From a virus: 45,373 bases of DNA. The stretch is from the IMG/VR virus record IMGVR_UViG_3300043331_001319, positions 1 to 45,373 of that record. One strand, written 5' to 3'. The stretch's first letter is position 1; every line of letters starts with the position of its first letter. The translations under genes and the position numbers were made by a program. The notes beneath the pieces were generated by a model. It ran no database searches. It worked only from the letters and a program-made list of their open reading frames with translations, and was not told the DNA's origin. Below, one piece after another: positions 1 through 45,373 of the stretch.

Positions 1-94
1 TCGGCGCCGGCGCGGGTGGGGGGTGGGGGGGTGGGGGGGGGCCGGGCCCCGGGGGGCGCCGGGGGGGCCTTCCTGGGGCCTCCCGCCGGCACCA

Positions 95-139
95 TGGGAT
101 GGATGGTAGGGGTCCTCATCGAGATTGCCTGGACGGGCC
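95..139 (-). repeat. Operon-boundary repeat, copy E
   Basis: On the minus strand this reads GGCCCGTCCAGG (139-128), about 20 variable bases, then CCTACCATCCATCCCAT. The 12-base box is identical to those at 3907-3918 and 39283-39294, and the spacing to the following pyrimidine-rich CCAC/CCAT tract is similar in all three (31-35 bases on the + strand). It lies just past the terminator of the last operon, as copies A and D also lie at the start of a new gene block. Confidence 0.6.
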
Positions 140-167
140 TCCTTTGGGCTCCGATTGTGAGGGGGGA

Positions 168-188
168 GAGGGGGCCGGGGGCCCCCTC
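168..188 (-). terminator. Strong hairpin after the last gene, probable terminator
   Basis: A perfect 9-bp stem (GAGGGGGCC pairing with GGCCCCCTC) around a 3-base loop lies 19 bases downstream of the stop codon of the 207-584 gene. There is no U tract, so it may act as a Rho-independent-like pause or as an RNA-stabilising hairpin. Position and stability are the evidence. Confidence 0.55.
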
Positions 189-206
189 CCGCCTCCCGCC
201 TACCGC

Positions 207-584
207 CTACTCGTCCTCCTCCTCCTCTCCGCTGTCCGGGGCTCTCTCCACACCGACCAGCATCTTCAGGCCGTGGAACGTCAGCTCCAGGCGCGGGTTC
301 GGATCCCACACCAGCCGCCGGCCGACCTGGTACTCCGACTCACCGATCACGGCACTCAGCCGGAGCAGCACCTCGGACGGCGTGAACGCCGCGTCGGTGC
401 ACGACTCGCAGTAGTACTGGCCGCAGGGCATCAGGCGCAGCTCCTCGACGGGCACGTACGTCCCGCAGCGTGCGCACGCCTCGCCGCTGCACTCCTCGCA
501 GAACAGAACCACCTCGGTCTCGGCGGCGGATCTGAACCCGACCGCGCTCCCGCACGTGTCGCAGTACACGCGCTCCCTCAGCAT
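207..584 (-). CDS. Small protein with four CxxC zinc knuckles
   Basis: A 125-residue protein with CDTC near the N-terminus, then CEEC, CARC and CESC, giving two likely treble-clef or zinc-ribbon sites in the first 70 residues. The second half is unannotated and ends in an acidic tail. No enzyme motif is visible; binding of DNA, RNA or a host protein is the usual role of such domains but is inference here. The ATG start is supported by GAGGAGG at ideal spacing. It is the last gene of the left block and is followed by a hairpin and a boundary repeat. Confidence 0.8.
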   Translation of the reverse strand: MLRERVYCDTCGSAVGFRSAAETEVVLFCEECSGEACARCGTYVPVEELRLMPCGQYYCESCTDAAFTPSEVLLRLSAVIGESEYQVGRRLVWDPNPRLELTFHGLKMLVGVERAPDSGEEEEDE

Positions 585-594
585 CGCTTCCTCC

Positions 595-873
595 TCAGAC
601 CTCGACCGCCTCGATCGTCACGGTGAACGCCGTCAGCGGTCGATTCGGCGCACCGTCCGGCCGCACTGGCCGGGTCGAGCTCACCTGCCGGTAGAACGCC
701 ATCGCATGCTTCGCGTCGGCGAACTGGATCGCTTCCCTGGGATCGCTCGTGACCACCACGTCACCGCGACCGTCGTGCAGGTTCGGGTCGTACCTCTTCA
801 CGTAGCCGGGCACGAACCGGCCGTGACCCACGAACCCCGCGGCGTCCAGCAGGTACAGCACGTACCTCTTCAC
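595..873 (-). CDS. Hypothetical small protein, GTG start
   Basis: A 92-residue protein beginning VKRYVLYLLDAAGF. The open frame continues upstream to 1002, but the GTG at 873 shares bases with the stop of the preceding gene (GTGA overlap), as for most neighbours, so the short form is chosen. The phrase TSDPREAIQFADAKHAMAFY resembles small phage proteins of the 'A..F.....A..F' type, and the N-terminus echoes the RYVL start of the gene at 1838-2122. No function recognised. Confidence 0.75.
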   Translation of the reverse strand: MKRYVLYLLDAAGFVGHGRFVPGYVKRYDPNLHDGRGDVVVTSDPREAIQFADAKHAMAFYRQVSSTRPVRPDGAPNRPLTAFTVTIEAVEV

Positions 874-1052
874 CGCGGCTCGACCTCCAGGCCGGCCACC
901 CGCTGGCCGGCCTCCGCGTTCATCTTCACGCACTCGTCCTGGACGACCGGATGCCAGATGCCTTTGATGGGAGTGAGGGGCACGTACTCGCGCCGCGCCC
1001 ACGCCCGGAACTCGTTCTCCTCTCTCGGTGTCAGCTCCTTGAACAGCTTCAC
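870..1052 (-). CDS. Hypothetical small protein (60 aa)
   Basis: A 60-residue, charged, probably helical protein beginning KLFKELTPREENEF. The GTG start overlaps the TAG stop of the upstream gene and its own stop overlaps the next GTG, so it is translationally coupled on both sides. A GGTGGAG stretch precedes the start. No domain recognised. Confidence 0.7.
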   Translation of the reverse strand: MKLFKELTPREENEFRAWARREYVPLTPIKGIWHPVVQDECVKMNAEAGQRVAGLEVEPR

Positions 1053-1258
1053 TACTCCACCTCCTTCGGGTGCCTCATGGCCTCCACCTCATCCCCACAC
1101 CGCCAGCACATCTCCTCACCTTCCTCCCACCACGCCAGCGTCCCGCCGCAGCCGGTGCAGGTCCCCGACTCGCTCAGCAGCTCCCGCATGGCGTCCATCT
1201 CGTCGATCCGCTTCTCTTCCAGCAGATCCCGCTCACCATCTGTCAGCTCCCTCGGCAT
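1052..1258 (-). CDS. Small zinc-ribbon protein
   Basis: A 68-residue protein. An acidic helical N-terminal half (LTDGERDLLEEKRIDEMD) is followed by a zinc ribbon with CTGC and CWRC separated by about 14 residues. ATG start with GGAGGAAGC upstream. It resembles the DksA/TraR-like and zinc-ribbon mini-proteins common in phages, but the DksA signature residues are not clear. Likely Zn-binding; partner unknown. Confidence 0.8.
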   Translation of the reverse strand: MPRELTDGERDLLEEKRIDEMDAMRELLSESGTCTGCGGTLAWWEEGEEMCWRCGDEVEAMRHPKEVE

Positions 1259-1267
1259 CGCTTCCTC

Positions 1268-1564
1268 CTACTCGTCGTCCAGGACGTCCATCACCTCGGA
1301 CCGCGCCCTGTCGACCGACTCTCTCGCATTCGCGAGATCGGTCAGCGCGTACCGCAGCAGAACCTCGGCACGCTCCAGGCGGGGTGAGGGATGGTTGAAC
1401 CACGAGGCCGCATCCGTCAGCGCGCTCTTCGCGGCCCGGCTCACCTCTCCCAGCTCGACGATCGCGTTCTCAAGGTCGGTCATGCAGTCGACCGCCTTCT
1501 CCAGCGCGCGTCCCGTCGACACCCGGTCCGCGTCCACGTGCACTCCGTCGCTTCCGTACGTCAC
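1268..1564 (-). CDS. Hypothetical helical protein
   Basis: A 98-residue protein, predicted mostly alpha-helical after residue 20, with heptad-like spacing (ALEKAVDCMTDLENAIVELG, then LLRYALTDLANARESVD). It may oligomerise. The start overlaps the stop of the upstream gene by 4 bases. No family recognised. Confidence 0.75.
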   Translation of the reverse strand: MTYGSDGVHVDADRVSTGRALEKAVDCMTDLENAIVELGEVSRAAKSALTDAASWFNHPSPRLERAEVLLRYALTDLANARESVDRARSEVMDVLDDE

Positions 1565-1824
1565 GTGTCACCTCCTCTCAGGCCCCGATCTCGACCGAAC
1601 TGCGCGTCGCGCAGCGCGACCACGAATCCTGCTCGGTTCGCATCCGCGGTCCGGGGCAGGAACCCGTCACCGACGTGCTGATACACGAGCACCGCGAGCA
1701 GCGCCGCCTGCGTTCCGCTCGTGCAGTCAGCGAGCAGCCGCAGCACCTCGTCGTGGCGGCCATCCAGCCACATCTGGGCCATGCCGGCCGCCGACAGATC
1801 GACCAACGCCTCGTTCTCGATCAT
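1561..1824 (-). CDS. Hypothetical protein (87 aa)
   Basis: An 87-residue protein with an ATG start preceded by GAGGAGGAGACG. The central part (LLADCTSGTQAALLAVLVYQHVGDGF) is hydrophobic but too mixed to call a membrane segment. It is coupled to the next gene by a 4-base overlap. No recognisable domain. Confidence 0.7.
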   Translation of the reverse strand: MIENEALVDLSAAGMAQMWLDGRHDEVLRLLADCTSGTQAALLAVLVYQHVGDGFLPRTADANRAGFVVALRDAQFGRDRGLRGGDT

Positions 1825-1837
1825 CTCGTCTCCTCCT

Positions 1838-2122
1838 CTACTCGTAGTGGGGGCGCTCCTCGGGGTACCATGCCGGCGCCGTCCCCCGGAACGCTCGGCA
1901 CTCCACTCGACCTCCGTCGTACAGCACGGAGCTCACCTGTCTCCGCCCCCTCTGCAGGTGCCGGAGGAGGCGCGTCGCTCGGAACGCCAGCCGGTGCGCG
2001 CGCTCCGCGTTCTTCTCGACTCTCAGCACCCGGATCAACCGGCCGCTGTCGTACCACCACCCACCCTCTTCGGGACCGCCGTACTCGCGGTCCACCTCGT
2101 AGAACCCGAGCACGTACCTCAT
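1838..2122 (-). CDS. Hypothetical small protein beginning MRYVLGFYEV
   Basis: A 94-residue protein. The frame is open further upstream, but ATG 2122 has GAGAGGAGG at good spacing and a 4-base overlap with the stop of the upstream gene, so it is chosen. An aromatic, Gly-rich N-terminal third is followed by a basic helix (NAERAHRLAFRATRLLRHLQ). The N-terminus recalls the 595-873 product. No function recognised. Confidence 0.75.
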   Translation of the reverse strand: MRYVLGFYEVDREYGGPEEGGWWYDSGRLIRVLRVEKNAERAHRLAFRATRLLRHLQRGRRQVSSVLYDGGRVECRAFRGTAPAWYPEERPHYE

Positions 2123-2322
2123 GCCAGCCTCCTCTCGTCCTCCACTACGAGCGCGGGCATCCGGCGACCGGCGGCCTCTCTCCGCGCTCTCTCCTCGACC
2201 GCCCACTCCCAGCACGCCGGGCACAGCGCGTACCGGAACGGATCTCCCTTCGACGTGAACACGACCGGCTCCTTCGTCCGCCTGCAACACCGGTCGCAGA
2301 AGCAGCCGCGCTCGGCCTTCAC
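2119..2322 (-). CDS. Small zinc-ribbon protein, GTG start
   Basis: A 67-residue protein starting VKAERGCFCDRCCRRTKEP. CFCDRCC and CPAC, separated by about 22 residues, form a probable zinc ribbon, followed by a basic/acidic helix. GTG 2322 overlaps the stop of the preceding gene (GTGA); the upstream extension to 2487 is low-complexity and is rejected. Likely a nucleic-acid- or protein-binding accessory protein. Confidence 0.8.
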   Translation of the reverse strand: MKAERGCFCDRCCRRTKEPVVFTSKGDPFRYALCPACWEWAVEERARREAAGRRMPALVVEDERRLA

Positions 2323-2576
2323 GCCACACCCTTCAGCCGACCCTGCACGGTCGCCTTCCCGTCGGGTCCCCAGCAGCGGCGCTCCAGCAGGGCCTGCACC
2401 GCCTTCGACTTCCCGTACGCAGCCCCCAGCTCGGACCGCGCTTCCTCCACCAGCGCGAGCGTGTTGAACTCGCGTCTCTCCGACCACTCTTTCTGCGCGG
2501 CCTCCAGGACATCCACCGCGCGCCTCGCATCGGCGAGCGCATCGCCCACGACTCGATTCACCTGCTTCGCAGTCAT
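2319..2576 (-). CDS. Hypothetical helical protein
   Basis: An 85-residue protein, MTAKQVNRVVGDALADAR at the start, predicted helical throughout. ATG 2576 has GGAGGAACC upstream and overlaps the upstream stop by 4 bases, preferred over ATG 2588 or the first ATG at 2606. No domain recognised. Confidence 0.7.
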   Translation of the reverse strand: MTAKQVNRVVGDALADARRAVDVLEAAQKEWSERREFNTLALVEEARSELGAAYGKSKAVQALLERRCWGPDGKATVQGRLKGVA

Positions 2577-2782
2577 CGGTTCCTCCATGCGTCCAGGGAC
2601 CAGCACTCCGCGAGCCGACGTTCCTGCTCGCGCCTCACCTCACGTTGCACCTTCTCGATCTGGTCACCGTCCCACCCCTCGACCGCGGCCATGCGAGCGA
2701 TCCGCACTCGCACTCGCCTGTCGTCACCGCCCTCGTCATCGATGATCCCGCGGGCGGTCTTCACCGGATCGAACCTCGTCAT
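2573..2782 (-). CDS. Hypothetical small charged protein
   Basis: A 69-residue, highly charged protein (DPVKTARGIIDDEGGDDRRVRV, then an amphipathic Arg/Glu-rich helix). ATG with GAGGAGGTGACGCG upstream; the Shine-Dalgarno lies inside the end of the preceding gene, which it overlaps by 4 bases. No function recognised. Confidence 0.7.
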   Translation of the reverse strand: MTRFDPVKTARGIIDDEGGDDRRVRVRIARMAAVEGWDGDQIEKVQREVRREQERRLAECWSLDAWRNR

Positions 2783-2928
2783 CGCGTCACCTCCTCGACC
2801 CAGCAGACCCAGCCGTCGGCCCGCAACTCACGGACCCTCTCCATCACCTCCACGTACGTTCCCAGGTGCACCAGCCGGTGGCGCTCACCCCGCCACAGGT
2901 ACACGACGTCGAACCGTCGACTCGTCAT
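2779..2928 (-). CDS. Very small protein (49 aa) between two coupled genes
   Basis: This 49-codon frame begins MTSRRFDVVYLWRGERHR and ends WVCWVEEVTR. It has a GGGAGGG Shine-Dalgarno and overlaps both neighbours by 4 bases (ATGA at each end), the same arrangement as the surrounding genes, and it exactly fills the gap between them. It is rich in Trp and Arg. No family recognised; the coupling is the main evidence that it is real. Confidence 0.7.
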   Translation of the reverse strand: MTSRRFDVVYLWRGERHRLVHLGTYVEVMERVRELRADGWVCWVEEVTR

Positions 2929-3131
2929 CTCGGATCCCTCCCCTCCATCAGTCGGCGCAGGTTCACATCCTTCTCGGCGAGCTCGCGCTCTTCGCGCTCC
3001 TGCTCGACGCCCTCGACCAGACAGCCGGCGTGCATCACTCCGTCGGGCAGGTCATAGAACGGCCACGCCTCGACTCGCACGCGCTCGTTCTCCCACACCA
3101 CCTTCCCGCACCACATGCACCGCTCGGTCAT
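2925..3131 (-). CDS. Small zinc-binding protein (CxxC...HxxC)
   Basis: A 68-residue protein, MTERCMWCGKVVWEN at the start, with CMWC and, about 28 residues on, HAGC: a CCHC-type zinc site. The C-terminal third is a charged helix. The same CxxC...LHxGC layout occurs in the 38357-38689 product, so the two may be distant paralogues. ATG 3131 is preceded by GGAGGAGCG; the longer open frame to 3329 is low-complexity and crosses a large inverted repeat, so it is rejected. Confidence 0.8.
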   Translation of the reverse strand: MTERCMWCGKVVWENERVRVEAWPFYDLPDGVMHAGCLVEGVEQEREERELAEKDVNLRRLMEGRDPR

Positions 3132-3155
3132 CGCTCCTCCGTCGCGTGGAGAGGT

Positions 3156-3229
3156 GGAAGGTCGGCCTTCGTCCGCGGCTCTCGCCGGCCGCCCGGGTCC
3201 ACAGCCCGTGGGCGGTTCACCGACCTTCC
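3156..3229 (-). promoter_or_regulatory. Nested inverted repeat in the 3132-3234 gap
   Basis: Two perfect 10-base arms, GGAAGGTCGG (minus strand 3229-3220) and CCGACCTTCC (3165-3156), enclose 54 bases that themselves contain a GC-rich stem CCGCCC[AC]GGG/CCCGGGCGG with a 7-base loop. The structure sits in the only gap of about 100 bases inside the left operon, just upstream of the Shine-Dalgarno of the 2925-3131 gene. It could be a processing site, an attenuator or a small structured RNA. Which is unknown. Confidence 0.55.
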
Positions 3230-3234
3230 GATCC

Positions 3235-3564
3235 TCAGCCAACCGACCGCTCCTGCTCCTCGGTCTTGCACCGGTCGCAGATCCCATCCTCACCCTCGCC
3301 CTCCCGCATCTCCTCCTCACACCACTCACACTCCTGCGGGCCGAACCACCGGATCACGTCGTCCAGGTTCGTCGACCGATCCAGCCACCCGTGGTCGCTC
3401 GTCGTGCTGCACACGATGTGCGCGAGCACCTGCCGCTCGACCTGGTCCTCGTGCTCGGTCCCTCGGACGGCCTGCCGGATCGACTCGACCGCCTCCAGGA
3501 TCGCTTCCTGCGCGTCGACGATGATGTCGGCACGCTCCTCGTTCGACATCTCCAGTCCCCGCAT
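3235..3564 (-). CDS. Zinc-ribbon protein, first gene of the left block
   Basis: A 109-residue protein. Residues 1-50 are helical and acidic (MSNEERADIIVDAQEAILEAVESI); the C-terminal third has CEWC and CDRC separated by about 14 residues, a zinc ribbon. ATG 3564 has GGGAGG at 7-8 bases; the internal ATG 3549 lacks a comparable site. It follows a good promoter at 3631-3659, so it is probably the first gene of its transcript. Confidence 0.8.
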   Translation of the reverse strand: MRGLEMSNEERADIIVDAQEAILEAVESIRQAVRGTEHEDQVERQVLAHIVCSTTSDHGWLDRSTNLDDVIRWFGPQECEWCEEEMREGEGEDGICDRCKTEEQERSVG

Positions 3565-3630
3565 CGGGTGCCTCCCGGGGTCAGGGTGAAAGGGAGGAGG
3601 GAACCGTTCCCCCTTCCCAACTACACCTCC

Positions 3631-3659
3631 ATCCTAGCATGGTGATAATGGGATGTAAA
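3631..3659 (-). promoter_or_regulatory. Sigma70-type promoter for the left gene block
   Basis: On the minus strand TTTACA (3659-3654), a 17-base spacer and TAGGAT (3636-3631) match the -35/-10 layout closely. The predicted start is near 3624, giving a leader of about 60 bases that contains the Shine-Dalgarno of the 3235-3564 gene. It is the best promoter match I found in the window. Two operator-like repeats lie directly upstream. Confidence 0.7.
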
Positions 3660-3669
3660 GGCGGCCTAT

Positions 3670-3692
3670 GACTTTGTGGGATAAGCGTTTAG
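3670..3692 (-). repeat. Operator-like repeat 1 (TTATCCCACAAAG)
   Basis: The minus strand reads CCTAAACGCTTATCCCACAA and on to AAG. It matches the copy at 3731-3753 at all but one or two positions, 61 bases apart, i.e. close to six helical turns. It lies just upstream of the -35 box at 3654-3659. Likely a binding site for a phage or host regulator; the protein is unknown. Confidence 0.6.
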
Positions 3693-3730
3693 GCGGGCTC
3701 TCCACCAGCCTCTCCCGCTCCTCTACGTAA

Positions 3731-3753
3731 GTCTTTGTGGGATAATCGTTTAG
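3731..3753 (-). repeat. Operator-like repeat 2 (TTATCCCACAAAG)
   Basis: Second copy of the 3670-3692 motif, same orientation, with A instead of C in CCTAAACG(A/C)TTATCC. The flanking bases differ, so the conserved block is the likely recognition unit rather than a recent duplication. Confidence 0.6.
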
Positions 3754-3859
3754 GGGGTCTCCCGGCGGTCCTCTTCTTCTCGCCGGCCGGAAAAGATTTT
3801 TTGAGTACATTTGAATACCGCCTGGGGAGGTCCTACCGAATGGATACGTTTGACCCGGC

Positions 3860-3920
3860 GGGCCCGGCGTGGGTGGTGGTGGGATGGGATGGTGGGAAGG
3901 AATGCTCCTGGACGGGCCTA
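3860..3920 (-). repeat. Operon-boundary repeat, copy D
   Basis: The minus strand reads GGCCCGTCCAGG (3918-3907), then a pyrimidine-rich CATCCCATCCCACCACCACCC tract (abbreviated: repeated ATCCC and CCACC units) ending near 3871. The box is identical to copies A and E, and the tract closely matches copy A (CATCCCACTACCACCC). It lies upstream of the left-block promoter. Confidence 0.6.
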
Positions 3921-4008
3921 GGGTGCGCCTGGGGGCTCACAGGGCCTCTCCAGGGTATAGGTGGATGGATCTCGTCCCGTTGTGCCTTTTCTCTTGATTA
4001 GATACCCT

Positions 4009-4051
4009 TGGATACCTTGTGGTGGGCTAGGTAGATATGGATACCTTTGTG
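4009..4051 (-). repeat. GGATACCTT(T)GTG direct repeats
   Basis: GGATACCTTGTGG (4010-4022) and GGATACCTTTGTG (4039-4051) lie about 30 bases apart on the + strand, around the end of the 4027-4404 gene. A related GGATACGTTTGAC is at 3842-3854. These share the GGATA core with the two longer repeats at 3676 and 3737. They may be weaker sites for the same regulator. Confidence 0.45.
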
Positions 4052-4404
4052 TCCTCGACAAGGAAGGTTGTGTCGGCTCCACCGATATGGTTGTACTGCT
4101 CGGGCGGGTCGGCCACACGTTTGGTTGTTACGACCACGGGCTCCTCGTGCCTCCAGCAGCGCCGACAGGGACGGGCGAACAGCTGCGCATACCGAGCGGG
4201 CAGAGCGGTCGCCTCGTCGAAGAACCGCTTCCGGTCGGGGTCGTAGTCACGGACCGTATAGCCGCAGGTGGTGGTGATGCGGTAGATCCCGTTCACGGCC
4301 TCCAGCCTCCGACCCTCGTGGAACGTCTGGTCGTCGGCCCGGAACCGGGAGTGCTTCAGGTACACGAGCTCGTGCTCGTCGAGCAGGGATCTTGACGCAG
4401 CCAC
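4027..4404 (-). CDS. Hypothetical protein with CxxC pair, possibly leaderless
   Basis: A 125-residue protein from the GTG at 4404 (VAASRSLLDEHELVYLKHS). The frame is open back to 4488, but the upstream part has no Shine-Dalgarno and is Pro/Arg-rich. GTG 4404 has no ribosome site either, but lies 7 bases after TAGAAT (4416-4411), the spacing expected for a leaderless mRNA. The middle is beta-rich and charged, with CRRC followed by WRHEEPVVV. No family recognised. The last codons run into the GGATA repeat region. Confidence 0.65.
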   Translation of the reverse strand: MAASRSLLDEHELVYLKHSRFRADDQTFHEGRRLEAVNGIYRITTTCGYTVRDYDPDRKRFFDEATALPARYAQLFARPCRRCWRHEEPVVVTTKRVADPPEQYNHIGGADTTFLVEDTKVSIST

Positions 4405-4410
4405 GGCGGC

Positions 4411-4416
4411 GATTCT
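4411..4416 (-). promoter_or_regulatory. Possible -10 box for a leaderless gene
   Basis: TAGAAT (TANNNT class) ends 7 bases before the GTG at 4404, so transcription would begin at or next to the start codon. No convincing -35 box is seen 17-18 bases upstream, which is common for such promoters in some high-GC bacteria. Tentative. Confidence 0.35.
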
Positions 4417-4509
4417 ATCTTGCCCGCGAACAGGAGGCCAGGACCTCGTCGGCTTCCTCGTTTCCTCCGGGGCCGGGCAGCTCACCACTGCTCGGCCCTC
4501 TTTCTTTCG

Positions 4510-5253
4510 CTACCCGGACTGGATCTCCATCCGACCACCGAGCGATCGTCTCGGTGCGTGCATCCGCTGCACGCTGAAGTCGACGATGATCCGCACCCCC
4601 TCGGGCGGCGTCGACGTGATCTCGACCGGGACCTTGATCTCGATCGTCGACGTCAGGTCGCTGACCCACGACAGCACGTAGACGACGTGCACCTCGTCCT
4701 GCTGCTCGGGCTCGGGCTCGAACCCGACCTCGCCCTGCAGCACGCGGTGGCCGTCCTCGTCGTGCACCAGCCGCGCGTAGTCGGACCCGAACTTCTCCGA
4801 CCAGTACTTCACCGTCCCGTCGGCGTTGAACGTGTTCGGCTTACGCTGCCGGAGCGCGATCCTGGCCTCGACGACGGCGGGCAGCCGCAGATCGAAGCCC
4901 GCCAGACGCACCGACTCGCGCGCCTTCTCACGCTCGACGGGATCCGGATGCGGGCTCGACGTCACCTGCAACAGCAGGTCGTGCCGACCCACGGACAGCG
5001 GCAACGGCTCCACGTACCCGTTGTTGGCCGCTCGGCCGTTCAGCGTCACGATCTCGATCGGACTGGCCGCCTGCGCCGGCATCGGCGAGGCGGGAACCGC
5101 GGGCGGCTGCACGACAACCACGGGCGGCGGTTGCGGAGCGGGTTCGTGCTTCAGCTCCACTGACGCTGACGGACGCCCCTCCTTCTTGCGTGCGAACAGG
5201 TACACGGCGCCACCGACGACGGCGGCAGCCAGGCCGATCCACAGCAACTCCAT
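4510..5253 (-). CDS. Membrane-anchored protein with Pro-rich linker
   Basis: A 247-residue protein. Residues 3-20 form a transmembrane anchor (LLWIGLAAAVVGGAVYLF) followed by the positive stop RKK; a Pro/Ala/Val-rich linker spans about residues 35-65; the rest is a soluble, beta-rich domain with no recognised family. The topology suggests a signal-anchored exported domain. It follows the lytic transglycosylase and another membrane protein, so a role in lysis or in the cell envelope is plausible but unproven. Confidence 0.75.
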   Translation of the reverse strand: MELLWIGLAAAVVGGAVYLFARKKEGRPSASVELKHEPAPQPPPVVVVQPPAVPASPMPAQAASPIEIVTLNGRAANNGYVEPLPLSVGRHDLLLQVTSSPHPDPVEREKARESVRLAGFDLRLPAVVEARIALRQRKPNTFNADGTVKYWSEKFGSDYARLVHDEDGHRVLQGEVGFEPEPEQQDEVHVVYVLSWVSDLTSTIEIKVPVEITSTPPEGVRIIVDFSVQRMHAPRRSLGGRMEIQSG

Positions 5254-5263
5254 CCCTGCCTCC

Positions 5264-5938
5264 TCAGAAGACGATCTTGGCTACGACACATCCGCCCCCG
5301 GCGATCCCCGCGACACCGGCGGGCGGTACCGGCAGCGGGTCATCTCCAGCCTGCTCGACAATCTTCGCCACACCGTACCCGGCACCGGCCACGATCGCAC
5401 AGTGGGCGGCGTCCTTCAGTGGATTGAACAGCTTCAGGTCGCGCGCACCGTGGGCGTCGGCGCTGTTTCCGCGACCCCAGACCGAGCACGGGTGCTTGCA
5501 GTCCCCGAAGTCGACCACCTCGTACACGGAATCCGAGCGCACAACACCGACCTTGACTCCACGCTCCTTCTCTGTCTGCACGTTGAACGGCGGATAGAGC
5601 GGCGACGCCTGCCTCGCCCCGAAGCCGCCCGAATCACCGGACTCCGGGACACTCATCAGCGCCGCCGCATATTCGATGGCATACCTCTCGATGGCGGGGT
5701 CCCGAGCCTCCCCACGACCGGTCACGACCTCGTTCCGCTGAGTCAACAGCTGCGACCTCGGACGACGGTCGTGACGGGCGAGCTCGATCACCTCTTCTTC
5801 GGGTACTCCGTGCACGACTTGGCCGTTGCTCTCACGGTCATCCCAGCACGACTTGACCTGCAGCACGACACCCGCCACGAGCAGAGCCAGTGCTGCTCCG
5901 ACAGCCAGCAGGCCCACGGTCCTCAGCTTCGAGCTCAT
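5264..5938 (-). CDS. Membrane-anchored hypothetical protein of the lysis block
   Basis: A 224-residue protein from ATG 5938, which overlaps the stop of the transglycosylase gene by 4 bases. Residues 6-26 form a hydrophobic segment (VGLLAVGAALALLVAGVVLQ) acting as anchor or signal peptide, followed by a charged region and, at the C-terminus, a Gly/Ala/Val-rich hydrophobic stretch. It has Cys pairs (CKHPC) that could form disulphides outside the membrane. The upstream extension to 6169 is rejected as a shadow of the transglycosylase. Confidence 0.75.
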   Translation of the reverse strand: MSSKLRTVGLLAVGAALALLVAGVVLQVKSCWDDRESNGQVVHGVPEEEVIELARHDRRPRSQLLTQRNEVVTGRGEARDPAIERYAIEYAAALMSVPESGDSGGFGARQASPLYPPFNVQTEKERGVKVGVVRSDSVYEVVDFGDCKHPCSVWGRGNSADAHGARDLKLFNPLKDAAHCAIVAGAGYGVAKIVEQAGDDPLPVPPAGVAGIAGGGCVVAKIVF

Positions 5939-6582
5939 CGCCCGTGCCGCTCCAGGTACTTGGGCCAGCGCGCGAACACGTACCTCGGGTAGCGCGTGTT
6001 CTCGATCCAGAACGCGCGCTTCCTGCAGCTGCACGGCTCGACCTCGTCGGTGCTCCTCGGCAGGCCGCACTTCTTGTGCTCGCAGGCGAACGCTGCGGGC
6101 GACCCGTTGTAGATCCGGAGCGTGCAGAACCAGACCGGCCGGAAGCCATCGAACCGCGGTCCGCACCACTTCGCGTTCTCACGCATGAGCCACGCCTGCA
6201 GGCGGGCCGCGTGCTCCGGGTCACAGATGTTGCCCCGGAACCCCGACTCTCGCTCGACTCCGGCCTGCGTCTGAGGCATGAACTGCATCATCCCGCGGGC
6301 ACCGGCGGGACTCGTCACACACCGCCGCCAGCCGGACTCCTGCTCGACCTGCGCCAGCAGCAGGGTCGAGTAGGCCCGCTCGCCGTAGATCCGGACGTGC
6401 TGCTTCAGCACCACCTTCCAGTACTTCGCGTACCCGGACGGAAACCGCGGGTCGGCCGCCTCGGCTGCCTCAGCAGACGAACCGCACCCGGGAATCACCC
6501 ACAGGAACGTCACCAGCCAGCCGTAAAGGCACCGTGACAGCCACCGACGGACCTGGGTGGGGGTAGGATAGGGTTCAGCCAT
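5935..6582 (-). CDS. Lytic transglycosylase (endolysin) with lipobox-like signal
   Basis: A 215-residue SLT-type enzyme that would cleave the MurNAc-GlcNAc bond of peptidoglycan. Glu82 in QESGW is the predicted catalytic acid, followed by SPAGARGMMQFMPQT (91-105), a classic SLT signature, and LRIYNGSPAA. The N-terminus is a signal sequence (WLVTFLWVIPGCGSS) whose IPGC resembles a lipobox, so it may be exported and lipidated or membrane-tethered. ATG 6582 has AGGA upstream; GTG 6513 is an alternative that would leave the repeat at 6523-6574 untranslated. Many Cys residues suggest disulphides. It probably acts in host lysis with the neighbouring membrane proteins. Confidence 0.85.
   Translation of the reverse strand: MAEPYPTPTQVRRWLSRCLYGWLVTFLWVIPGCGSSAEAAEAADPRFPSGYAKYWKVVLKQHVRIYGERAYSTLLLAQVEQESGWRRCVTSPAGARGMMQFMPQTQAGVERESGFRGNICDPEHAARLQAWLMRENAKWCGPRFDGFRPVWFCTLRIYNGSPAAFACEHKKCGLPRSTDEVEPCSCRKRAFWIENTRYPRYVFARWPKYLERHGR
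6523..6574 (-). repeat. Operon-boundary repeat, copy C
   Basis: The minus strand carries CCTATCCTACCCCCACCCAG then GTGGCTGTCACGGTGCC and TTTACG. The second block matches copy A (39215-39268) at 22 of 23 positions. Here it falls within the first codons of the transglycosylase if ATG 6582 is used, or directly upstream if GTG 6513 is used. Confidence 0.65.
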
Positions 6583-6597
6583 CTTTTCCTGCCGTAG

Positions 6598-6613
6598 GGC
6601 CTCCGGAGGCCCT
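6598..6613 (-). terminator. Palindromic hairpin before the transglycosylase
   Basis: GGGCCTCCGGAGGCCC is a perfect 16-base palindrome that starts immediately after the stop codon of the 6613-6927 gene. It could terminate or attenuate tail transcripts before the lysis gene. No U tract follows. Confidence 0.45.
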
Positions 6614-6927
6614 TATCCGACCAGAAGCGCGTTGAACAGGAGGATCCCCAGCGTCACGGCCAGCGACAGCCATTCGTTGCCGCGCAGCTTCAGGTGACAG
6701 AACTGCGAGTCCCACAACAGTTTCGCTTCCAGGAGCGACATCCCGAACACGAGCGGGCTCCACAGCGAGAACTCGGTCGCCAGGTTCCTCCACGACCCGT
6801 GGTACAGCCGGCCGACCACCAGCCCCGCGCAGACCATGAACCACGCGATCCACACCAGCCGCTTGCCCTGCTGGCTCGACGGCAGGGTGATGTCCGCAAC
6901 GGCTCTCAACGGCTCTCGGATCTGCAT
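6613..6927 (-). CDS. Small membrane protein, candidate holin
   Basis: A 104-residue protein with about three hydrophobic segments: residues 24-42 (LVWIAWFMVCAGLVVGRLY), about 55-72 (LWSPLVFGMSLLEAKLL) and 86-103 (WLSLAVTLGILLFNALLV). Size, topology and position directly before the transglycosylase suit a holin, which would let the enzyme reach or activate at the cell wall, but no holin family is recognised. ATG start with AGGAGGTAGC. Confidence 0.7.
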   Translation of the reverse strand: MQIREPLRAVADITLPSSQQGKRLVWIAWFMVCAGLVVGRLYHGSWRNLATEFSLWSPLVFGMSLLEAKLLWDSQFCHLKLRGNEWLSLAVTLGILLFNALLVG

Positions 6928-6937
6928 GCTACCTCCT

Positions 6938-7252
6938 TCAGGCTCGAACGGCCCCGACGACGGGCACGTACTGACGCGCCACGTGGGTTCCCGCTACATC
7001 GACTCGAACCCGGTAGTGGCGGTCCGCGACCAGCTCGGGAATCACCGGCAGGACACCGACATAGTCGCCATTCGAATCGTCGACGTATTCACACTCGATC
7101 GGCCCCTCGATCACGGTGTTCCCGTCCAGGACGGAGGCCGTCACCACGACCCCGCTGTTCAGCCACCGGTCGGCTCCGGTCTCTCCCTTGTCGGCGAGCC
7201 CGCGTGCCCGCACCACGTTCTCGTTGTCCAGGAACAACTTACCGACGCTCAT
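6938..7252 (-). CDS. Tail-associated hypothetical protein
   Basis: A 104-residue, beta-rich protein (VVVTASVLDGNTVIEGP; HYRVRVDVAGTHVARQYVPV) that looks like a single Ig-like or beta-sandwich domain. It overlaps the preceding 1107-residue gene by 4 bases, so it is probably co-translated and structural, for example a cap or accessory of that protein. No specific family recognised. Confidence 0.7.
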   Translation of the reverse strand: MSVGKLFLDNENVVRARGLADKGETGADRWLNSGVVVTASVLDGNTVIEGPIECEYVDDSNGDYVGVLPVIPELVADRHYRVRVDVAGTHVARQYVPVVGAVRA

Positions 7253-10200
7253 TCGACCAACACCTCCATCAAGACACGCGGACCGACCTCGGGGCTCATT
7301 CCTACTCTTCCCGATACACGAACCTCCATACCGACCCGCGGTCCGATCTGCACGGCCCCGATGACAGCTGCCTTGAGAGACTCGCCCACGAGCCCGGTCG
7401 ACGTGGTCGACAGGGCCGGCAGGAGGGCAGAGGCACTCCCTCCGACCTGGACGGTCCCCAGACTCGAACCCGCCAGCACAGGCAGATCGCCGTCGACCTC
7501 CCCGGTAACCGCCACACCGACGGTGGCGGTCGACTCCAGGCCGGGCAGCGTCACGGCTGCCGATCCGGAAACGTCGACGGACCCGACGGCCGTCGCGGCC
7601 AGAGCAGGCAGGTCGGCAGTGACCGTGCCCGAGACTACGACCACACCGGAGGCCACGGCTATCAGCGCTGGCAGGAACGCTTCAGCCTCGGCTCCGGCAC
7701 CTACCGTCCCCTCGGACTCCGACTCCAGGGCGGGAAGCGCTTCGTCGGCCTGGCCCTGGACGGCAACCGCACCCGAAGCCGACGCCTCCAGGGCCGGCAT
7801 GAGCCCGTCCGACTCTCCCTGAACCGCAACTACGGCTTCCGCCTGCGACTCCAGCGCAGGCAGCACACCAGCCGACGACCCGTCGATCGCGACGGACCCA
7901 GACGCTTCAGCTCCCAGCTCGGGCAGAACAGCAGCAGCAGAGCCAGCGACCTCCACCTGCGCCGTACCGGTCGCGGTCAGCGCGGGCAGTGTTACGTCGG
8001 CGGCTCCCTCGACGGCCTCCGCCTCGTAGACGTCGTACTTGGCGTTCAGGTACTCGACGACGCCGTCCAACTCGGCGTCCGTCAGCTCGCGGTTGTAGAA
8101 CGCCAACTCCGCGATGTCGATCCGCGAGTAGTTGTCCTGCGCGGCCGACGGTGCGATCCGGCTCCCAATCCGGTAGTCCACCACGCCGGCCGTTTCCGCG
8201 CTGACCGCGCTCGGGAAACTGGAGACCACCTGCTCGTCCCCGTTGACGCGGAAGGCGGTGGCGTCCGCGGCGTGGTCCACCCGCCAAGCCACGATCACGA
8301 ACTGGTCGTCGGGGACCGTCAGCGCATCCGCGCCGTCATGGTTGGGAGTTGAGCGAACGTCGAACAGGGCCACGTCGCCCACGCCGGACACGTCCTCGCG
8401 GGTCGAGAACCACGCTCGGTCGGCGTCGCTCGTCCGCGGCTGGAAGACGATGTCGCGGTCGTCGATCGGGCCCGCCCCGCGCGCCTGCATCACCGCGATG
8501 AGCGTGCAGCCGTTCCCCGCGTAGCCGAGGACCGGGTTGACGTTGTCGAAGGTCAGCTCGTCGTTGCTGCCGTCGAACCGTACGGCCGGCTTGGCGTTCA
8601 CCAGGTTCGTCTTGAGGAGCGGTCGGGCGGTACTGGTCCCGACGAACGGGCCGGGGTTGCGCGCGATGTTGGGCCACGAGTCCACCGGCGTGTCGTCGGC
8701 CAGGTTGCCGAGCGTCTCGTCGGCCGCGAGCCACATGGTCAGGCCGGCCACGTCGTCGGGGCGCAGGCCGGCCCCGTCGTGCGCGGGCCGGATCGCGTAG
8801 GTGACCGCACGCCAGATCACGCTGCCGCTCAGACCGAACGAGGCGGGGTCCTCGGCCAGCACCTCCGCAGGTCTCCACGCCGTCCCCATCTCCGCGCTGG
8901 ACGCGCCGCCCGTGCTCGTATCGTGCGCGGCCTTGCTGTAGCCGCTCGGGTAACTGTTGATGCTGAAATCAGCGGACGCCGCGCAGATCGCTAGCCACAG
9001 CACCTTTTCCTTCGCCAGTATCGGCGGGTCCAGGTTCGGCGGGTCGGCCGTGGCGCTGGTACCCGTCGCGGAGGCCCCGAACTCCACCCGCCCGTTCTTG
9101 ACGCGGAACGTCCGCCACACGCCCTGCTCAGCAGCACTCAAGCTGAGCGTGAACGTGCCACTCTCCCCGCCCTGGGCCACGTACCACGCGACGATGACAC
9201 GCGCATCGGTCCCGGAGCCGTGCCATGTCCAGACCCAGCCGTCCGGTAGAGTGGGAGTAGGGCCGCCGTCGGGCGCGGCCACCAGGACGACCTGGTCCCC
9301 CGCCTCCAGGTTGCTGGGCCACTCCGGCGACCACGAGTTACTGTCGCTGTTAACGGCCCCGCTCTTGGTGTCCGCCGTGACGACGTACGGGAACCCGATC
9401 GCGTATTCGACCTCCAACTCAATGGACGGGATGACGATGGTCGGGTTCGCGTCACTGGAGAGGAGCCCGAACGCCTCCAGCGCGTTCGGGCCGACGCCGT
9501 TCAGGTCGTCCGGCGTCCACGCCACGCCCGACTTTGGATTGTTAGCCCAGACCTCTAGCCGGTTCTCCAGCGCCGCGTTGATCGGGTTGTAGGACCCCTG
9601 GGCGTAGTAGTTGCCGCCTACCTTGATCCGGCACTGGATGTTGGCCGCCCCGGTCCCGTTTTTCTTGTCGATCCAGCGCACCATCACGCGCCGGATCGCG
9701 GCGTCAGGGGGAACCGACAGGGCCGAGAAGCCGAACGTGATATTCCCGGCCGTCGTGCCGTGCGTGAGAACGTCCGCCTCGCTCCAGTCCTGGTGGTCAT
9801 CGACCGACTGGTAGCGGGTCCCGGCCGAGCCGGTCCATGTCCCCGACACAGCCTCGTCGGAAGTCGGGGCGCGGCGGGCGAAGATGAGATCGTTCCGGAA
9901 GGCGACGATGCTGGTGGTGCCGGTATCGCCGCCCAGCGTCGCCTGCCGGTTCGTCACATCACCCGTCGGACCGGCCGTCGCCTGGACCTTGTACGCGATC
10001 GAGAGCGACTGGTCCGAGCCCGCGAGGTTCCGCCAGTGGCTCACCCCGCCCGGTTGCGACCAGCCCGCCGTCTGGAGCGCCCAAGTGTTATCGTCTACAG
10101 ACCCGAACACGACGAGCACGAGTACGTTGTCAGCGGTGGTCGTGATTCCCGCTTGGGTTACGTCAAATGGGCTTGCGGGAGCTGTGTACCCCTGTCCCGT

Positions 10201-10572
10201 CCGCTCTACGTCCAGTGCCCAGTCAAGATCGGCGTCCTCGGGGTCCCACACGCCTAGGAACAGCTGCAGCGCGGTGCCCGATGCGCACGACATCACCGGA
10301 TCGGCCGTCCAGGTGCCATTGAACTTGCACCACAGGATACGATGGTGGCTGTTAGAGGATTGACCCTGCGTGTCGTGTCGGAACCAAGTCTGACCGCCCG
10401 CCTCGGTCAGGATGAGCGGATTGGTGTTCTGCGCCGACCGCGAGTGACCGACGAGCACGGCGAGCTGTCCGGCCACCATGTTCGCGGGTGGCGTGACCGA
10501 CACGCTCGTCGCGGCCCCCGGATCGGTGTTGTCCGCCGGCGAGATCGCAAAGCCGAATTCGGCGATCGGCAC
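7249..10572 (-). CDS. Large tail/fibre protein with LamG-like domain and ten 21-residue repeats
   Basis: An 1107-residue protein. The N-terminal half consists of beta-rich, Gly/Ser/Thr/Trp-rich modules, including two segments that look like repeated beta-sandwich domains (PPANMVAGQLAVLVG near the start and WPSNLEAGDQVVLVA near 420). A LamG/concanavalin-like domain follows (about 620-850, from GLTMWLAADETLGN to YNRELTDAELDGVVEYLNAK). Residues 856-1065 are ten tandem 21-residue units with core LPAL, then a short Val/Arg-rich end. Such proteins usually bind host surface glycans as fibre or tip components. It lies after the spike gene and is the largest tail gene after the tape measure. Confidence 0.8.
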   Translation of the reverse strand: MPIAEFGFAISPADNTDPGAATSVSVTPPANMVAGQLAVLVGHSRSAQNTNPLILTEAGGQTWFRHDTQGQSSNSHHRILWCKFNGTWTADPVMSCASGTALQLFLGVWDPEDADLDWALDVERTGQGYTAPASPFDVTQAGITTTADNVLVLVVFGSVDDNTWALQTAGWSQPGGVSHWRNLAGSDQSLSIAYKVQATAGPTGDVTNRQATLGGDTGTTSIVAFRNDLIFARRAPTSDEAVSGTWTGSAGTRYQSVDDHQDWSEADVLTHGTTAGNITFGFSALSVPPDAAIRRVMVRWIDKKNGTGAANIQCRIKVGGNYYAQGSYNPINAALENRLEVWANNPKSGVAWTPDDLNGVGPNALEAFGLLSSDANPTIVIPSIELEVEYAIGFPYVVTADTKSGAVNSDSNSWSPEWPSNLEAGDQVVLVAAPDGGPTPTLPDGWVWTWHGSGTDARVIVAWYVAQGGESGTFTLSLSAAEQGVWRTFRVKNGRVEFGASATGTSATADPPNLDPPILAKEKVLWLAICAASADFSINSYPSGYSKAAHDTSTGGASSAEMGTAWRPAEVLAEDPASFGLSGSVIWRAVTYAIRPAHDGAGLRPDDVAGLTMWLAADETLGNLADDTPVDSWPNIARNPGPFVGTSTARPLLKTNLVNAKPAVRFDGSNDELTFDNVNPVLGYAGNGCTLIAVMQARGAGPIDDRDIVFQPRTSDADRAWFSTREDVSGVGDVALFDVRSTPNHDGADALTVPDDQFVIVAWRVDHAADATAFRVNGDEQVVSSFPSAVSAETAGVVDYRIGSRIAPSAAQDNYSRIDIAELAFYNRELTDAELDGVVEYLNAKYDVYEAEAVEGAADVTLPALTATGTAQVEVAGSAAAVLPELGAEASGSVAIDGSSAGVLPALESQAEAVVAVQGESDGLMPALEASASGAVAVQGQADEALPALESESEGTVGAGAEAEAFLPALIAVASGVVVVSGTVTADLPALAATAVGSVDVSGSAAVTLPGLESTATVGVAVTGEVDGDLPVLAGSSLGTVQVGGSASALLPALSTTSTGLVGESLKAAVIGAVQIGPRVGMEVRVSGRVGMSPEVGPRVLMEVLVE
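7378..8007 (-). repeat. Ten tandem 63-bp coding repeats (LPAL units)
   Basis: Inside the 1107-residue protein, ten consecutive 21-residue units follow the pattern G-x5-LPAL-x5-G-x-V-x-V. Units include VTLPALTATG, GVLPALESQA, GLMPALEASA, EALPALESES, AFLPALIAVA, ADLPALAATA, VTLPGLESTA, GDLPVLAGSS and ALLPALSTTS. Unit length is constant, while the variable positions differ freely, suggesting an old, structurally constrained solenoid rather than a recent expansion. Confidence 0.9.
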
Positions 10573-10582
10573 CTGCGACCCC

Positions 10583-12244
10583 CTAGGCGACCTGGGTCAT
10601 CCAGGGCTCGAAGTCGAGCCGGGGGAGCGCCGCCTGGAAGTCGGCCCGCTTCTCGATCTCCGCCACGGCGATCCCGAACTCGCCCGTGTGGCCCGCCGCC
10701 TTCCATTCCTCAACCGTCACCGGCCCGTCGAGGGAGAACGGCTTCGATCCGAGCGGGCCATAGACGACATCGCGGAAGACGTTCCGGTTGGCCGGGTCCC
10801 TCGCATCGCCGCCCTTCATCGTCATCCCAGCTGCCACGTCCTCGTTACCGTAGACGAACCCGCGCTCGACCGTGAGGCGCCGCAGGAGGCCGCGCGGCTT
10901 GCCGTCCCTCACCTGCTGGAAGGCGGTCACACCGTGCAGGTTGTAACGCGACACGAAGTCGATGATCCAGACGTCCTCCGAGTGGCCGATCTGGAGGCCC
11001 GCACCGTACAGGCCGCCACCCTCGGCGTCGCGGAGCCAGCCGTTCCGCTCGGCCAGAATCCGGCGTGCCACCCGACCGGGGATGCCCTCACGATTGTCGT
11101 TGGCGATCTCGACGAACTTCCCCGCGCCGCCGTTGTCGTGGACCCACAGGTCGGTCGTCAGCGTGCCCCAAGTGTGGACGTCCTCCCAGAAGCCGTTCCC
11201 CCAGCCCCATCCGACCTCGCCCCGAGTGAACACCTGCCGCTCGCCCGTCCACTTCGAGTTGCCGCCGCCGAACCCGGTCGAGATGACCTTGAGGCCCGTC
11301 TTGGGGTCCACGTTGCTTCGGGTCTTCCCGATCCGCTTCTCGTAGGCGGCGATCAGGGGCTGGAACTCCTGCCGCGGCTGGTTCCCGTAGACGAGCCGGT
11401 AGTCTTCGAGGACGGTTTCGACGCCACCCCCCGCGCAGTTGACCTGCGCGCAGTGGGCGAAGACGACCCGCTTCCCGCGCGTGCCCTGCGTCTCCAGTTT
11501 CGCTGCCGGGCCGAAGCAGCGATGACCGAACGCCCGGTCGATTAGGCCGCGCGGCCCAAGCTCGACGGCTCCGTTCTGCGGCAGCGGGTTGAACCGGAGC
11601 CACTCGAACCCGTAGACCGTGACCTCGGGAGCAGCCGTCTTGCAGAAGCGGTCGATCCCGAATTCGGCGTCGAAGCGGGCGAGCGGCCTGCCGTCTGGCG
11701 CGCACTCGCCGACCAGGACCGTCCCCTCCTTCGGCACTCCGAGCGACTCCTTCCCGTAGTCGCCCTTCTCGAAGTAGGCGACGAGCCCCTCCTTGGCCTT
11801 GCTCGCCAGGATCGACGCGACCTTGTCTCCCGGCTTGAGGTTCAGGTCGCTCGCCGGGAAGTCCGGTGGGGGCGGTTCGGGGGTGGGCTCTGGTTCGGGC
11901 GTCGGCTCGGGTTCCGGCTCCGGCTCCGGTGCGGGGACCACGTTCGCCACCTTGAAGGCCGCCTCGTAAGTCACCTTCTTCCCGCGGTTCGTCGTGACCA
12001 CCGCCTTCACCTTGTGCGCGCCGTCCTTGAGGCCCGTCGTGTCCAGCGGGTTCGCCTTCTCCGCCGTGCCGCCCGCCATGTCCCACGGCTTCGACTGGTC
12101 GGTGTGGAACCGCTGGCCGTCCAGGAACCAGACGACCTCGCGCGCCTGGGCGTGGCCGCCGACGAACGGGTAGACCTTCCCGCCCACCGTCCCCGACAGC
12201 GCGACGGCTCCCGTGCGGTCAGGCTTCTTGCTGTAGACGATCAT
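10583..12244 (-). CDS. Tail spike-like protein: Ig-like domain, PEP linker, beta-helix
   Basis: A 553-residue protein. Residues 15-105 look like an Ig-like or Big domain (TGLKDGAHKVKAVVTTNRGKKVTYEAAFKV); residues 108-130 are a Pro/Glu/Thr linker (repeats of PEPEP and PEPTPEP); residues 135-540 are consistent with a right-handed parallel beta-helix as in pectate-lyase-like spikes (runs such as VTVYGFEWLRF, VVFAHCAQVNCAGGG, TTDLWVHDNGGAGKF, VWIIDFVSRYNLHGV). It probably binds or degrades a host surface polysaccharide. Catalytic residues cannot be assigned by eye. It sits between two other structural genes. Confidence 0.75.
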   Translation of the reverse strand: MIVYSKKPDRTGAVALSGTVGGKVYPFVGGHAQAREVVWFLDGQRFHTDQSKPWDMAGGTAEKANPLDTTGLKDGAHKVKAVVTTNRGKKVTYEAAFKVANVVPAPEPEPEPEPTPEPEPTPEPPPPDFPASDLNLKPGDKVASILASKAKEGLVAYFEKGDYGKESLGVPKEGTVLVGECAPDGRPLARFDAEFGIDRFCKTAAPEVTVYGFEWLRFNPLPQNGAVELGPRGLIDRAFGHRCFGPAAKLETQGTRGKRVVFAHCAQVNCAGGGVETVLEDYRLVYGNQPRQEFQPLIAAYEKRIGKTRSNVDPKTGLKVISTGFGGGNSKWTGERQVFTRGEVGWGWGNGFWEDVHTWGTLTTDLWVHDNGGAGKFVEIANDNREGIPGRVARRILAERNGWLRDAEGGGLYGAGLQIGHSEDVWIIDFVSRYNLHGVTAFQQVRDGKPRGLLRRLTVERGFVYGNEDVAAGMTMKGGDARDPANRNVFRDVVYGPLGSKPFSLDGPVTVEEWKAAGHTGEFGIAVAEIEKRADFQAALPRLDFEPWMTQVA

Positions 12245-12249
12245 CGTGG

Positions 12250-12672
12250 TTAGCCTCCCGCCGGCATGGTCAGCGTGAACGCCGAGATCGTCACCTGCTG
12301 ACCGACGGCGATGTTCGTGTTGTTGAGCTCCATGTCTCCGCCACCACCGGTCCCCGTGATCGTGCCCTCCAGCCGCTCGTCATCGGCTCCGGTCGCACCG
12401 CCGGTATCACCCGACTGCTTGATCCGGTAGTGACCGGCCGTGCCGGCCGCGTCGGCCGCGGCGTCCTGCCACGTCCCGAGCTTCACCCTGACCCCGTCCC
12501 CGCTCGGATCAAGGGCGTCTGCGGGCAGCGTGATCGACGCCAGGAGCGTCCCTGCGTCAGCGGCGTTCGGGCCCGGCGGCGCACCGGTCCGGATCTCCAG
12601 CACGCCGCTGTTGTAGATGTCGGCAGCGGCGACCATGGCTTCCCGCTGCTGGTCACTGATCGCGAGCGTCAT
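12250..12672 (-). CDS. Virion-associated protein
   Basis: A 140-residue protein. It starts MTLAISDQQREAMVAAADIY and continues with GVLEIRTGAPPGPNAADAGTLLASITLP, a pattern I associate with short structural proteins encoded near phage tail-fibre genes. The C-terminal half is Gly-rich and ends in a beta-strand repeat. ATG with TAGGAGGTGACGG. Exact role unknown. Confidence 0.7.
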   Translation of the reverse strand: MTLAISDQQREAMVAAADIYNSGVLEIRTGAPPGPNAADAGTLLASITLPADALDPSGDGVRVKLGTWQDAAADAAGTAGHYRIKQSGDTGGATGADDERLEGTITGTGGGGDMELNNTNIAVGQQVTISAFTLTMPAGG

Positions 12673-12682
12673 CCGTCACCTC

Positions 12683-12973
12683 CTAGCCCTTCCGCTTTCC
12701 GGTGATGGGCGGCAGCTCGGCACCGGCTGCACGCCTCTTCTCTGCTAGCTCGATCCTCTCAAGGTCGCCCTCGGACAGCTTCACCCCAAGACCCTGCTTC
12801 CTCTCCAGCACGGCCGCGTACAGCAGCCCGTCCTTCGAGTAGCCGCGCTTCTCCCACACCGCCCACATCGCCTCCAGCTCCTTCACCGAATCCGCGTCGT
12901 CGACGGCACCCTGCTTGTCTTCCTTCGACGTCAGCTCCGCGTAGTCGGTCGACTTCTGCTTCGATCTGGCCAT
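12683..12973 (-). CDS. Hypothetical charged protein
   Basis: A 96-residue, Lys/Glu-rich, probably helical protein (MARSKQKSTDYAELTSKEDK at the start, EKRGYSKDGLLYAAVLERKQ in the middle). No membrane segment. It lies between the coiled-coil/TM proteins and the tail-tip genes. No family recognised. Confidence 0.7.
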   Translation of the reverse strand: MARSKQKSTDYAELTSKEDKQGAVDDADSVKELEAMWAVWEKRGYSKDGLLYAAVLERKQGLGVKLSEGDLERIELAEKRRAAGAELPPITGKRKG

Positions 12974-12976
12974 CCG

Positions 12977-13309
12977 CTACCTCTCCTGGGCCTCCAGGCC
13001 CCTCACGAGTCGTTCGAGCTCATCCAGACGGGCGATGATCTCCGCGTGCTGTTCGCGGATCCGATCTTGTCCCGACGCCAGCGGCTCCAGCGCTACGGCG
13101 TCGAGGCTGCCCGGCAGAATGACCGCTGTGTCGGGCAACTGATCTCGCGCCAGCACCGAGTCCACCTTGGCCTCCAACCGCTCGGTCCCGACGGGCGCGG
13201 GCGCGATCTCGGCCTCCCTGTCGTTGAACGTCAGGGCGGCTACGACTGCGGCGCCGATCGCGAGAAACAGCACGTACCCCCAGCGGGCCTTCCGCTTGCT
13301 GGCCGTCAC
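12977..13309 (-). CDS. Small TM plus coiled-coil protein
   Basis: A 110-residue protein from GTG 13309 (GTGA overlap with the upstream gene). A basic start (VTASKRKARWG) precedes one transmembrane helix (YVLFLAIGAAVVAALTF, residues 10-26), and the C-terminal 40 residues form a coiled coil (IREQHAEIIARLDELERLVR). Topology resembles spanin-like or XhlA-partner proteins, but it lies among tail genes, so a lysis role is only a possibility. Confidence 0.7.
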   Translation of the reverse strand: MTASKRKARWGYVLFLAIGAAVVAALTFNDREAEIAPAPVGTERLEAKVDSVLARDQLPDTAVILPGSLDAVALEPLASGQDRIREQHAEIIARLDELERLVRGLEAQER

Positions 13310-13563
13310 GAGAACACCCGCGCCAGCCACATGAGGATACCGCCGATCGTCGTCGCGATCGCCCGGCCGATCAGCCGCAGCTCGTCCTCTACGACATCCA
13401 TCCGCGTCATCAGCAGTGCTCGCTCCTGGGCCCCGACCTCGATCTTCGTCTCGATCCGCTGAACTCCGCGCTCGACCAAGCCCTCGACCTTCGATACGTC
13501 GGCATCCAGGCGCCGCAGCTTCTCCTCGATCATCCGCGCGTCCCGGCTGTACCCGTTGTCCAT
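13306..13563 (-). CDS. XhlA-like coiled-coil protein with C-terminal TM
   Basis: An 85-residue protein from ATG 13563, which overlaps the upstream stop (TGATG). Residues 8-55 are a coiled coil (MIEEKLRRLDADVSKVEGLV; RIETKIEVGAQERALL), and the last 20 residues (IATTIGGILMWLARVF) are a membrane helix. This is the layout of haemolysin XhlA family proteins, which act with holins in some phages. Start at 13599 is rejected for lack of a ribosome site. Confidence 0.7.
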   Translation of the reverse strand: MDNGYSRDARMIEEKLRRLDADVSKVEGLVERGVQRIETKIEVGAQERALLMTRMDVVEDELRLIGRAIATTIGGILMWLARVFS

Positions 13564-13973
13564 CAGTCGAAGGCCACCTTCACCACTCCGTCCGCCCACT
13601 GGAGGATCTGGCCGTTCACCACCGACGCGAACGGTGGGGTCAGCGGCATCACGAATCGAAAGTTACCACCGGACTCGTCATCCATGACAGCCACCCCCTC
13701 GATTTCTCCCCAGTCCGCGGTCGCCTGCGGCCACGTCACGGCGCCGACGTTCTGACACAGCGACCCGATGGCCGTCCAGTACGGCACCGTCGTCCCATCC
13801 TGGAACACTCGCACCCGAGCGTACGAGCCGCCCGATACCTCCACTCCACCGACGCCGGCGTCGTCGGGGGCCGTGGTGAACAGGGCCAGCCAGGTCTCGA
13901 ACGCCGCCTTCGCACCGCCCGTGGCCATGGCGATCGCCTGCTGGCCTTCCTCGTAATCCGAGAAGTGGCTCAC
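13563..13973 (-). CDS. Virion structural protein (tail-tip type)
   Basis: A 136-residue protein with a pattern frequent in siphovirus structural genes: MSHFSDYEEGQ, then LALFTTAPDDAGVGG, EVSGGSYARVRV, VGAVTWPQATADWGEIEGVA, and SGGNFRFVMPL. Beta-rich. Probably part of the tail tip or fibre network. It overlaps its neighbours on both sides by 3-4 bases. Confidence 0.75.
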   Translation of the reverse strand: MSHFSDYEEGQQAIAMATGGAKAAFETWLALFTTAPDDAGVGGVEVSGGSYARVRVFQDGTTVPYWTAIGSLCQNVGAVTWPQATADWGEIEGVAVMDDESGGNFRFVMPLTPPFASVVNGQILQWADGVVKVAFD

Positions 13974-14176
13974 GGACCCTCGATCGTCGCACCGGCGTCC
14001 TCGTCCAGCACAAGCAGTCTGCGACCCCGCTTGTCGAGCAGGGACTCCCTCATCTCACGCACCCTGTCGACGCTCACGTGCGCACCCTCCAGGTGCCGTC
14101 GGTGGAAGGTTCCGTCGCGAGCGGCGGTCTCGATGTAGACCACCCTTCCCGTCGCCTTCTCCCGACCAGCGCTCAC
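13970..14176 (-). CDS. Hypothetical small protein
   Basis: A 68-residue basic protein (MSAGREKATGRVVYIETAAR, then VREMRESLLDKRGRRLLVLD). GTG start overlapping the upstream stop by 4 bases. Probably a minor virion component by position. No family recognised. Confidence 0.65.
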   Translation of the reverse strand: MSAGREKATGRVVYIETAARDGTFHRRHLEGAHVSVDRVREMRESLLDKRGRRLLVLDEDAGATIEGP

Positions 14177-16686
14177 GGGATCCCGTACATCGTCATCAGG
14201 CCGCCCTCCACGATCCCCAGCTGCTCGGTCGTCAGCACGACGTTGTAGACCAGGAACTCGGCGATCTCGGCTGGAGCGAACAGATCGAAGTTACCCAGGT
14301 GGACCTCATCCAGGTCACCGTCGGCGAAGTCCACCGACCCGCTGGCGATCTCGGTTCCGTTGATCCGGATGGTGCCCTGATCACCGTCCAGCGTGATCCC
14401 CACCAGCACCCACTCACCGTCGTCCGGCCAGTCACCTGTCACGGTGTCACCGCTCGGACCGTTCGGACCGAGCCAGATCTTCGGCACGGGCGCACCCGAG
14501 ACGGCCTGGTCCTGCAGCGCTAGGAACAGCTCGTGCGAGTCGCCCAGGAAGAAGAACGGGAACGCGAAGTCACCGAACCCCTCGCGCATCGGGATGATCT
14601 TAAGCACCAGGAACGCCGTCACGGCCGTGCCGTCCAGACCGATGATCGGGTCCAGCGACGGCGTGTCGTTCGAGTACCAGTCCTGCTCCTCGTCGATCTC
14701 GAAGTCCTCGAAGAACAGGCTCGTGTGGCCGTTAGGTCCTGCCGTCTCGACCGTGGCGTACCACTCGTCGTCGGGCGTCGAGCGGTTCACCAGGTCGGGC
14801 TGGCCGGCGATCCGGTTGTCGAGCGTCTCAATGGGCGCCCCGTCACCCTCCGACGCGTAGTCATCACCGACCACCCACACGATCGGATCCGGAACTTCGG
14901 GCTCCTCCATCTCGGTCGACATCGTGGCCGTTCCCAGGAAGACCGGCAGCGCGAACGTCACAATCGTCATCACCTCGATCGTTCCGGGCGGACGGAACTG
15001 CGGCAGCCGCACCCGGTCGTTCAGCTGCCGGATCAGATCCGAGAACCGTCGCGGGTTCGACGACCGACCGATCGCCCCGCTGGCGGCATCCCCTCCAGCA
15101 TTCAGCGTCGACACGCGATACCTCAGCGGCGAGTCCTTCTGATCGGTCATGCCGTCCGTCAGCACGTCATAGATCTGCACCTCGTCGATCAGGAGCTCTT
15201 CCTCGTCGATCGCATGGTCCGGCAGGTCCACCGTCGCAACCTCACCGTCGACCAGCCCCGACAGGTACGTCTCGTACTCGACCTCCAGCGTCTTGTGCGA
15301 CCAGCGATTCAGCTCGGCCAGCGCCTCCTGCGTCGACTCGGCATCGCTCTCCGACTCCATCGCATTGATCACCGCCTCCACGATCCCGCTCGTCGTCCCG
15401 CCCTCGATGGCCTGGTTCAGCGCGATCTCGCCCGCGTTCTCGTAGATGATGTCCGTGGTCGACGTATCGCCGCGCGTGACACGGATCGAGTCACCGTTCC
15501 CGGGAGGACTCCCGCCGACATACTGCAGCACGTTGCTCTGGACAACGATCACCCAGTCGGCCGACGGCGTCTCCGTGGCACTGTTCAGGACCTGGCTCGA
15601 CTCCAGCACATACCCGGACCCGCGATCGACTTCGACCCGCGGTGCATCGTCGTACGGCGCATCGGGCTGGTACCGCGCGAGCGTGTAGCGGTCCTCACCC
15701 GTGGCGGCCGCGACGACCTCCTGGTCGATCGACCCCCAGCCGAACGCCGACGGCAGCTCCACGATGTCACCCACGCCGAGCTCGGTCTCGCTCGGGTTCT
15801 GGTACAGCACGTCGTCCCACGTGCGCCACTGCCACTGCGGAGCGCCGCCGCCGAACGTCGACGGGTCGTCCGACTCGCCGATCGTCTGCCACTCCCACGT
15901 CGCACCACCATCCGTCGACACCCGTACGTAGTCGGCCCGGCTCAGATAGACCCCCATATCGAACGACTGGGCGGCTCCGTCGCCTACGGCGCGCAGGTTG
16001 ATCCCGCTCCGGCCCACACCTCTCGACACCGGGTCCGACCCCACTACGTGCTGCCGGTTACGGTACGAGAAGTTGCGGCGGCGGACCTTGACCGTCCCTC
16101 TCAACATCCCCGTGCCGTACGACACGATCGGCGCCGACACGCTGGTCCGCGGCCGGAAGTCGACCGAGCGGTCCATGTTCACCTTCGCCACAAAGTTGCT
16201 CATGTCGGCCAGCTTCTCGATCAGCTCCCACGCGCTGATCGTATCGGCGGGCAGGCGCGTCACCATCGCACCCGCCTGGACGTCACCGGCCGTGATCCCC
16301 TCGTCGACCAGGATGTCGTCGATGATCGACTCCACGATCGTGCCGGCGTGCATGTTCTTGTAGCCTTCGGGGTTCTTCACCACCCGCTTGTCGGCCAGGT
16401 ACGTGTTGTCCTTCGCGGAGATACGGTGCAGCAGCCCACGGCTCTCACCGCCGACGGTCAACCAGCTCTCTTCCACGATGTCGTCGAGCCAACCGACGAA
16501 CACGGGCGTCACCCCGTCCAGGTCCAGGATCTCGCACGGCTGGTTGAAGTGGAAGTGGTCCAGCGCACCGTGATCGACGACCGTGAACGAGGCGGTCGAC
16601 CGGGCGTGCGTCCGACGCGAGATGTTGAGCGTCCCTCGCAGGAGCTTCTTCTCGACTCCACCGATCTTCAGCGTCGCGCCCGCCAT
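14173..16686 (-). CDS. Tail hub/tip protein with C-terminal LamG-like domain
   Basis: An 837-residue protein. The first 230 residues resemble baseplate-hub/tail-tip proteins (VEKKLLRGTLNISRRTHARS; DGVTPVFVGWLDDIVEE; GTIVESIIDDILVDEGITAG), the fold used to close the tail tube. A beta-rich centre follows, and residues 600-837 look like a concanavalin A/LamG domain (IVWVVGDDYASEGD to EIAEFLVYNVVLTTEQLG). It directly follows the tape measure gene, the canonical place for a distal tail or hub protein. The lectin-like end may bind cell-surface sugars. Confidence 0.8.
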   Translation of the reverse strand: MAGATLKIGGVEKKLLRGTLNISRRTHARSTASFTVVDHGALDHFHFNQPCEILDLDGVTPVFVGWLDDIVEESWLTVGGESRGLLHRISAKDNTYLADKRVVKNPEGYKNMHAGTIVESIIDDILVDEGITAGDVQAGAMVTRLPADTISAWELIEKLADMSNFVAKVNMDRSVDFRPRTSVSAPIVSYGTGMLRGTVKVRRRNFSYRNRQHVVGSDPVSRGVGRSGINLRAVGDGAAQSFDMGVYLSRADYVRVSTDGGATWEWQTIGESDDPSTFGGGAPQWQWRTWDDVLYQNPSETELGVGDIVELPSAFGWGSIDQEVVAAATGEDRYTLARYQPDAPYDDAPRVEVDRGSGYVLESSQVLNSATETPSADWVIVVQSNVLQYVGGSPPGNGDSIRVTRGDTSTTDIIYENAGEIALNQAIEGGTTSGIVEAVINAMESESDAESTQEALAELNRWSHKTLEVEYETYLSGLVDGEVATVDLPDHAIDEEELLIDEVQIYDVLTDGMTDQKDSPLRYRVSTLNAGGDAASGAIGRSSNPRRFSDLIRQLNDRVRLPQFRPPGTIEVMTIVTFALPVFLGTATMSTEMEEPEVPDPIVWVVGDDYASEGDGAPIETLDNRIAGQPDLVNRSTPDDEWYATVETAGPNGHTSLFFEDFEIDEEQDWYSNDTPSLDPIIGLDGTAVTAFLVLKIIPMREGFGDFAFPFFFLGDSHELFLALQDQAVSGAPVPKIWLGPNGPSGDTVTGDWPDDGEWVLVGITLDGDQGTIRINGTEIASGSVDFADGDLDEVHLGNFDLFAPAEIAEFLVYNVVLTTEQLGIVEGGLMTMYGIP

Positions 16687-16692
16687 CGACCC

Positions 16693-19600
16693 CTACTTGT
16701 TCTGGAAGATCAGCCCCAGGTCCGTGTACACCTGCTCCATCATGCGGCTGCCGACGGCCGTCCCGATCACCCGACCGTCGAGCACCATCGTCACCGGCAC
16801 CACGATCGCTCCGCCTCGCATGCCGATTCCTCCGCGGCCACCGACACCGCCCACGCCCACTCGGCTCCCGATGTCGATCGGCGGCATCGAACCAGCTCCG
16901 ACCGCGCGGTCACTCAGCCGCGTCCTCCCCACGGGCCCGCTCGCACCGTCACCGCCGATTCCGTCCGCGATCGCATCGCCGATCCGGTCGGCGATCTCGG
17001 TCAGCACCTTCTCGCCCTCCAGGAACAGCTCTTCCAACATCACGAACATCGACTCCACGGCCTCGATCGTGTCGTCCTTCATGCCCCGCATCTCGTCCAC
17101 GACGGCGACCCGGAGCTCCTGCGCCTTCACGATCACACCGTGGAACCCCTCGTCCGCCAGCAGGGCCAGCTTCCCGCGCGCCTCCTCGGCCGACGTCGCA
17201 AGCGACGTCATGGCCTCGGGCGTCAGGTTCACAACGGCCGTCATCGTCCGGATTCGCTGTCCGGTGGTCACGCTCTCCCGACCGAGCTCGGCGATCGGAT
17301 CGGGATCGACCGAGTCGATCGCGGCCTGCGTGTCACCCACGGCTACAGTCACGGTGTCGCTCAGATCCTCGGCCTCCTGCCCCGTCCCTTCCAGCGAGTC
17401 ACCCAGGTCCTCTCCGAGACCTTCGAACGCCTCGCTCGCGGCGGTCGTGCTGGACTCGGCCTCGTCCGCGAACTTCTTCATGGCATCCTGCAGATCCTTC
17501 AGCATCTTCCGCATCACGTCGGTGCTGTCGGCCGACAGGAACTGGTCCCACAGCTCGCGCGCCTTCTCGATGCTGACGGCACCGGCATCGAGGGCCTGGT
17601 CCAGCAGCTGCTCGAACGGCGTCTTGAGCACGGCCTCCTTCAGCCGCTCGAAGACGTCCGCCTTCTCGACCTCGCTGACGGCGTTCGCGAACGCGTCTCT
17701 CAGCGCCGCGGCTTGGGCAACACCGAGCGCGTCCGTCTCCAGGCCGAACTGCAGCAGGCCCTCGAACGCTCCGCCCAACGCTTCGGCTACGTCGTCGGCG
17801 GCAGCGGCGGTCTCCTCCAGGCCGGCACGCCAGTCGTCCAGCCCCTCGATGAACCGCTGCACCTGCTCGTCGAGCGGCGCGCTCGCGTCCACAACCTCGT
17901 GGAAGAACTTCTCGAACTCCTCGGGCGACAGACCCGCCTCGACCAGGTCCTTCGCCGCCTCGGCGATCGCTCTCCAGTCTTCCTGCACCCCCTCGGCGCT
18001 CAGGCCGAGCTCGATGATCCCGTCGTCCCACGCCTTCACCACGTCCGAGAACGACATTCTCCAGTCCTCGGAGAGGGCCTTGATCTTTGCGTCCGCATTC
18101 TGGAACGAGTCGGTGAACTCCTTGCCCGGGTCGGTCTTCTGGACATCGAAGCCGAACAGCTCGAACTCCTTCGCCGACAGCGGCGAATGCCCACCGATAC
18201 CGAACGCGTCACCCAGGCTGCTGAAGAACTCGCCGATCTTCCCGCCGATTGCCGACAGCGCCTTCTGCACAGCAGCCGTCAGATCAATCCCGAACAGCTT
18301 CCCGATCGAGTCGACGGCTCCGAAGATCGCACCCGCCGGACCGGCCATCTTGAGCAGGTTCGTGGCGAACCCGCCGACCGACGAGAGCAGGCCGCTCCCC
18401 GTCCCTCCGAACACCTTCTGCGTCACGGTCTGCAGGTCGCCGTACAGGCCCTTCAGCCGTCCGAAGAACCCACCCGACAGGGAGTCCAGGATCGACAGCG
18501 TGCTCTGCTCGAACCGCTTCTGCTCGGCCTCGATCTGGGCGATCACCCGCTCGACCTCCCGACCGAGCTCGATCGACGCCTCCCTGTCGGCGTGGATCGC
18601 GGCGATCTTCTTCTCCTTCTCGATGATCGCCCGTGCGTCGGCGAGCGTCGCTCCCTGCTGCTGGAGCTCCCAGATCCGCAGCGCGTCGGTGTTCCCCTTC
18701 AGGGCGGCGATCTCCAGGTCGAGCCGTGTCAGGGTCTCGTTCTTCTGCAGGTTCCAGGCGGCCTGGGCGCGGGCCACCTCGTCCGCCCACCGCTTGTTCT
18801 CGGCGAGCGACTGGTTCGTGTCGTACAGATCGAGCGCGAGCTGCTTCTGCTTCTCGCTTGCTCCGGCCGTCGTCAGCTCCCACTCCAGGAGCTCCCGCTC
18901 GGACAGGTTGAGCTCCATCTGCTGGCCCCGCAGACCGTCGGTCAGCTCCTTCACGCGGTCCCTGACCGTTGCCGCCGCACCGCTCACCTTGTCCAGGCCC
19001 AGCGCGGCCTCCTCGCCTTCGATCTCCAGGCCGTCCAGGGCCGCGGACAGGTCCTCGACTCCCTCCGCTGCATCGTCCGGCGTACCCTGGATCTTCGAGA
19101 TCGTCGACTCCGGAATGATCTCGATCTCCTGGCCCTGGGCGACCGCCTCCTTCGCAGACAGGATCCCGAGCAGCGCCTTCGCCAGCTTGCCCGCCAGCTC
19201 GGCTCCCTGCCGCATCGGCTCGAACAGCTTGATGACGACCTCGCGGAAGGTCTCGGACTTCTTCCACGCCACCACGAACGCGGCGGCGAGAGCGCCCAGC
19301 ACGGCCACTACGGCGGCGACCGGGACGAGCAGCGGGCTCCCCACGACGGCGGCCAGCACGCCGAACGCAGGGGCCAGCGCTGCAATCCCCGCCAGGACGC
19401 TCCCCACCACCGCCAGCACAGGCCCCATCGCGGCCGCCAGCCCCACCATACCGACGATGATCGTCTGCACCCGCGGATCCAGGTTCGAGAACTTCTCGCC
19501 GATCCCAGCCACGAACCCGATGACCCGGAGCATCACCGGCTGGAGCTGCTCCAGCACCTTCAGTAGGCGGTTGCCGAGCGGCTCCAGGGCCAGCTGCAGC

Positions 19601-20568
19601 TTGTTCTTCGTGATCTGCCAGTTCTCGCCGAACGACTTGGCGTCCTCGGCTGCTCCGAGAATGGTCTCCTTGCCGCCGGCCACCGTCCGCATCAGCTCAT
19701 CGACGCTGAACCGACCCTCGCGGATCGCAGCCGCCATGTCGGGTCCGGCTCGCGACCCGAACAGCTTCATAGCGAGTCCCGTCGCCTCGGCGGTCGTCTC
19801 TGCCGTCTGGATCTGCCGCACCAGTTGCCGGAACCCATCGACGGGCTCGATGCCCGCCCGGGCGAGCTGGCCCAGCGCCAGCCTCAGCGACCCCACAACG
19901 AGCTCGGTATTCACGCCCTCCTTCTCGAACTTTCCGAGCAGGACGGACGCCTCTTCCAGCGAGAACCCCATCTGTCGCAGCGGCGCCCCGAACTGGACCA
20001 ACAAGGACGACAGGGTCTCCACGGACGGCCCCGTCGCCTGGCTCACCCGGAACAGACGATCGAGCGTCGATGCCTGCTGGTCGGTCGCAATCGCCCAGTC
20101 TCCGAACAGCCGCGTCGTGTTCGCGATCGTGGAGGCGACATCGGTTCCCTGGAGCCGCGCGAGCTCCAGCTCGACGGACGCCAGATCACGCAGCGACTCC
20201 CCGGTCAGACCGGTTCTCGTGTTCAGCTCACTGATCGCGGTCGCGACCGCTTCGGACGAGGCGGGGATCTCACTGAACACGGCCCGGAAGTCATCGCCGA
20301 GGCCCTCCAGCACCGCGCCTGTCTGGCCGGTGCCGGTCCGGATCGCGTCGAGCGCTTCGTCGATCGAGTTGGCGGCCCCGAACATCGCCGAACCCGCGGC
20401 GATGATGGGCGCGGTCACGCCTGCCGACAGCTGAGCACCGACGGACAGGAACCCGCTGCTCGCTACATTCAGGGACTTCTGTACTTCGGAGAGACCGTCT
20501 TTCAGACCGGACGGATCCGTCCGGACTCGGATAAAGAGGTCAGCCAGCGCCTGCCCGATACCCGCCAT
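16693..20568 (-). CDS. Tail tape measure protein
   Basis: A 1291-residue protein that sets tail length and is ejected with the DNA. Residues about 60-280 match the TP901-type core (LDRLFRVSQATGPSVETLSS; FGAPLRQMGFSLEEASVLLG; LRLALGQLARAGIEPVDGF). Residues 365-435 hold several hydrophobic segments (IIVGMVGLAAAMGPVLAVVG; VPVAAVVAVLGALAAAFVVA). Long helical and coiled-coil stretches follow (560-700, 880-1050). At the rule of thumb of 0.15 nm per residue, the tail would be about 190 nm. ATG 20568 has GGAGGAAG and lies inside the end of the chaperone fusion frame. Confidence 0.93.
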   Translation of the reverse strand: MAGIGQALADLFIRVRTDPSGLKDGLSEVQKSLNVASSGFLSVGAQLSAGVTAPIIAAGSAMFGAANSIDEALDAIRTGTGQTGAVLEGLGDDFRAVFSEIPASSEAVATAISELNTRTGLTGESLRDLASVELELARLQGTDVASTIANTTRLFGDWAIATDQQASTLDRLFRVSQATGPSVETLSSLLVQFGAPLRQMGFSLEEASVLLGKFEKEGVNTELVVGSLRLALGQLARAGIEPVDGFRQLVRQIQTAETTAEATGLAMKLFGSRAGPDMAAAIREGRFSVDELMRTVAGGKETILGAAEDAKSFGENWQITKNKLQLALEPLGNRLLKVLEQLQPVMLRVIGFVAGIGEKFSNLDPRVQTIIVGMVGLAAAMGPVLAVVGSVLAGIAALAPAFGVLAAVVGSPLLVPVAAVVAVLGALAAAFVVAWKKSETFREVVIKLFEPMRQGAELAGKLAKALLGILSAKEAVAQGQEIEIIPESTISKIQGTPDDAAEGVEDLSAALDGLEIEGEEAALGLDKVSGAAATVRDRVKELTDGLRGQQMELNLSERELLEWELTTAGASEKQKQLALDLYDTNQSLAENKRWADEVARAQAAWNLQKNETLTRLDLEIAALKGNTDALRIWELQQQGATLADARAIIEKEKKIAAIHADREASIELGREVERVIAQIEAEQKRFEQSTLSILDSLSGGFFGRLKGLYGDLQTVTQKVFGGTGSGLLSSVGGFATNLLKMAGPAGAIFGAVDSIGKLFGIDLTAAVQKALSAIGGKIGEFFSSLGDAFGIGGHSPLSAKEFELFGFDVQKTDPGKEFTDSFQNADAKIKALSEDWRMSFSDVVKAWDDGIIELGLSAEGVQEDWRAIAEAAKDLVEAGLSPEEFEKFFHEVVDASAPLDEQVQRFIEGLDDWRAGLEETAAAADDVAEALGGAFEGLLQFGLETDALGVAQAAALRDAFANAVSEVEKADVFERLKEAVLKTPFEQLLDQALDAGAVSIEKARELWDQFLSADSTDVMRKMLKDLQDAMKKFADEAESSTTAASEAFEGLGEDLGDSLEGTGQEAEDLSDTVTVAVGDTQAAIDSVDPDPIAELGRESVTTGQRIRTMTAVVNLTPEAMTSLATSAEEARGKLALLADEGFHGVIVKAQELRVAVVDEMRGMKDDTIEAVESMFVMLEELFLEGEKVLTEIADRIGDAIADGIGGDGASGPVGRTRLSDRAVGAGSMPPIDIGSRVGVGGVGGRGGIGMRGGAIVVPVTMVLDGRVIGTAVGSRMMEQVYTDLGLIFQNK

Positions 20569-21243
20569 CTTCCTCCGTCACATCGATCACGGGCAGACCG
20601 TACGCGGCCGCAAAGGCGAGCGCCTTCTGTCGGACGGCCGCGTTATCGACCGGCTTCTGGCCATGGCCGAGCGCCATCATGAAATCCCACGGCTCGAACG
20701 CCCGACCGCTGCCCTCCTTCGTCGCGCCCATCGCTCCGGCGACTACCGAGCAGATCAGCGCCGCACGGAAGTCGTCGTGCTTGCGCGTCCTTCGGTACAG
20801 CCGATACCTGGCGAAGAACTCACGCGGCGTCATCACCCAGAACCGCTGCTCTTCGATCTGCAGCAGGCTCTCAGCGATGGCCAGCAGGACTACCCAGTCG
20901 AACTCGGGCTGATCGTCTCCGCCACTAAAGGGTCGTCCTCGTCCTCGCCCGGACCGTGCTGCGTGAACAGCTCCCCGATCATGTCCATCACGTACTGCTG
21001 GTTCGGCGGACCCACCCAGGCCCCCACCTGCGCCAGCTTCAGATCGGGATCCTGGCACACCAGCACCGCGTGCAGGAGCGCCAGAAAGTCGGTGATCCCG
21101 AGGTTCGCCAGGTCGAGCGACGGCAGCTTCTTGCCCGTCGTCCGCTCGAACACCGCGTACGCGTTCCAGTCCAGAATCGCGAGCCGATCCTTCCCTCCCA
21201 GTCGGATCGTCACGCTCGGGATCACCACGTCGTGGTTCTGCAC
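20540..21243 (-). CDS. Tail assembly chaperone fusion, made by -1 frameshift
   Basis: Predicted product of a -1 ribosomal frameshift: residues 1-106 from the upstream frame, then 128 residues from AGT at 20926 to the stop at 20540, 234 in all. The downstream part (FDWVVLLAIAESLLQIEEQR; FFARYRLYRRTRKHDDFRAA; FEPWDFMMALG) has no start codon with a ribosome site of its own at the right place. This G/GT organisation is standard between the tail tube and tape measure genes in siphoviruses; the products bind the tape measure during tail assembly and are absent from the virion. Confidence 0.85.
20890..21243 (-). CDS. Tail assembly chaperone, short form (gpG-like)
   Basis: The unshifted 117-residue product. 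It begins MQNHDVVIPSVTIRLGGKDR and contains LGITDFLALLHAVLVCQDPD, typical of gpG-type chaperones, and ends 12 codons past the slippery site at TAG 20890. GAGGAGGTAGCA precedes the start. Expected to be made in excess over the fusion. Confidence 0.85.
   Translation of the reverse strand: MQNHDVVIPSVTIRLGGKDRLAILDWNAYAVFERTTGKKLPSLDLANLGITDFLALLHAVLVCQDPDLKLAQVGAWVGPPNQQYVMDMIGELFTQHGPGEDEDDPLVAETISPSSTG
20926..20932 (-). promoter_or_regulatory. Slippery heptamer CCCTTTA (-1 frameshift site)
   Basis: In the frame of the 20890-21243 gene the bases read C CCT TTA, an X XXY YYZ heptamer (CCC TTT A) covering codons 105-106. A -1 slip re-pairs as CCC TTT and enters the frame that continues to 20540. 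Position, frame and surrounding genes all fit a programmed frameshift. Confidence 0.85.
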
Positions 21244-21284
21244 TGCTACCTCCTCGTGGTCAGGGTCACCGTACCGTCAGGGTC

Positions 21285-21716
21285 TTACGTGTACACCAGC
21301 GCACCGGTCGGCTTCAGCGTCACCGAGACGTCCTGCGAGCCGTTCACCGGGGCCGAATGGCTCCAGCCGACCACGTACGCGGAGAACGCGATCTCCTGCG
21401 TGCCGGGATCGGTCAGCACCATCTTGTAGTCGTCGAGCGTGCCGTCCTCGAACGCCTCGTGGATCGAGGCCGCACCGGAGTGCGACGGGTCGGCCGGATC
21501 GTACGCGATGTCGAACGTCACCTCACCCGAACGCTTCAGGCCCGGCACGATCTCTTCGTACCCGCCCGGCGAGTCGTGCGCGGTGACGTCGATCACGTCG
21601 CGCGACCCGGCGGGACCGCTGATGTCGCGGACACCCCCGATCGTCGCGAACGTCGGCGACGTTCCGCCGCTGCTCTTCTGGAGCAGCGTCCCGAACGCCG
21701 AGTACTTGTTGCCCAT
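21285..21716 (-). CDS. Major tail tube protein
   Basis: A 143-residue, beta-rich protein with the typical tube-protein phrases: MGNKYSAFGTLLQ, TFATIGGVRDISGPAGSRDV, IDVTAHDSPGGYEEIVPGLK, GEVTFDIAYDPADPSH and ending QDVSVTLKPTGALVYT. It would polymerise into the tail tube around the tape measure. Next gene downstream is the chaperone pair, as usual. GGGGAGGAG precedes the ATG. Confidence 0.9.
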   Translation of the reverse strand: MGNKYSAFGTLLQKSSGGTSPTFATIGGVRDISGPAGSRDVIDVTAHDSPGGYEEIVPGLKRSGEVTFDIAYDPADPSHSGAASIHEAFEDGTLDDYKMVLTDPGTQEIAFSAYVVGWSHSAPVNGSQDVSVTLKPTGALVYT

Positions 21717-21775
21717 CGGGCTCCTCCCCTACTCGCCCGACACTCGCAGGGTACGAGCTCAGGACTGCGTGGTCA

Positions 21776-21793
21776 GCCTCCCAGGGAGGAGGC
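21776..21793 (-). terminator. Hairpin before the tail tube gene
   Basis: GCCTCC and GGAGGC pair around a 6-base loop in the 85-base gap upstream of the tube protein gene. No U tract. It might protect the 5' end of a processed tube-protein mRNA or act as a weak attenuator. Modest evidence. Confidence 0.35.
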
Positions 21794-21801
21794 GCGGTCG
21801 A

Positions 21802-22011
21802 CTACCGCATCCGGCGGGCATACTTCCCGCCGGTGTGCTCGCGCAGCTTGATGTGCCGCTGCATGTCGGCTTCGACGAACGAGGTGAACGGACACGTCTT
21901 GCACTGGAACAAGTCGTGACCCGCCCACTCCGCCTTGCCGTAGCCGTTCTTGCCGCCGGACTCCGACTTCGTCGCACCCACCGGATCCACGGCATCCTCC
22001 TTCTTGGCCAT
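21802..22011 (-). CDS. Small C2H2-type zinc-finger protein
   Basis: A 69-residue protein from ATG 22011 (GAGGGAGGGC upstream, TGATG overlap with the preceding stop). After a Gly/Lys-rich N-terminal half, CKTCPFTSFVEADMQRH and IKLREH give C-x2-C-x12-H-x5-H, a C2H2-like finger. It is unusual between head-tail joining and tube genes. It may bind DNA at the portal or regulate expression; both are guesses. Confidence 0.75.
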   Translation of the reverse strand: MAKKEDAVDPVGATKSESGGKNGYGKAEWAGHDLFQCKTCPFTSFVEADMQRHIKLREHTGGKYARRMR

Positions 22012-22589
22012 CAGCCCTCCCTCCTGAAGCGTCTCTTCATCTCCGTGTCCGCCCCGGCTGCGAACCACTCGGTCGTACCGTACGCCGGGAGCGGCATCGT
22101 GCAGAGCGCGGACTCCTTGTGCGCCTTGAACTTGATGCCGCGTCCGCGTGCCAGGCCCAGCAGATACTCCAGGTTCGGGCGCTGGTACACGTACTCCTCG
22201 ACTTCCAGGACGTTGATCCCGAACAGCAGGATCAGCTCGGGCTCCCGCACGATCGCCAACGCCAGCATATAGCTCGCCGACGATACGAAGTACGGCCCGC
22301 CGATCAGGTTCTCGACCATCACCATCGGGTAGACGGTCGCCTTCGGGAGCGACGGGATCCGTCTCCGCACGACAACCGACGGGCCCGCCTCGCGCAGCTG
22401 GGCGGCGTACACGGCCGGGTTCACACCCAGGTACGACCTCCAGATGTCGGGGTCGTGCATCTCGAAGATCCGATCACACCGCGGCATCCACCGCCAGTGT
22501 CGACCCATCCCCCAGATCTCGACATCGGGATCGTCGTACGGCGCATCCTTCGCACCCAGCCCGCAGCCCACCAGCACGATCGTTCTCAT
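22011..22589 (-). CDS. Rossmann-like protein of the DUF115/MptE-like type
   Basis: A 192-residue protein starting MRTIVLVGCGLGAKDAPYDD, a nucleotide-binding-like beta-loop-helix. EIWGMGRHWRWMPRCDRIFE and FEMHDPDIW follow, then SSASYMLALAI and ELILLFGINVLEVEEYVYQR. These phrases recall the DUF115/MptE-like family that occurs in many phages without known function; related bacterial proteins act in surface glycan or pseudaminic-acid transfer to flagella. ATG 22589 has GGAGAGCG; the earlier start at 22631 would run through a hairpin and is rejected. Confidence 0.65.
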   Translation of the reverse strand: MRTIVLVGCGLGAKDAPYDDPDVEIWGMGRHWRWMPRCDRIFEMHDPDIWRSYLGVNPAVYAAQLREAGPSVVVRRRIPSLPKATVYPMVMVENLIGGPYFVSSASYMLALAIVREPELILLFGINVLEVEEYVYQRPNLEYLLGLARGRGIKFKAHKESALCTMPLPAYGTTEWFAAGADTEMKRRFRREG

Positions 22590-22600
22590 CGCTCTCCAGT

Positions 22601-22659
22601 CTTTGGGGCGGGGCGTCCCTGACTGGTCCATGGCCCACGCCCACGCCCCAGGACGGGCC
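22601..22659 (-). repeat. Boundary-repeat-like box and hairpin before 22011-22589
   Basis: The minus strand reads GGCCCGTCCTGG (22659-22648), one base different from the box in copies A, D and E, followed by GGGGCGT...ACGCCCC, a 7-bp stem with about 22 bases between the arms. It fills the 87-base gap between the tail terminator-like gene and the MptE-like gene. The CCAC tract of the other copies is absent. Confidence 0.45.
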
Positions 22660-22676
22660 GTTGCCGACCACGCCCT

Positions 22677-23192
22677 TTACGCTTCCAGGTCATACGCCGT
22701 CACCGACATCTCGATCGAGTACAGACGGACATTCTCGGTCGGCACATGGAGCGCCTCCAGCACCTGGATCGCCGTCACCTCCGACACCGCGATCCACCTC
22801 AGCTCTCGGTTCTCCTGTTCCCCGAGCATCAGCGAGCGGATCGCCCGCACGCAGGCCGTCAGCACGTAGCTCGCCCACACGAACTCCTTCTCGGGATGCG
22901 CGGTCGCCAGCTTCAGCGCGATCCTCACAGGCACCAGCACCCGGCCCGCGAGCTCGGCGTGCACGACGTTGTCCAGCGTCATCCCGCCGATCCCCACGAA
23001 CAGCGACGGCCGGTTCGAACCCGACTGCGACCACGCCTCTACTGAGATCGTCGACGGATCGTGGAACTCCAGCTCCGACACGTCCGGGTACTCGTGGTCC
23101 GGATCGAACTCCATCAGATCGATCTGAGCCGCCACCCCGCTGACGCCGTTCTCCAGCGCCCTGCGTACGATCTGCACCGGCTCTGCGATCAT
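22677..23192 (-). CDS. Tail terminator-like protein
   Basis: A 171-residue protein between the gpS-like gene and the tail tube region, the usual place for a tail terminator or tube-completion protein. MIAEPVQIVRRALENGVSGV at the start and LYSIEMSVTAYDLEA at the end (short beta-strands) fit that role. It overlaps the preceding stop by 4 bases. Assignment rests mainly on gene order. Confidence 0.6.
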   Translation of the reverse strand: MIAEPVQIVRRALENGVSGVAAQIDLMEFDPDHEYPDVSELEFHDPSTISVEAWSQSGSNRPSLFVGIGGMTLDNVVHAELAGRVLVPVRIALKLATAHPEKEFVWASYVLTACVRAIRSLMLGEQENRELRWIAVSEVTAIQVLEALHVPTENVRLYSIEMSVTAYDLEA

Positions 23193-23668
23193 TCAGCACC
23201 GAGCACTTCCTTCACGTACTTCCCGATCTCCTCGATGGCGTACTCACCTGCCGCCTGCTTCATCTCCTCGGTCACGATCGGTCGTGTCGGCTGATGGGCA
23301 CTCGCATACGGGACCGCCGTCCCGCGGACCAACTCCGTGTCCGACACCACCGAGATCGATTCGGGCCCGACCCTCTGGAGCGACTGCTTCAGCCGGCCGG
23401 TATCCCACAGCGGACGGTCCACTCCGCCCTTGTTGCCACCACGCTTCCGGAGCCTCGATCTCACGGTCGCTGGAGCGAGCGGCTTCCACTTCGTTCCCAG
23501 GTGCGCGCCCGCCGTCTCGAACCGGCGGCGGAAGTCACCCTCGATCCTGCCGCGCACGATATGCAAGGGCTCCTTCATCGACTCCAGCCGACGATCACCC
23601 AGCAGCCGCTTCAGGCGTCGGTCGTCCAACACGACCTCCACCCCACCCCGGCTCACCTTCACCGCCAT
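23189..23668 (-). CDS. Virion morphogenesis / tail completion protein (gpS-like)
   Basis: A 159-residue protein. RRFETAGAHLGTKWKPLAPA, then TVRSRLRKRGGNKGG, RPLWDTGRLKQSL, and VPYASAHQPTRPIV match the phage virion morphogenesis/tail-completion pattern (W-x-PL..T, L..TG.L..S, YA..HQ). It would join or complete the tail at the connector. Overlaps the upstream connector gene by 10 bases. Confidence 0.8.
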   Translation of the reverse strand: MAVKVSRGGVEVVLDDRRLKRLLGDRRLESMKEPLHIVRGRIEGDFRRRFETAGAHLGTKWKPLAPATVRSRLRKRGGNKGGVDRPLWDTGRLKQSLQRVGPESISVVSDTELVRGTAVPYASAHQPTRPIVTEEMKQAAGEYAIEEIGKYVKEVLGAE

Positions 23669-24417
23669 CCGGACCTCACATCGGCACGACCGGCCACGGT
23701 CAGCCAGCCCTCCGCAGACGGCTGGGTGTCCGTCACCTCATCGGGACATCCCACGTACGGCGACAGGATCTCGTCCACCTCGGACGTCACGGTCGCCAGC
23801 TTCGACAGCTGGTCGAGCGCCTCGGCAGTTCCGGCCTCACGCAGCTGGTCGATCATGTACCTGCGCTCGGCCTGCCGCGCGATCGCCAGCTGCATCTGGT
23901 CCAGGAACCGCGGCTTCGTCATGTCCAGGCACCTCATCACTCCGTTCGGCCTGCGCTCCAACTGCGGCCGATTCAGCACGTCGTCCTCGGCCTCCAACAC
24001 CAGTCGCTCGATCTCGTCGTACGTCCGGAGTCTCGGCGTCAGAAGCTCCCTGTCGGCGGAGTCGTCGGACGGATCCAGGAAGGGTGCTGCGATCAGGGCT
24101 CCGAGCACGAAGTCGCCGTCGTTGTCGACGATACAGACTCGGAGCTCCTCGTCGGACGGGCGGACGTCGAAGTCCTCCGCCTTGACGCTGTACTCGTGCT
24201 CTCCGACGACGGTGATCTGTTCATCCAGGATCACTCGCGGCGTCATTCCGGAGACGGCACGGCCTTGCAGTTCCACGTCCACGCTCGTACCGATTGCGGC
24301 GACGGAAACCTGTAACCGCCACCGCGTACGACCGCCGGTCGCAAACCACTCGCCGTCGACCGTGCCGCTCCTCAGCTCCCGGTCGAGAGCCACGTAGAGG
24401 GCCGACGAGGTCAGCAC
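23659..24417 (-). CDS. Probable head-tail connector or neck protein
   Basis: A 252-residue protein right after the capsid block. The N-terminal third looks beta-rich (YVALDRELRSGTVDGEWFAT; GTSVDVELQGRAVSGM), the C-terminal third helical (KPRFLDQMQLAIARQAERRY; LREAGTAEALDQLSKLATV). No clear family; the role as connector or neck component is inferred from its place between capsid and gpS-like genes. GTG start. Confidence 0.55.
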   Translation of the reverse strand: MLTSSALYVALDRELRSGTVDGEWFATGGRTRWRLQVSVAAIGTSVDVELQGRAVSGMTPRVILDEQITVVGEHEYSVKAEDFDVRPSDEELRVCIVDNDGDFVLGALIAAPFLDPSDDSADRELLTPRLRTYDEIERLVLEAEDDVLNRPQLERRPNGVMRCLDMTKPRFLDQMQLAIARQAERRYMIDQLREAGTAEALDQLSKLATVTSEVDEILSPYVGCPDEVTDTQPSAEGWLTVAGRADVRSGWR

Positions 24418-24425
24418 CTACGGGC

Positions 24426-24671
24426 TTACCCGCTCGACGCCTTCTTCTTCGATGCCTTCTTCGACGTCTTCTTCGCGGGTGCGGATCCCGAACTGCCGAC
24501 GACACCCTTCTCTTCCAGCCGATCCCAGTCGACCGGCGGTGCCCCCTTCGGCTCATCCTCCGCTGCAGCAGCCTCCTCGGCCGCCGCGACCGCCGCATCC
24601 AGCTCGTCCTCCTGACCGGGCAGGAACACGCGGCCCCCGTACTGCACGGGCTTCAGGATCTCCTTGGCCAT
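24426..24671 (-). CDS. Small protein with Lys-rich tail
   Basis: An 81-residue protein: a short folded N-terminus (MAKEILKPVQYGGRVFLPGQ), an Ala/Glu-rich helix (DELDAAVAAAEEAAAAEDEP), and a basic end made of KKTSKKASKKKA repeats. Such proteins often follow the capsid gene in siphoviruses. Function unknown; the basic tail might contact DNA. Confidence 0.7.
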   Translation of the reverse strand: MAKEILKPVQYGGRVFLPGQEDELDAAVAAAEEAAAAEDEPKGAPPVDWDRLEEKGVVGSSGSAPAKKTSKKASKKKASSG

Positions 24672-24689
24672 GCTCTCCTCCTCCGCGTG

Positions 24690-25742
24690 TTAGACGCCGG
24701 CGTCGATCACGTACAGGCGCTGCTCGTTGGGCAGCGGGAACGCGTTCAGCTGGGCCTCGACCGTCAGGCCGCGGCCGCCGCCGTCGATCTCCCGCACGAC
24801 GGTCACGCCACGCACGTCGATCTCGGCCCCGGGCTCGGTCGCCGCCAGCTCGAACGCCCGGTGCACGGGCGCGAAACCGACCTCACCGACCACCCCGCCG
24901 GGCGGGATGGCGGCGACGATCTCCGCCGGCCACACCTTCACCGACGTCGTCGCATGCCCACCGTCGTTGAACGTCTCGACCGTGTTCTCCATGATGACGA
25001 TCCGGAACGGACCGCCCAGGTCCGCCGCCAGCTGCGCTTCCAGCTGCGCGATCGTGAGCTCGATCCCGGTCTCCGTCGGCGCGTCGGCCTTGATCGCGGC
25101 CAGCGTCGCCCGTCTCATCACGGCCCCGATCGGCGTCCCGCTGATCAGGTTCTCGGCGTCGGTCAGGAAGGCGAGGAACTCATCGTAGGCGTTGACCGCC
25201 ACGTTGTTCCACGCCGTTCCCGCGGTCAGGTACCGAGCCGCGTCGAACCCGAAGTCGACGGTGTACGTCGTTCCGTCGGTCGGGTTCATGACCACCATCT
25301 CACCCAGCGCCCAGGCACGGAACGCGTCGAGCTCGACACGCCGGTAGTCGGCCATGACGATGTCGTCGTTCCGCTGCGGGATCGACGCCCGCATCTGCTG
25401 CAGCGCCAGGTCCACGCTCCCCAGGAACCGGGCCGCGAGATCGTTCTGCTCCTTCTCCCCGATCTTGTAGTACATCTCGATCGGAATGAACTCCGCCTCC
25501 CGGAGGGACGGGGTCTTCGGAGCGTACAGACGACCACGCGCATCCCACTCGCGCCGGTCGGCGACGGGCCGGAAGTCGACGGTCGTCATCTCGCGCAGCT
25601 TCATCGAGTCCTTCGGGGAGCGCGTGAAGAACGCTTCCCAGTTCAGCCGCCCCTGGTCGTCCGCAGGCAGGGACTGCGCACGAACCGTCATCTCGACGGG
25701 ATCGAGAAAGTCGAGGAGGGCCTCCACCCAGTGCTCGGCCAT
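24690..25742 (-). CDS. Major capsid protein (lambda gpE-like)
   Basis: A 350-residue HK97-fold capsid protein of the gpE type. MAEHWVEALLDFLDPVEMTV, FIPIEMYYKIGEKEQNDLAA, the P-domain-like IGAVMRRATLAAIKA and the C-terminal PVHRAFELAATEPGAEIDVR to LTVEAQLNAFPLPNEQRLYV are characteristic. Hundreds of copies form the head. It follows the scaffold and decoration genes as expected. Confidence 0.88.
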   Translation of the reverse strand: MAEHWVEALLDFLDPVEMTVRAQSLPADDQGRLNWEAFFTRSPKDSMKLREMTTVDFRPVADRREWDARGRLYAPKTPSLREAEFIPIEMYYKIGEKEQNDLAARFLGSVDLALQQMRASIPQRNDDIVMADYRRVELDAFRAWALGEMVVMNPTDGTTYTVDFGFDAARYLTAGTAWNNVAVNAYDEFLAFLTDAENLISGTPIGAVMRRATLAAIKADAPTETGIELTIAQLEAQLAADLGGPFRIVIMENTVETFNDGGHATTSVKVWPAEIVAAIPPGGVVGEVGFAPVHRAFELAATEPGAEIDVRGVTVVREIDGGGRGLTVEAQLNAFPLPNEQRLYVIDAGV

Positions 25743-25752
25743 CTCTCCCCCC

Positions 25753-26166
25753 TTACGTCGCGGTCAGGACCAGCTTCGAGCCCGCCCGGTCGAACCCGGC
25801 GATCTCGTTCGCGGTCAGCGCGCGGCCCAGGTTGTCCTCGACCGCGTCACGGTTGACGATCCCGATCACCAGCACCGCGATCTGGAACGCATCGGATGCG
25901 GCTGCGATGGACGCGGCGTCGTTGCCCTCGGCCACCTTGATCGGCTCGATGGACACCCCGTACACGAACGCCGGCGACGCTCCTACGAGCGCTCCGGCGA
26001 TGTCGAACGGCGTGCCCGGCTTCAGGTACCCATCCTGATCGATCTCGTCATCCGTCAGCGCGGTGACGTCGATGTCGATCTGGACGGTGTAGTCGGTGTG
26101 CGGGCCCAGGAACGGGAGCGCGTACCCCGAACCGGCCTGCCGCACCGTCTTGACGTTTACGGGCAT
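25753..26166 (-). CDS. Head decoration protein-like
   Basis: A 137-residue protein just before the capsid gene. DGYLKPGTPFDIAGALVGAS and QIAVLVIGIVNRDAVEDNLG, ending ALTANEIAGFDRAGSKLVLT, resemble capsid-decoration or head-stabilising proteins that trimerise on the capsid surface. ATG with CAGGAGGAGCC. Confidence 0.65.
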   Translation of the reverse strand: MPVNVKTVRQAGSGYALPFLGPHTDYTVQIDIDVTALTDDEIDQDGYLKPGTPFDIAGALVGASPAFVYGVSIEPIKVAEGNDAASIAAASDAFQIAVLVIGIVNRDAVEDNLGRALTANEIAGFDRAGSKLVLTAT

Positions 26167-26188
26167 CAGGCTCCTCCTGGCTCTGCTG

Positions 26189-26914
26189 TCACGTCACGCC
26201 CAGGCCCAGCTTGCGCTGCTTCTCCTGCTGCCGGCCTTCCTCGGGCGTGTACTTCTTCTTCACCTCGGATCGGATGCGCTCGTACTTGTCGCCGGTGTCG
26301 GATCCCTTCGGCGGCGTCGGTCCCACTCCCGGACCCTTCGGCATCTTCACCGTCTTCTCGTCGTCCTCGGCCTTCGTGTACGTCTCTTCGGCGAGCGCGT
26401 CCAGCGGGTCCTTCCCGGCAGCCACCGCCATCGGGATGTCCCGGCCATCCTGCAGCACTGTCAGCTCACCGTTCTCGTCGTACCGCAGCCGCTCACGCAG
26501 GTCCTTCGACTTCACTCGCGCGTACAGCGGCTTGAGCCCACGGGCCAGCAGCTTCGCTTCGAGAGACGACACGGCGTTTCCGTACTCGGCCTTTTCGAGG
26601 CGCTCCTGCAGCTTCGTGACCACCTCTCCATGACCGGCCTGCACCTCCGACAGCTGCTGCTCGTACTGCTGCCGGATCTTGTTCACGTCGGGCGCGTTGG
26701 TCTCCAGCTCACGGACCCGATTCGACAGCCGCTCCCGGTCCTGGGTCGCGGTGTCACGCTCCTTCTCGATCCGCTTCACCTTCTCGTTGATCTGACCGAG
26801 TCCCGCCTGGTGGCCAGAGTCGTAGATCGGCTGACGAATCGCGTCGGGGAGCAGCTTCGTCACCTCTTCAGCAGGGTGCTTCTGCAGTTCTGCGATCAGC
26901 TCGGCGAGTTCCAC
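26189..26914 (-). CDS. Scaffolding protein
   Basis: A 241-residue, highly charged helical protein. Residues 40-115 form a long coiled coil (INEKVKRIEKERDTATQDRE; NKIRQQYEQQLSEVQ; VVTKLQERLEKAEYG), and the C-terminus is basic (SEVKKKYTPEEGRQQEKQRK), as expected for a scaffold that recruits capsid subunits. GTG 26914 has AGGAG at 8 bases and is preferred to TTG 26920. Position before decoration and capsid genes supports the call. Confidence 0.75.
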   Translation of the reverse strand: MELAELIAELQKHPAEEVTKLLPDAIRQPIYDSGHQAGLGQINEKVKRIEKERDTATQDRERLSNRVRELETNAPDVNKIRQQYEQQLSEVQAGHGEVVTKLQERLEKAEYGNAVSSLEAKLLARGLKPLYARVKSKDLRERLRYDENGELTVLQDGRDIPMAVAAGKDPLDALAEETYTKAEDDEKTVKMPKGPGVGPTPPKGSDTGDKYERIRSEVKKKYTPEEGRQQEKQRKLGLGVT

Positions 26915-27059
26915 GCGCAAACTCCTGTTGTTGGAGGATCCCGTTGTCGGTGGGAAGGGCCGAAACCTGCGGCTGTCACGGCCAGCCGGTTCGTGCCGGA
27001 ACGGAGACGATCAGGCTCGGCGGTCTCCGGGCGCCGGAAGGGGCCTTACTGCGCGGATT
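26915..27059 (-). other. Gap with hairpin before the scaffold gene
   Basis: The 145 bases between the 68-residue gene and the scaffold contain a CGGAGAC/GTCTCCG stem with a 13-base loop (minus strand about 27028-27002), and TGGCCGTGACAGCCGC, which resembles an inverted form of the boundary-repeat block GTGGCTGTCACGGTGCC. No promoter stands out. Confidence 0.4.
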
Positions 27060-27266
27060 CTATCGACTGTCCTCAACCGTGTCAACATCGACTTCACGTT
27101 CCACGATCCCGTTCTCGATCACGAACCGACCCAGGACGCGCTCCAGGGTCCGCCGCCGACCGTCCAGCGGGTAGGCCACGATCAGCCGCCTCAGCTCCTC
27201 GTACTCCTCGACGGTTTCGACGTCCTCGATCCTGGACGACAGCTCACGGAAGAGCTCGATCCTCAC
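27060..27266 (-). CDS. Hypothetical small protein
   Basis: A 68-residue acidic protein (MRIELFRELSSRIEDVETVE; RRRTLERVLGRFVIENGIVE). GTG start overlapping the stop of the MuF fusion gene by 4 bases. If the MuF C-terminus is a toxin-like enzyme, a small coupled acidic partner such as this could be an inhibitor, but there is no direct evidence. Confidence 0.7.
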   Translation of the reverse strand: MRIELFRELSSRIEDVETVEEYEELRRLIVAYPLDGRRRTLERVLGRFVIENGIVEREVDVDTVEDSR

Positions 27267-29389
27267 CGGCCCACCTTCTTCTTACCGGTCGAGATCGGCT
27301 TACCCTCTACGATCGACGCGAGCAGGCTCTCTCGCGAGAAACCGGCGTCCTTGCCGGCCAGCGAGTCCGCACCGGTTACGGCTACCGCGGGCGCCGTCAC
27401 GGCGAAGAACGCCTGGTCGTCCTTCAGACGGGACAGCTTGGCGCTGGCCTGCTCGTACAGCTCTTTCTCCTGGTCACCCTGCAGCACCCTCTCCAGCCCC
27501 TCGAACGCCTCGGTGAAGTGGGTCCGCCAGAGCGCTGCCCTGTCATCGAACGAACGTGCCCGCCAGATCTCTTCGACCGCGTCCTCTCCGACCTGCTCGC
27601 CGATGAAATCGAACGCGCCCACGTAGTCTCCGTACATCGAGAACCTGCGCTCTCCGGCGTGCCACGGCTCTCCCTCGGGCACGTCATCGAACGCCTGCGC
27701 GAACGCGTTCCGGGCTCGCCGCTCGGTCAGCCCCTCCTCCATCCACCAGCCGGTCTCGGCCTCGAACTTGAGATCACCCAGGGACGGACTCACCGCATGA
27801 TTGGTCTCGTGGATCATGGTGCCGATCGCTTCGGCGAGCTTGAAGTTATCGGGGATCCTCCCCGTACGCGCGAACTCGGCTGACGCCGCACGCAAGTCCT
27901 CGGACACTTCCCTGCTCACGAACACTGTTCGGGTCTCCGGATCATAGTACGCCATCTCGCCCGGCTTCATCACTCGATCCAAGACGACCCTCTCGACGAC
28001 CTGCTCGACACCAGCCGCCTTCGCGATCTCGATCGGCAGGTTCTGGAAGTCTCCCCGCACGGCCTCGATAGCAGCCGACACAGCCGCCGTCATCTGCGCC
28101 TGCGTCACGATCGTCTCACCTACGGGCACACCGGAACGCCTCACGGGCGGAGCGCCGGGGACTGGTTCACCACGCGCCCGCGCGGCCTCGGCGGCGGCGA
28201 TCTGCTCCTTGATCTTCTGGATCCGCGCCTGCGCGGCGGGGTCGGCCGCCTGCCTGCGCTTCATCTCCGCGATCGCCTCGTCGGTCGACCGACGGCGCGC
28301 TGCTAGCCGGATTCCACCGGAACCCATCTGCATCGCTCGTTCGGCATGCTCCTGGGCTCGCCGTCGCGCGAGCGGCGTCATGTCCTCGAAGCCGGCGGCG
28401 CTCAGCTCCCGCATCGGGACGATCCGGTCCGCCTGCAGCTTGCCCGCCCTCATCTCAGCGACCGACCGGGCGACGACGGGCAGGAGCTCACACAGACACC
28501 ACGGGTGCGGTAGGGCCGGCACCTCGTCGGACGGGAAGATCCCATCCCCCAGTCCGAACGCGTTCTCCTCGGCCAGGATGTCGCACTCGTCGGGCCCCTC
28601 GTGCCGCGGCGAACGGGTCCACTGCTCGGCGAGTACGATCGGGTCGTTCAGACCGTGCTGGACGGTCGCTTCGTGGCGTGCGTGGCTGGTCTCGCTGAAC
28701 CCGATCATCTCGGCCCGGTAGGCGATCTTGCGAGCCGCCTCCCGCATATCGGCCGGCACATCTCTCAGGTTCAGCTTGGCCACGTCCCCGCTCAAGGTCG
28801 GGACGTCGGTGAACAGGTCGTCGAACGCCTCCGACCCTGCGATGTACCGTCTCAGTCGACGGCCGAGCTCATCGGGAGCGACTCCTTCCAGGAACCCCAT
28901 GCGGATGATCGCCGACGCTTCCCCGGCGGCGTTCCCGATGTGACCCCGGATCAGGGACTTCCACGTGTCGGGCGTACCGGCGGCCTCGAACGCCTGCAGC
29001 ATGGTCACCGGCGGTGGCCGGAGCGTTCCGAACACCGACTCCGGGATCCCCACCGCCCGGGCTACCCGCTCGCTGGCCTCGTTGTAGATGGTCAGCGTGT
29101 CCTCGAACGAGGTCAGCCGTCCACGCTCGATCGAGCGCTCCACGGCCACCGCCATCCGACCCGCTGTTTCACGTGAAACATCGGCCACCGCCCGGAGTCG
29201 GCGGGCCTCTTTCAGACGGGCGGCATCCTTCACACCGCCGAACTCGCGCTCGATGAACCCGGTCAGCTGATCGGCCCACGTCTCTACTGACCGCTGGACG
29301 GCTCGCGTCTCCTCAGCGGACAGGCTCAGCGATCGCGCTCGGGCGTCAGCGATCGCGCGCTGGAAGGGGACGGGCTTTGTGAGGGGCAC
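27263..29389 (-). CDS. MuF-type head protein fused to a predicted zinc metallopeptidase
   Basis: A 708-residue protein. The first 300 residues are a phage head morphogenesis (MuF/SPP1 gp7) domain: IGFSETSHARHEA (229-241), the DECDILAEENA region and PHPWCLC (294-300) are typical. A helical, Ala/Arg-rich linker (365-430) follows. The C-terminal third carries HETNH (527-531), an HExxH zinc site, with EEGLTE (551-556) 20 residues on as the likely third ligand, preceded by IGTMI. MuF proteins line the portal side of the head and are known carriers of C-terminal enzyme or toxin domains, so this peptidase may be injected with the DNA or process capsid proteins. The GTG start has only a weak GGTAGG; a boundary repeat lies immediately upstream. 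Confidence 0.8.
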   Translation of the reverse strand: MPLTKPVPFQRAIADARARSLSLSAEETRAVQRSVETWADQLTGFIEREFGGVKDAARLKEARRLRAVADVSRETAGRMAVAVERSIERGRLTSFEDTLTIYNEASERVARAVGIPESVFGTLRPPPVTMLQAFEAAGTPDTWKSLIRGHIGNAAGEASAIIRMGFLEGVAPDELGRRLRRYIAGSEAFDDLFTDVPTLSGDVAKLNLRDVPADMREAARKIAYRAEMIGFSETSHARHEATVQHGLNDPIVLAEQWTRSPRHEGPDECDILAEENAFGLGDGIFPSDEVPALPHPWCLCELLPVVARSVAEMRAGKLQADRIVPMRELSAAGFEDMTPLARRRAQEHAERAMQMGSGGIRLAARRRSTDEAIAEMKRRQAADPAAQARIQKIKEQIAAAEAARARGEPVPGAPPVRRSGVPVGETIVTQAQMTAAVSAAIEAVRGDFQNLPIEIAKAAGVEQVVERVVLDRVMKPGEMAYYDPETRTVFVSREVSEDLRAASAEFARTGRIPDNFKLAEAIGTMIHETNHAVSPSLGDLKFEAETGWWMEEGLTERRARNAFAQAFDDVPEGEPWHAGERRFSMYGDYVGAFDFIGEQVGEDAVEEIWRARSFDDRAALWRTHFTEAFEGLERVLQGDQEKELYEQASAKLSRLKDDQAFFAVTAPAVAVTGADSLAGKDAGFSRESLLASIVEGKPISTGKKKVGR

Positions 29390-29410
29390 GCGGACCTACC
29401 CGGATACCGC

Positions 29411-29466
29411 CGTAGGAGCCTCCAGGAAGCCACGAACGGACCCGGGTGGTAGGTGGATGAGGATCG
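29411..29466 (-). repeat. Operon-boundary repeat, copy B
   Basis: The minus strand reads GATCCTCATCCACC, then TACCACCCGGGTCCG and GTGGCTTCCTGGAGGCTCC. The first part matches copy A, and the second is a diverged form of the GTGGCTGT block. ACCTACC here and GGTAGGT nearer the gene (29398-29404) form an inverted repeat. It lies in the 80-base gap between portal and MuF genes. Confidence 0.55.
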
Positions 29467-29469
29467 GGG

Positions 29470-31467
29470 TCATGGAGCCGTTGTGGGGGACGGTTGGCGC
29501 TGAGGCGGCTCGTTCTCCGTCCCCCCTTCGGCAGGCGACCCTCCGCCAGGCCGCGGCGGGCCACCGTTCTCGGGCGTCTCTTCGTTCGGCGGCAGGAGCA
29601 GACCGAACTGCGAACCCTGGAGCGTACGCCGGTCCGCGGCGTCGGCCAGCGCCAGGATCGCCTCCTTCACGGCATCCCTGAGCGGGAGCTCGCCCTCCGC
29701 CAGCTCGATCAGCCGCTCCTGGTCCGGGTTCTCGGGGTCCTCGAACAGACCCATCGCCTCCAGAACATCGAGCACCACGACCGCCTGCGCTGTCCCGGGC
29801 ATCGGCACGCCGGCGTCGGCCAGCTCCTGGACTCGCCGCAGCCGGCTGGCGGCCACGAGCTCGTCGCGAACGCTGCTCGCCTCCTCGTCGCTGGTCAGGA
29901 GCCCGCGCTCGGTCATCGCCTTCACCAGCGCTTCGGCATCCAGCCGGGTCGAGCGGACCTTCACAACCTCCTGCATGTCGAACAGTTCCTTGATTTGGTC
30001 CGTCAGCGACAGCAGGTCGAACTCTCTCCGCCAGCGCACCTCACCGAACGGGCTCTCGAACCCGAACGCGTTCTCGAAGAAATGGATGGCGATGTTCTGG
30101 CTCTGCTCGACCTCGCTCGCCAGGAGCGCCAGCCGCGGCGCCTTGATATCCTCGAATCCGGCCTGCTTCGAACGTCCCGAAGAGTCGGGGGTGCCGCTCG
30201 CTTCCTGCGCGGCCAACTTGCCAGCGTTCTCACGGATACGGGCCAGCACGGTCTCGAACACGCCGGCCTCCACGGCTCCGGTCGAACCGTCGAAGATCAC
30301 CGGCATAGTCGGGCTGGCTCCCGCGGCAGGGTCGAGCGCCGACCGCACGGGCTCGGTCATCTTGACGCCGATCCAGCGGCTCCCCGCGTACAGCTGCTCG
30401 GCGGCGGCATTGAAGTTCTCGGGCGTCACGCCCAGGAAGAACAGCATCGACAGGCCAGCGTCCCAGGCATCGAACTCGGCTGCCGACTCCAGGTTCATGT
30501 AGGCGACGGCGGCCTGTCCCAACTGGATCGTCGCCGAGCGTGACATCGCGGGCCGCGAGAACGTCCCGCTCGACCGCTCACCGTAGTGCGGCCACATCGG
30601 GATCGCCCCACCGAACATCTCGAACGTGTCGTGCTCGGGCTCCCCCTCCATCTGGATCAGATCGGCCGACTCGTTGAACTTCCACCATCCGCCACCGGCG
30701 AAGTCGGCACCCAGGTCGGCGTAGCCGGCTCTCACCAGGAGCGTGTAGATCGTCTGCTCGCCCGTCTCGTACTTGCCGTCTACCACTCGCGGCCGACGGA
30801 CGCTCGACTGAATCACCGCGAACTGCAGGACGCCGTGCTCGTAGTGCCAGTTCGTGACCGCCAGGGGGGACAGCTCGATCAGGTACGGTCGGATCCCGCG
30901 CTTCACGTCGGCGAACGTGACCACCTCGGGCATCTCGGCCGGCCCCTGAACCATGAGCCAGCGGTGGCCCGTCGCTAGCGCTCGCCTGCTGACACCGCTC
31001 CACCAGTTATCCCACTGCGAGCCATCGTTCCCGACGCCGTCCACGTTGTAGTACACGATCTCGGCGAAGGACGCGTCGTCATCGTCGTCCTCACGGCGCA
31101 CCGTTCCGAGCTCGCCGAAGTCGAGCGCCACGTCGGCCACGGGCGCTTCGGTCATCAGGTGTCCGACCATCGAGTGCGTCAGCATTTCGGGGAAGTTCAG
31201 GTAGGTCGCTTGCCGCTTGCGCTGCTCGTACCGGCGGTTTCCGGACGGAGCCGACGAACGGCCGGAACGGATCGCAGCCTCGTGAGCCGCCTTCTCGTCA
31301 GCGGCCTTCTCCCCGGTGACGGGCCGCATCTCTTCCCAGTCGAACCGCGCGAGCTCGTCGAACACTTCGGCGCTGCCCTCGTGCAGGATCTCGTTCCGCT
31401 GCCACTCGGCGGCGTGGGCTTCGTACAGCGGGTGCTTCTCGGTGACGAACTCGTACTGCTCGGCCAC
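29470..31467 (-). CDS. Portal protein (DUF4055-like)
   Basis: A 665-residue protein in the portal position between the terminase and MuF genes. The N-terminal region, with YEQRKRQATYLNFPEMLTHS and MVGHLMTEAP, resembles DUF4055/Gp6-type portals; QLGQAAVAYMNLESAAEFDA and VLARIRENAGKLAAQEASGT are consistent with the portal stem and helical core. A Pro/Gly/Glu-rich tail ends the protein. It would form the dodecameric DNA gate of the head. GTG start overlaps the upstream TAG. Confidence 0.85.
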   Translation of the reverse strand: MAEQYEFVTEKHPLYEAHAAEWQRNEILHEGSAEVFDELARFDWEEMRPVTGEKAADEKAAHEAAIRSGRSSAPSGNRRYEQRKRQATYLNFPEMLTHSMVGHLMTEAPVADVALDFGELGTVRREDDDDDASFAEIVYYNVDGVGNDGSQWDNWWSGVSRRALATGHRWLMVQGPAEMPEVVTFADVKRGIRPYLIELSPLAVTNWHYEHGVLQFAVIQSSVRRPRVVDGKYETGEQTIYTLLVRAGYADLGADFAGGGWWKFNESADLIQMEGEPEHDTFEMFGGAIPMWPHYGERSSGTFSRPAMSRSATIQLGQAAVAYMNLESAAEFDAWDAGLSMLFFLGVTPENFNAAAEQLYAGSRWIGVKMTEPVRSALDPAAGASPTMPVIFDGSTGAVEAGVFETVLARIRENAGKLAAQEASGTPDSSGRSKQAGFEDIKAPRLALLASEVEQSQNIAIHFFENAFGFESPFGEVRWRREFDLLSLTDQIKELFDMQEVVKVRSTRLDAEALVKAMTERGLLTSDEEASSVRDELVAASRLRRVQELADAGVPMPGTAQAVVVLDVLEAMGLFEDPENPDQERLIELAEGELPLRDAVKEAILALADAADRRTLQGSQFGLLLPPNEETPENGGPPRPGGGSPAEGGTENEPPQRQPSPTTAP

Positions 31468-31468
31468 C

Positions 31469-31735
31469 CTACACCTTCAGGTCCAGCTCATGGTTCTGCT
31501 CACTCAGGGGCGGGACTGCGGTCACCACCCCGAACCGGCGCACGATCCTCGGGCCGCGAGCCTCGGGGTCGTACATGATGTGGCCCGCCTCGTCGACCAC
31601 CATGCAGTCCACCCACCCCTCGTCGGTGTCGAACGTCACGCACCTCTTGACCGGCTCGCCGTCCAACCGCACCAGCCACCCGAAGCTGTACCGCGTACTC
31701 TCGTCCGCACGCGCCTTGACTGCCGTCACCCTCAT
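31469..31735 (-). CDS. Hypothetical small protein
   Basis: An 88-residue protein (MRVTAVKARADESTRYSFGW at the start, HIMYDPEARGPRIVRRFGVV). Mostly beta-strand-like; ATGA overlap with the upstream gene. It lies between terminase and portal genes. No family recognised. Confidence 0.7.
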   Translation of the reverse strand: MRVTAVKARADESTRYSFGWLVRLDGEPVKRCVTFDTDEGWVDCMVVDEAGHIMYDPEARGPRIVRRFGVVTAVPPLSEQNHELDLKV

Positions 31736-32034
31736 GCGTCACCTCGATCCAGGTGGTCGTGATACTCATCTACCACGACAGGTCCATCGGGGCCCGCGAT
31801 CACATCGAGCGTGTCGACGGAATCGAGCGGTCTCTCCCCCCACTCGAACCCGCACCGCCAGCACGTCCGCCACAGAACGTCCGGCCCGGCGCGCACGAAC
31901 TCGTCGGACCGACCCATGACATTCGCGTCGACCAGCTCCTGGCCATGCCGAACGCGGAACGTCCGTACCTCACGGGCTGGATCCTCGGTCGCGCCACACT
32001 TCACGCACTCCTTGACCGTGTTCCACATCGGCAT
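31732..32034 (-). CDS. Zinc-ribbon protein
   Basis: A 100-residue protein with CVKCGATED near residue 9 and CWRCGFEWGERP near residue 57, a zinc ribbon. The rest is acidic. ATG 32034 overlaps the preceding stop (TGATG); ATG 32028 is the alternative. The upstream frame to 32172 is a shadow. Function unknown, Zn-binding likely. Confidence 0.75.
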   Translation of the reverse strand: MPMWNTVKECVKCGATEDPAREVRTFRVRHGQELVDANVMGRSDEFVRAGPDVLWRTCWRCGFEWGERPLDSVDTLDVIAGPDGPVVVDEYHDHLDRGDA

Positions 32035-32264
32035 CAGCCGTCGAACAAGCGCGCCTCGCCGATCGCCTGCAACGCCAGCCTCTTCGCTACGTCCGCACTG
32101 GGCCATCCCTCGCCTTTCTCTGACGGTGTGATTCGGAGCTCGCCGCTTACGAGCTCGACCCAATATACCCACTTTCCGGTCTCGTTCATACGGACCACGG
32201 CTCGGTACGGCTGGAGCTCGGTCACCAGGTACCCGCCGATCTCATCGAACGCCAGGCTCCACAT
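32034..32264 (-). CDS. Hypothetical small protein
   Basis: A 76-residue protein from ATG 32264, just past the terminase stop with GGGGGTG upstream (MWSLAFDEIGGYLVTELQPY, then a short helical C-terminus). The frame continues upstream inside the terminase gene but that part is a shadow. No family recognised. Confidence 0.7.
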   Translation of the reverse strand: MWSLAFDEIGGYLVTELQPYRAVVRMNETGKWVYWVELVSGELRITPSEKGEGWPSADVAKRLALQAIGEARLFDG

Positions 32265-32265
32265 C

Positions 32266-33774
32266 TCAGTGCACCCCCACGAACTGATCCGCGGGCCGAC
32301 CCTGTCCGGCGCGGTGGGCACGGAACAGCTTGGCCAGCGCTTCGAACCCGAACGCGGCCGCATCCACCTGGTCGTCGTGCGCGCCGTTCGGGAACGCCAG
32401 GTGCTCATCACGGAAGACGGCGTGCGACGAGCCGCTCCACGGCAGATCCACCATCCGGTAGTTGCCGACCTCCCACTGGGCGGCGTAGTTCTCCGCTCTC
32501 AGCTCCTTCGAGCCCGACGCCGGCAGGACGTGCGCATTGAACCCGCTCATCATCGTCACGAACTCGATCTCGCGCTCCTTCCCGCTCGCGCCGCCCTCCT
32601 TCTGTCCAATCTGGATCACCACTCCGTACTCCTCAGCGTCCCGTTCTGCGGTGGCGACCATGATGCGGTCGCGCTTCCCCGGTCCCCACTGTCCACGCAC
32701 CACGTCCACCACGTAGTACAGGCCGGTCAAGACGTCCACCGCCCCCAGCACTCCGACCGTGTAGTCGCCACCGTTCTCGGTCGCCGCCTCATCCCAGGAC
32801 CGCACGTAGTAGACGTGCGCTCCGCGCGGCGCAGCGGGCACTCTCCGCTCTCCGAACCACTCCAGCTTGAACTGATTCCCTTCACGGGGGACGGGCCGTT
32901 GCTGGTACAGGCTGCTCCACGTGTACGATGACGACGAGCCCCGGATTCTCTCCAGCGCCTCCTCGTCGTACCGCTCCGGGCACAGCGCGTCACCCTCCTC
33001 CCGCCAGTCCTCCACCGGGAGCACGTTTTCGGGCAGCACCTCATCCACGGGCTCGTGCAGGGCGTCGAACCGCATCAGGTACCAGAGTTCGTTCCGCTCG
33101 GCGGCGTTCTCCATCACCATCCCGGCCAGGTCTGACTCGTGCCAGCGGGTCATCACCAGCACCACCGCTCCATCGGGCTCCAGCCGCGTCTGCAGGGTCG
33201 AGTCGTACCACTCCCACTGCTGCTGACGGAACCGCTCCGACGCCACGTCCTTCTCGTTCTTGACCGGGTCATCGATGATCGCCAGGTGCGCCCCGCGTCC
33301 GGTGATCGGACCACCGACACCAGCTGCCCACATCCCGCCACCCTGGGGCGTCGTCCACAGTCGGACCGCCTCCATGTCGAGCTGCCCACCGCCCTCAACG
33401 TAGATCGCGCGTGCTCGGCGGCTGAACTCGAACGCCAGGTCGGCACCGTACGAGGCCAGCCCCACCCACCGCTCGGGGAACCGGTGCAGGTAGTACGCGG
33501 GCAGCATCCGGCTGAACGTCTCCGACTTGCCGTGTCGGGGCGGCATCAGCACGATCAGCCGCCGGATCTCCCCGCTCACCACGCGCATGAAGATCTCGGC
33601 CGCGTGCCGGTTCACGTCGAACCACCGGAACCGCGGGTTCGCCCGCTTCGCCCAACCGATGATCGGCTCGCGCTTCCGCTGGAGCCGCTCGATCAGGTCT
33701 CTGTTCTCGGGGAGCAGGAGCTTCCGCTGGACTCGTGAACGGAGCTCTTCGATCCTCTCGGGCCGTGCCGCCAC
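32266..33774 (-). CDS. Terminase large subunit
   Basis: A 502-residue packaging ATPase and nuclease. Walker A is PPRHGKSE (78-85), Walker B LAIIDDP (164-170), and the coupling motif VVLVMTRWHESD (204-215). The C-terminal RNase-H-like nuclease shows SWDEAA (Asp328) and HDDQVDA (466-472) as metal-binding acidic residues. It docks on the portal, translocates DNA and cuts concatemers. The GTG start follows the small terminase gene by six bases. Confidence 0.95.
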   Translation of the reverse strand: MAARPERIEELRSRVQRKLLLPENRDLIERLQRKREPIIGWAKRANPRFRWFDVNRHAAEIFMRVVSGEIRRLIVLMPPRHGKSETFSRMLPAYYLHRFPERWVGLASYGADLAFEFSRRARAIYVEGGGQLDMEAVRLWTTPQGGGMWAAGVGGPITGRGAHLAIIDDPVKNEKDVASERFRQQQWEWYDSTLQTRLEPDGAVVLVMTRWHESDLAGMVMENAAERNELWYLMRFDALHEPVDEVLPENVLPVEDWREEGDALCPERYDEEALERIRGSSSSYTWSSLYQQRPVPREGNQFKLEWFGERRVPAAPRGAHVYYVRSWDEAATENGGDYTVGVLGAVDVLTGLYYVVDVVRGQWGPGKRDRIMVATAERDAEEYGVVIQIGQKEGGASGKEREIEFVTMMSGFNAHVLPASGSKELRAENYAAQWEVGNYRMVDLPWSGSSHAVFRDEHLAFPNGAHDDQVDAAAFGFEALAKLFRAHRAGQGRPADQFVGVH

Positions 33775-33780
33775 CGCGGC

Positions 33781-34371
33781 CTACTTCCGGCCGTTCTCAG
33801 AGCGCTCGAACAGGATCCTGTCGAGCGTTCTCAGCTCCTCCTCGTCCATGGCATCGACATCGAGCGGCACCTCACGAGTCTCGATCGGACCGCCATCGGC
33901 TCCGGTATGCTCGTGCCGATTCACCTCACGCCAGCCCGCCTGCGTCTTCAGGTAGAAGATCTTCGCCGTCAGGTTCCCGCCTCGGCCGCAGTGTTCGCAC
34001 ACCCCCGACGTGGCGTCCGAGTAGAGGCTCGTGGCGACGGTCATGATCGCGGTCGCCTTGCCGGCTTTATACGCTGCCATTAGCAGCGGGTCCTCGTCCA
34101 GCCGCCGGAACATCGTCCGTTCGCTCAGCCCGAAGTAGTCAGCCAGCTGCTCCAGCGTCAGGACTGCCGCGAGCCGCTCGACCCGCGCTCGGTCACCTTC
34201 CGAGAACGTGCCGTCCTCGTTCTCCAGGTTCCCGCGGGCTCGCGGCCTGCCGTTCGCGGTGGACACGGCGCCCTCGCGGTGGGCGGCACACAGGCTCTCG
34301 CCGTCAGGGCTCGGCTTCTTGCAGGGTCGCCCGCTGGCCGTCCGACCGCCGAGGTCGCCGCAGGTGATCAC
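33781..34371 (-). CDS. Terminase small subunit-like DNA-binding protein
   Basis: A 196-residue protein directly before the large terminase. Residues 1-30 carry a Cys/His cluster (CGDLGG, CKKPSPDGESLCAAH) that may bind zinc; residues 70-92 are a helix-turn-helix (LTLEQLADYFGLSERTMFRR); a CEHC follows near 124 and NLTAKIFYLKTQAGWRE is typical of small terminases. It would recognise the packaging site and load the large subunit. GTG start, 4-base overlap. Confidence 0.8.
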   Translation of the reverse strand: MITCGDLGGRTASGRPCKKPSPDGESLCAAHREGAVSTANGRPRARGNLENEDGTFSEGDRARVERLAAVLTLEQLADYFGLSERTMFRRLDEDPLLMAAYKAGKATAIMTVATSLYSDATSGVCEHCGRGGNLTAKIFYLKTQAGWREVNRHEHTGADGGPIETREVPLDVDAMDEEELRTLDRILFERSENGRK

Positions 34372-34955
34372 CGTTCGGGGAACAGCCCCATCTGCTCTTC
34401 CACCACATCGTCCAGCTCACCCGCCACCCGCGGATAGAGCGCCTTGTACTCGTCACGCAGGAAGTCCGCCTTCGTCATCCCGCGCATCCGACCCTCTCGT
34501 GTGTGCACGTCGTACGCGTACTCCGGGATCTCGGCTCGTTCCTGCCGCGCGTCCAGCAGGTCCTCGTCGACCACGGCCCGATCCACGAGCTCCCGATCGT
34601 ACAGGAGCACGGCGGCGTGGTCGGCGTCCCGGCTCTTCCGGCACAGGGCGAGCATGATCGCGGCCTTGGCTACGAACACCCGCCCACCCTTCGGTCCCTT
34701 CTTGACCTTCGTCACCTCGCGCCACCCCTCGGCGAGGGCGAGGACCTCCTTCGTGATCACACCGAAGCAGTCCTCAGCGGAGATCGTCAGGGCTCTCCGC
34801 CAGAAGTACGGTCCGTACCCGCTGACCGCCATCTCCAGCCCCCAGTACGAGGCCATCTTGGCGTCTCCGCGGCGGACCGCCTTCTGCAGCGCCGACGCGA
34901 CCTCGAACAGGTTGTATCCGCGGTCGGTCTTCGCCTCGAAGCGTCTCTCGGCCAC
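34368..34955 (-). CDS. Stand-alone RarA/MgsA C-terminal domain protein
   Basis: A 195-residue protein that aligns by eye with the C-terminal domain of RarA/MgsA/WHIP AAA+ proteins, without the ATPase part. FEVASALQKAVRRGDAKMAS, YWGLEMAVSGYGPYFWRRAL and TISAEDCFG match the S-x-KS-RG...YW...GEDP...RR...ASED pattern, and HTREGRMRGMTKADFLRDE matches its end. In RarA this part mediates oligomerisation and SSB or fork interaction, so the phage protein may modulate host RarA or replication-fork repair. GTG 34955 has GGGAGGAAAC; the open frame to 35213 is rejected. Confidence 0.75.
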   Translation of the reverse strand: MAERRFEAKTDRGYNLFEVASALQKAVRRGDAKMASYWGLEMAVSGYGPYFWRRALTISAEDCFGVITKEVLALAEGWREVTKVKKGPKGGRVFVAKAAIMLALCRKSRDADHAAVLLYDRELVDRAVVDEDLLDARQERAEIPEYAYDVHTREGRMRGMTKADFLRDEYKALYPRVAGELDDVVEEQMGLFPER

Positions 34956-35014
34956 GTTTCCTCCCTTCGTTGGGTTAGAGGGTAAATGTAACTCCCGCAA
35001 TCTCTTACGGGTAT

Positions 35015-35752
35015 CTACCCTCCGGGCTGTCTGCGCGGCACGTTGATCTTCGTCTGATAGATTCCCTTGCCCATCCGCATCGACACGAACCGACCCCACT
35101 TCTCCTTCACTCGGGCCTCGTCCCGGGCCACCCGGGCGGTCGAGCGGAACAGCGTGTCCCCGCCCGCGTTCGTCTCCTGCTTCTGAGCGAACAGATACCT
35201 CCGCTCCACCCACACGATGCGGTCCTTCAGCAGGTGCTGCAGCGCGAAGTCCACCGAGTACCTGGTCCGCAGCATGTCATCGAGCCGGTACTCCCGGCCG
35301 ATCACTCCCATCACCCCGCCGCCGCAGCGGCCGCTCAGCTTGAACGGGTCAGTGTCCTGGAACTTGCGACGGTCGAACGCCTCGTTGAACCCGAACAGCG
35401 TCACTCCGACGTCGTACGCACAGACGGTCGTGACCTCCAGGACGTGCAGGATCTCATCCCTGGTCAGCCACCGCCCGCGGTCGTACCCGGCACCGATCGA
35501 GAAGCACCCGCTGATGTCGTCGTCCATCAGAATCAGGCACTCGTCCTCGAAATGGTCCAGGCACCAGTTCGAGACCGCCGCACCCCCCTCGTACTCGTCC
35601 GGGATCGGTACCAGATCTTCACGGCCGGTCAGCTCCTCGTACAGCTCGACCTCGCTCTCGGGAACGACAATCGTCGCCGACGGGATCACGCGGTGGGTGG
35701 TCATCGAGTCGGACCGGCCACGACTCCGGATCACGATCCGGTGCAGGCTCAC
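35015..35752 (-). CDS. TAGT-like glycosyltransferase (candidate DNA base modification)
   Basis: A 245-residue GT-A-type protein. RIVIRSRGRSDSMTTHRVIP (5-24), ATIVVPESEVELYEEL (26-41), and LMDDDISG with the DDD metal motif at 77-79 match TET-associated glycosyltransferase-like enzymes of phages, which are proposed to add sugars to modified bases in DNA. Later it has SVDFALQHLLKDRIVWVERR, a helix-rich C-terminal half. It overlaps the ParB-fold gene upstream by 4 bases, a pairing reported for hypermodification loci. No TET/JBP dioxygenase is seen in the window, so the modified base and substrate are unknown. Confidence 0.7.
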   Translation of the reverse strand: MSLHRIVIRSRGRSDSMTTHRVIPSATIVVPESEVELYEELTGREDLVPIPDEYEGGAAVSNWCLDHFEDECLILMDDDISGCFSIGAGYDRGRWLTRDEILHVLEVTTVCAYDVGVTLFGFNEAFDRRKFQDTDPFKLSGRCGGGVMGVIGREYRLDDMLRTRYSVDFALQHLLKDRIVWVERRYLFAQKQETNAGGDTLFRSTARVARDEARVKEKWGRFVSMRMGKGIYQTKINVPRRQPGG

Positions 35753-36441
35753 TCCTTCAGCATCCCCAGCACCTGCGAGCCCTCGACCACGCGGCCCAGG
35801 CCCAGCGAGCCCTGCTTGTGCGGGATCAAGACCTTCCGGAGACCGAACTTCTCGACCGCGTTCAGCCAGTCACGCTGGTCACGGAACACTAGCACGATGT
35901 AGTCGTAGTGCTCGTATGCCCGCAGGTCCATCTCGTCGGGTCCGCCGGTCTCCTTCTCAGCTGCCTTCTGCGCGCGGCTCAGCATCTTCTCCATGTCCGA
36001 CCGTCGGAACCCGGTTCCCTCGACTCCGCTCCGCTCGTCGATCTCCTGGAGGAGGGCCAGCAGCAGGCCCTCGTCGCCCCAACCGCCCAGCTCGACCAGG
36101 CGGTTGTCGGCGATCACGTACGCGCCGTGCTCGTCGTCCTCGATGTACACGCCGCGGACGACGGGCACCAGCCACTTCGGGCCCTCCTTCTGGATCCCGT
36201 CGGGCGGCGGCGCGCCAGCCGCCTGGAGCGCCTCCAGGGTCTCCACTCGGCCGTGGCCCACCAGCAGGTGGCCGTTCGTCTCGTTCACGATCACCGGGTT
36301 CACGAACCCGAACCGACCGAAGCTCGCTCGCAGGGCGCTGACGTCGTGGTCCTTCGGATTGCGCGGCCACTTGGCGATCTCTTGCAGGTCCAGGTACTCG
36401 ATCGACAGCTGGCGGCCGTTCTCGGTCTTCTTCGTCTTCAT
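35749..36441 (-). CDS. ParB-like nuclease-fold protein
   Basis: A 230-residue protein with an N-terminal ParB/Srx domain. NPKDHDVSALRASFGRFGFV (28-47), PVIVNETNGHLLVGHGRVET with the GHGR motif (62-65), LEALQAAG and VIADNRLVELGGWGDE are characteristic. Such domains occur next to phage DNA-modification enzymes. The C-terminal half contains a strand-rich segment (YDYIVLVFRDQRDWLNAVEK). ATGA overlap with the gene upstream and GTGA with the glycosyltransferase gene downstream. Confidence 0.85.
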   Translation of the reverse strand: MKTKKTENGRQLSIEYLDLQEIAKWPRNPKDHDVSALRASFGRFGFVNPVIVNETNGHLLVGHGRVETLEALQAAGAPPPDGIQKEGPKWLVPVVRGVYIEDDEHGAYVIADNRLVELGGWGDEGLLLALLQEIDERSGVEGTGFRRSDMEKMLSRAQKAAEKETGGPDEMDLRAYEHYDYIVLVFRDQRDWLNAVEKFGLRKVLIPHKQGSLGLGRVVEGSQVLGMLKE

Positions 36442-36863
36442 CGACCGAGCAGCCCGCGGACTCGCCTGCCAACCGCCCGCACAGGACTCTCCTCGTCCTC
36501 GATCTCGAACTCACCCTCGTGCGTCTTCACGCGGCGCTTGTAGTACGGCGGGCCGGTCAGCGCGATATCAAGGTCGGCGGAATGCGTGCCCGGCAGCAGG
36601 ACCTCGAACCCGCTCTCGTCGACCCCGGCATGCAGCGGATCGTGCCGCAGCGTCATCCCGCGCAGCATGCCCTTGAACTGCCAGTCGCGGCTGATCACCA
36701 GCACCTCCTGCGGCAGGTGCGGGAAGTCGGGCCCACTGCCGCCCGCGTATCGTTCGGGCGACCTCTCGGCGATCGAGCCCAGGTACTTCTGCAGGTAGGA
36801 CGGCGGAGCCAGCAGCGCCAGCGACGCCGCCGACGCCTGCACCAGGAAGTGTCGTCTCTCCAC
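36438..36863 (-). CDS. Hypothetical protein with Tat-like or signal-like N-terminus
   Basis: A 141-residue protein from GTG 36863, which lies just past the upstream stop and puts VERRHFLVQASAASLALLAP at the N-terminus: a twin-Arg followed by a moderately hydrophobic stretch, like a Tat signal. An earlier ATG at 36893 is possible. The remainder (DFPHLPQEVLVISRDWQFKG; EVLLPGTHSADLDIALTGPP) is beta-rich and ends in charged residues. No family recognised; export is a hypothesis only. Confidence 0.65.
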   Translation of the reverse strand: MERRHFLVQASAASLALLAPPSYLQKYLGSIAERSPERYAGGSGPDFPHLPQEVLVISRDWQFKGMLRGMTLRHDPLHAGVDESGFEVLLPGTHSADLDIALTGPPYYKRRVKTHEGEFEIEDEESPVRAVGRRVRGLLGR

Positions 36864-36865
36864 TC

Positions 36866-36994
36866 TCAGCCTCGCTTCCTCTTCTTGCTGCATCGGCCTG
36901 CGTGCAGCACCAGCTCCTTGGACGTCATCATGAACTCGCGCTTGCAGTGTCGGCAGCGTCTCGGCTTGGCGATCCTCGATTCACCCGCCTCCAC
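36866..36994 (-). CDS. Tiny zinc-finger protein (42 aa)
   Basis: From GTG 36994, overlapping the previous stop, 42 residues: VEAGESRIAKPRRCRHCKRE, then FMMTSKELVLHAGRC, giving C-x2-C-x13-H-x3-C, a CCHC finger, with a basic tail (KKRKRG). The open frame reaches 37081 but is Arg/Gly-rich shadow there. Probable nucleic-acid-binding mini-protein. Confidence 0.65.
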   Translation of the reverse strand: MEAGESRIAKPRRCRHCKREFMMTSKELVLHAGRCSKKRKRG

Positions 36995-37217
36995 TCCTCC
37001 GGCCCGCCGCCTCCAGCGCCTCCCGCAGCCGTCGCGCGCTCGACGCGTGCGGCTTCGACCTCGGCCGGGGATCGAACACATGCTTCTTGCGGCTCGACCA
37101 CGGCCGGTCGGGCACGAGCTGCATTCCGAACGCCTTCCTCAGCCGCTTGCGGTCCTTCCGGTCGGCTCGCCTCAGCAACCGCCGCAGATGCGACCGCGAC
37201 GGCCCGTCACTACCCAC
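36981..37217 (-). CDS. Small very basic protein
   Basis: A 78-residue protein with many Arg and Lys residues (RSHLRRLLRRADRKDRKRLR; SRKKHVFDPRPRSKPH). GTG start overlapping the stop upstream. It may bind nucleic acid. No family recognised. Confidence 0.6.
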   Translation of the reverse strand: MGSDGPSRSHLRRLLRRADRKDRKRLRKAFGMQLVPDRPWSSRKKHVFDPRPRSKPHASSARRLREALEAAGRRSGGG

Positions 37218-37398
37218 GGCTCGCCCGGGCCTTCTCCTTGCCCAGGCACTCGTTGCAGAGCTCTCCGCTGGCCGGCCGCTCTCCCTCGGGCAGCTCCTGC
37301 CGCTTCGTGCTCGCCATATCCTTCGTCGCTCGGAAATGCTGACACTCCGGCATCCAGTGCCAGGTGTCCAGGTAGTACCGCCGCACGTACTCGGTCAC
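37210..37398 (-). CDS. Small protein with CNEC motif
   Basis: A 62-residue protein (MTEYVRRYYLDTWHWMPECQ at the start). CQHF and CNEC could form a zinc site. GTG start with GTGA overlap. Function unknown. Confidence 0.65.
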   Translation of the reverse strand: MTEYVRRYYLDTWHWMPECQHFRATKDMASTKRQELPEGERPASGELCNECLGKEKARASRG

Positions 37399-37757
37399 GC
37401 CGCCTCCTCGTCCTCATCGTCCTCGGGCGGCGGCGGGGAGCCCGCCGCCATGCCGGCGTCGAACCCGGTCTCGAACATGTCGATCTGCTCGGCCAGCAGC
37501 CGCTTCAGTCCGACGCTCATATCCGTTCCTTCCAGGAGCTCCAGCTTGTCGTCCACCTGGACCGTCGACAGGCTCGACTTCTCCAGCTGCCCACGAATCC
37601 GGCGCAGGTTCGTGATGCGGTCGCTGACCGCGTTGCGCAGCTCTACCAGCTGATCGCGATCGACTTGGACGGTGGTCTTCTCGGGCTCCAACAGGACCTC
37701 CTCGTGATCGGTGGGCGGGTCAGGGATTACCACAACGCTAAGCGACCCACCCACCAC
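37395..37757 (-). CDS. Hypothetical helical protein with acidic tail
   Basis: A 120-residue protein. After a beta-strand start (LSVVVIPDPPTDHEEVLLEP), residues 33-65 are helical and charged (LVELRNAVSDRITNLRRIRG), and the end is Pro/Asp/Glu-rich. Start codon uncertain: GTG 37757 is the first and lacks a clear ribosome site, with GTG 37733 as an alternative. No family recognised. Confidence 0.6.
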   Translation of the reverse strand: MVGGSLSVVVIPDPPTDHEEVLLEPEKTTVQVDRDQLVELRNAVSDRITNLRRIRGQLEKSSLSTVQVDDKLELLEGTDMSVGLKRLLAEQIDMFETGFDAGMAAGSPPPPEDDEDEEAA

Positions 37758-37775
37758 ACGGCAAGCCCTACGCTC

Positions 37776-38063
37776 TCACAAGACCAGAAGCTGCAGGAGC
37801 TCCCCGGCGGCGACCTTCTGCACCTCCGACACATCGACCAGGATCAGGTACGCTTCCTTGCCATTCGGCTCGACTCGTCGCACGACTCCGGGGCCCGCCG
37901 GGGCCGGCTCTCCGACCGGCCGCGTCCCCTTCTGGACGGCGATCCCGATCTGCTTCTCTCCGACGTACCCGAGCAGCGTCCCTTCGAGCTTCTCCAGGAA
38001 CGCTTTGACGTGGGCACGCTTCTGCTCCATCTCGTCGCTGTTCGTGGCGCCAGGGTCTACCAC
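37776..38063 (-). CDS. Hypothetical protein (95 aa)
   Basis: A 95-residue protein from GTG 38063 with GGAGGTGTGAG overlapping the resolvase stop. An N-terminal helix (MEQKRAHVKAFLEKLEGTLL) is followed by a beta-hairpin region (YVGEKQIGIAVQKGTRPV; EAYLILVDVSEVQKVAAG). Function unknown; likely coupled to the resolvase. Confidence 0.7.
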   Translation of the reverse strand: MVDPGATNSDEMEQKRAHVKAFLEKLEGTLLGYVGEKQIGIAVQKGTRPVGEPAPAGPGVVRRVEPNGKEAYLILVDVSEVQKVAAGELLQLLVL

Positions 38064-38064
38064 C

Positions 38065-38523
38065 TCACACCTCCATCTCAGGGAGAACCTCGGTTGCACC
38101 GAACCGCGCCAACCAGTAGGCGTCGGCCTCGTCCTTGCTCATCTCACGCCCGCTCGACCTCAGCGCAGCGGCGACCATCTCCTCCTTCGACGCGTCACCC
38201 TTCACCGCGTACTTCTTCAGCTTCGACGTGTGGACTCCCACGTACGGGATTTTGAACCTCTCGGCGGCCACCATCAGGACCGCCGTCAGCCCGTTCAGCA
38301 GGAATCCGCTCCGCCCGCGATTGAAGGCGATGTCCTCGAACACCGCCAGGTCGACGCTACCGTTCCAGCCGCGCGCCTGGAACAGCCACTCGTCGAACGC
38401 GGTCAGCTTTTCGCCTTCCGTGCCGGAGAACTTCAGCTGCCCACTCGATGAACGGAGAGTACCGTCCCGGCTGACGTGCATGTAGCACCAGCCCGTGGTC
38501 GTCCCGACGTCGAGCCCAATCAC
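38065..38523 (-). CDS. RuvC-like Holliday junction resolvase
   Basis: A 152-residue RNase-H-fold nuclease. VIGLDVGTTTGW puts Asp5 in the first strand, VFEDIAF gives Glu63, and SKDEADAYWLA gives Asp131/Asp134: the D...E...D acidic set of RuvC/CCE1-like resolvases. VHTSKLKKYAVKGDASKEEM is also typical. It would cut four-way or branched DNA before packaging. The start is taken as GTG 38523 since the family begins with this motif; no clear ribosome site is visible and the frame stays open to 38904, overlapping the previous gene. Confidence 0.8.
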   Translation of the reverse strand: MIGLDVGTTTGWCYMHVSRDGTLRSSSGQLKFSGTEGEKLTAFDEWLFQARGWNGSVDLAVFEDIAFNRGRSGFLLNGLTAVLMVAAERFKIPYVGVHTSKLKKYAVKGDASKEEMVAAALRSSGREMSKDEADAYWLARFGATEVLPEMEV

Positions 38524-38689
38524 GTGCCGCCCGCTCTCGGAAGCATCCTTCGTGTAGCAGGCCAGCGGGCAGTACAAATACCGAGCGCCCACTACTGATT
38601 CCTGCGCCGCATTCAAGGCACCGCTCGCGGGTGTCGATCGCCCCCTCGTGGCGGTACACCGCCCAGCGGCCCGACAGGACCCTCTCCAT
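38357..38689 (-). CDS. Small zinc-binding protein overlapping the resolvase start
   Basis: A 110-residue frame, MERVLSGRWAVYRHEGAID at the start. RCLECG and LLHEGCFRE give a CxxC...HxxC site as in the 2925-3131 product. GGAGGAGGACG supports the ATG. The Zn-like part (1-60) looks real, but the frame then runs 50 residues into the resolvase gene in another frame, giving a 167-base overlap. That tail is Arg-rich and may be spurious, which could reflect a frameshift in the sequence. Confidence 0.6.
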   Translation of the reverse strand: MERVLSGRWAVYRHEGAIDTRERCLECGAGISSGRSVFVLPAGLLHEGCFRERAARDWARRRDDHGLVLHARQPGRYSPFIEWAAEVLRHGRRKADRVRRVAVPGARLER

Positions 38690-38885
38690 CGTCCTCCTCC
38701 TTCTCCACGGTCAGCCAGCCGCGGATCCCGGGCACGACGTCCGTCGTCTCCCAGTCGATGTCGACAGCTCCGTTCGCTACCAGCTTCCACGCCCGGCGGT
38801 TGGCGTCCTCCACGTCGTCCGCTCGCACCACCACCCGGCCCCGCTGCTCGACCGTCCGCAGCACCGTCACCACGAACTCGATCAC
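38613..38885 (-). CDS. Hypothetical small protein
   Basis: A 90-residue protein from GTG 38885 with GAGAGGGGGT upstream (VIEFVVTVLRTVEQRGRVVV, then RADDVEDANRRAWKLVANGA). The A.D.EDA..RA pattern is common in small phage proteins of unknown function. The last 25 residues overlap the next gene by 77 bases. The longer open frame to 39296 is rejected. Confidence 0.65.
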   Translation of the reverse strand: MIEFVVTVLRTVEQRGRVVVRADDVEDANRRAWKLVANGAVDIDWETTDVVPGIRGWLTVEKEEDDGEGPVGPLGGVPPRGGDRHPRAVP

Positions 38886-38896
38886 CGTACCCCCTC

Positions 38897-39214
38897 TCAG
38901 ACAAGCCCCTCGGCGAACAGGCGCGCCAGACGCGCCGCCTCGGCCTTCAGGTCGACTCCGTACCGACGCTCGTACGTCTCCTGGCCGCCGGTCTCGATCC
39001 GATCGTGACAAGGTACGCAGACCGGCGCGCAATCGGAATCCTTGCCCTTCACCCCGCCCATCCCGCGGGCGCTCGTGTGGTGCGGCACACACGGCCTCCG
39101 ACCGCACCCGGTACAGCTCATTCTCCGACAGAGCGCTGCCTGCCGACCGAACTGACGCTCTCGGAGTCTCTTCCGGCGCCTTGGATTGACGGGCGGAAGG
39201 GTGGAATGGCTCAC
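38897..39214 (-). CDS. HNH endonuclease
   Basis: A 105-residue protein from GTG 39214. A basic N-terminal region (NPRRRKRLRERQFGRQAALC) precedes an HNH fold: MSCTGCGRRPCVPHHTSARG, then CAPVCVPCHDRIETGGQE. CTGC and CVPC bind structural zinc; the His pair in VPHH and the His in CHDR are the probable catalytic histidines. It could be a packaging-associated or homing-type nuclease. The open frame to 39373 runs through the boundary repeat; GTG 39214 directly after that repeat is preferred, though no Shine-Dalgarno is obvious. Confidence 0.8.
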   Translation of the reverse strand: MSHSTLPPVNPRRRKRLRERQFGRQAALCRRMSCTGCGRRPCVPHHTSARGMGGVKGKDSDCAPVCVPCHDRIETGGQETYERRYGVDLKAEAARLARLFAEGLV

Positions 39215-39294
39215 GTAAAGGCACCGTAACAGCCACAAACCCGACCGGGTGGTAGTGGGATGAGGGTCCGGGGACGATCGGACCTGGACGGGCC
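39215..39294 (-). repeat. Operon-boundary repeat, copy A
   Basis: The most complete copy. The minus strand reads GGCCCGTCCAGG (39294-39283), a hairpin GGTCCG/CGGACC, CATCCCACTACCACCC, and GTGGCTGTTACGGTGCC then TTTAC directly before the HNH start codon. It shares its first box with copies D and E, its pyrimidine tract with B, C and D, and its last block with C. Confidence 0.65.
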
Positions 39295-39308
39295 ACCGCA
39301 GTCGGTTT

Positions 39309-40103
39309 TCACAGCTCGGCCAGCGCGCCTGTCCGGCGACCCTTGTTGTAGAGGGCGACCAGCATCTCGGCACCCAGCCGCGGGATCGTCCCCTTCTTCA
39401 AGTCGCGCATGGACTTGGCTCGTCCCACGAAGCCCGCCGGACCGCCCGGCAGCTTGGCCATCTTCTTCACCAGGGACGACGTGTTCGCTTCCTCACCGTA
39501 GGCGGCCAGGAAGATCGCCACCGCCTCGATCACGTTGCCGTCCATGGCCGAGCGCTCGGATCCCCAGGCCGCCTTCACGATCTCCAGCGTCTCGGCCAGC
39601 ACCTCGGGCCCCTCGGCGGCTCCGTTCATCCGGTACACCTTCTGCAGGGTCCGGACACAGGTCAGCACCCCGTCTCGCTTCGAGCCCGACACCTGGAGTC
39701 CCGCCTCCTGCACGATCTCGTCGATCGCCAGACACTCCTTGTCGCCCTGCACCCGCCCGGCATGGAAATCGTCGAACGGGGACGGCTTGTCGAACTTGTT
39801 CAGCAGCCGGAACATGTGCGCCTCGTCCTTGATCGTGAGGCCCTCGTACACCTTGCAGTCCAGCACCCAGTCCCCGAACCCGTGGAACTCCAGCGCCGCC
39901 ACCCGGTGCTGACCGTCGATCACGACGTAGTCGCCGTTCTTCCGCTTGGCGACCGTCACCACCCCCAGGCCGTCCAGGTCGAGCTCGTTGGCGAGCTTCT
40001 TCACCCGGCTCGCTTTCAGGCCCCGCTGGTACTCCGCCGCTAGCTTCAGCGTCGACGCCTTCAGCCTCATCATCTTCGACTTGTGGCTACTCAGCTTGTC
40101 CAC
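39309..40103 (-). CDS. ParB-like domain protein
   Basis: A 264-residue protein. Residues 20-95 form a ParB/Srx domain: EYQRGLKASRVKKLANELDL, VVTVAKRKNGDYVVIDGQHR (DGQHR 63-67) and VAALEFHGF. The C-terminal part is helical (MFRLLNKFDKPSPFDDFHAG; VLAETLEIVKAAWG). Phage proteins of this type may bind or nick DNA, but catalytic activity is not established here. The start overlaps the upstream gene by 17 bases (GTG 40103). Confidence 0.8.
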   Translation of the reverse strand: MDKLSSHKSKMMRLKASTLKLAAEYQRGLKASRVKKLANELDLDGLGVVTVAKRKNGDYVVIDGQHRVAALEFHGFGDWVLDCKVYEGLTIKDEAHMFRLLNKFDKPSPFDDFHAGRVQGDKECLAIDEIVQEAGLQVSGSKRDGVLTCVRTLQKVYRMNGAAEGPEVLAETLEIVKAAWGSERSAMDGNVIEAVAIFLAAYGEEANTSSLVKKMAKLPGGPAGFVGRAKSMRDLKKGTIPRLGAEMLVALYNKGRRTGALAEL

Positions 40104-40749
40104 CGTTCCCTCCGTTCTCCAGTGTCTTGCGCAGCACGGTCAATCCCTTCAGTACCTTGCGTGTCCCTTTTAGCCAGCGCCTCCTTTCTTCGTCGGTCGC
40201 CAGCGCCAGGGCTCTCTGGATCAGCCCCGGCTCTCCTTCGAGCCCGTCCACATACCCTTCCAGGCTCGACACCATCACGGCCACCCGGTGGTGAGCCGCT
40301 CGGGCCAACACTTCGTCTCGTTTCGTCTCGATCACGAACGGCTCCGGGTCCTCCTCCTCCTTCCTTAGCAGCGTCTTCATCCGGTCGGCGGGCACCGTCC
40401 CGGTCAAGTCCATCCGCCGCACCAGCGCCGCCAGCTCGGGGTCGCCACCCTGGGCCGCCGCCATCACCCGCCGGGCCCGTCCCACGGCTCCCGGGTGCAT
40501 CCCGACGATCAGCCCCAGGCACCCCTCCGCGGCCCGCTTGCTAGGGGGCGGGCCGAACTCTGCGGTCACGGTCTCGATCAGCTGCTTTCTGCCCTTGTCG
40601 GCATAGTGCCGGACCAGCACGGCTCGTATCGGCTCCGCCCACTTCAGGCGCGCCGAGATCGGGCCATGGAGCGGGCGCCCGCCCAGGCTCTTCACCATCC
40701 GGATCGCGTACTCCGCCTCGGCGTTCTCCATGCGCTCTACCTGCGTCAC
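40087..40749 (-). CDS. Hypothetical protein (220 aa)
   Basis: A 220-residue, largely helical protein from GTG 40749 (GTGA overlap with the Gp157-like gene); ATG 40731 is possible. The N-terminal half (ISARLKWAEPIRAVLVRHYA; RKQLIETVTAEFGPPPSKRA) contains a likely DNA-binding or helical bundle, and the end is basic (KGTRKVLKGLTVLRKTLENG). No family recognised; position suggests replication or recombination. Confidence 0.65.
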   Translation of the reverse strand: MTQVERMENAEAEYAIRMVKSLGGRPLHGPISARLKWAEPIRAVLVRHYADKGRKQLIETVTAEFGPPPSKRAAEGCLGLIVGMHPGAVGRARRVMAAAQGGDPELAALVRRMDLTGTVPADRMKTLLRKEEEDPEPFVIETKRDEVLARAAHHRVAVMVSSLEGYVDGLEGEPGLIQRALALATDEERRRWLKGTRKVLKGLTVLRKTLENGGNGGQAE

Positions 40750-41339
40750 TGGATCACCACCGACACCTTCCGGTTGACCTTCACTCCGTCGAACGTCCAC
40801 GTTCCCTCCTCTTCCGGAATCCGATCCTTCACGAGCTCCACCGCGGCCCGCGGGTCGATCTCCAGCTCGCACTTCAGGCCGTGTTTCTCAAGCTCGTCCA
40901 CCAGATCGTCGATCTCGGCGTTCCCGGCGGGCACGGTCCCGCTCACTCGCCACCGCGTGCACCCTGCCGGCGGGTTCGTCGGATCCGCCATCCGCGCGGA
41001 CGGGGCGCCGAGCTGCAGCCACGCCTTCGCTCGTGCTGCGTCCACCCTCCGGAGTCCGGCTCTCCGCAGACACACGCCCACGTAGTCGCGCAGCCTCTCC
41101 GCGTTCCGCTCGTGGCTCTTGGCGCGATCCTTCATCAGCTGGGCTTCGTCCTTGGCGATCTGGACGTCCGCCTTCAGCCGCCGATACACGACCGCGATCG
41201 CCTCGACCTTGTTGTCGACCTGCATGAGAGCCGCGTCCAGCCGCCGCTCCAGCTCGTCATCCACCTCCCCACCACCATCCTCCACCTCGGACGTCACCTC
41301 GCGCAGCTTGTCCGCCAGGGTGATCAGCGACTCGGTCAC
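40746..41339 (-). CDS. Siphovirus Gp157-like protein
   Basis: A 197-residue protein. VTESLITLADKLREVTSEVE, then GEVDDELERRLDAALMQVDN, KVEAIAVVYRRLKADVQIAK and ERLRDYVGVCLRRAGLRRVD follow the Gp157 family pattern (a GE.....LE..L......K.....i..L....., then LK.Y......). The family is linked by some authors to host resistance or recombination but its function is not settled. The C-terminal region is strand-rich (TWTFDGVKVNRKVSVVIQ). GTG 41339 overlaps the upstream stop. Confidence 0.75.
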   Translation of the reverse strand: MTESLITLADKLREVTSEVEDGGGEVDDELERRLDAALMQVDNKVEAIAVVYRRLKADVQIAKDEAQLMKDRAKSHERNAERLRDYVGVCLRRAGLRRVDAARAKAWLQLGAPSARMADPTNPPAGCTRWRVSGTVPAGNAEIDDLVDELEKHGLKCELEIDPRAAVELVKDRIPEEEGTWTFDGVKVNRKVSVVIQ

Positions 41340-41713
41340 TTCGAGTACGCCTCCTCCCACGCTATCGTCTGCCGCAACGACCCGATCAGAGCGATGCCCG
41401 CCGCAAGCCGCGTCACGTCACTCGCATCATCCACCATCGCCGGCCTGCCGCGCTCCACGTTGAACCGGGACACCATGTCAACCGCCTCGCGCTCCACCTC
41501 ATCCGACGCCCCGGTCAGTCTGGCTATCTGGATGTTGACCGCCAGCAGCCCTTCCAGACCGAACACGGTGGCCACCGCTCCCGCGATCACCGACGGCGCC
41601 AGCGCCAGCGCCTTGTCCTCAGACGTGCTTTCATCCCGCACTCGGTCCAGCACTGCCTTCGCTCGGTCCATGGTCTCCTCCGCCCGCTCTTTCACCCATC
41701 TGTCTGCTTCCAT
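41336..41713 (-). CDS. Hypothetical helical protein
   Basis: A 125-residue helical protein. The first 30 residues are charged (MEADRWVKERAEETMDRAKA), the middle is hydrophobic and small-residue-rich (LALAPSVIAGAVATVFGLEG, possibly one membrane helix), then helical again. ATG with GAGAGGGACCG. No family recognised. Confidence 0.7.
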   Translation of the reverse strand: MEADRWVKERAEETMDRAKAVLDRVRDESTSEDKALALAPSVIAGAVATVFGLEGLLAVNIQIARLTGASDEVEREAVDMVSRFNVERGRPAMVDDASDVTRLAAGIALIGSLRQTIAWEEAYSK

Positions 41714-42062
41714 CGGTCCCGTCCCTCTCTTTCCACTCCTCGGTGAACAGGCTCGGCTCTCCGAACATCTCTCGCAGTCGAGCTCTCGTCTCCTCGTCTG
41801 GCCCGTACGGCCCAGGCCCGATTACCGCCCTGTACGGTACGGGCCGGACTTGTCTCGCGGCCACGATCACCTCCTCGGGCGTCGGGAAGAACCGGCTCGT
41901 TCGGAACACGGCTCGCATCCCGATCTCGAACTCCTCGTCCGACAGGCCCGCCTCGTTCAGCGTCTCGTAGAAGAGCCGCCCCACGGTCGGGCTCTGCGGT
42001 GGCCGCAGGAACCGCTCGCAGGCCACTCCCCACCACGCTCCGAACAGGTCTTTGTCGATCAC
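41631..42062 (-). CDS. Possible replication-initiation or helicase-loader-like protein
   Basis: A 143-residue protein from GTG 42062 (TGGAGGAGAC upstream). LFGAWWGVACERFLRPPQSP, the helical LNEAGLSDEEFEIGMRAVFR and TSRFFPTPEEVIVAARQ resemble the N-terminal region of phage helicase-loader or primosomal proteins (F-P-T-P motif). The end is Gly/Ser-rich and overlaps the next gene by 83 bases. Assignment tentative. Confidence 0.55.
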   Translation of the reverse strand: MIDKDLFGAWWGVACERFLRPPQSPTVGRLFYETLNEAGLSDEEFEIGMRAVFRTSRFFPTPEEVIVAARQVRPVPYRAVIGPGPYGPDEETRARLREMFGEPSLFTEEWKERDGTDGSRQMGERAGGGDHGPSEGSAGPSAG

Positions 42063-42366
42063 GTCTCCTCCATCAGCCACACCCTCCCCTTACTCCGGGT
42101 ACAGTCACGGAGCGGGCCGTCTTGTGGAGAACCTGCTGGAACGGTAGGTTGGAGGCGCGGTCCGTCGGTCTCGGGTGAGAGGGTTTCCCGACGGTCCTGG
42201 CGTCCTAACGAGCCGCCGCTATCGGCCCGCCGTGGGCGTCACCGCACGGTCGACGCGTGGCGCGGTCTTACCGGACATGGACCGCGTCACCGTCGCCATC
42301 CCGTTGTGTTCGTTGCTCGCAGCCTCTCCACCAGGCCGCCGGCGAGAACGGTGTCACAACCCGCCG
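42063..42366 (-). other. Gap with a nested hairpin
   Basis: Between two genes of the DNA-transaction block lie about 300 bases without a supported frame on the minus strand. It holds the inverted repeat at 42159-42197. A convincing promoter was not found. Confidence 0.55.
42159..42197 (-). promoter_or_regulatory. Nested inverted repeat (possible structured leader RNA)
   Basis: GGTCCGTCGG and CCGACGGTCC (10-base arms, one mismatch) enclose TCTC-GGGT-GAGA, an inner hairpin, plus a 6-base bulge. It lies about 100 bases upstream of the 41631-42062 gene. No U tract. Similar in style to the 3156-3229 structure. Confidence 0.5.
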
Positions 42367-42741
42367 TCACTCCTCGCTTCCTTTCAAGTACCTCGACATC
42401 GTAGCGCCGCGCGCCAGGGCCCGGTCCGCACCACCCATCCGGAGTGCCGAACCGGCCACCAGCAGACGCGGCGCCCACCTCTCGATCGTCATCACATCGA
42501 ACGGGGATCCCGACGAGAAGGGGAACGTGACCGGGATCGCAGCTACGATCATCTCGATCTGATGCTCGTCGTAACGCTCGGCGAGCCGTCTGGCGACGGC
42601 GGCCTGCTTGCGGATGTCGTCCTCGGGCGGTCGGACACTGGAAGGAAACTGCGCCAGCCACACACCCATCAGGCGCTGCGCCGGTCCGACCTCGACCGGC
42701 TTGCTCGGGATCATGGGGAACAGGTCTGACTGATCGACCAC
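42367..42741 (-). CDS. Hypothetical protein, possible replication accessory
   Basis: A 124-residue protein (GTG 42741, GGAGACGGA upstream). RLMGVWLAQFPSSVRPPEDD and KQAAVARRLAERYDEHQIEM (helical) are followed by FPFSSGSPFDVMTIERWAPR, a pattern seen in phage proteins near replication genes. It lies first after a probable terminator. Function unknown. Confidence 0.65.
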   Translation of the reverse strand: MVDQSDLFPMIPSKPVEVGPAQRLMGVWLAQFPSSVRPPEDDIRKQAAVARRLAERYDEHQIEMIVAAIPVTFPFSSGSPFDVMTIERWAPRLLVAGSALRMGGADRALARGATMSRYLKGSEE

Positions 42742-42760
42742 TCCGTCTCCACGCTGACGG

Positions 42761-42810
42761 TAAGAAAAATGGGCGGCTCGCTGTCGTGGTCAGCTCGGGC
42801 CCGCCGGGCT
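42761..42810 (-). terminator. Probable Rho-independent terminator
   Basis: The minus strand has an imperfect GC-rich stem (GGCGGGCCCGAGCTG against CAGCGAGCCGCC) followed by CATTTTTCTT at 42770-42761. It separates the 42867-43256 gene from the next block. A further perfect stem, CCGCTG/CAGCGG, lies just upstream at 42831-42847. Confidence 0.5.
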
Positions 42811-42866
42811 AGCATCAACCGGCCGACGCACCGCTGCCGGACAGCGGCCCGCCCGTTTCCGAAATC

Positions 42867-43256
42867 CTAGAACCCTCCCGCCGTGGTGTCCAGGCCGACT
42901 CGACTCATTTCATCCCGCTCTCGGTACACGACGGCGACACCCTCCGCGGACTCGTCGTTCGAGCGTGCGAACGGCCCGAGATCGAGGAACTTCTCGAACG
43001 TCGCGAGCTCGTTCTCCCACTTTGCATAACCCGAACTGCTGATCGGCTTCTCGGGGCGGGCGATCCGAATCTCCAGCGACAACATCGGGCCCACGAGTAC
43101 GTACCTGGCCGCGACCATCGCTCCGTGCGGCAGAACAAACCCGAGCCACCGCCCCGGACCGGACGACTCCAGGTCGGCATTCAGGCGGTCGATCAGCACG
43201 GGCCGCATGCGGATCAACGGACCCCCGGTCCACTCGGGGAAACGGCTTCTATCCAC
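42867..43256 (-). CDS. Hypothetical protein
   Basis: A 129-residue protein from GTG 43256, overlapping the upstream stop. VLIDRLNADLESSGPGRWLG, then VLPHGAMVAARYVLVGPMLS, and a helical part (YAKWENELATFEKFLDLG). No family recognised. It is followed by the probable terminator. Confidence 0.65.
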   Translation of the reverse strand: MDRSRFPEWTGGPLIRMRPVLIDRLNADLESSGPGRWLGFVLPHGAMVAARYVLVGPMLSLEIRIARPEKPISSSGYAKWENELATFEKFLDLGPFARSNDESAEGVAVVYRERDEMSRVGLDTTAGGF

Positions 43257-43425
43257 GCGACATCTCGGCCAGAACGGACACGAGCACGATCACCAGCCCC
43301 AACACCATCCAGCCCAGCGGCTCATAGGTCTTGAACGACATCCACACGAAGCCCCCGATCGCGAGAACACAGCCGACTCCGAACAGGAACGTCCCGAACA
43401 GCGACGGCTTGCCCTTGACGCTCAC
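43249..43425 (-). CDS. Small two-helix membrane protein
   Basis: A 58-residue protein from GTG 43425 (GTGA overlap). Two hydrophobic helices, FLFGVGCVLAIGGFVWMSF (13-31) and LGWMVLGLVIVLVSVLAEM (37-55), are joined by a short KTYEP loop. Topology resembles small holins and superinfection-immunity proteins, but its place far from the lysis genes favours an accessory role. The open frame upstream to 43554 is a shadow. Confidence 0.7.
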   Translation of the reverse strand: MSVKGKPSLFGTFLFGVGCVLAIGGFVWMSFKTYEPLGWMVLGLVIVLVSVLAEMSRG

Positions 43426-43634
43426 GTCTCCTCCTCCGGCACCACGGCCTCTGCCACCGGGAATCGTTTCTGTCGTTGCTCGATGGAGCAGGACCAGTAC
43501 GCTTCCCACAGCATCATGTTGTGCGGAGAGACGCCCTCCTTTTGCGCTAAGCACAAGACGCAGACGCCCGTACCGGCCGGGTCGAACTCGTCACCATGCC
43601 CGCACTCCAGGGGCGGCTCCAGTTTAGTCCTCAT
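43422..43634 (-). CDS. Small CxxC protein
   Basis: A 70-residue protein: ECGHGDEFDPAGTGVCVLCL gives CGH and CVLC, a likely zinc site; the second half is helical with aromatic residues (MMLWEAYWSCSIEQRQKR). It overlaps the upstream gene by 11 bases. Function unknown. Confidence 0.7.
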   Translation of the reverse strand: MRTKLEPPLECGHGDEFDPAGTGVCVLCLAQKEGVSPHNMMLWEAYWSCSIEQRQKRFPVAEAVVPEEET

Positions 43635-44355
43635 GCAGCACGGCCTCTGCCAGACGGTCGGCCTCGGTGAGAATCGAACGCATCGTAGCCATGATGTAGT
43701 CGCTGCGCATAATCCCCGGCCCCCATGAAATAGGCGCGTTCAGGAATCCCTCAAACGACACACGCAGCGCCTCTCGCTCCTCCACGACCTTGCGGCCCAA
43801 GGCAGCGTAGGCCCTCAGCACTTCGTATTCCTCCCATGTGATATGGGCGTGTTCGATGTGCGGCAGCCGCCGCCGCTCTACCCGCAGCATGATCTCGTCT
43901 ACGCTTGGCTCGCTCACTGACCCTCCCTTCTCGGCTGCACGCCGCTCGGCCTCGGCCAACACATAATCGACGTGATGCGCAAGAGATTTACACCCCTCGC
44001 AGCACCACACTTTGACATCAGCCGTTCCCGCCTTGCGCACTTCACCAAGGACGCGGCTGTCGCGCTCCAGACCGGCCAGCCGCTCGCTGCCAGCAATCAC
44101 GAACAAGTCTCGCGCCTCGCGCCGCAACCGCTCGTTATCCTCGCCCAACTCTTCGCACTGCCGTCTGGCGACGGCGAGTTCTGCCTTCACTTCTTGCTGA
44201 CGCCAGCCCTCCTCCTGTAGCCGCCGCTCCAGTTCTTCCTCCAACGCATCCGCCTTCTCGGCAGCCGCTTTGTGGGTGGCCCCGCCGCCCTCAAAGTCGC
44301 GGTCCGCGACGAACCGTCCGCATCCGTCACATCTCAATGCCGCTGGCTCGCTCAT
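43624..44355 (-). CDS. Coiled-coil protein with two CxxC sites
   Basis: A 243-residue protein: CDGCGRF near the start, a long coiled coil (about 25-100: AEKADALEEELERRLQEEGW; RRQCEELGEDNERLRREARD), then CCEGCKSLAHH, then a segment (LAEAERRAAEKGGSVSEPSV) and a mixed C-terminal part with LNAPISWGPGIMR. The phrases ERLAGLERDSRVL and AEAERRAAEK recur in the neighbouring 44352-44684 product. Function unknown. Confidence 0.75.
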   Translation of the reverse strand: MSEPAALRCDGCGRFVADRDFEGGGATHKAAAEKADALEEELERRLQEEGWRQQEVKAELAVARRQCEELGEDNERLRREARDLFVIAGSERLAGLERDSRVLGEVRKAGTADVKVWCCEGCKSLAHHVDYVLAEAERRAAEKGGSVSEPSVDEIMLRVERRRLPHIEHAHITWEEYEVLRAYAALGRKVVEEREALRVSFEGFLNAPISWGPGIMRSDYIMATMRSILTEADRLAEAVLHED

Positions 44356-44684
44356 GCGCTTTCCTCCTTCTCGGCTGCACGCCGCTCGGCCTCAGCCAAC
44401 ATTTTCATACAAGTAGGGATCGGACCGGACTGTGCAATGATCGCCATGACCTCCTCGCTGGACCAGTTTTTCAGCAGCCAGCGAAAGTGTTCTAGTACCC
44501 GGCTGTCGCGCTCCAGACCGGCCAGCCGCTCGCGGAGATGGGACGGTAGGCCCTCATTTTGCTCGTCTCGTAACTGGTCTTGATAAGCCGACAGAGCATT
44601 CCGCAGCCGTTCGTTCTCCTTACGCAGGGCCTCCACGTGCCGCAGCAAGGCGACTCGATCATAGGCGTTGAAGTCGTTAGGCAT
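44352..44684 (-). CDS. Coiled-coil protein, paralogue of 43624-44355
   Basis: A 110-residue, almost entirely helical protein (RVALLRHVEALRKENERLRN; SHLRERLAGLERDSRVLEHF; MLAEAERRAAEKEESA). It shares two near-identical DNA blocks with the next gene (about 30 bases each), showing a partial duplication. Overlaps both neighbours by 4-8 bases. Confidence 0.75.
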   Translation of the reverse strand: MPNDFNAYDRVALLRHVEALRKENERLRNALSAYQDQLRDEQNEGLPSHLRERLAGLERDSRVLEHFRWLLKNWSSEEVMAIIAQSGPIPTCMKMLAEAERRAAEKEESA

Positions 44685-44883
44685 AGGCGCAGTCCTCCAT
44701 GAACGCCTGGGCTGGCGTCAGCCCCTCGTTGAAGTAGCCGCGCCATGCCTCCCGGTCGAGACCGGGGTCGTACCGCTCGAAGTCGCCGCTGAAATCCGGC
44801 CCCTCGACCCGACCGGACAGCAGCCACATGATCCGCTTCAACTCAACCAGCCAGTCCTCGTAAGACATTCTCTCCCGGCTCAT
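44677..44883 (-). CDS. Hypothetical small protein
   Basis: A 68-residue protein from ATG 44883 (GGGAGAGACGG, ATGA overlap); MSYEDW at 44868 is an alternative start. MSYEDWLVELKRIMWLLSGR, then FSGDFERYDPGLDREAWRGY and FNEGLTPAQAFMEDCAYA. This helical pattern is common in small phage and prophage proteins of unknown function. Confidence 0.7.
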   Translation of the reverse strand: MSRERMSYEDWLVELKRIMWLLSGRVEGPDFSGDFERYDPGLDREAWRGYFNEGLTPAQAFMEDCAYA

Positions 44884-45152
44884 TCCGTCTCTCCCTTCTG
44901 TGGGCTCCGGGCCTGAGAACGAGCGGCTAGGCACTGGGGTTCTCCAGCGCCTCCACGCGCTCTAGGCTCAATGCGTCGCTCGTGTACAAGCGCCATGTCG
45001 GGGACGTACTCAAGCGCCCACCGGATCGCCTCCTGGGTCTCGGGCTTGCGAAGGTGCGCCAGCAAACGGAAGGCTTCGGCCTCTGCTTCGTGGCAACGTT
45101 TTTCCCACGCTGTTAACGGTTCCACCGATACTTCAATGTCACGCTCGCTCAC
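44880..45152 (-). CDS. Hypothetical helical protein
   Basis: A 90-residue protein (MSERDIEVSVEPLTAWEKRC; EAEAFRLLAHLRKPETQEAI). GTG start overlapping the previous stop. The C-terminal 25 residues are low-complexity (Gly, Arg, Ser). No family recognised. Confidence 0.65.
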   Translation of the reverse strand: MSERDIEVSVEPLTAWEKRCHEAEAEAFRLLAHLRKPETQEAIRWALEYVPDMALVHERRIEPRARGGAGEPQCLAARSQARSPQKGETE

Positions 45153-45373
45153 TTGTCATCGTCTCCTTCCAGAAGGCCAGCGAGCACGCGAGAGGCGGAC
45201 CAGAAGGAAGCGTCATCCACAGACTTGTTCCACTGGACCGACCACTCCTCTAACGCCGCCGCGAGTTCACGGAGTGCAGCGGCCCGCGCCCGAACGTTGC
45301 TCGCCAACCGAGTGCAGTGATCGACCATCCGCTGATCGCCCTCAACCCCGTAGTTGGCGGACTCGTTGTCGTG
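45149..45373 (-). CDS. Partial helical protein, cut by the window edge
   Basis: The C-terminal 74 residues of an open frame that enters at the right edge: VDHCTRLASNVRARAAALRE, then LAAALEEWSVQWNKSVDDAS and VLAGLLEGDDDK before TGA 45149. Helical. The start lies outside the window. It is coupled to the next gene by TGA/GTGA. Confidence 0.65.
   Translation of the reverse strand, partial: HDNESANYGVEGDQRMVDHCTRLASNVRARAAALRELAAALEEWSVQWNKSVDDASFWSASRVLAGLLEGDDDK

Follow-up and report, generated by a model that had tools for sequence, protein, structure and literature searches.

A TAGT-family glycosyltransferase that travels with ParB-like and RarA C-terminal-like proteins beside phage terminase genes: a candidate DNA glycosylation cassette

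A viral record from IMG/VR carries, just upstream of its terminase genes, a cassette of three genes encoding a ParB/Srx-fold protein, a TAGT-family glycosyltransferase and a stand-alone protein resembling the C-terminal domain of RarA/MgsA. The same three genes recur together in other phages and in bacterial genomes, and we consider it probable that they form a module for the post-replicative glycosylation of phage DNA. A role in DNA hypermodification had been proposed in an earlier, sequence-only reading of this DNA; genomic context and the homology of the glycosyltransferase to T6 Ggt make this putative role well supported, while DNA as the acceptor is, like the sugar and the roles of the ParB-like and RarA-like proteins, something that we infer.

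Organization of the locus

The window, the whole stretch of DNA analysed here, is a complete copy of the virus record as deposited (45,373 bases, linear, genome completeness unstated), with a GC content of about 67% and nearly all of its genes on the minus strand. A near-identity DNA search of the window against known phages gave no match. The ParB, TAGT, RarA-like and both terminase genes lie in one tight stretch, the features of which are as follows.

36438-36893, minus strand: 151-aa gene that shares 4 bp with the start of ParB; no Pfam or PHROG match
35749-36441, minus strand: ParB/Srx-fold gene, 230 aa, with a second, C-terminal domain common to relatives
36247-36258, minus strand: ParB nucleotide-binding-type motif G62-H-G-R65, from residue conservation among 42 relatives
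35015-35752, minus strand: TAGT-family GT-A glycosyltransferase gene, 245 aa, with a GTG start within the ParB stop
35516-35524, minus strand: catalytic-type DDD motif (D77-D79) of the glycosyltransferase, from conservation in 47 relatives
34368-34955, minus strand: stand-alone RarA/MgsA C-terminal-domain-like gene, without an AAA+ domain, from PF12002 and profile matches
33781-34371, minus strand: terminase small subunit gene (phrog_309, 2.8e-16), with a 4-bp overlap with the RarA-like gene
32266-33774, minus strand: terminase large subunit gene (phrog_38, 1.4e-87; PF03237)

The ParB-like and glycosyltransferase genes overlap by four bases, as the sequence-only reading had noted; the shared bases are GTGA (35749-35752). 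The pair that it described is real, but it missed a third conserved gene, encoding the RarA C-terminal-like protein; the unit exceeds the ParB-TAGT pair and takes in 34368-34955. The GC3 values of both the ParB-like and the glycosyltransferase ORFs are of the coding type, and a ribosome-binding-like GGGAGG precedes the GTG at 34955 of the RarA-like gene; ORF length alone is no proof of coding here, as the shuffled region yields open frames of up to 402 aa. The position of the 151-aa gene by itself suggests that it belongs to the same operon as ParB.

Elsewhere in the window, a 55-base stretch is present in three copies that are 65-75% alike (6522-6576, 29411-29465 and 39214-39268), two of which encode a similar short peptide (PTPTQVRRWLSRCLYGW and PTTTRSGLWLLRCLYV). 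ARAGORN calls a tRNA-Trp at 9448-9518 (plus strand), antisense within a 1107-aa ORF (7249-10572); this call is probably a false positive.

The three proteins and their linkage

The ParB-like protein matches phrog_620 (2e-31). The window protein alone falls below Pfam ParB_N, but a 42-member profile (the window protein and 41 relatives) matches structures of Spo0J, ParB and Noc (1e-11 to about 1e-14) and, weakly, sulfiredoxin and a free serine kinase. The AlphaFold model (pLDDT 85) leads Foldseek to ParB-CDP (6sdk), PadC and, more weakly, Srx. G62 and R65 are 98% and 95% conserved among 42 relatives, and the C-terminal domain carries an EHYDYIVL...DW...GLGR pattern common to relatives. By its sequence and predicted fold, the protein is a member of the ParB/Srx superfamily, the assignment originally made from its motifs. 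Among isolated phages, Microbacterium phage MementoMori has its closest counterpart, gp1 (41% identity), the partner of which is a TET. A second ParB/Srx-like gene lies in the window away from the cassette (39309-40103, minus strand; PF20188, DUF6551, 2e-22; phrog_1033, 8e-25).

The glycosyltransferase belongs to TAGT, a family reportedly named or defined by Iyer et al. in 2013. It scores above the cut-off of the Pfam TAGT profile PF20691 (34.2 bits versus 27.5) over domain positions 3-205 of 205, which confirms by HMM the family named in the sequence-only reading, and it matches phrog_842, 'beta-glucosyl-HMC-alpha-glucosyltransferase' (4e-13). A PDB sequence search gave no match for this protein; the best PDB matches of its AlphaFold model (pLDDT 92) in Foldseek are GT-A enzymes, including WrtF and TarP (TM about 0.5), which act on sugars or teichoic acid. 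The predicted structure is a GT-A fold with an acidic metal/nucleotide motif. In 47 relatives, S10, R13, D77-D79 (98% for D77, 100% for D78 and D79), R178 and G197-G198 vary little or not at all, and the retention of these DDD, S/R and GG motifs argues for selection on catalysis. Alignments A7 and A8 proved too heterogeneous to be searched for patterns, and A13 took their place.

T6 Ggt aligns by hhalign with the window-type TAGT profile at 97% probability and 54 bits, against only 20 bits for the TET-type profile, and it keeps the V-x-E-x-E, IPD...G, DDD and GG regions of the window-type profile at an identity of only about 20%. The T6-type TAGT is held to be likely responsible for the second glucose on glucosylated hmC DNA (2026 paper, PMC13390438). 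Ggt is thus assigned to DNA glucosylation in a phage whose acceptor is made without TET, indicating that members of the TAGT family can act on DNA without a TET.

The protein encoded at 34368-34955 reaches 24.9 bits against PF12002, just below the cut-off of 27, which is passed by a relative in locus L001. The profile of its family matches the RarA C-domain structures 2r9g (3e-11) and 3pvs (1e-8), and the homology extends over most of the C-terminal domain of RarA/MgsA/WRNIP1, whereas the window protein lacks their AAA+ domain. The family has 15 invariant columns across 44 relatives; its invariant R30, R110 and D113 face other residues in 2r9g. Two loci encode a RarA-like protein about twice the usual length, with an apparent internal duplication (L101, 7980-9185; L081, 7298-8404), and have 0.7-1.3 kb between ParB and TAGT. 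More distant RarA-C-like genes, often in tandem pairs, are found in loci L109-L116, mostly from Oscillospiraceae assemblies; these are chromosomal, without TAGT or ParB, and they were set apart from the cassette because TAGT is absent and their neighbours are housekeeping genes. In two other loci, an AAA+ ATPase gene immediately precedes the RarA-like gene (L006, 6328-7092; L007, 11811-12563), like a RarA split in two. This arrangement and the RarA homology itself would be expected if the three proteins acted on a replication or packaging structure, the RarA-like protein serving as a fork factor with ParB, and if the glycosyltransferase were inactive or acted on RNA or small molecules; we regard this as most unlikely, given that the motifs of the enzyme are kept in its 47 relatives.

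To assess linkage, the RarA-like protein served as the sole query against viral contigs. This query retrieved 65 viral loci (these and the following counts are not of independent events, because some contigs are near-copies of one another), with all three genes in 52, TAGT in two, ParB in one and the query alone in 10; where both flanks reached 2.5 kb or more, 31 of 33 loci had the three genes. All of the 10 closest loci in bacterial genomes hold the three genes, and 15 more distant ones do not; the carriers are assemblies of Bacteroidota, Bacillota, Planctomycetota, Chloroflexota and Acholeplasmataceae, and include the isolate Hymenobacter translucens BT175. The reverse search, with window-type TAGTs, gave 23 loci, 18 with three genes and five in which ParB and TAGT stand without the RarA-like gene; for two of these five, the contig ends right at TAGT. 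In 74 of 75 loci, TAGT comes after ParB, an order that makes a chance pairing untenable, and in 67 the TAGT frame is open by the time the ParB stop is reached. The complete genome of the Microbacterium phage Teamocil has the three genes in the order ParB, TAGT and RarA-like, with a UDP-glucose dehydrogenase-like gene between the last two; matches to both TAGT and the RarA-like protein are present in 56 Microbacterium phage records. Glycosyltransferase and UDP-glucose dehydrogenase genes receive a passing mention in the published account of these phages (PMC7302621). The cassette is found in phages whose hosts have very different envelopes.

An enzyme that glycosylates virion proteins (capsid or tail), with the ParB-like and RarA-like genes merely co-inherited, would suit a cassette that adjoins packaging and structural genes, and the closest solved folds of the glycosyltransferase do act on carbohydrate polymers. 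Capsid glycosylation by phage-encoded enzymes is, moreover, known in actinophages. Virion proteins nevertheless seem unlikely targets for an enzyme that is fixedly linked to two nucleic-acid-type proteins, is homologous to T6 Ggt and belongs to a family present in TET operons.

Acceptor-making enzymes and related systems

Neither the window nor its relatives yielded an enzyme that would make a hydroxyl acceptor. A profile of five actinophage TETs, which finds the TETs beside TET-type TAGTs at about 1e-8 to 1e-156, had no match in the window, in the records of six relatives or in complete Teamocil. Pfam Tet_JBP (PF12851) and Thymidylat_synt found nothing in these sequences or in 45 further carrier records; Tet_JBP, the less sensitive model for these phage proteins, was the sole whole-record model on these 45, and the five-TET profile found none on their fetched flanks. 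The sequence-only reading had seen no TET or thymidylate-hydroxylase partner, and these searches agree with it. PF00303 (dCMP/dUMP hydroxymethylase family) is absent from the window and from more than 50 other records, with the positive control matched in nine genomes. Within the window, no other oxygenase source, no DNA methyltransferase and no que genes were found. As contigs are often fragments, the absence of TET from any one of them is weak evidence, and what counts is complete Teamocil, the tree and the size of the record set.

Searches with TET-type TAGTs (Acadian, Altadena and Klevey) yielded 14 loci, with TET in 14, ParB in 13 and a RarA-like gene in none. In a tree of 61 TAGTs, the 49 window-type and 12 TET-type proteins are split with 100/100 support, and the window glycosyltransferase, as judged from its sequence, does not group with the TET-linked TAGTs; T6 Ggt, when added, falls on the window side, though on a long branch. 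The window record is linear and of unstated completeness, and an ORF runs off its right end, so an ordinary TET-TAGT system could be envisaged, with its oxygenase or other hydroxymethylating enzyme supplied by the host or encoded on genome sequence that the record lacks. The lack of a TET profile match in complete Teamocil, of Tet_JBP and Thymidylat_synt matches in the 45 further carriers, and of any mixing between the two groups of TAGTs makes such a system improbable. The sequence-only reading also implied that a TET or aGPT-Pplase partner might be encoded beyond the window, an expectation that fails for TET, since this TAGT group is without TET in every locus and record searched, including complete Teamocil.

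The slot upstream of the terminase in phages is occupied by ParB and a swappable modifying enzyme. In Stinger and MementoMori, which share this slot with the window cassette, the enzyme is TET alone. Gordonia phage Wooper and Rhodococcus phage Tonitrus have ParB-TET-ADDT-kinase in the same slot and with the same tight, ParB-led packing, but with an amino acid:DNA transferase and an hmU-type kinase where the window has TAGT and the RarA-like gene. Acadian, Altadena and Klevey have ParB-TET-TAGT(-PIG-L), with ParB upstream of TAGT as in the window, and in Acadian the row ParB-TET-TAGT-PIG-L directly precedes the terminase genes; TET is present and RarA-like absent in this type, whereas the window type is the reverse and its TAGTs form a separate group. 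CRB2 carries ParB-DpdA with preQ0 genes upstream of the terminase (PMC6392294), and the ParB-like ATPase DpdB is reported to power the insertion of preQ0 into DNA (PMC12839542). In CRB2 and the DpdA/DpdB 7-deazaguanine systems, as in the window, a ParB-superfamily partner adjoins the base-modifying enzyme, which is a base-exchange enzyme in DpdA systems but a glycosyltransferase in the window. T6 has a homologous glycosyltransferase and also makes its acceptor without TET; however, its ggt adjoins the dCMP hydroxymethylase gene 42, which has no equivalent in the window, and no ParB or RarA-like gene was seen in the ggt stretch. The comparison of this slot is the main reason for reading the ParB-like protein as a DNA-handling partner and DNA as the acceptor.

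The proteins MementoMori gp2 (L012, 642-1595), Stinger gp2 (L021, 776-1744) and Acadian gp2 (L117, 813-1691) bear the RefSeq name 'queuine tRNA-ribosyltransferase', which is also found in several related mycobacteriophage records. MementoMori gp2 was ruled out as a DpdA partner: it is a TET/JBP-type dioxygenase, matching PF12851 at 2.2e-7 (30.7 bits versus a cut-off of 34.9) and containing HRD, HGVTP and YRVS motifs common to phage proteins annotated as Tet-like. Given the five-TET profile and Tet_JBP matches, the queuine name of these actinophage dioxygenases looks wrong. In Synechococcus phage S-CBWM1 (L119, 3729-6061), TAGT adjoins a gene whose product, named 'putative SNF2 DNA repair protein', matches the TET profile, and genes for phosphoheptose isomerase and sugar nucleotidyltransferase come next; this is possibly a heptose-type hypermodification locus without ParB.

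Sugar supply and proposed function

In at least 10 loci, TAGT and the RarA-like gene are separated by a gene for a short UDP-glucose/GDP-mannose dehydrogenase that has only the NAD-binding and central domains, and PIG-L, WbqC-like and epimerase genes recur beside the cassettes of relatives; no sugar-tailoring genes were recognised in the window itself. The presence of PIG-L next to TET-type and window-type TAGTs alike suggests that some loci use GlcNAc-type sugars. Three further candidates were examined and rejected: the window ORF at 22011-22631, considered as the missing Rossmann/UGDH gene, has no family match; Wooper gp5 has no similarity to the Teamocil UDP-glucose dehydrogenase; and a putative sulfotransferase in L001 (8250-9032) was dropped, as its Pfam matches are sub-threshold and it overlaps other ORFs. 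The recurrence of sugar-tailoring genes near relatives' cassettes would also fit a glycosyltransferase that acts on glycans of the host surface, or on some other component of the cell, against superinfection, with UGDH, PIG-L, WbqC and epimerase making the sugar. We consider this very unlikely, because it leaves the ParB and RarA-like partners unexplained, the same cassette is found across hosts of very different envelopes, and PIG-L also adjoins TET-TAGT.

If the cassette glycosylates DNA, as we favour, TAGT would take the sugar of a nucleotide sugar and attach it to a base of phage DNA or to a group borne by such a base. By analogy with DpdB, the ParB/Srx protein would be an NTP-dependent DNA-handling partner that guides TAGT to DNA. 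In the place of TET, the third member or extra subunit would be the RarA C-terminal-like protein, and our guess is that it may be an oligomerising scaffold tethering the enzyme to replicating or packaged DNA. More tentatively, the cassette may represent a widespread TET-free system that reaches glycosylated DNA by a new route, a possible though rather doubtful scheme in which the RarA-like protein, with its invariant charged block, would prepare the acceptor, or TAGT would glycosylate a base lacking a hydroxyl made by TET or a hydroxymethylase. We found no nucleoside analysis of any carrier of the cassette.

Although the TAGT family takes its name from an association with TET, one large branch shows no TET and travels with a RarA C-terminal-like protein. 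This branch is found in phages and prophages from Actinobacteria, Bacillota, Bacteroidota and other groups, with isolated Microbacterium phages among the carriers. If the cassette does glycosylate DNA, there would be an unrecognised way of creating the attachment point for the sugar, with a bearing on the escape of phages from restriction and CRISPR, and on DNA-labelling enzymes.
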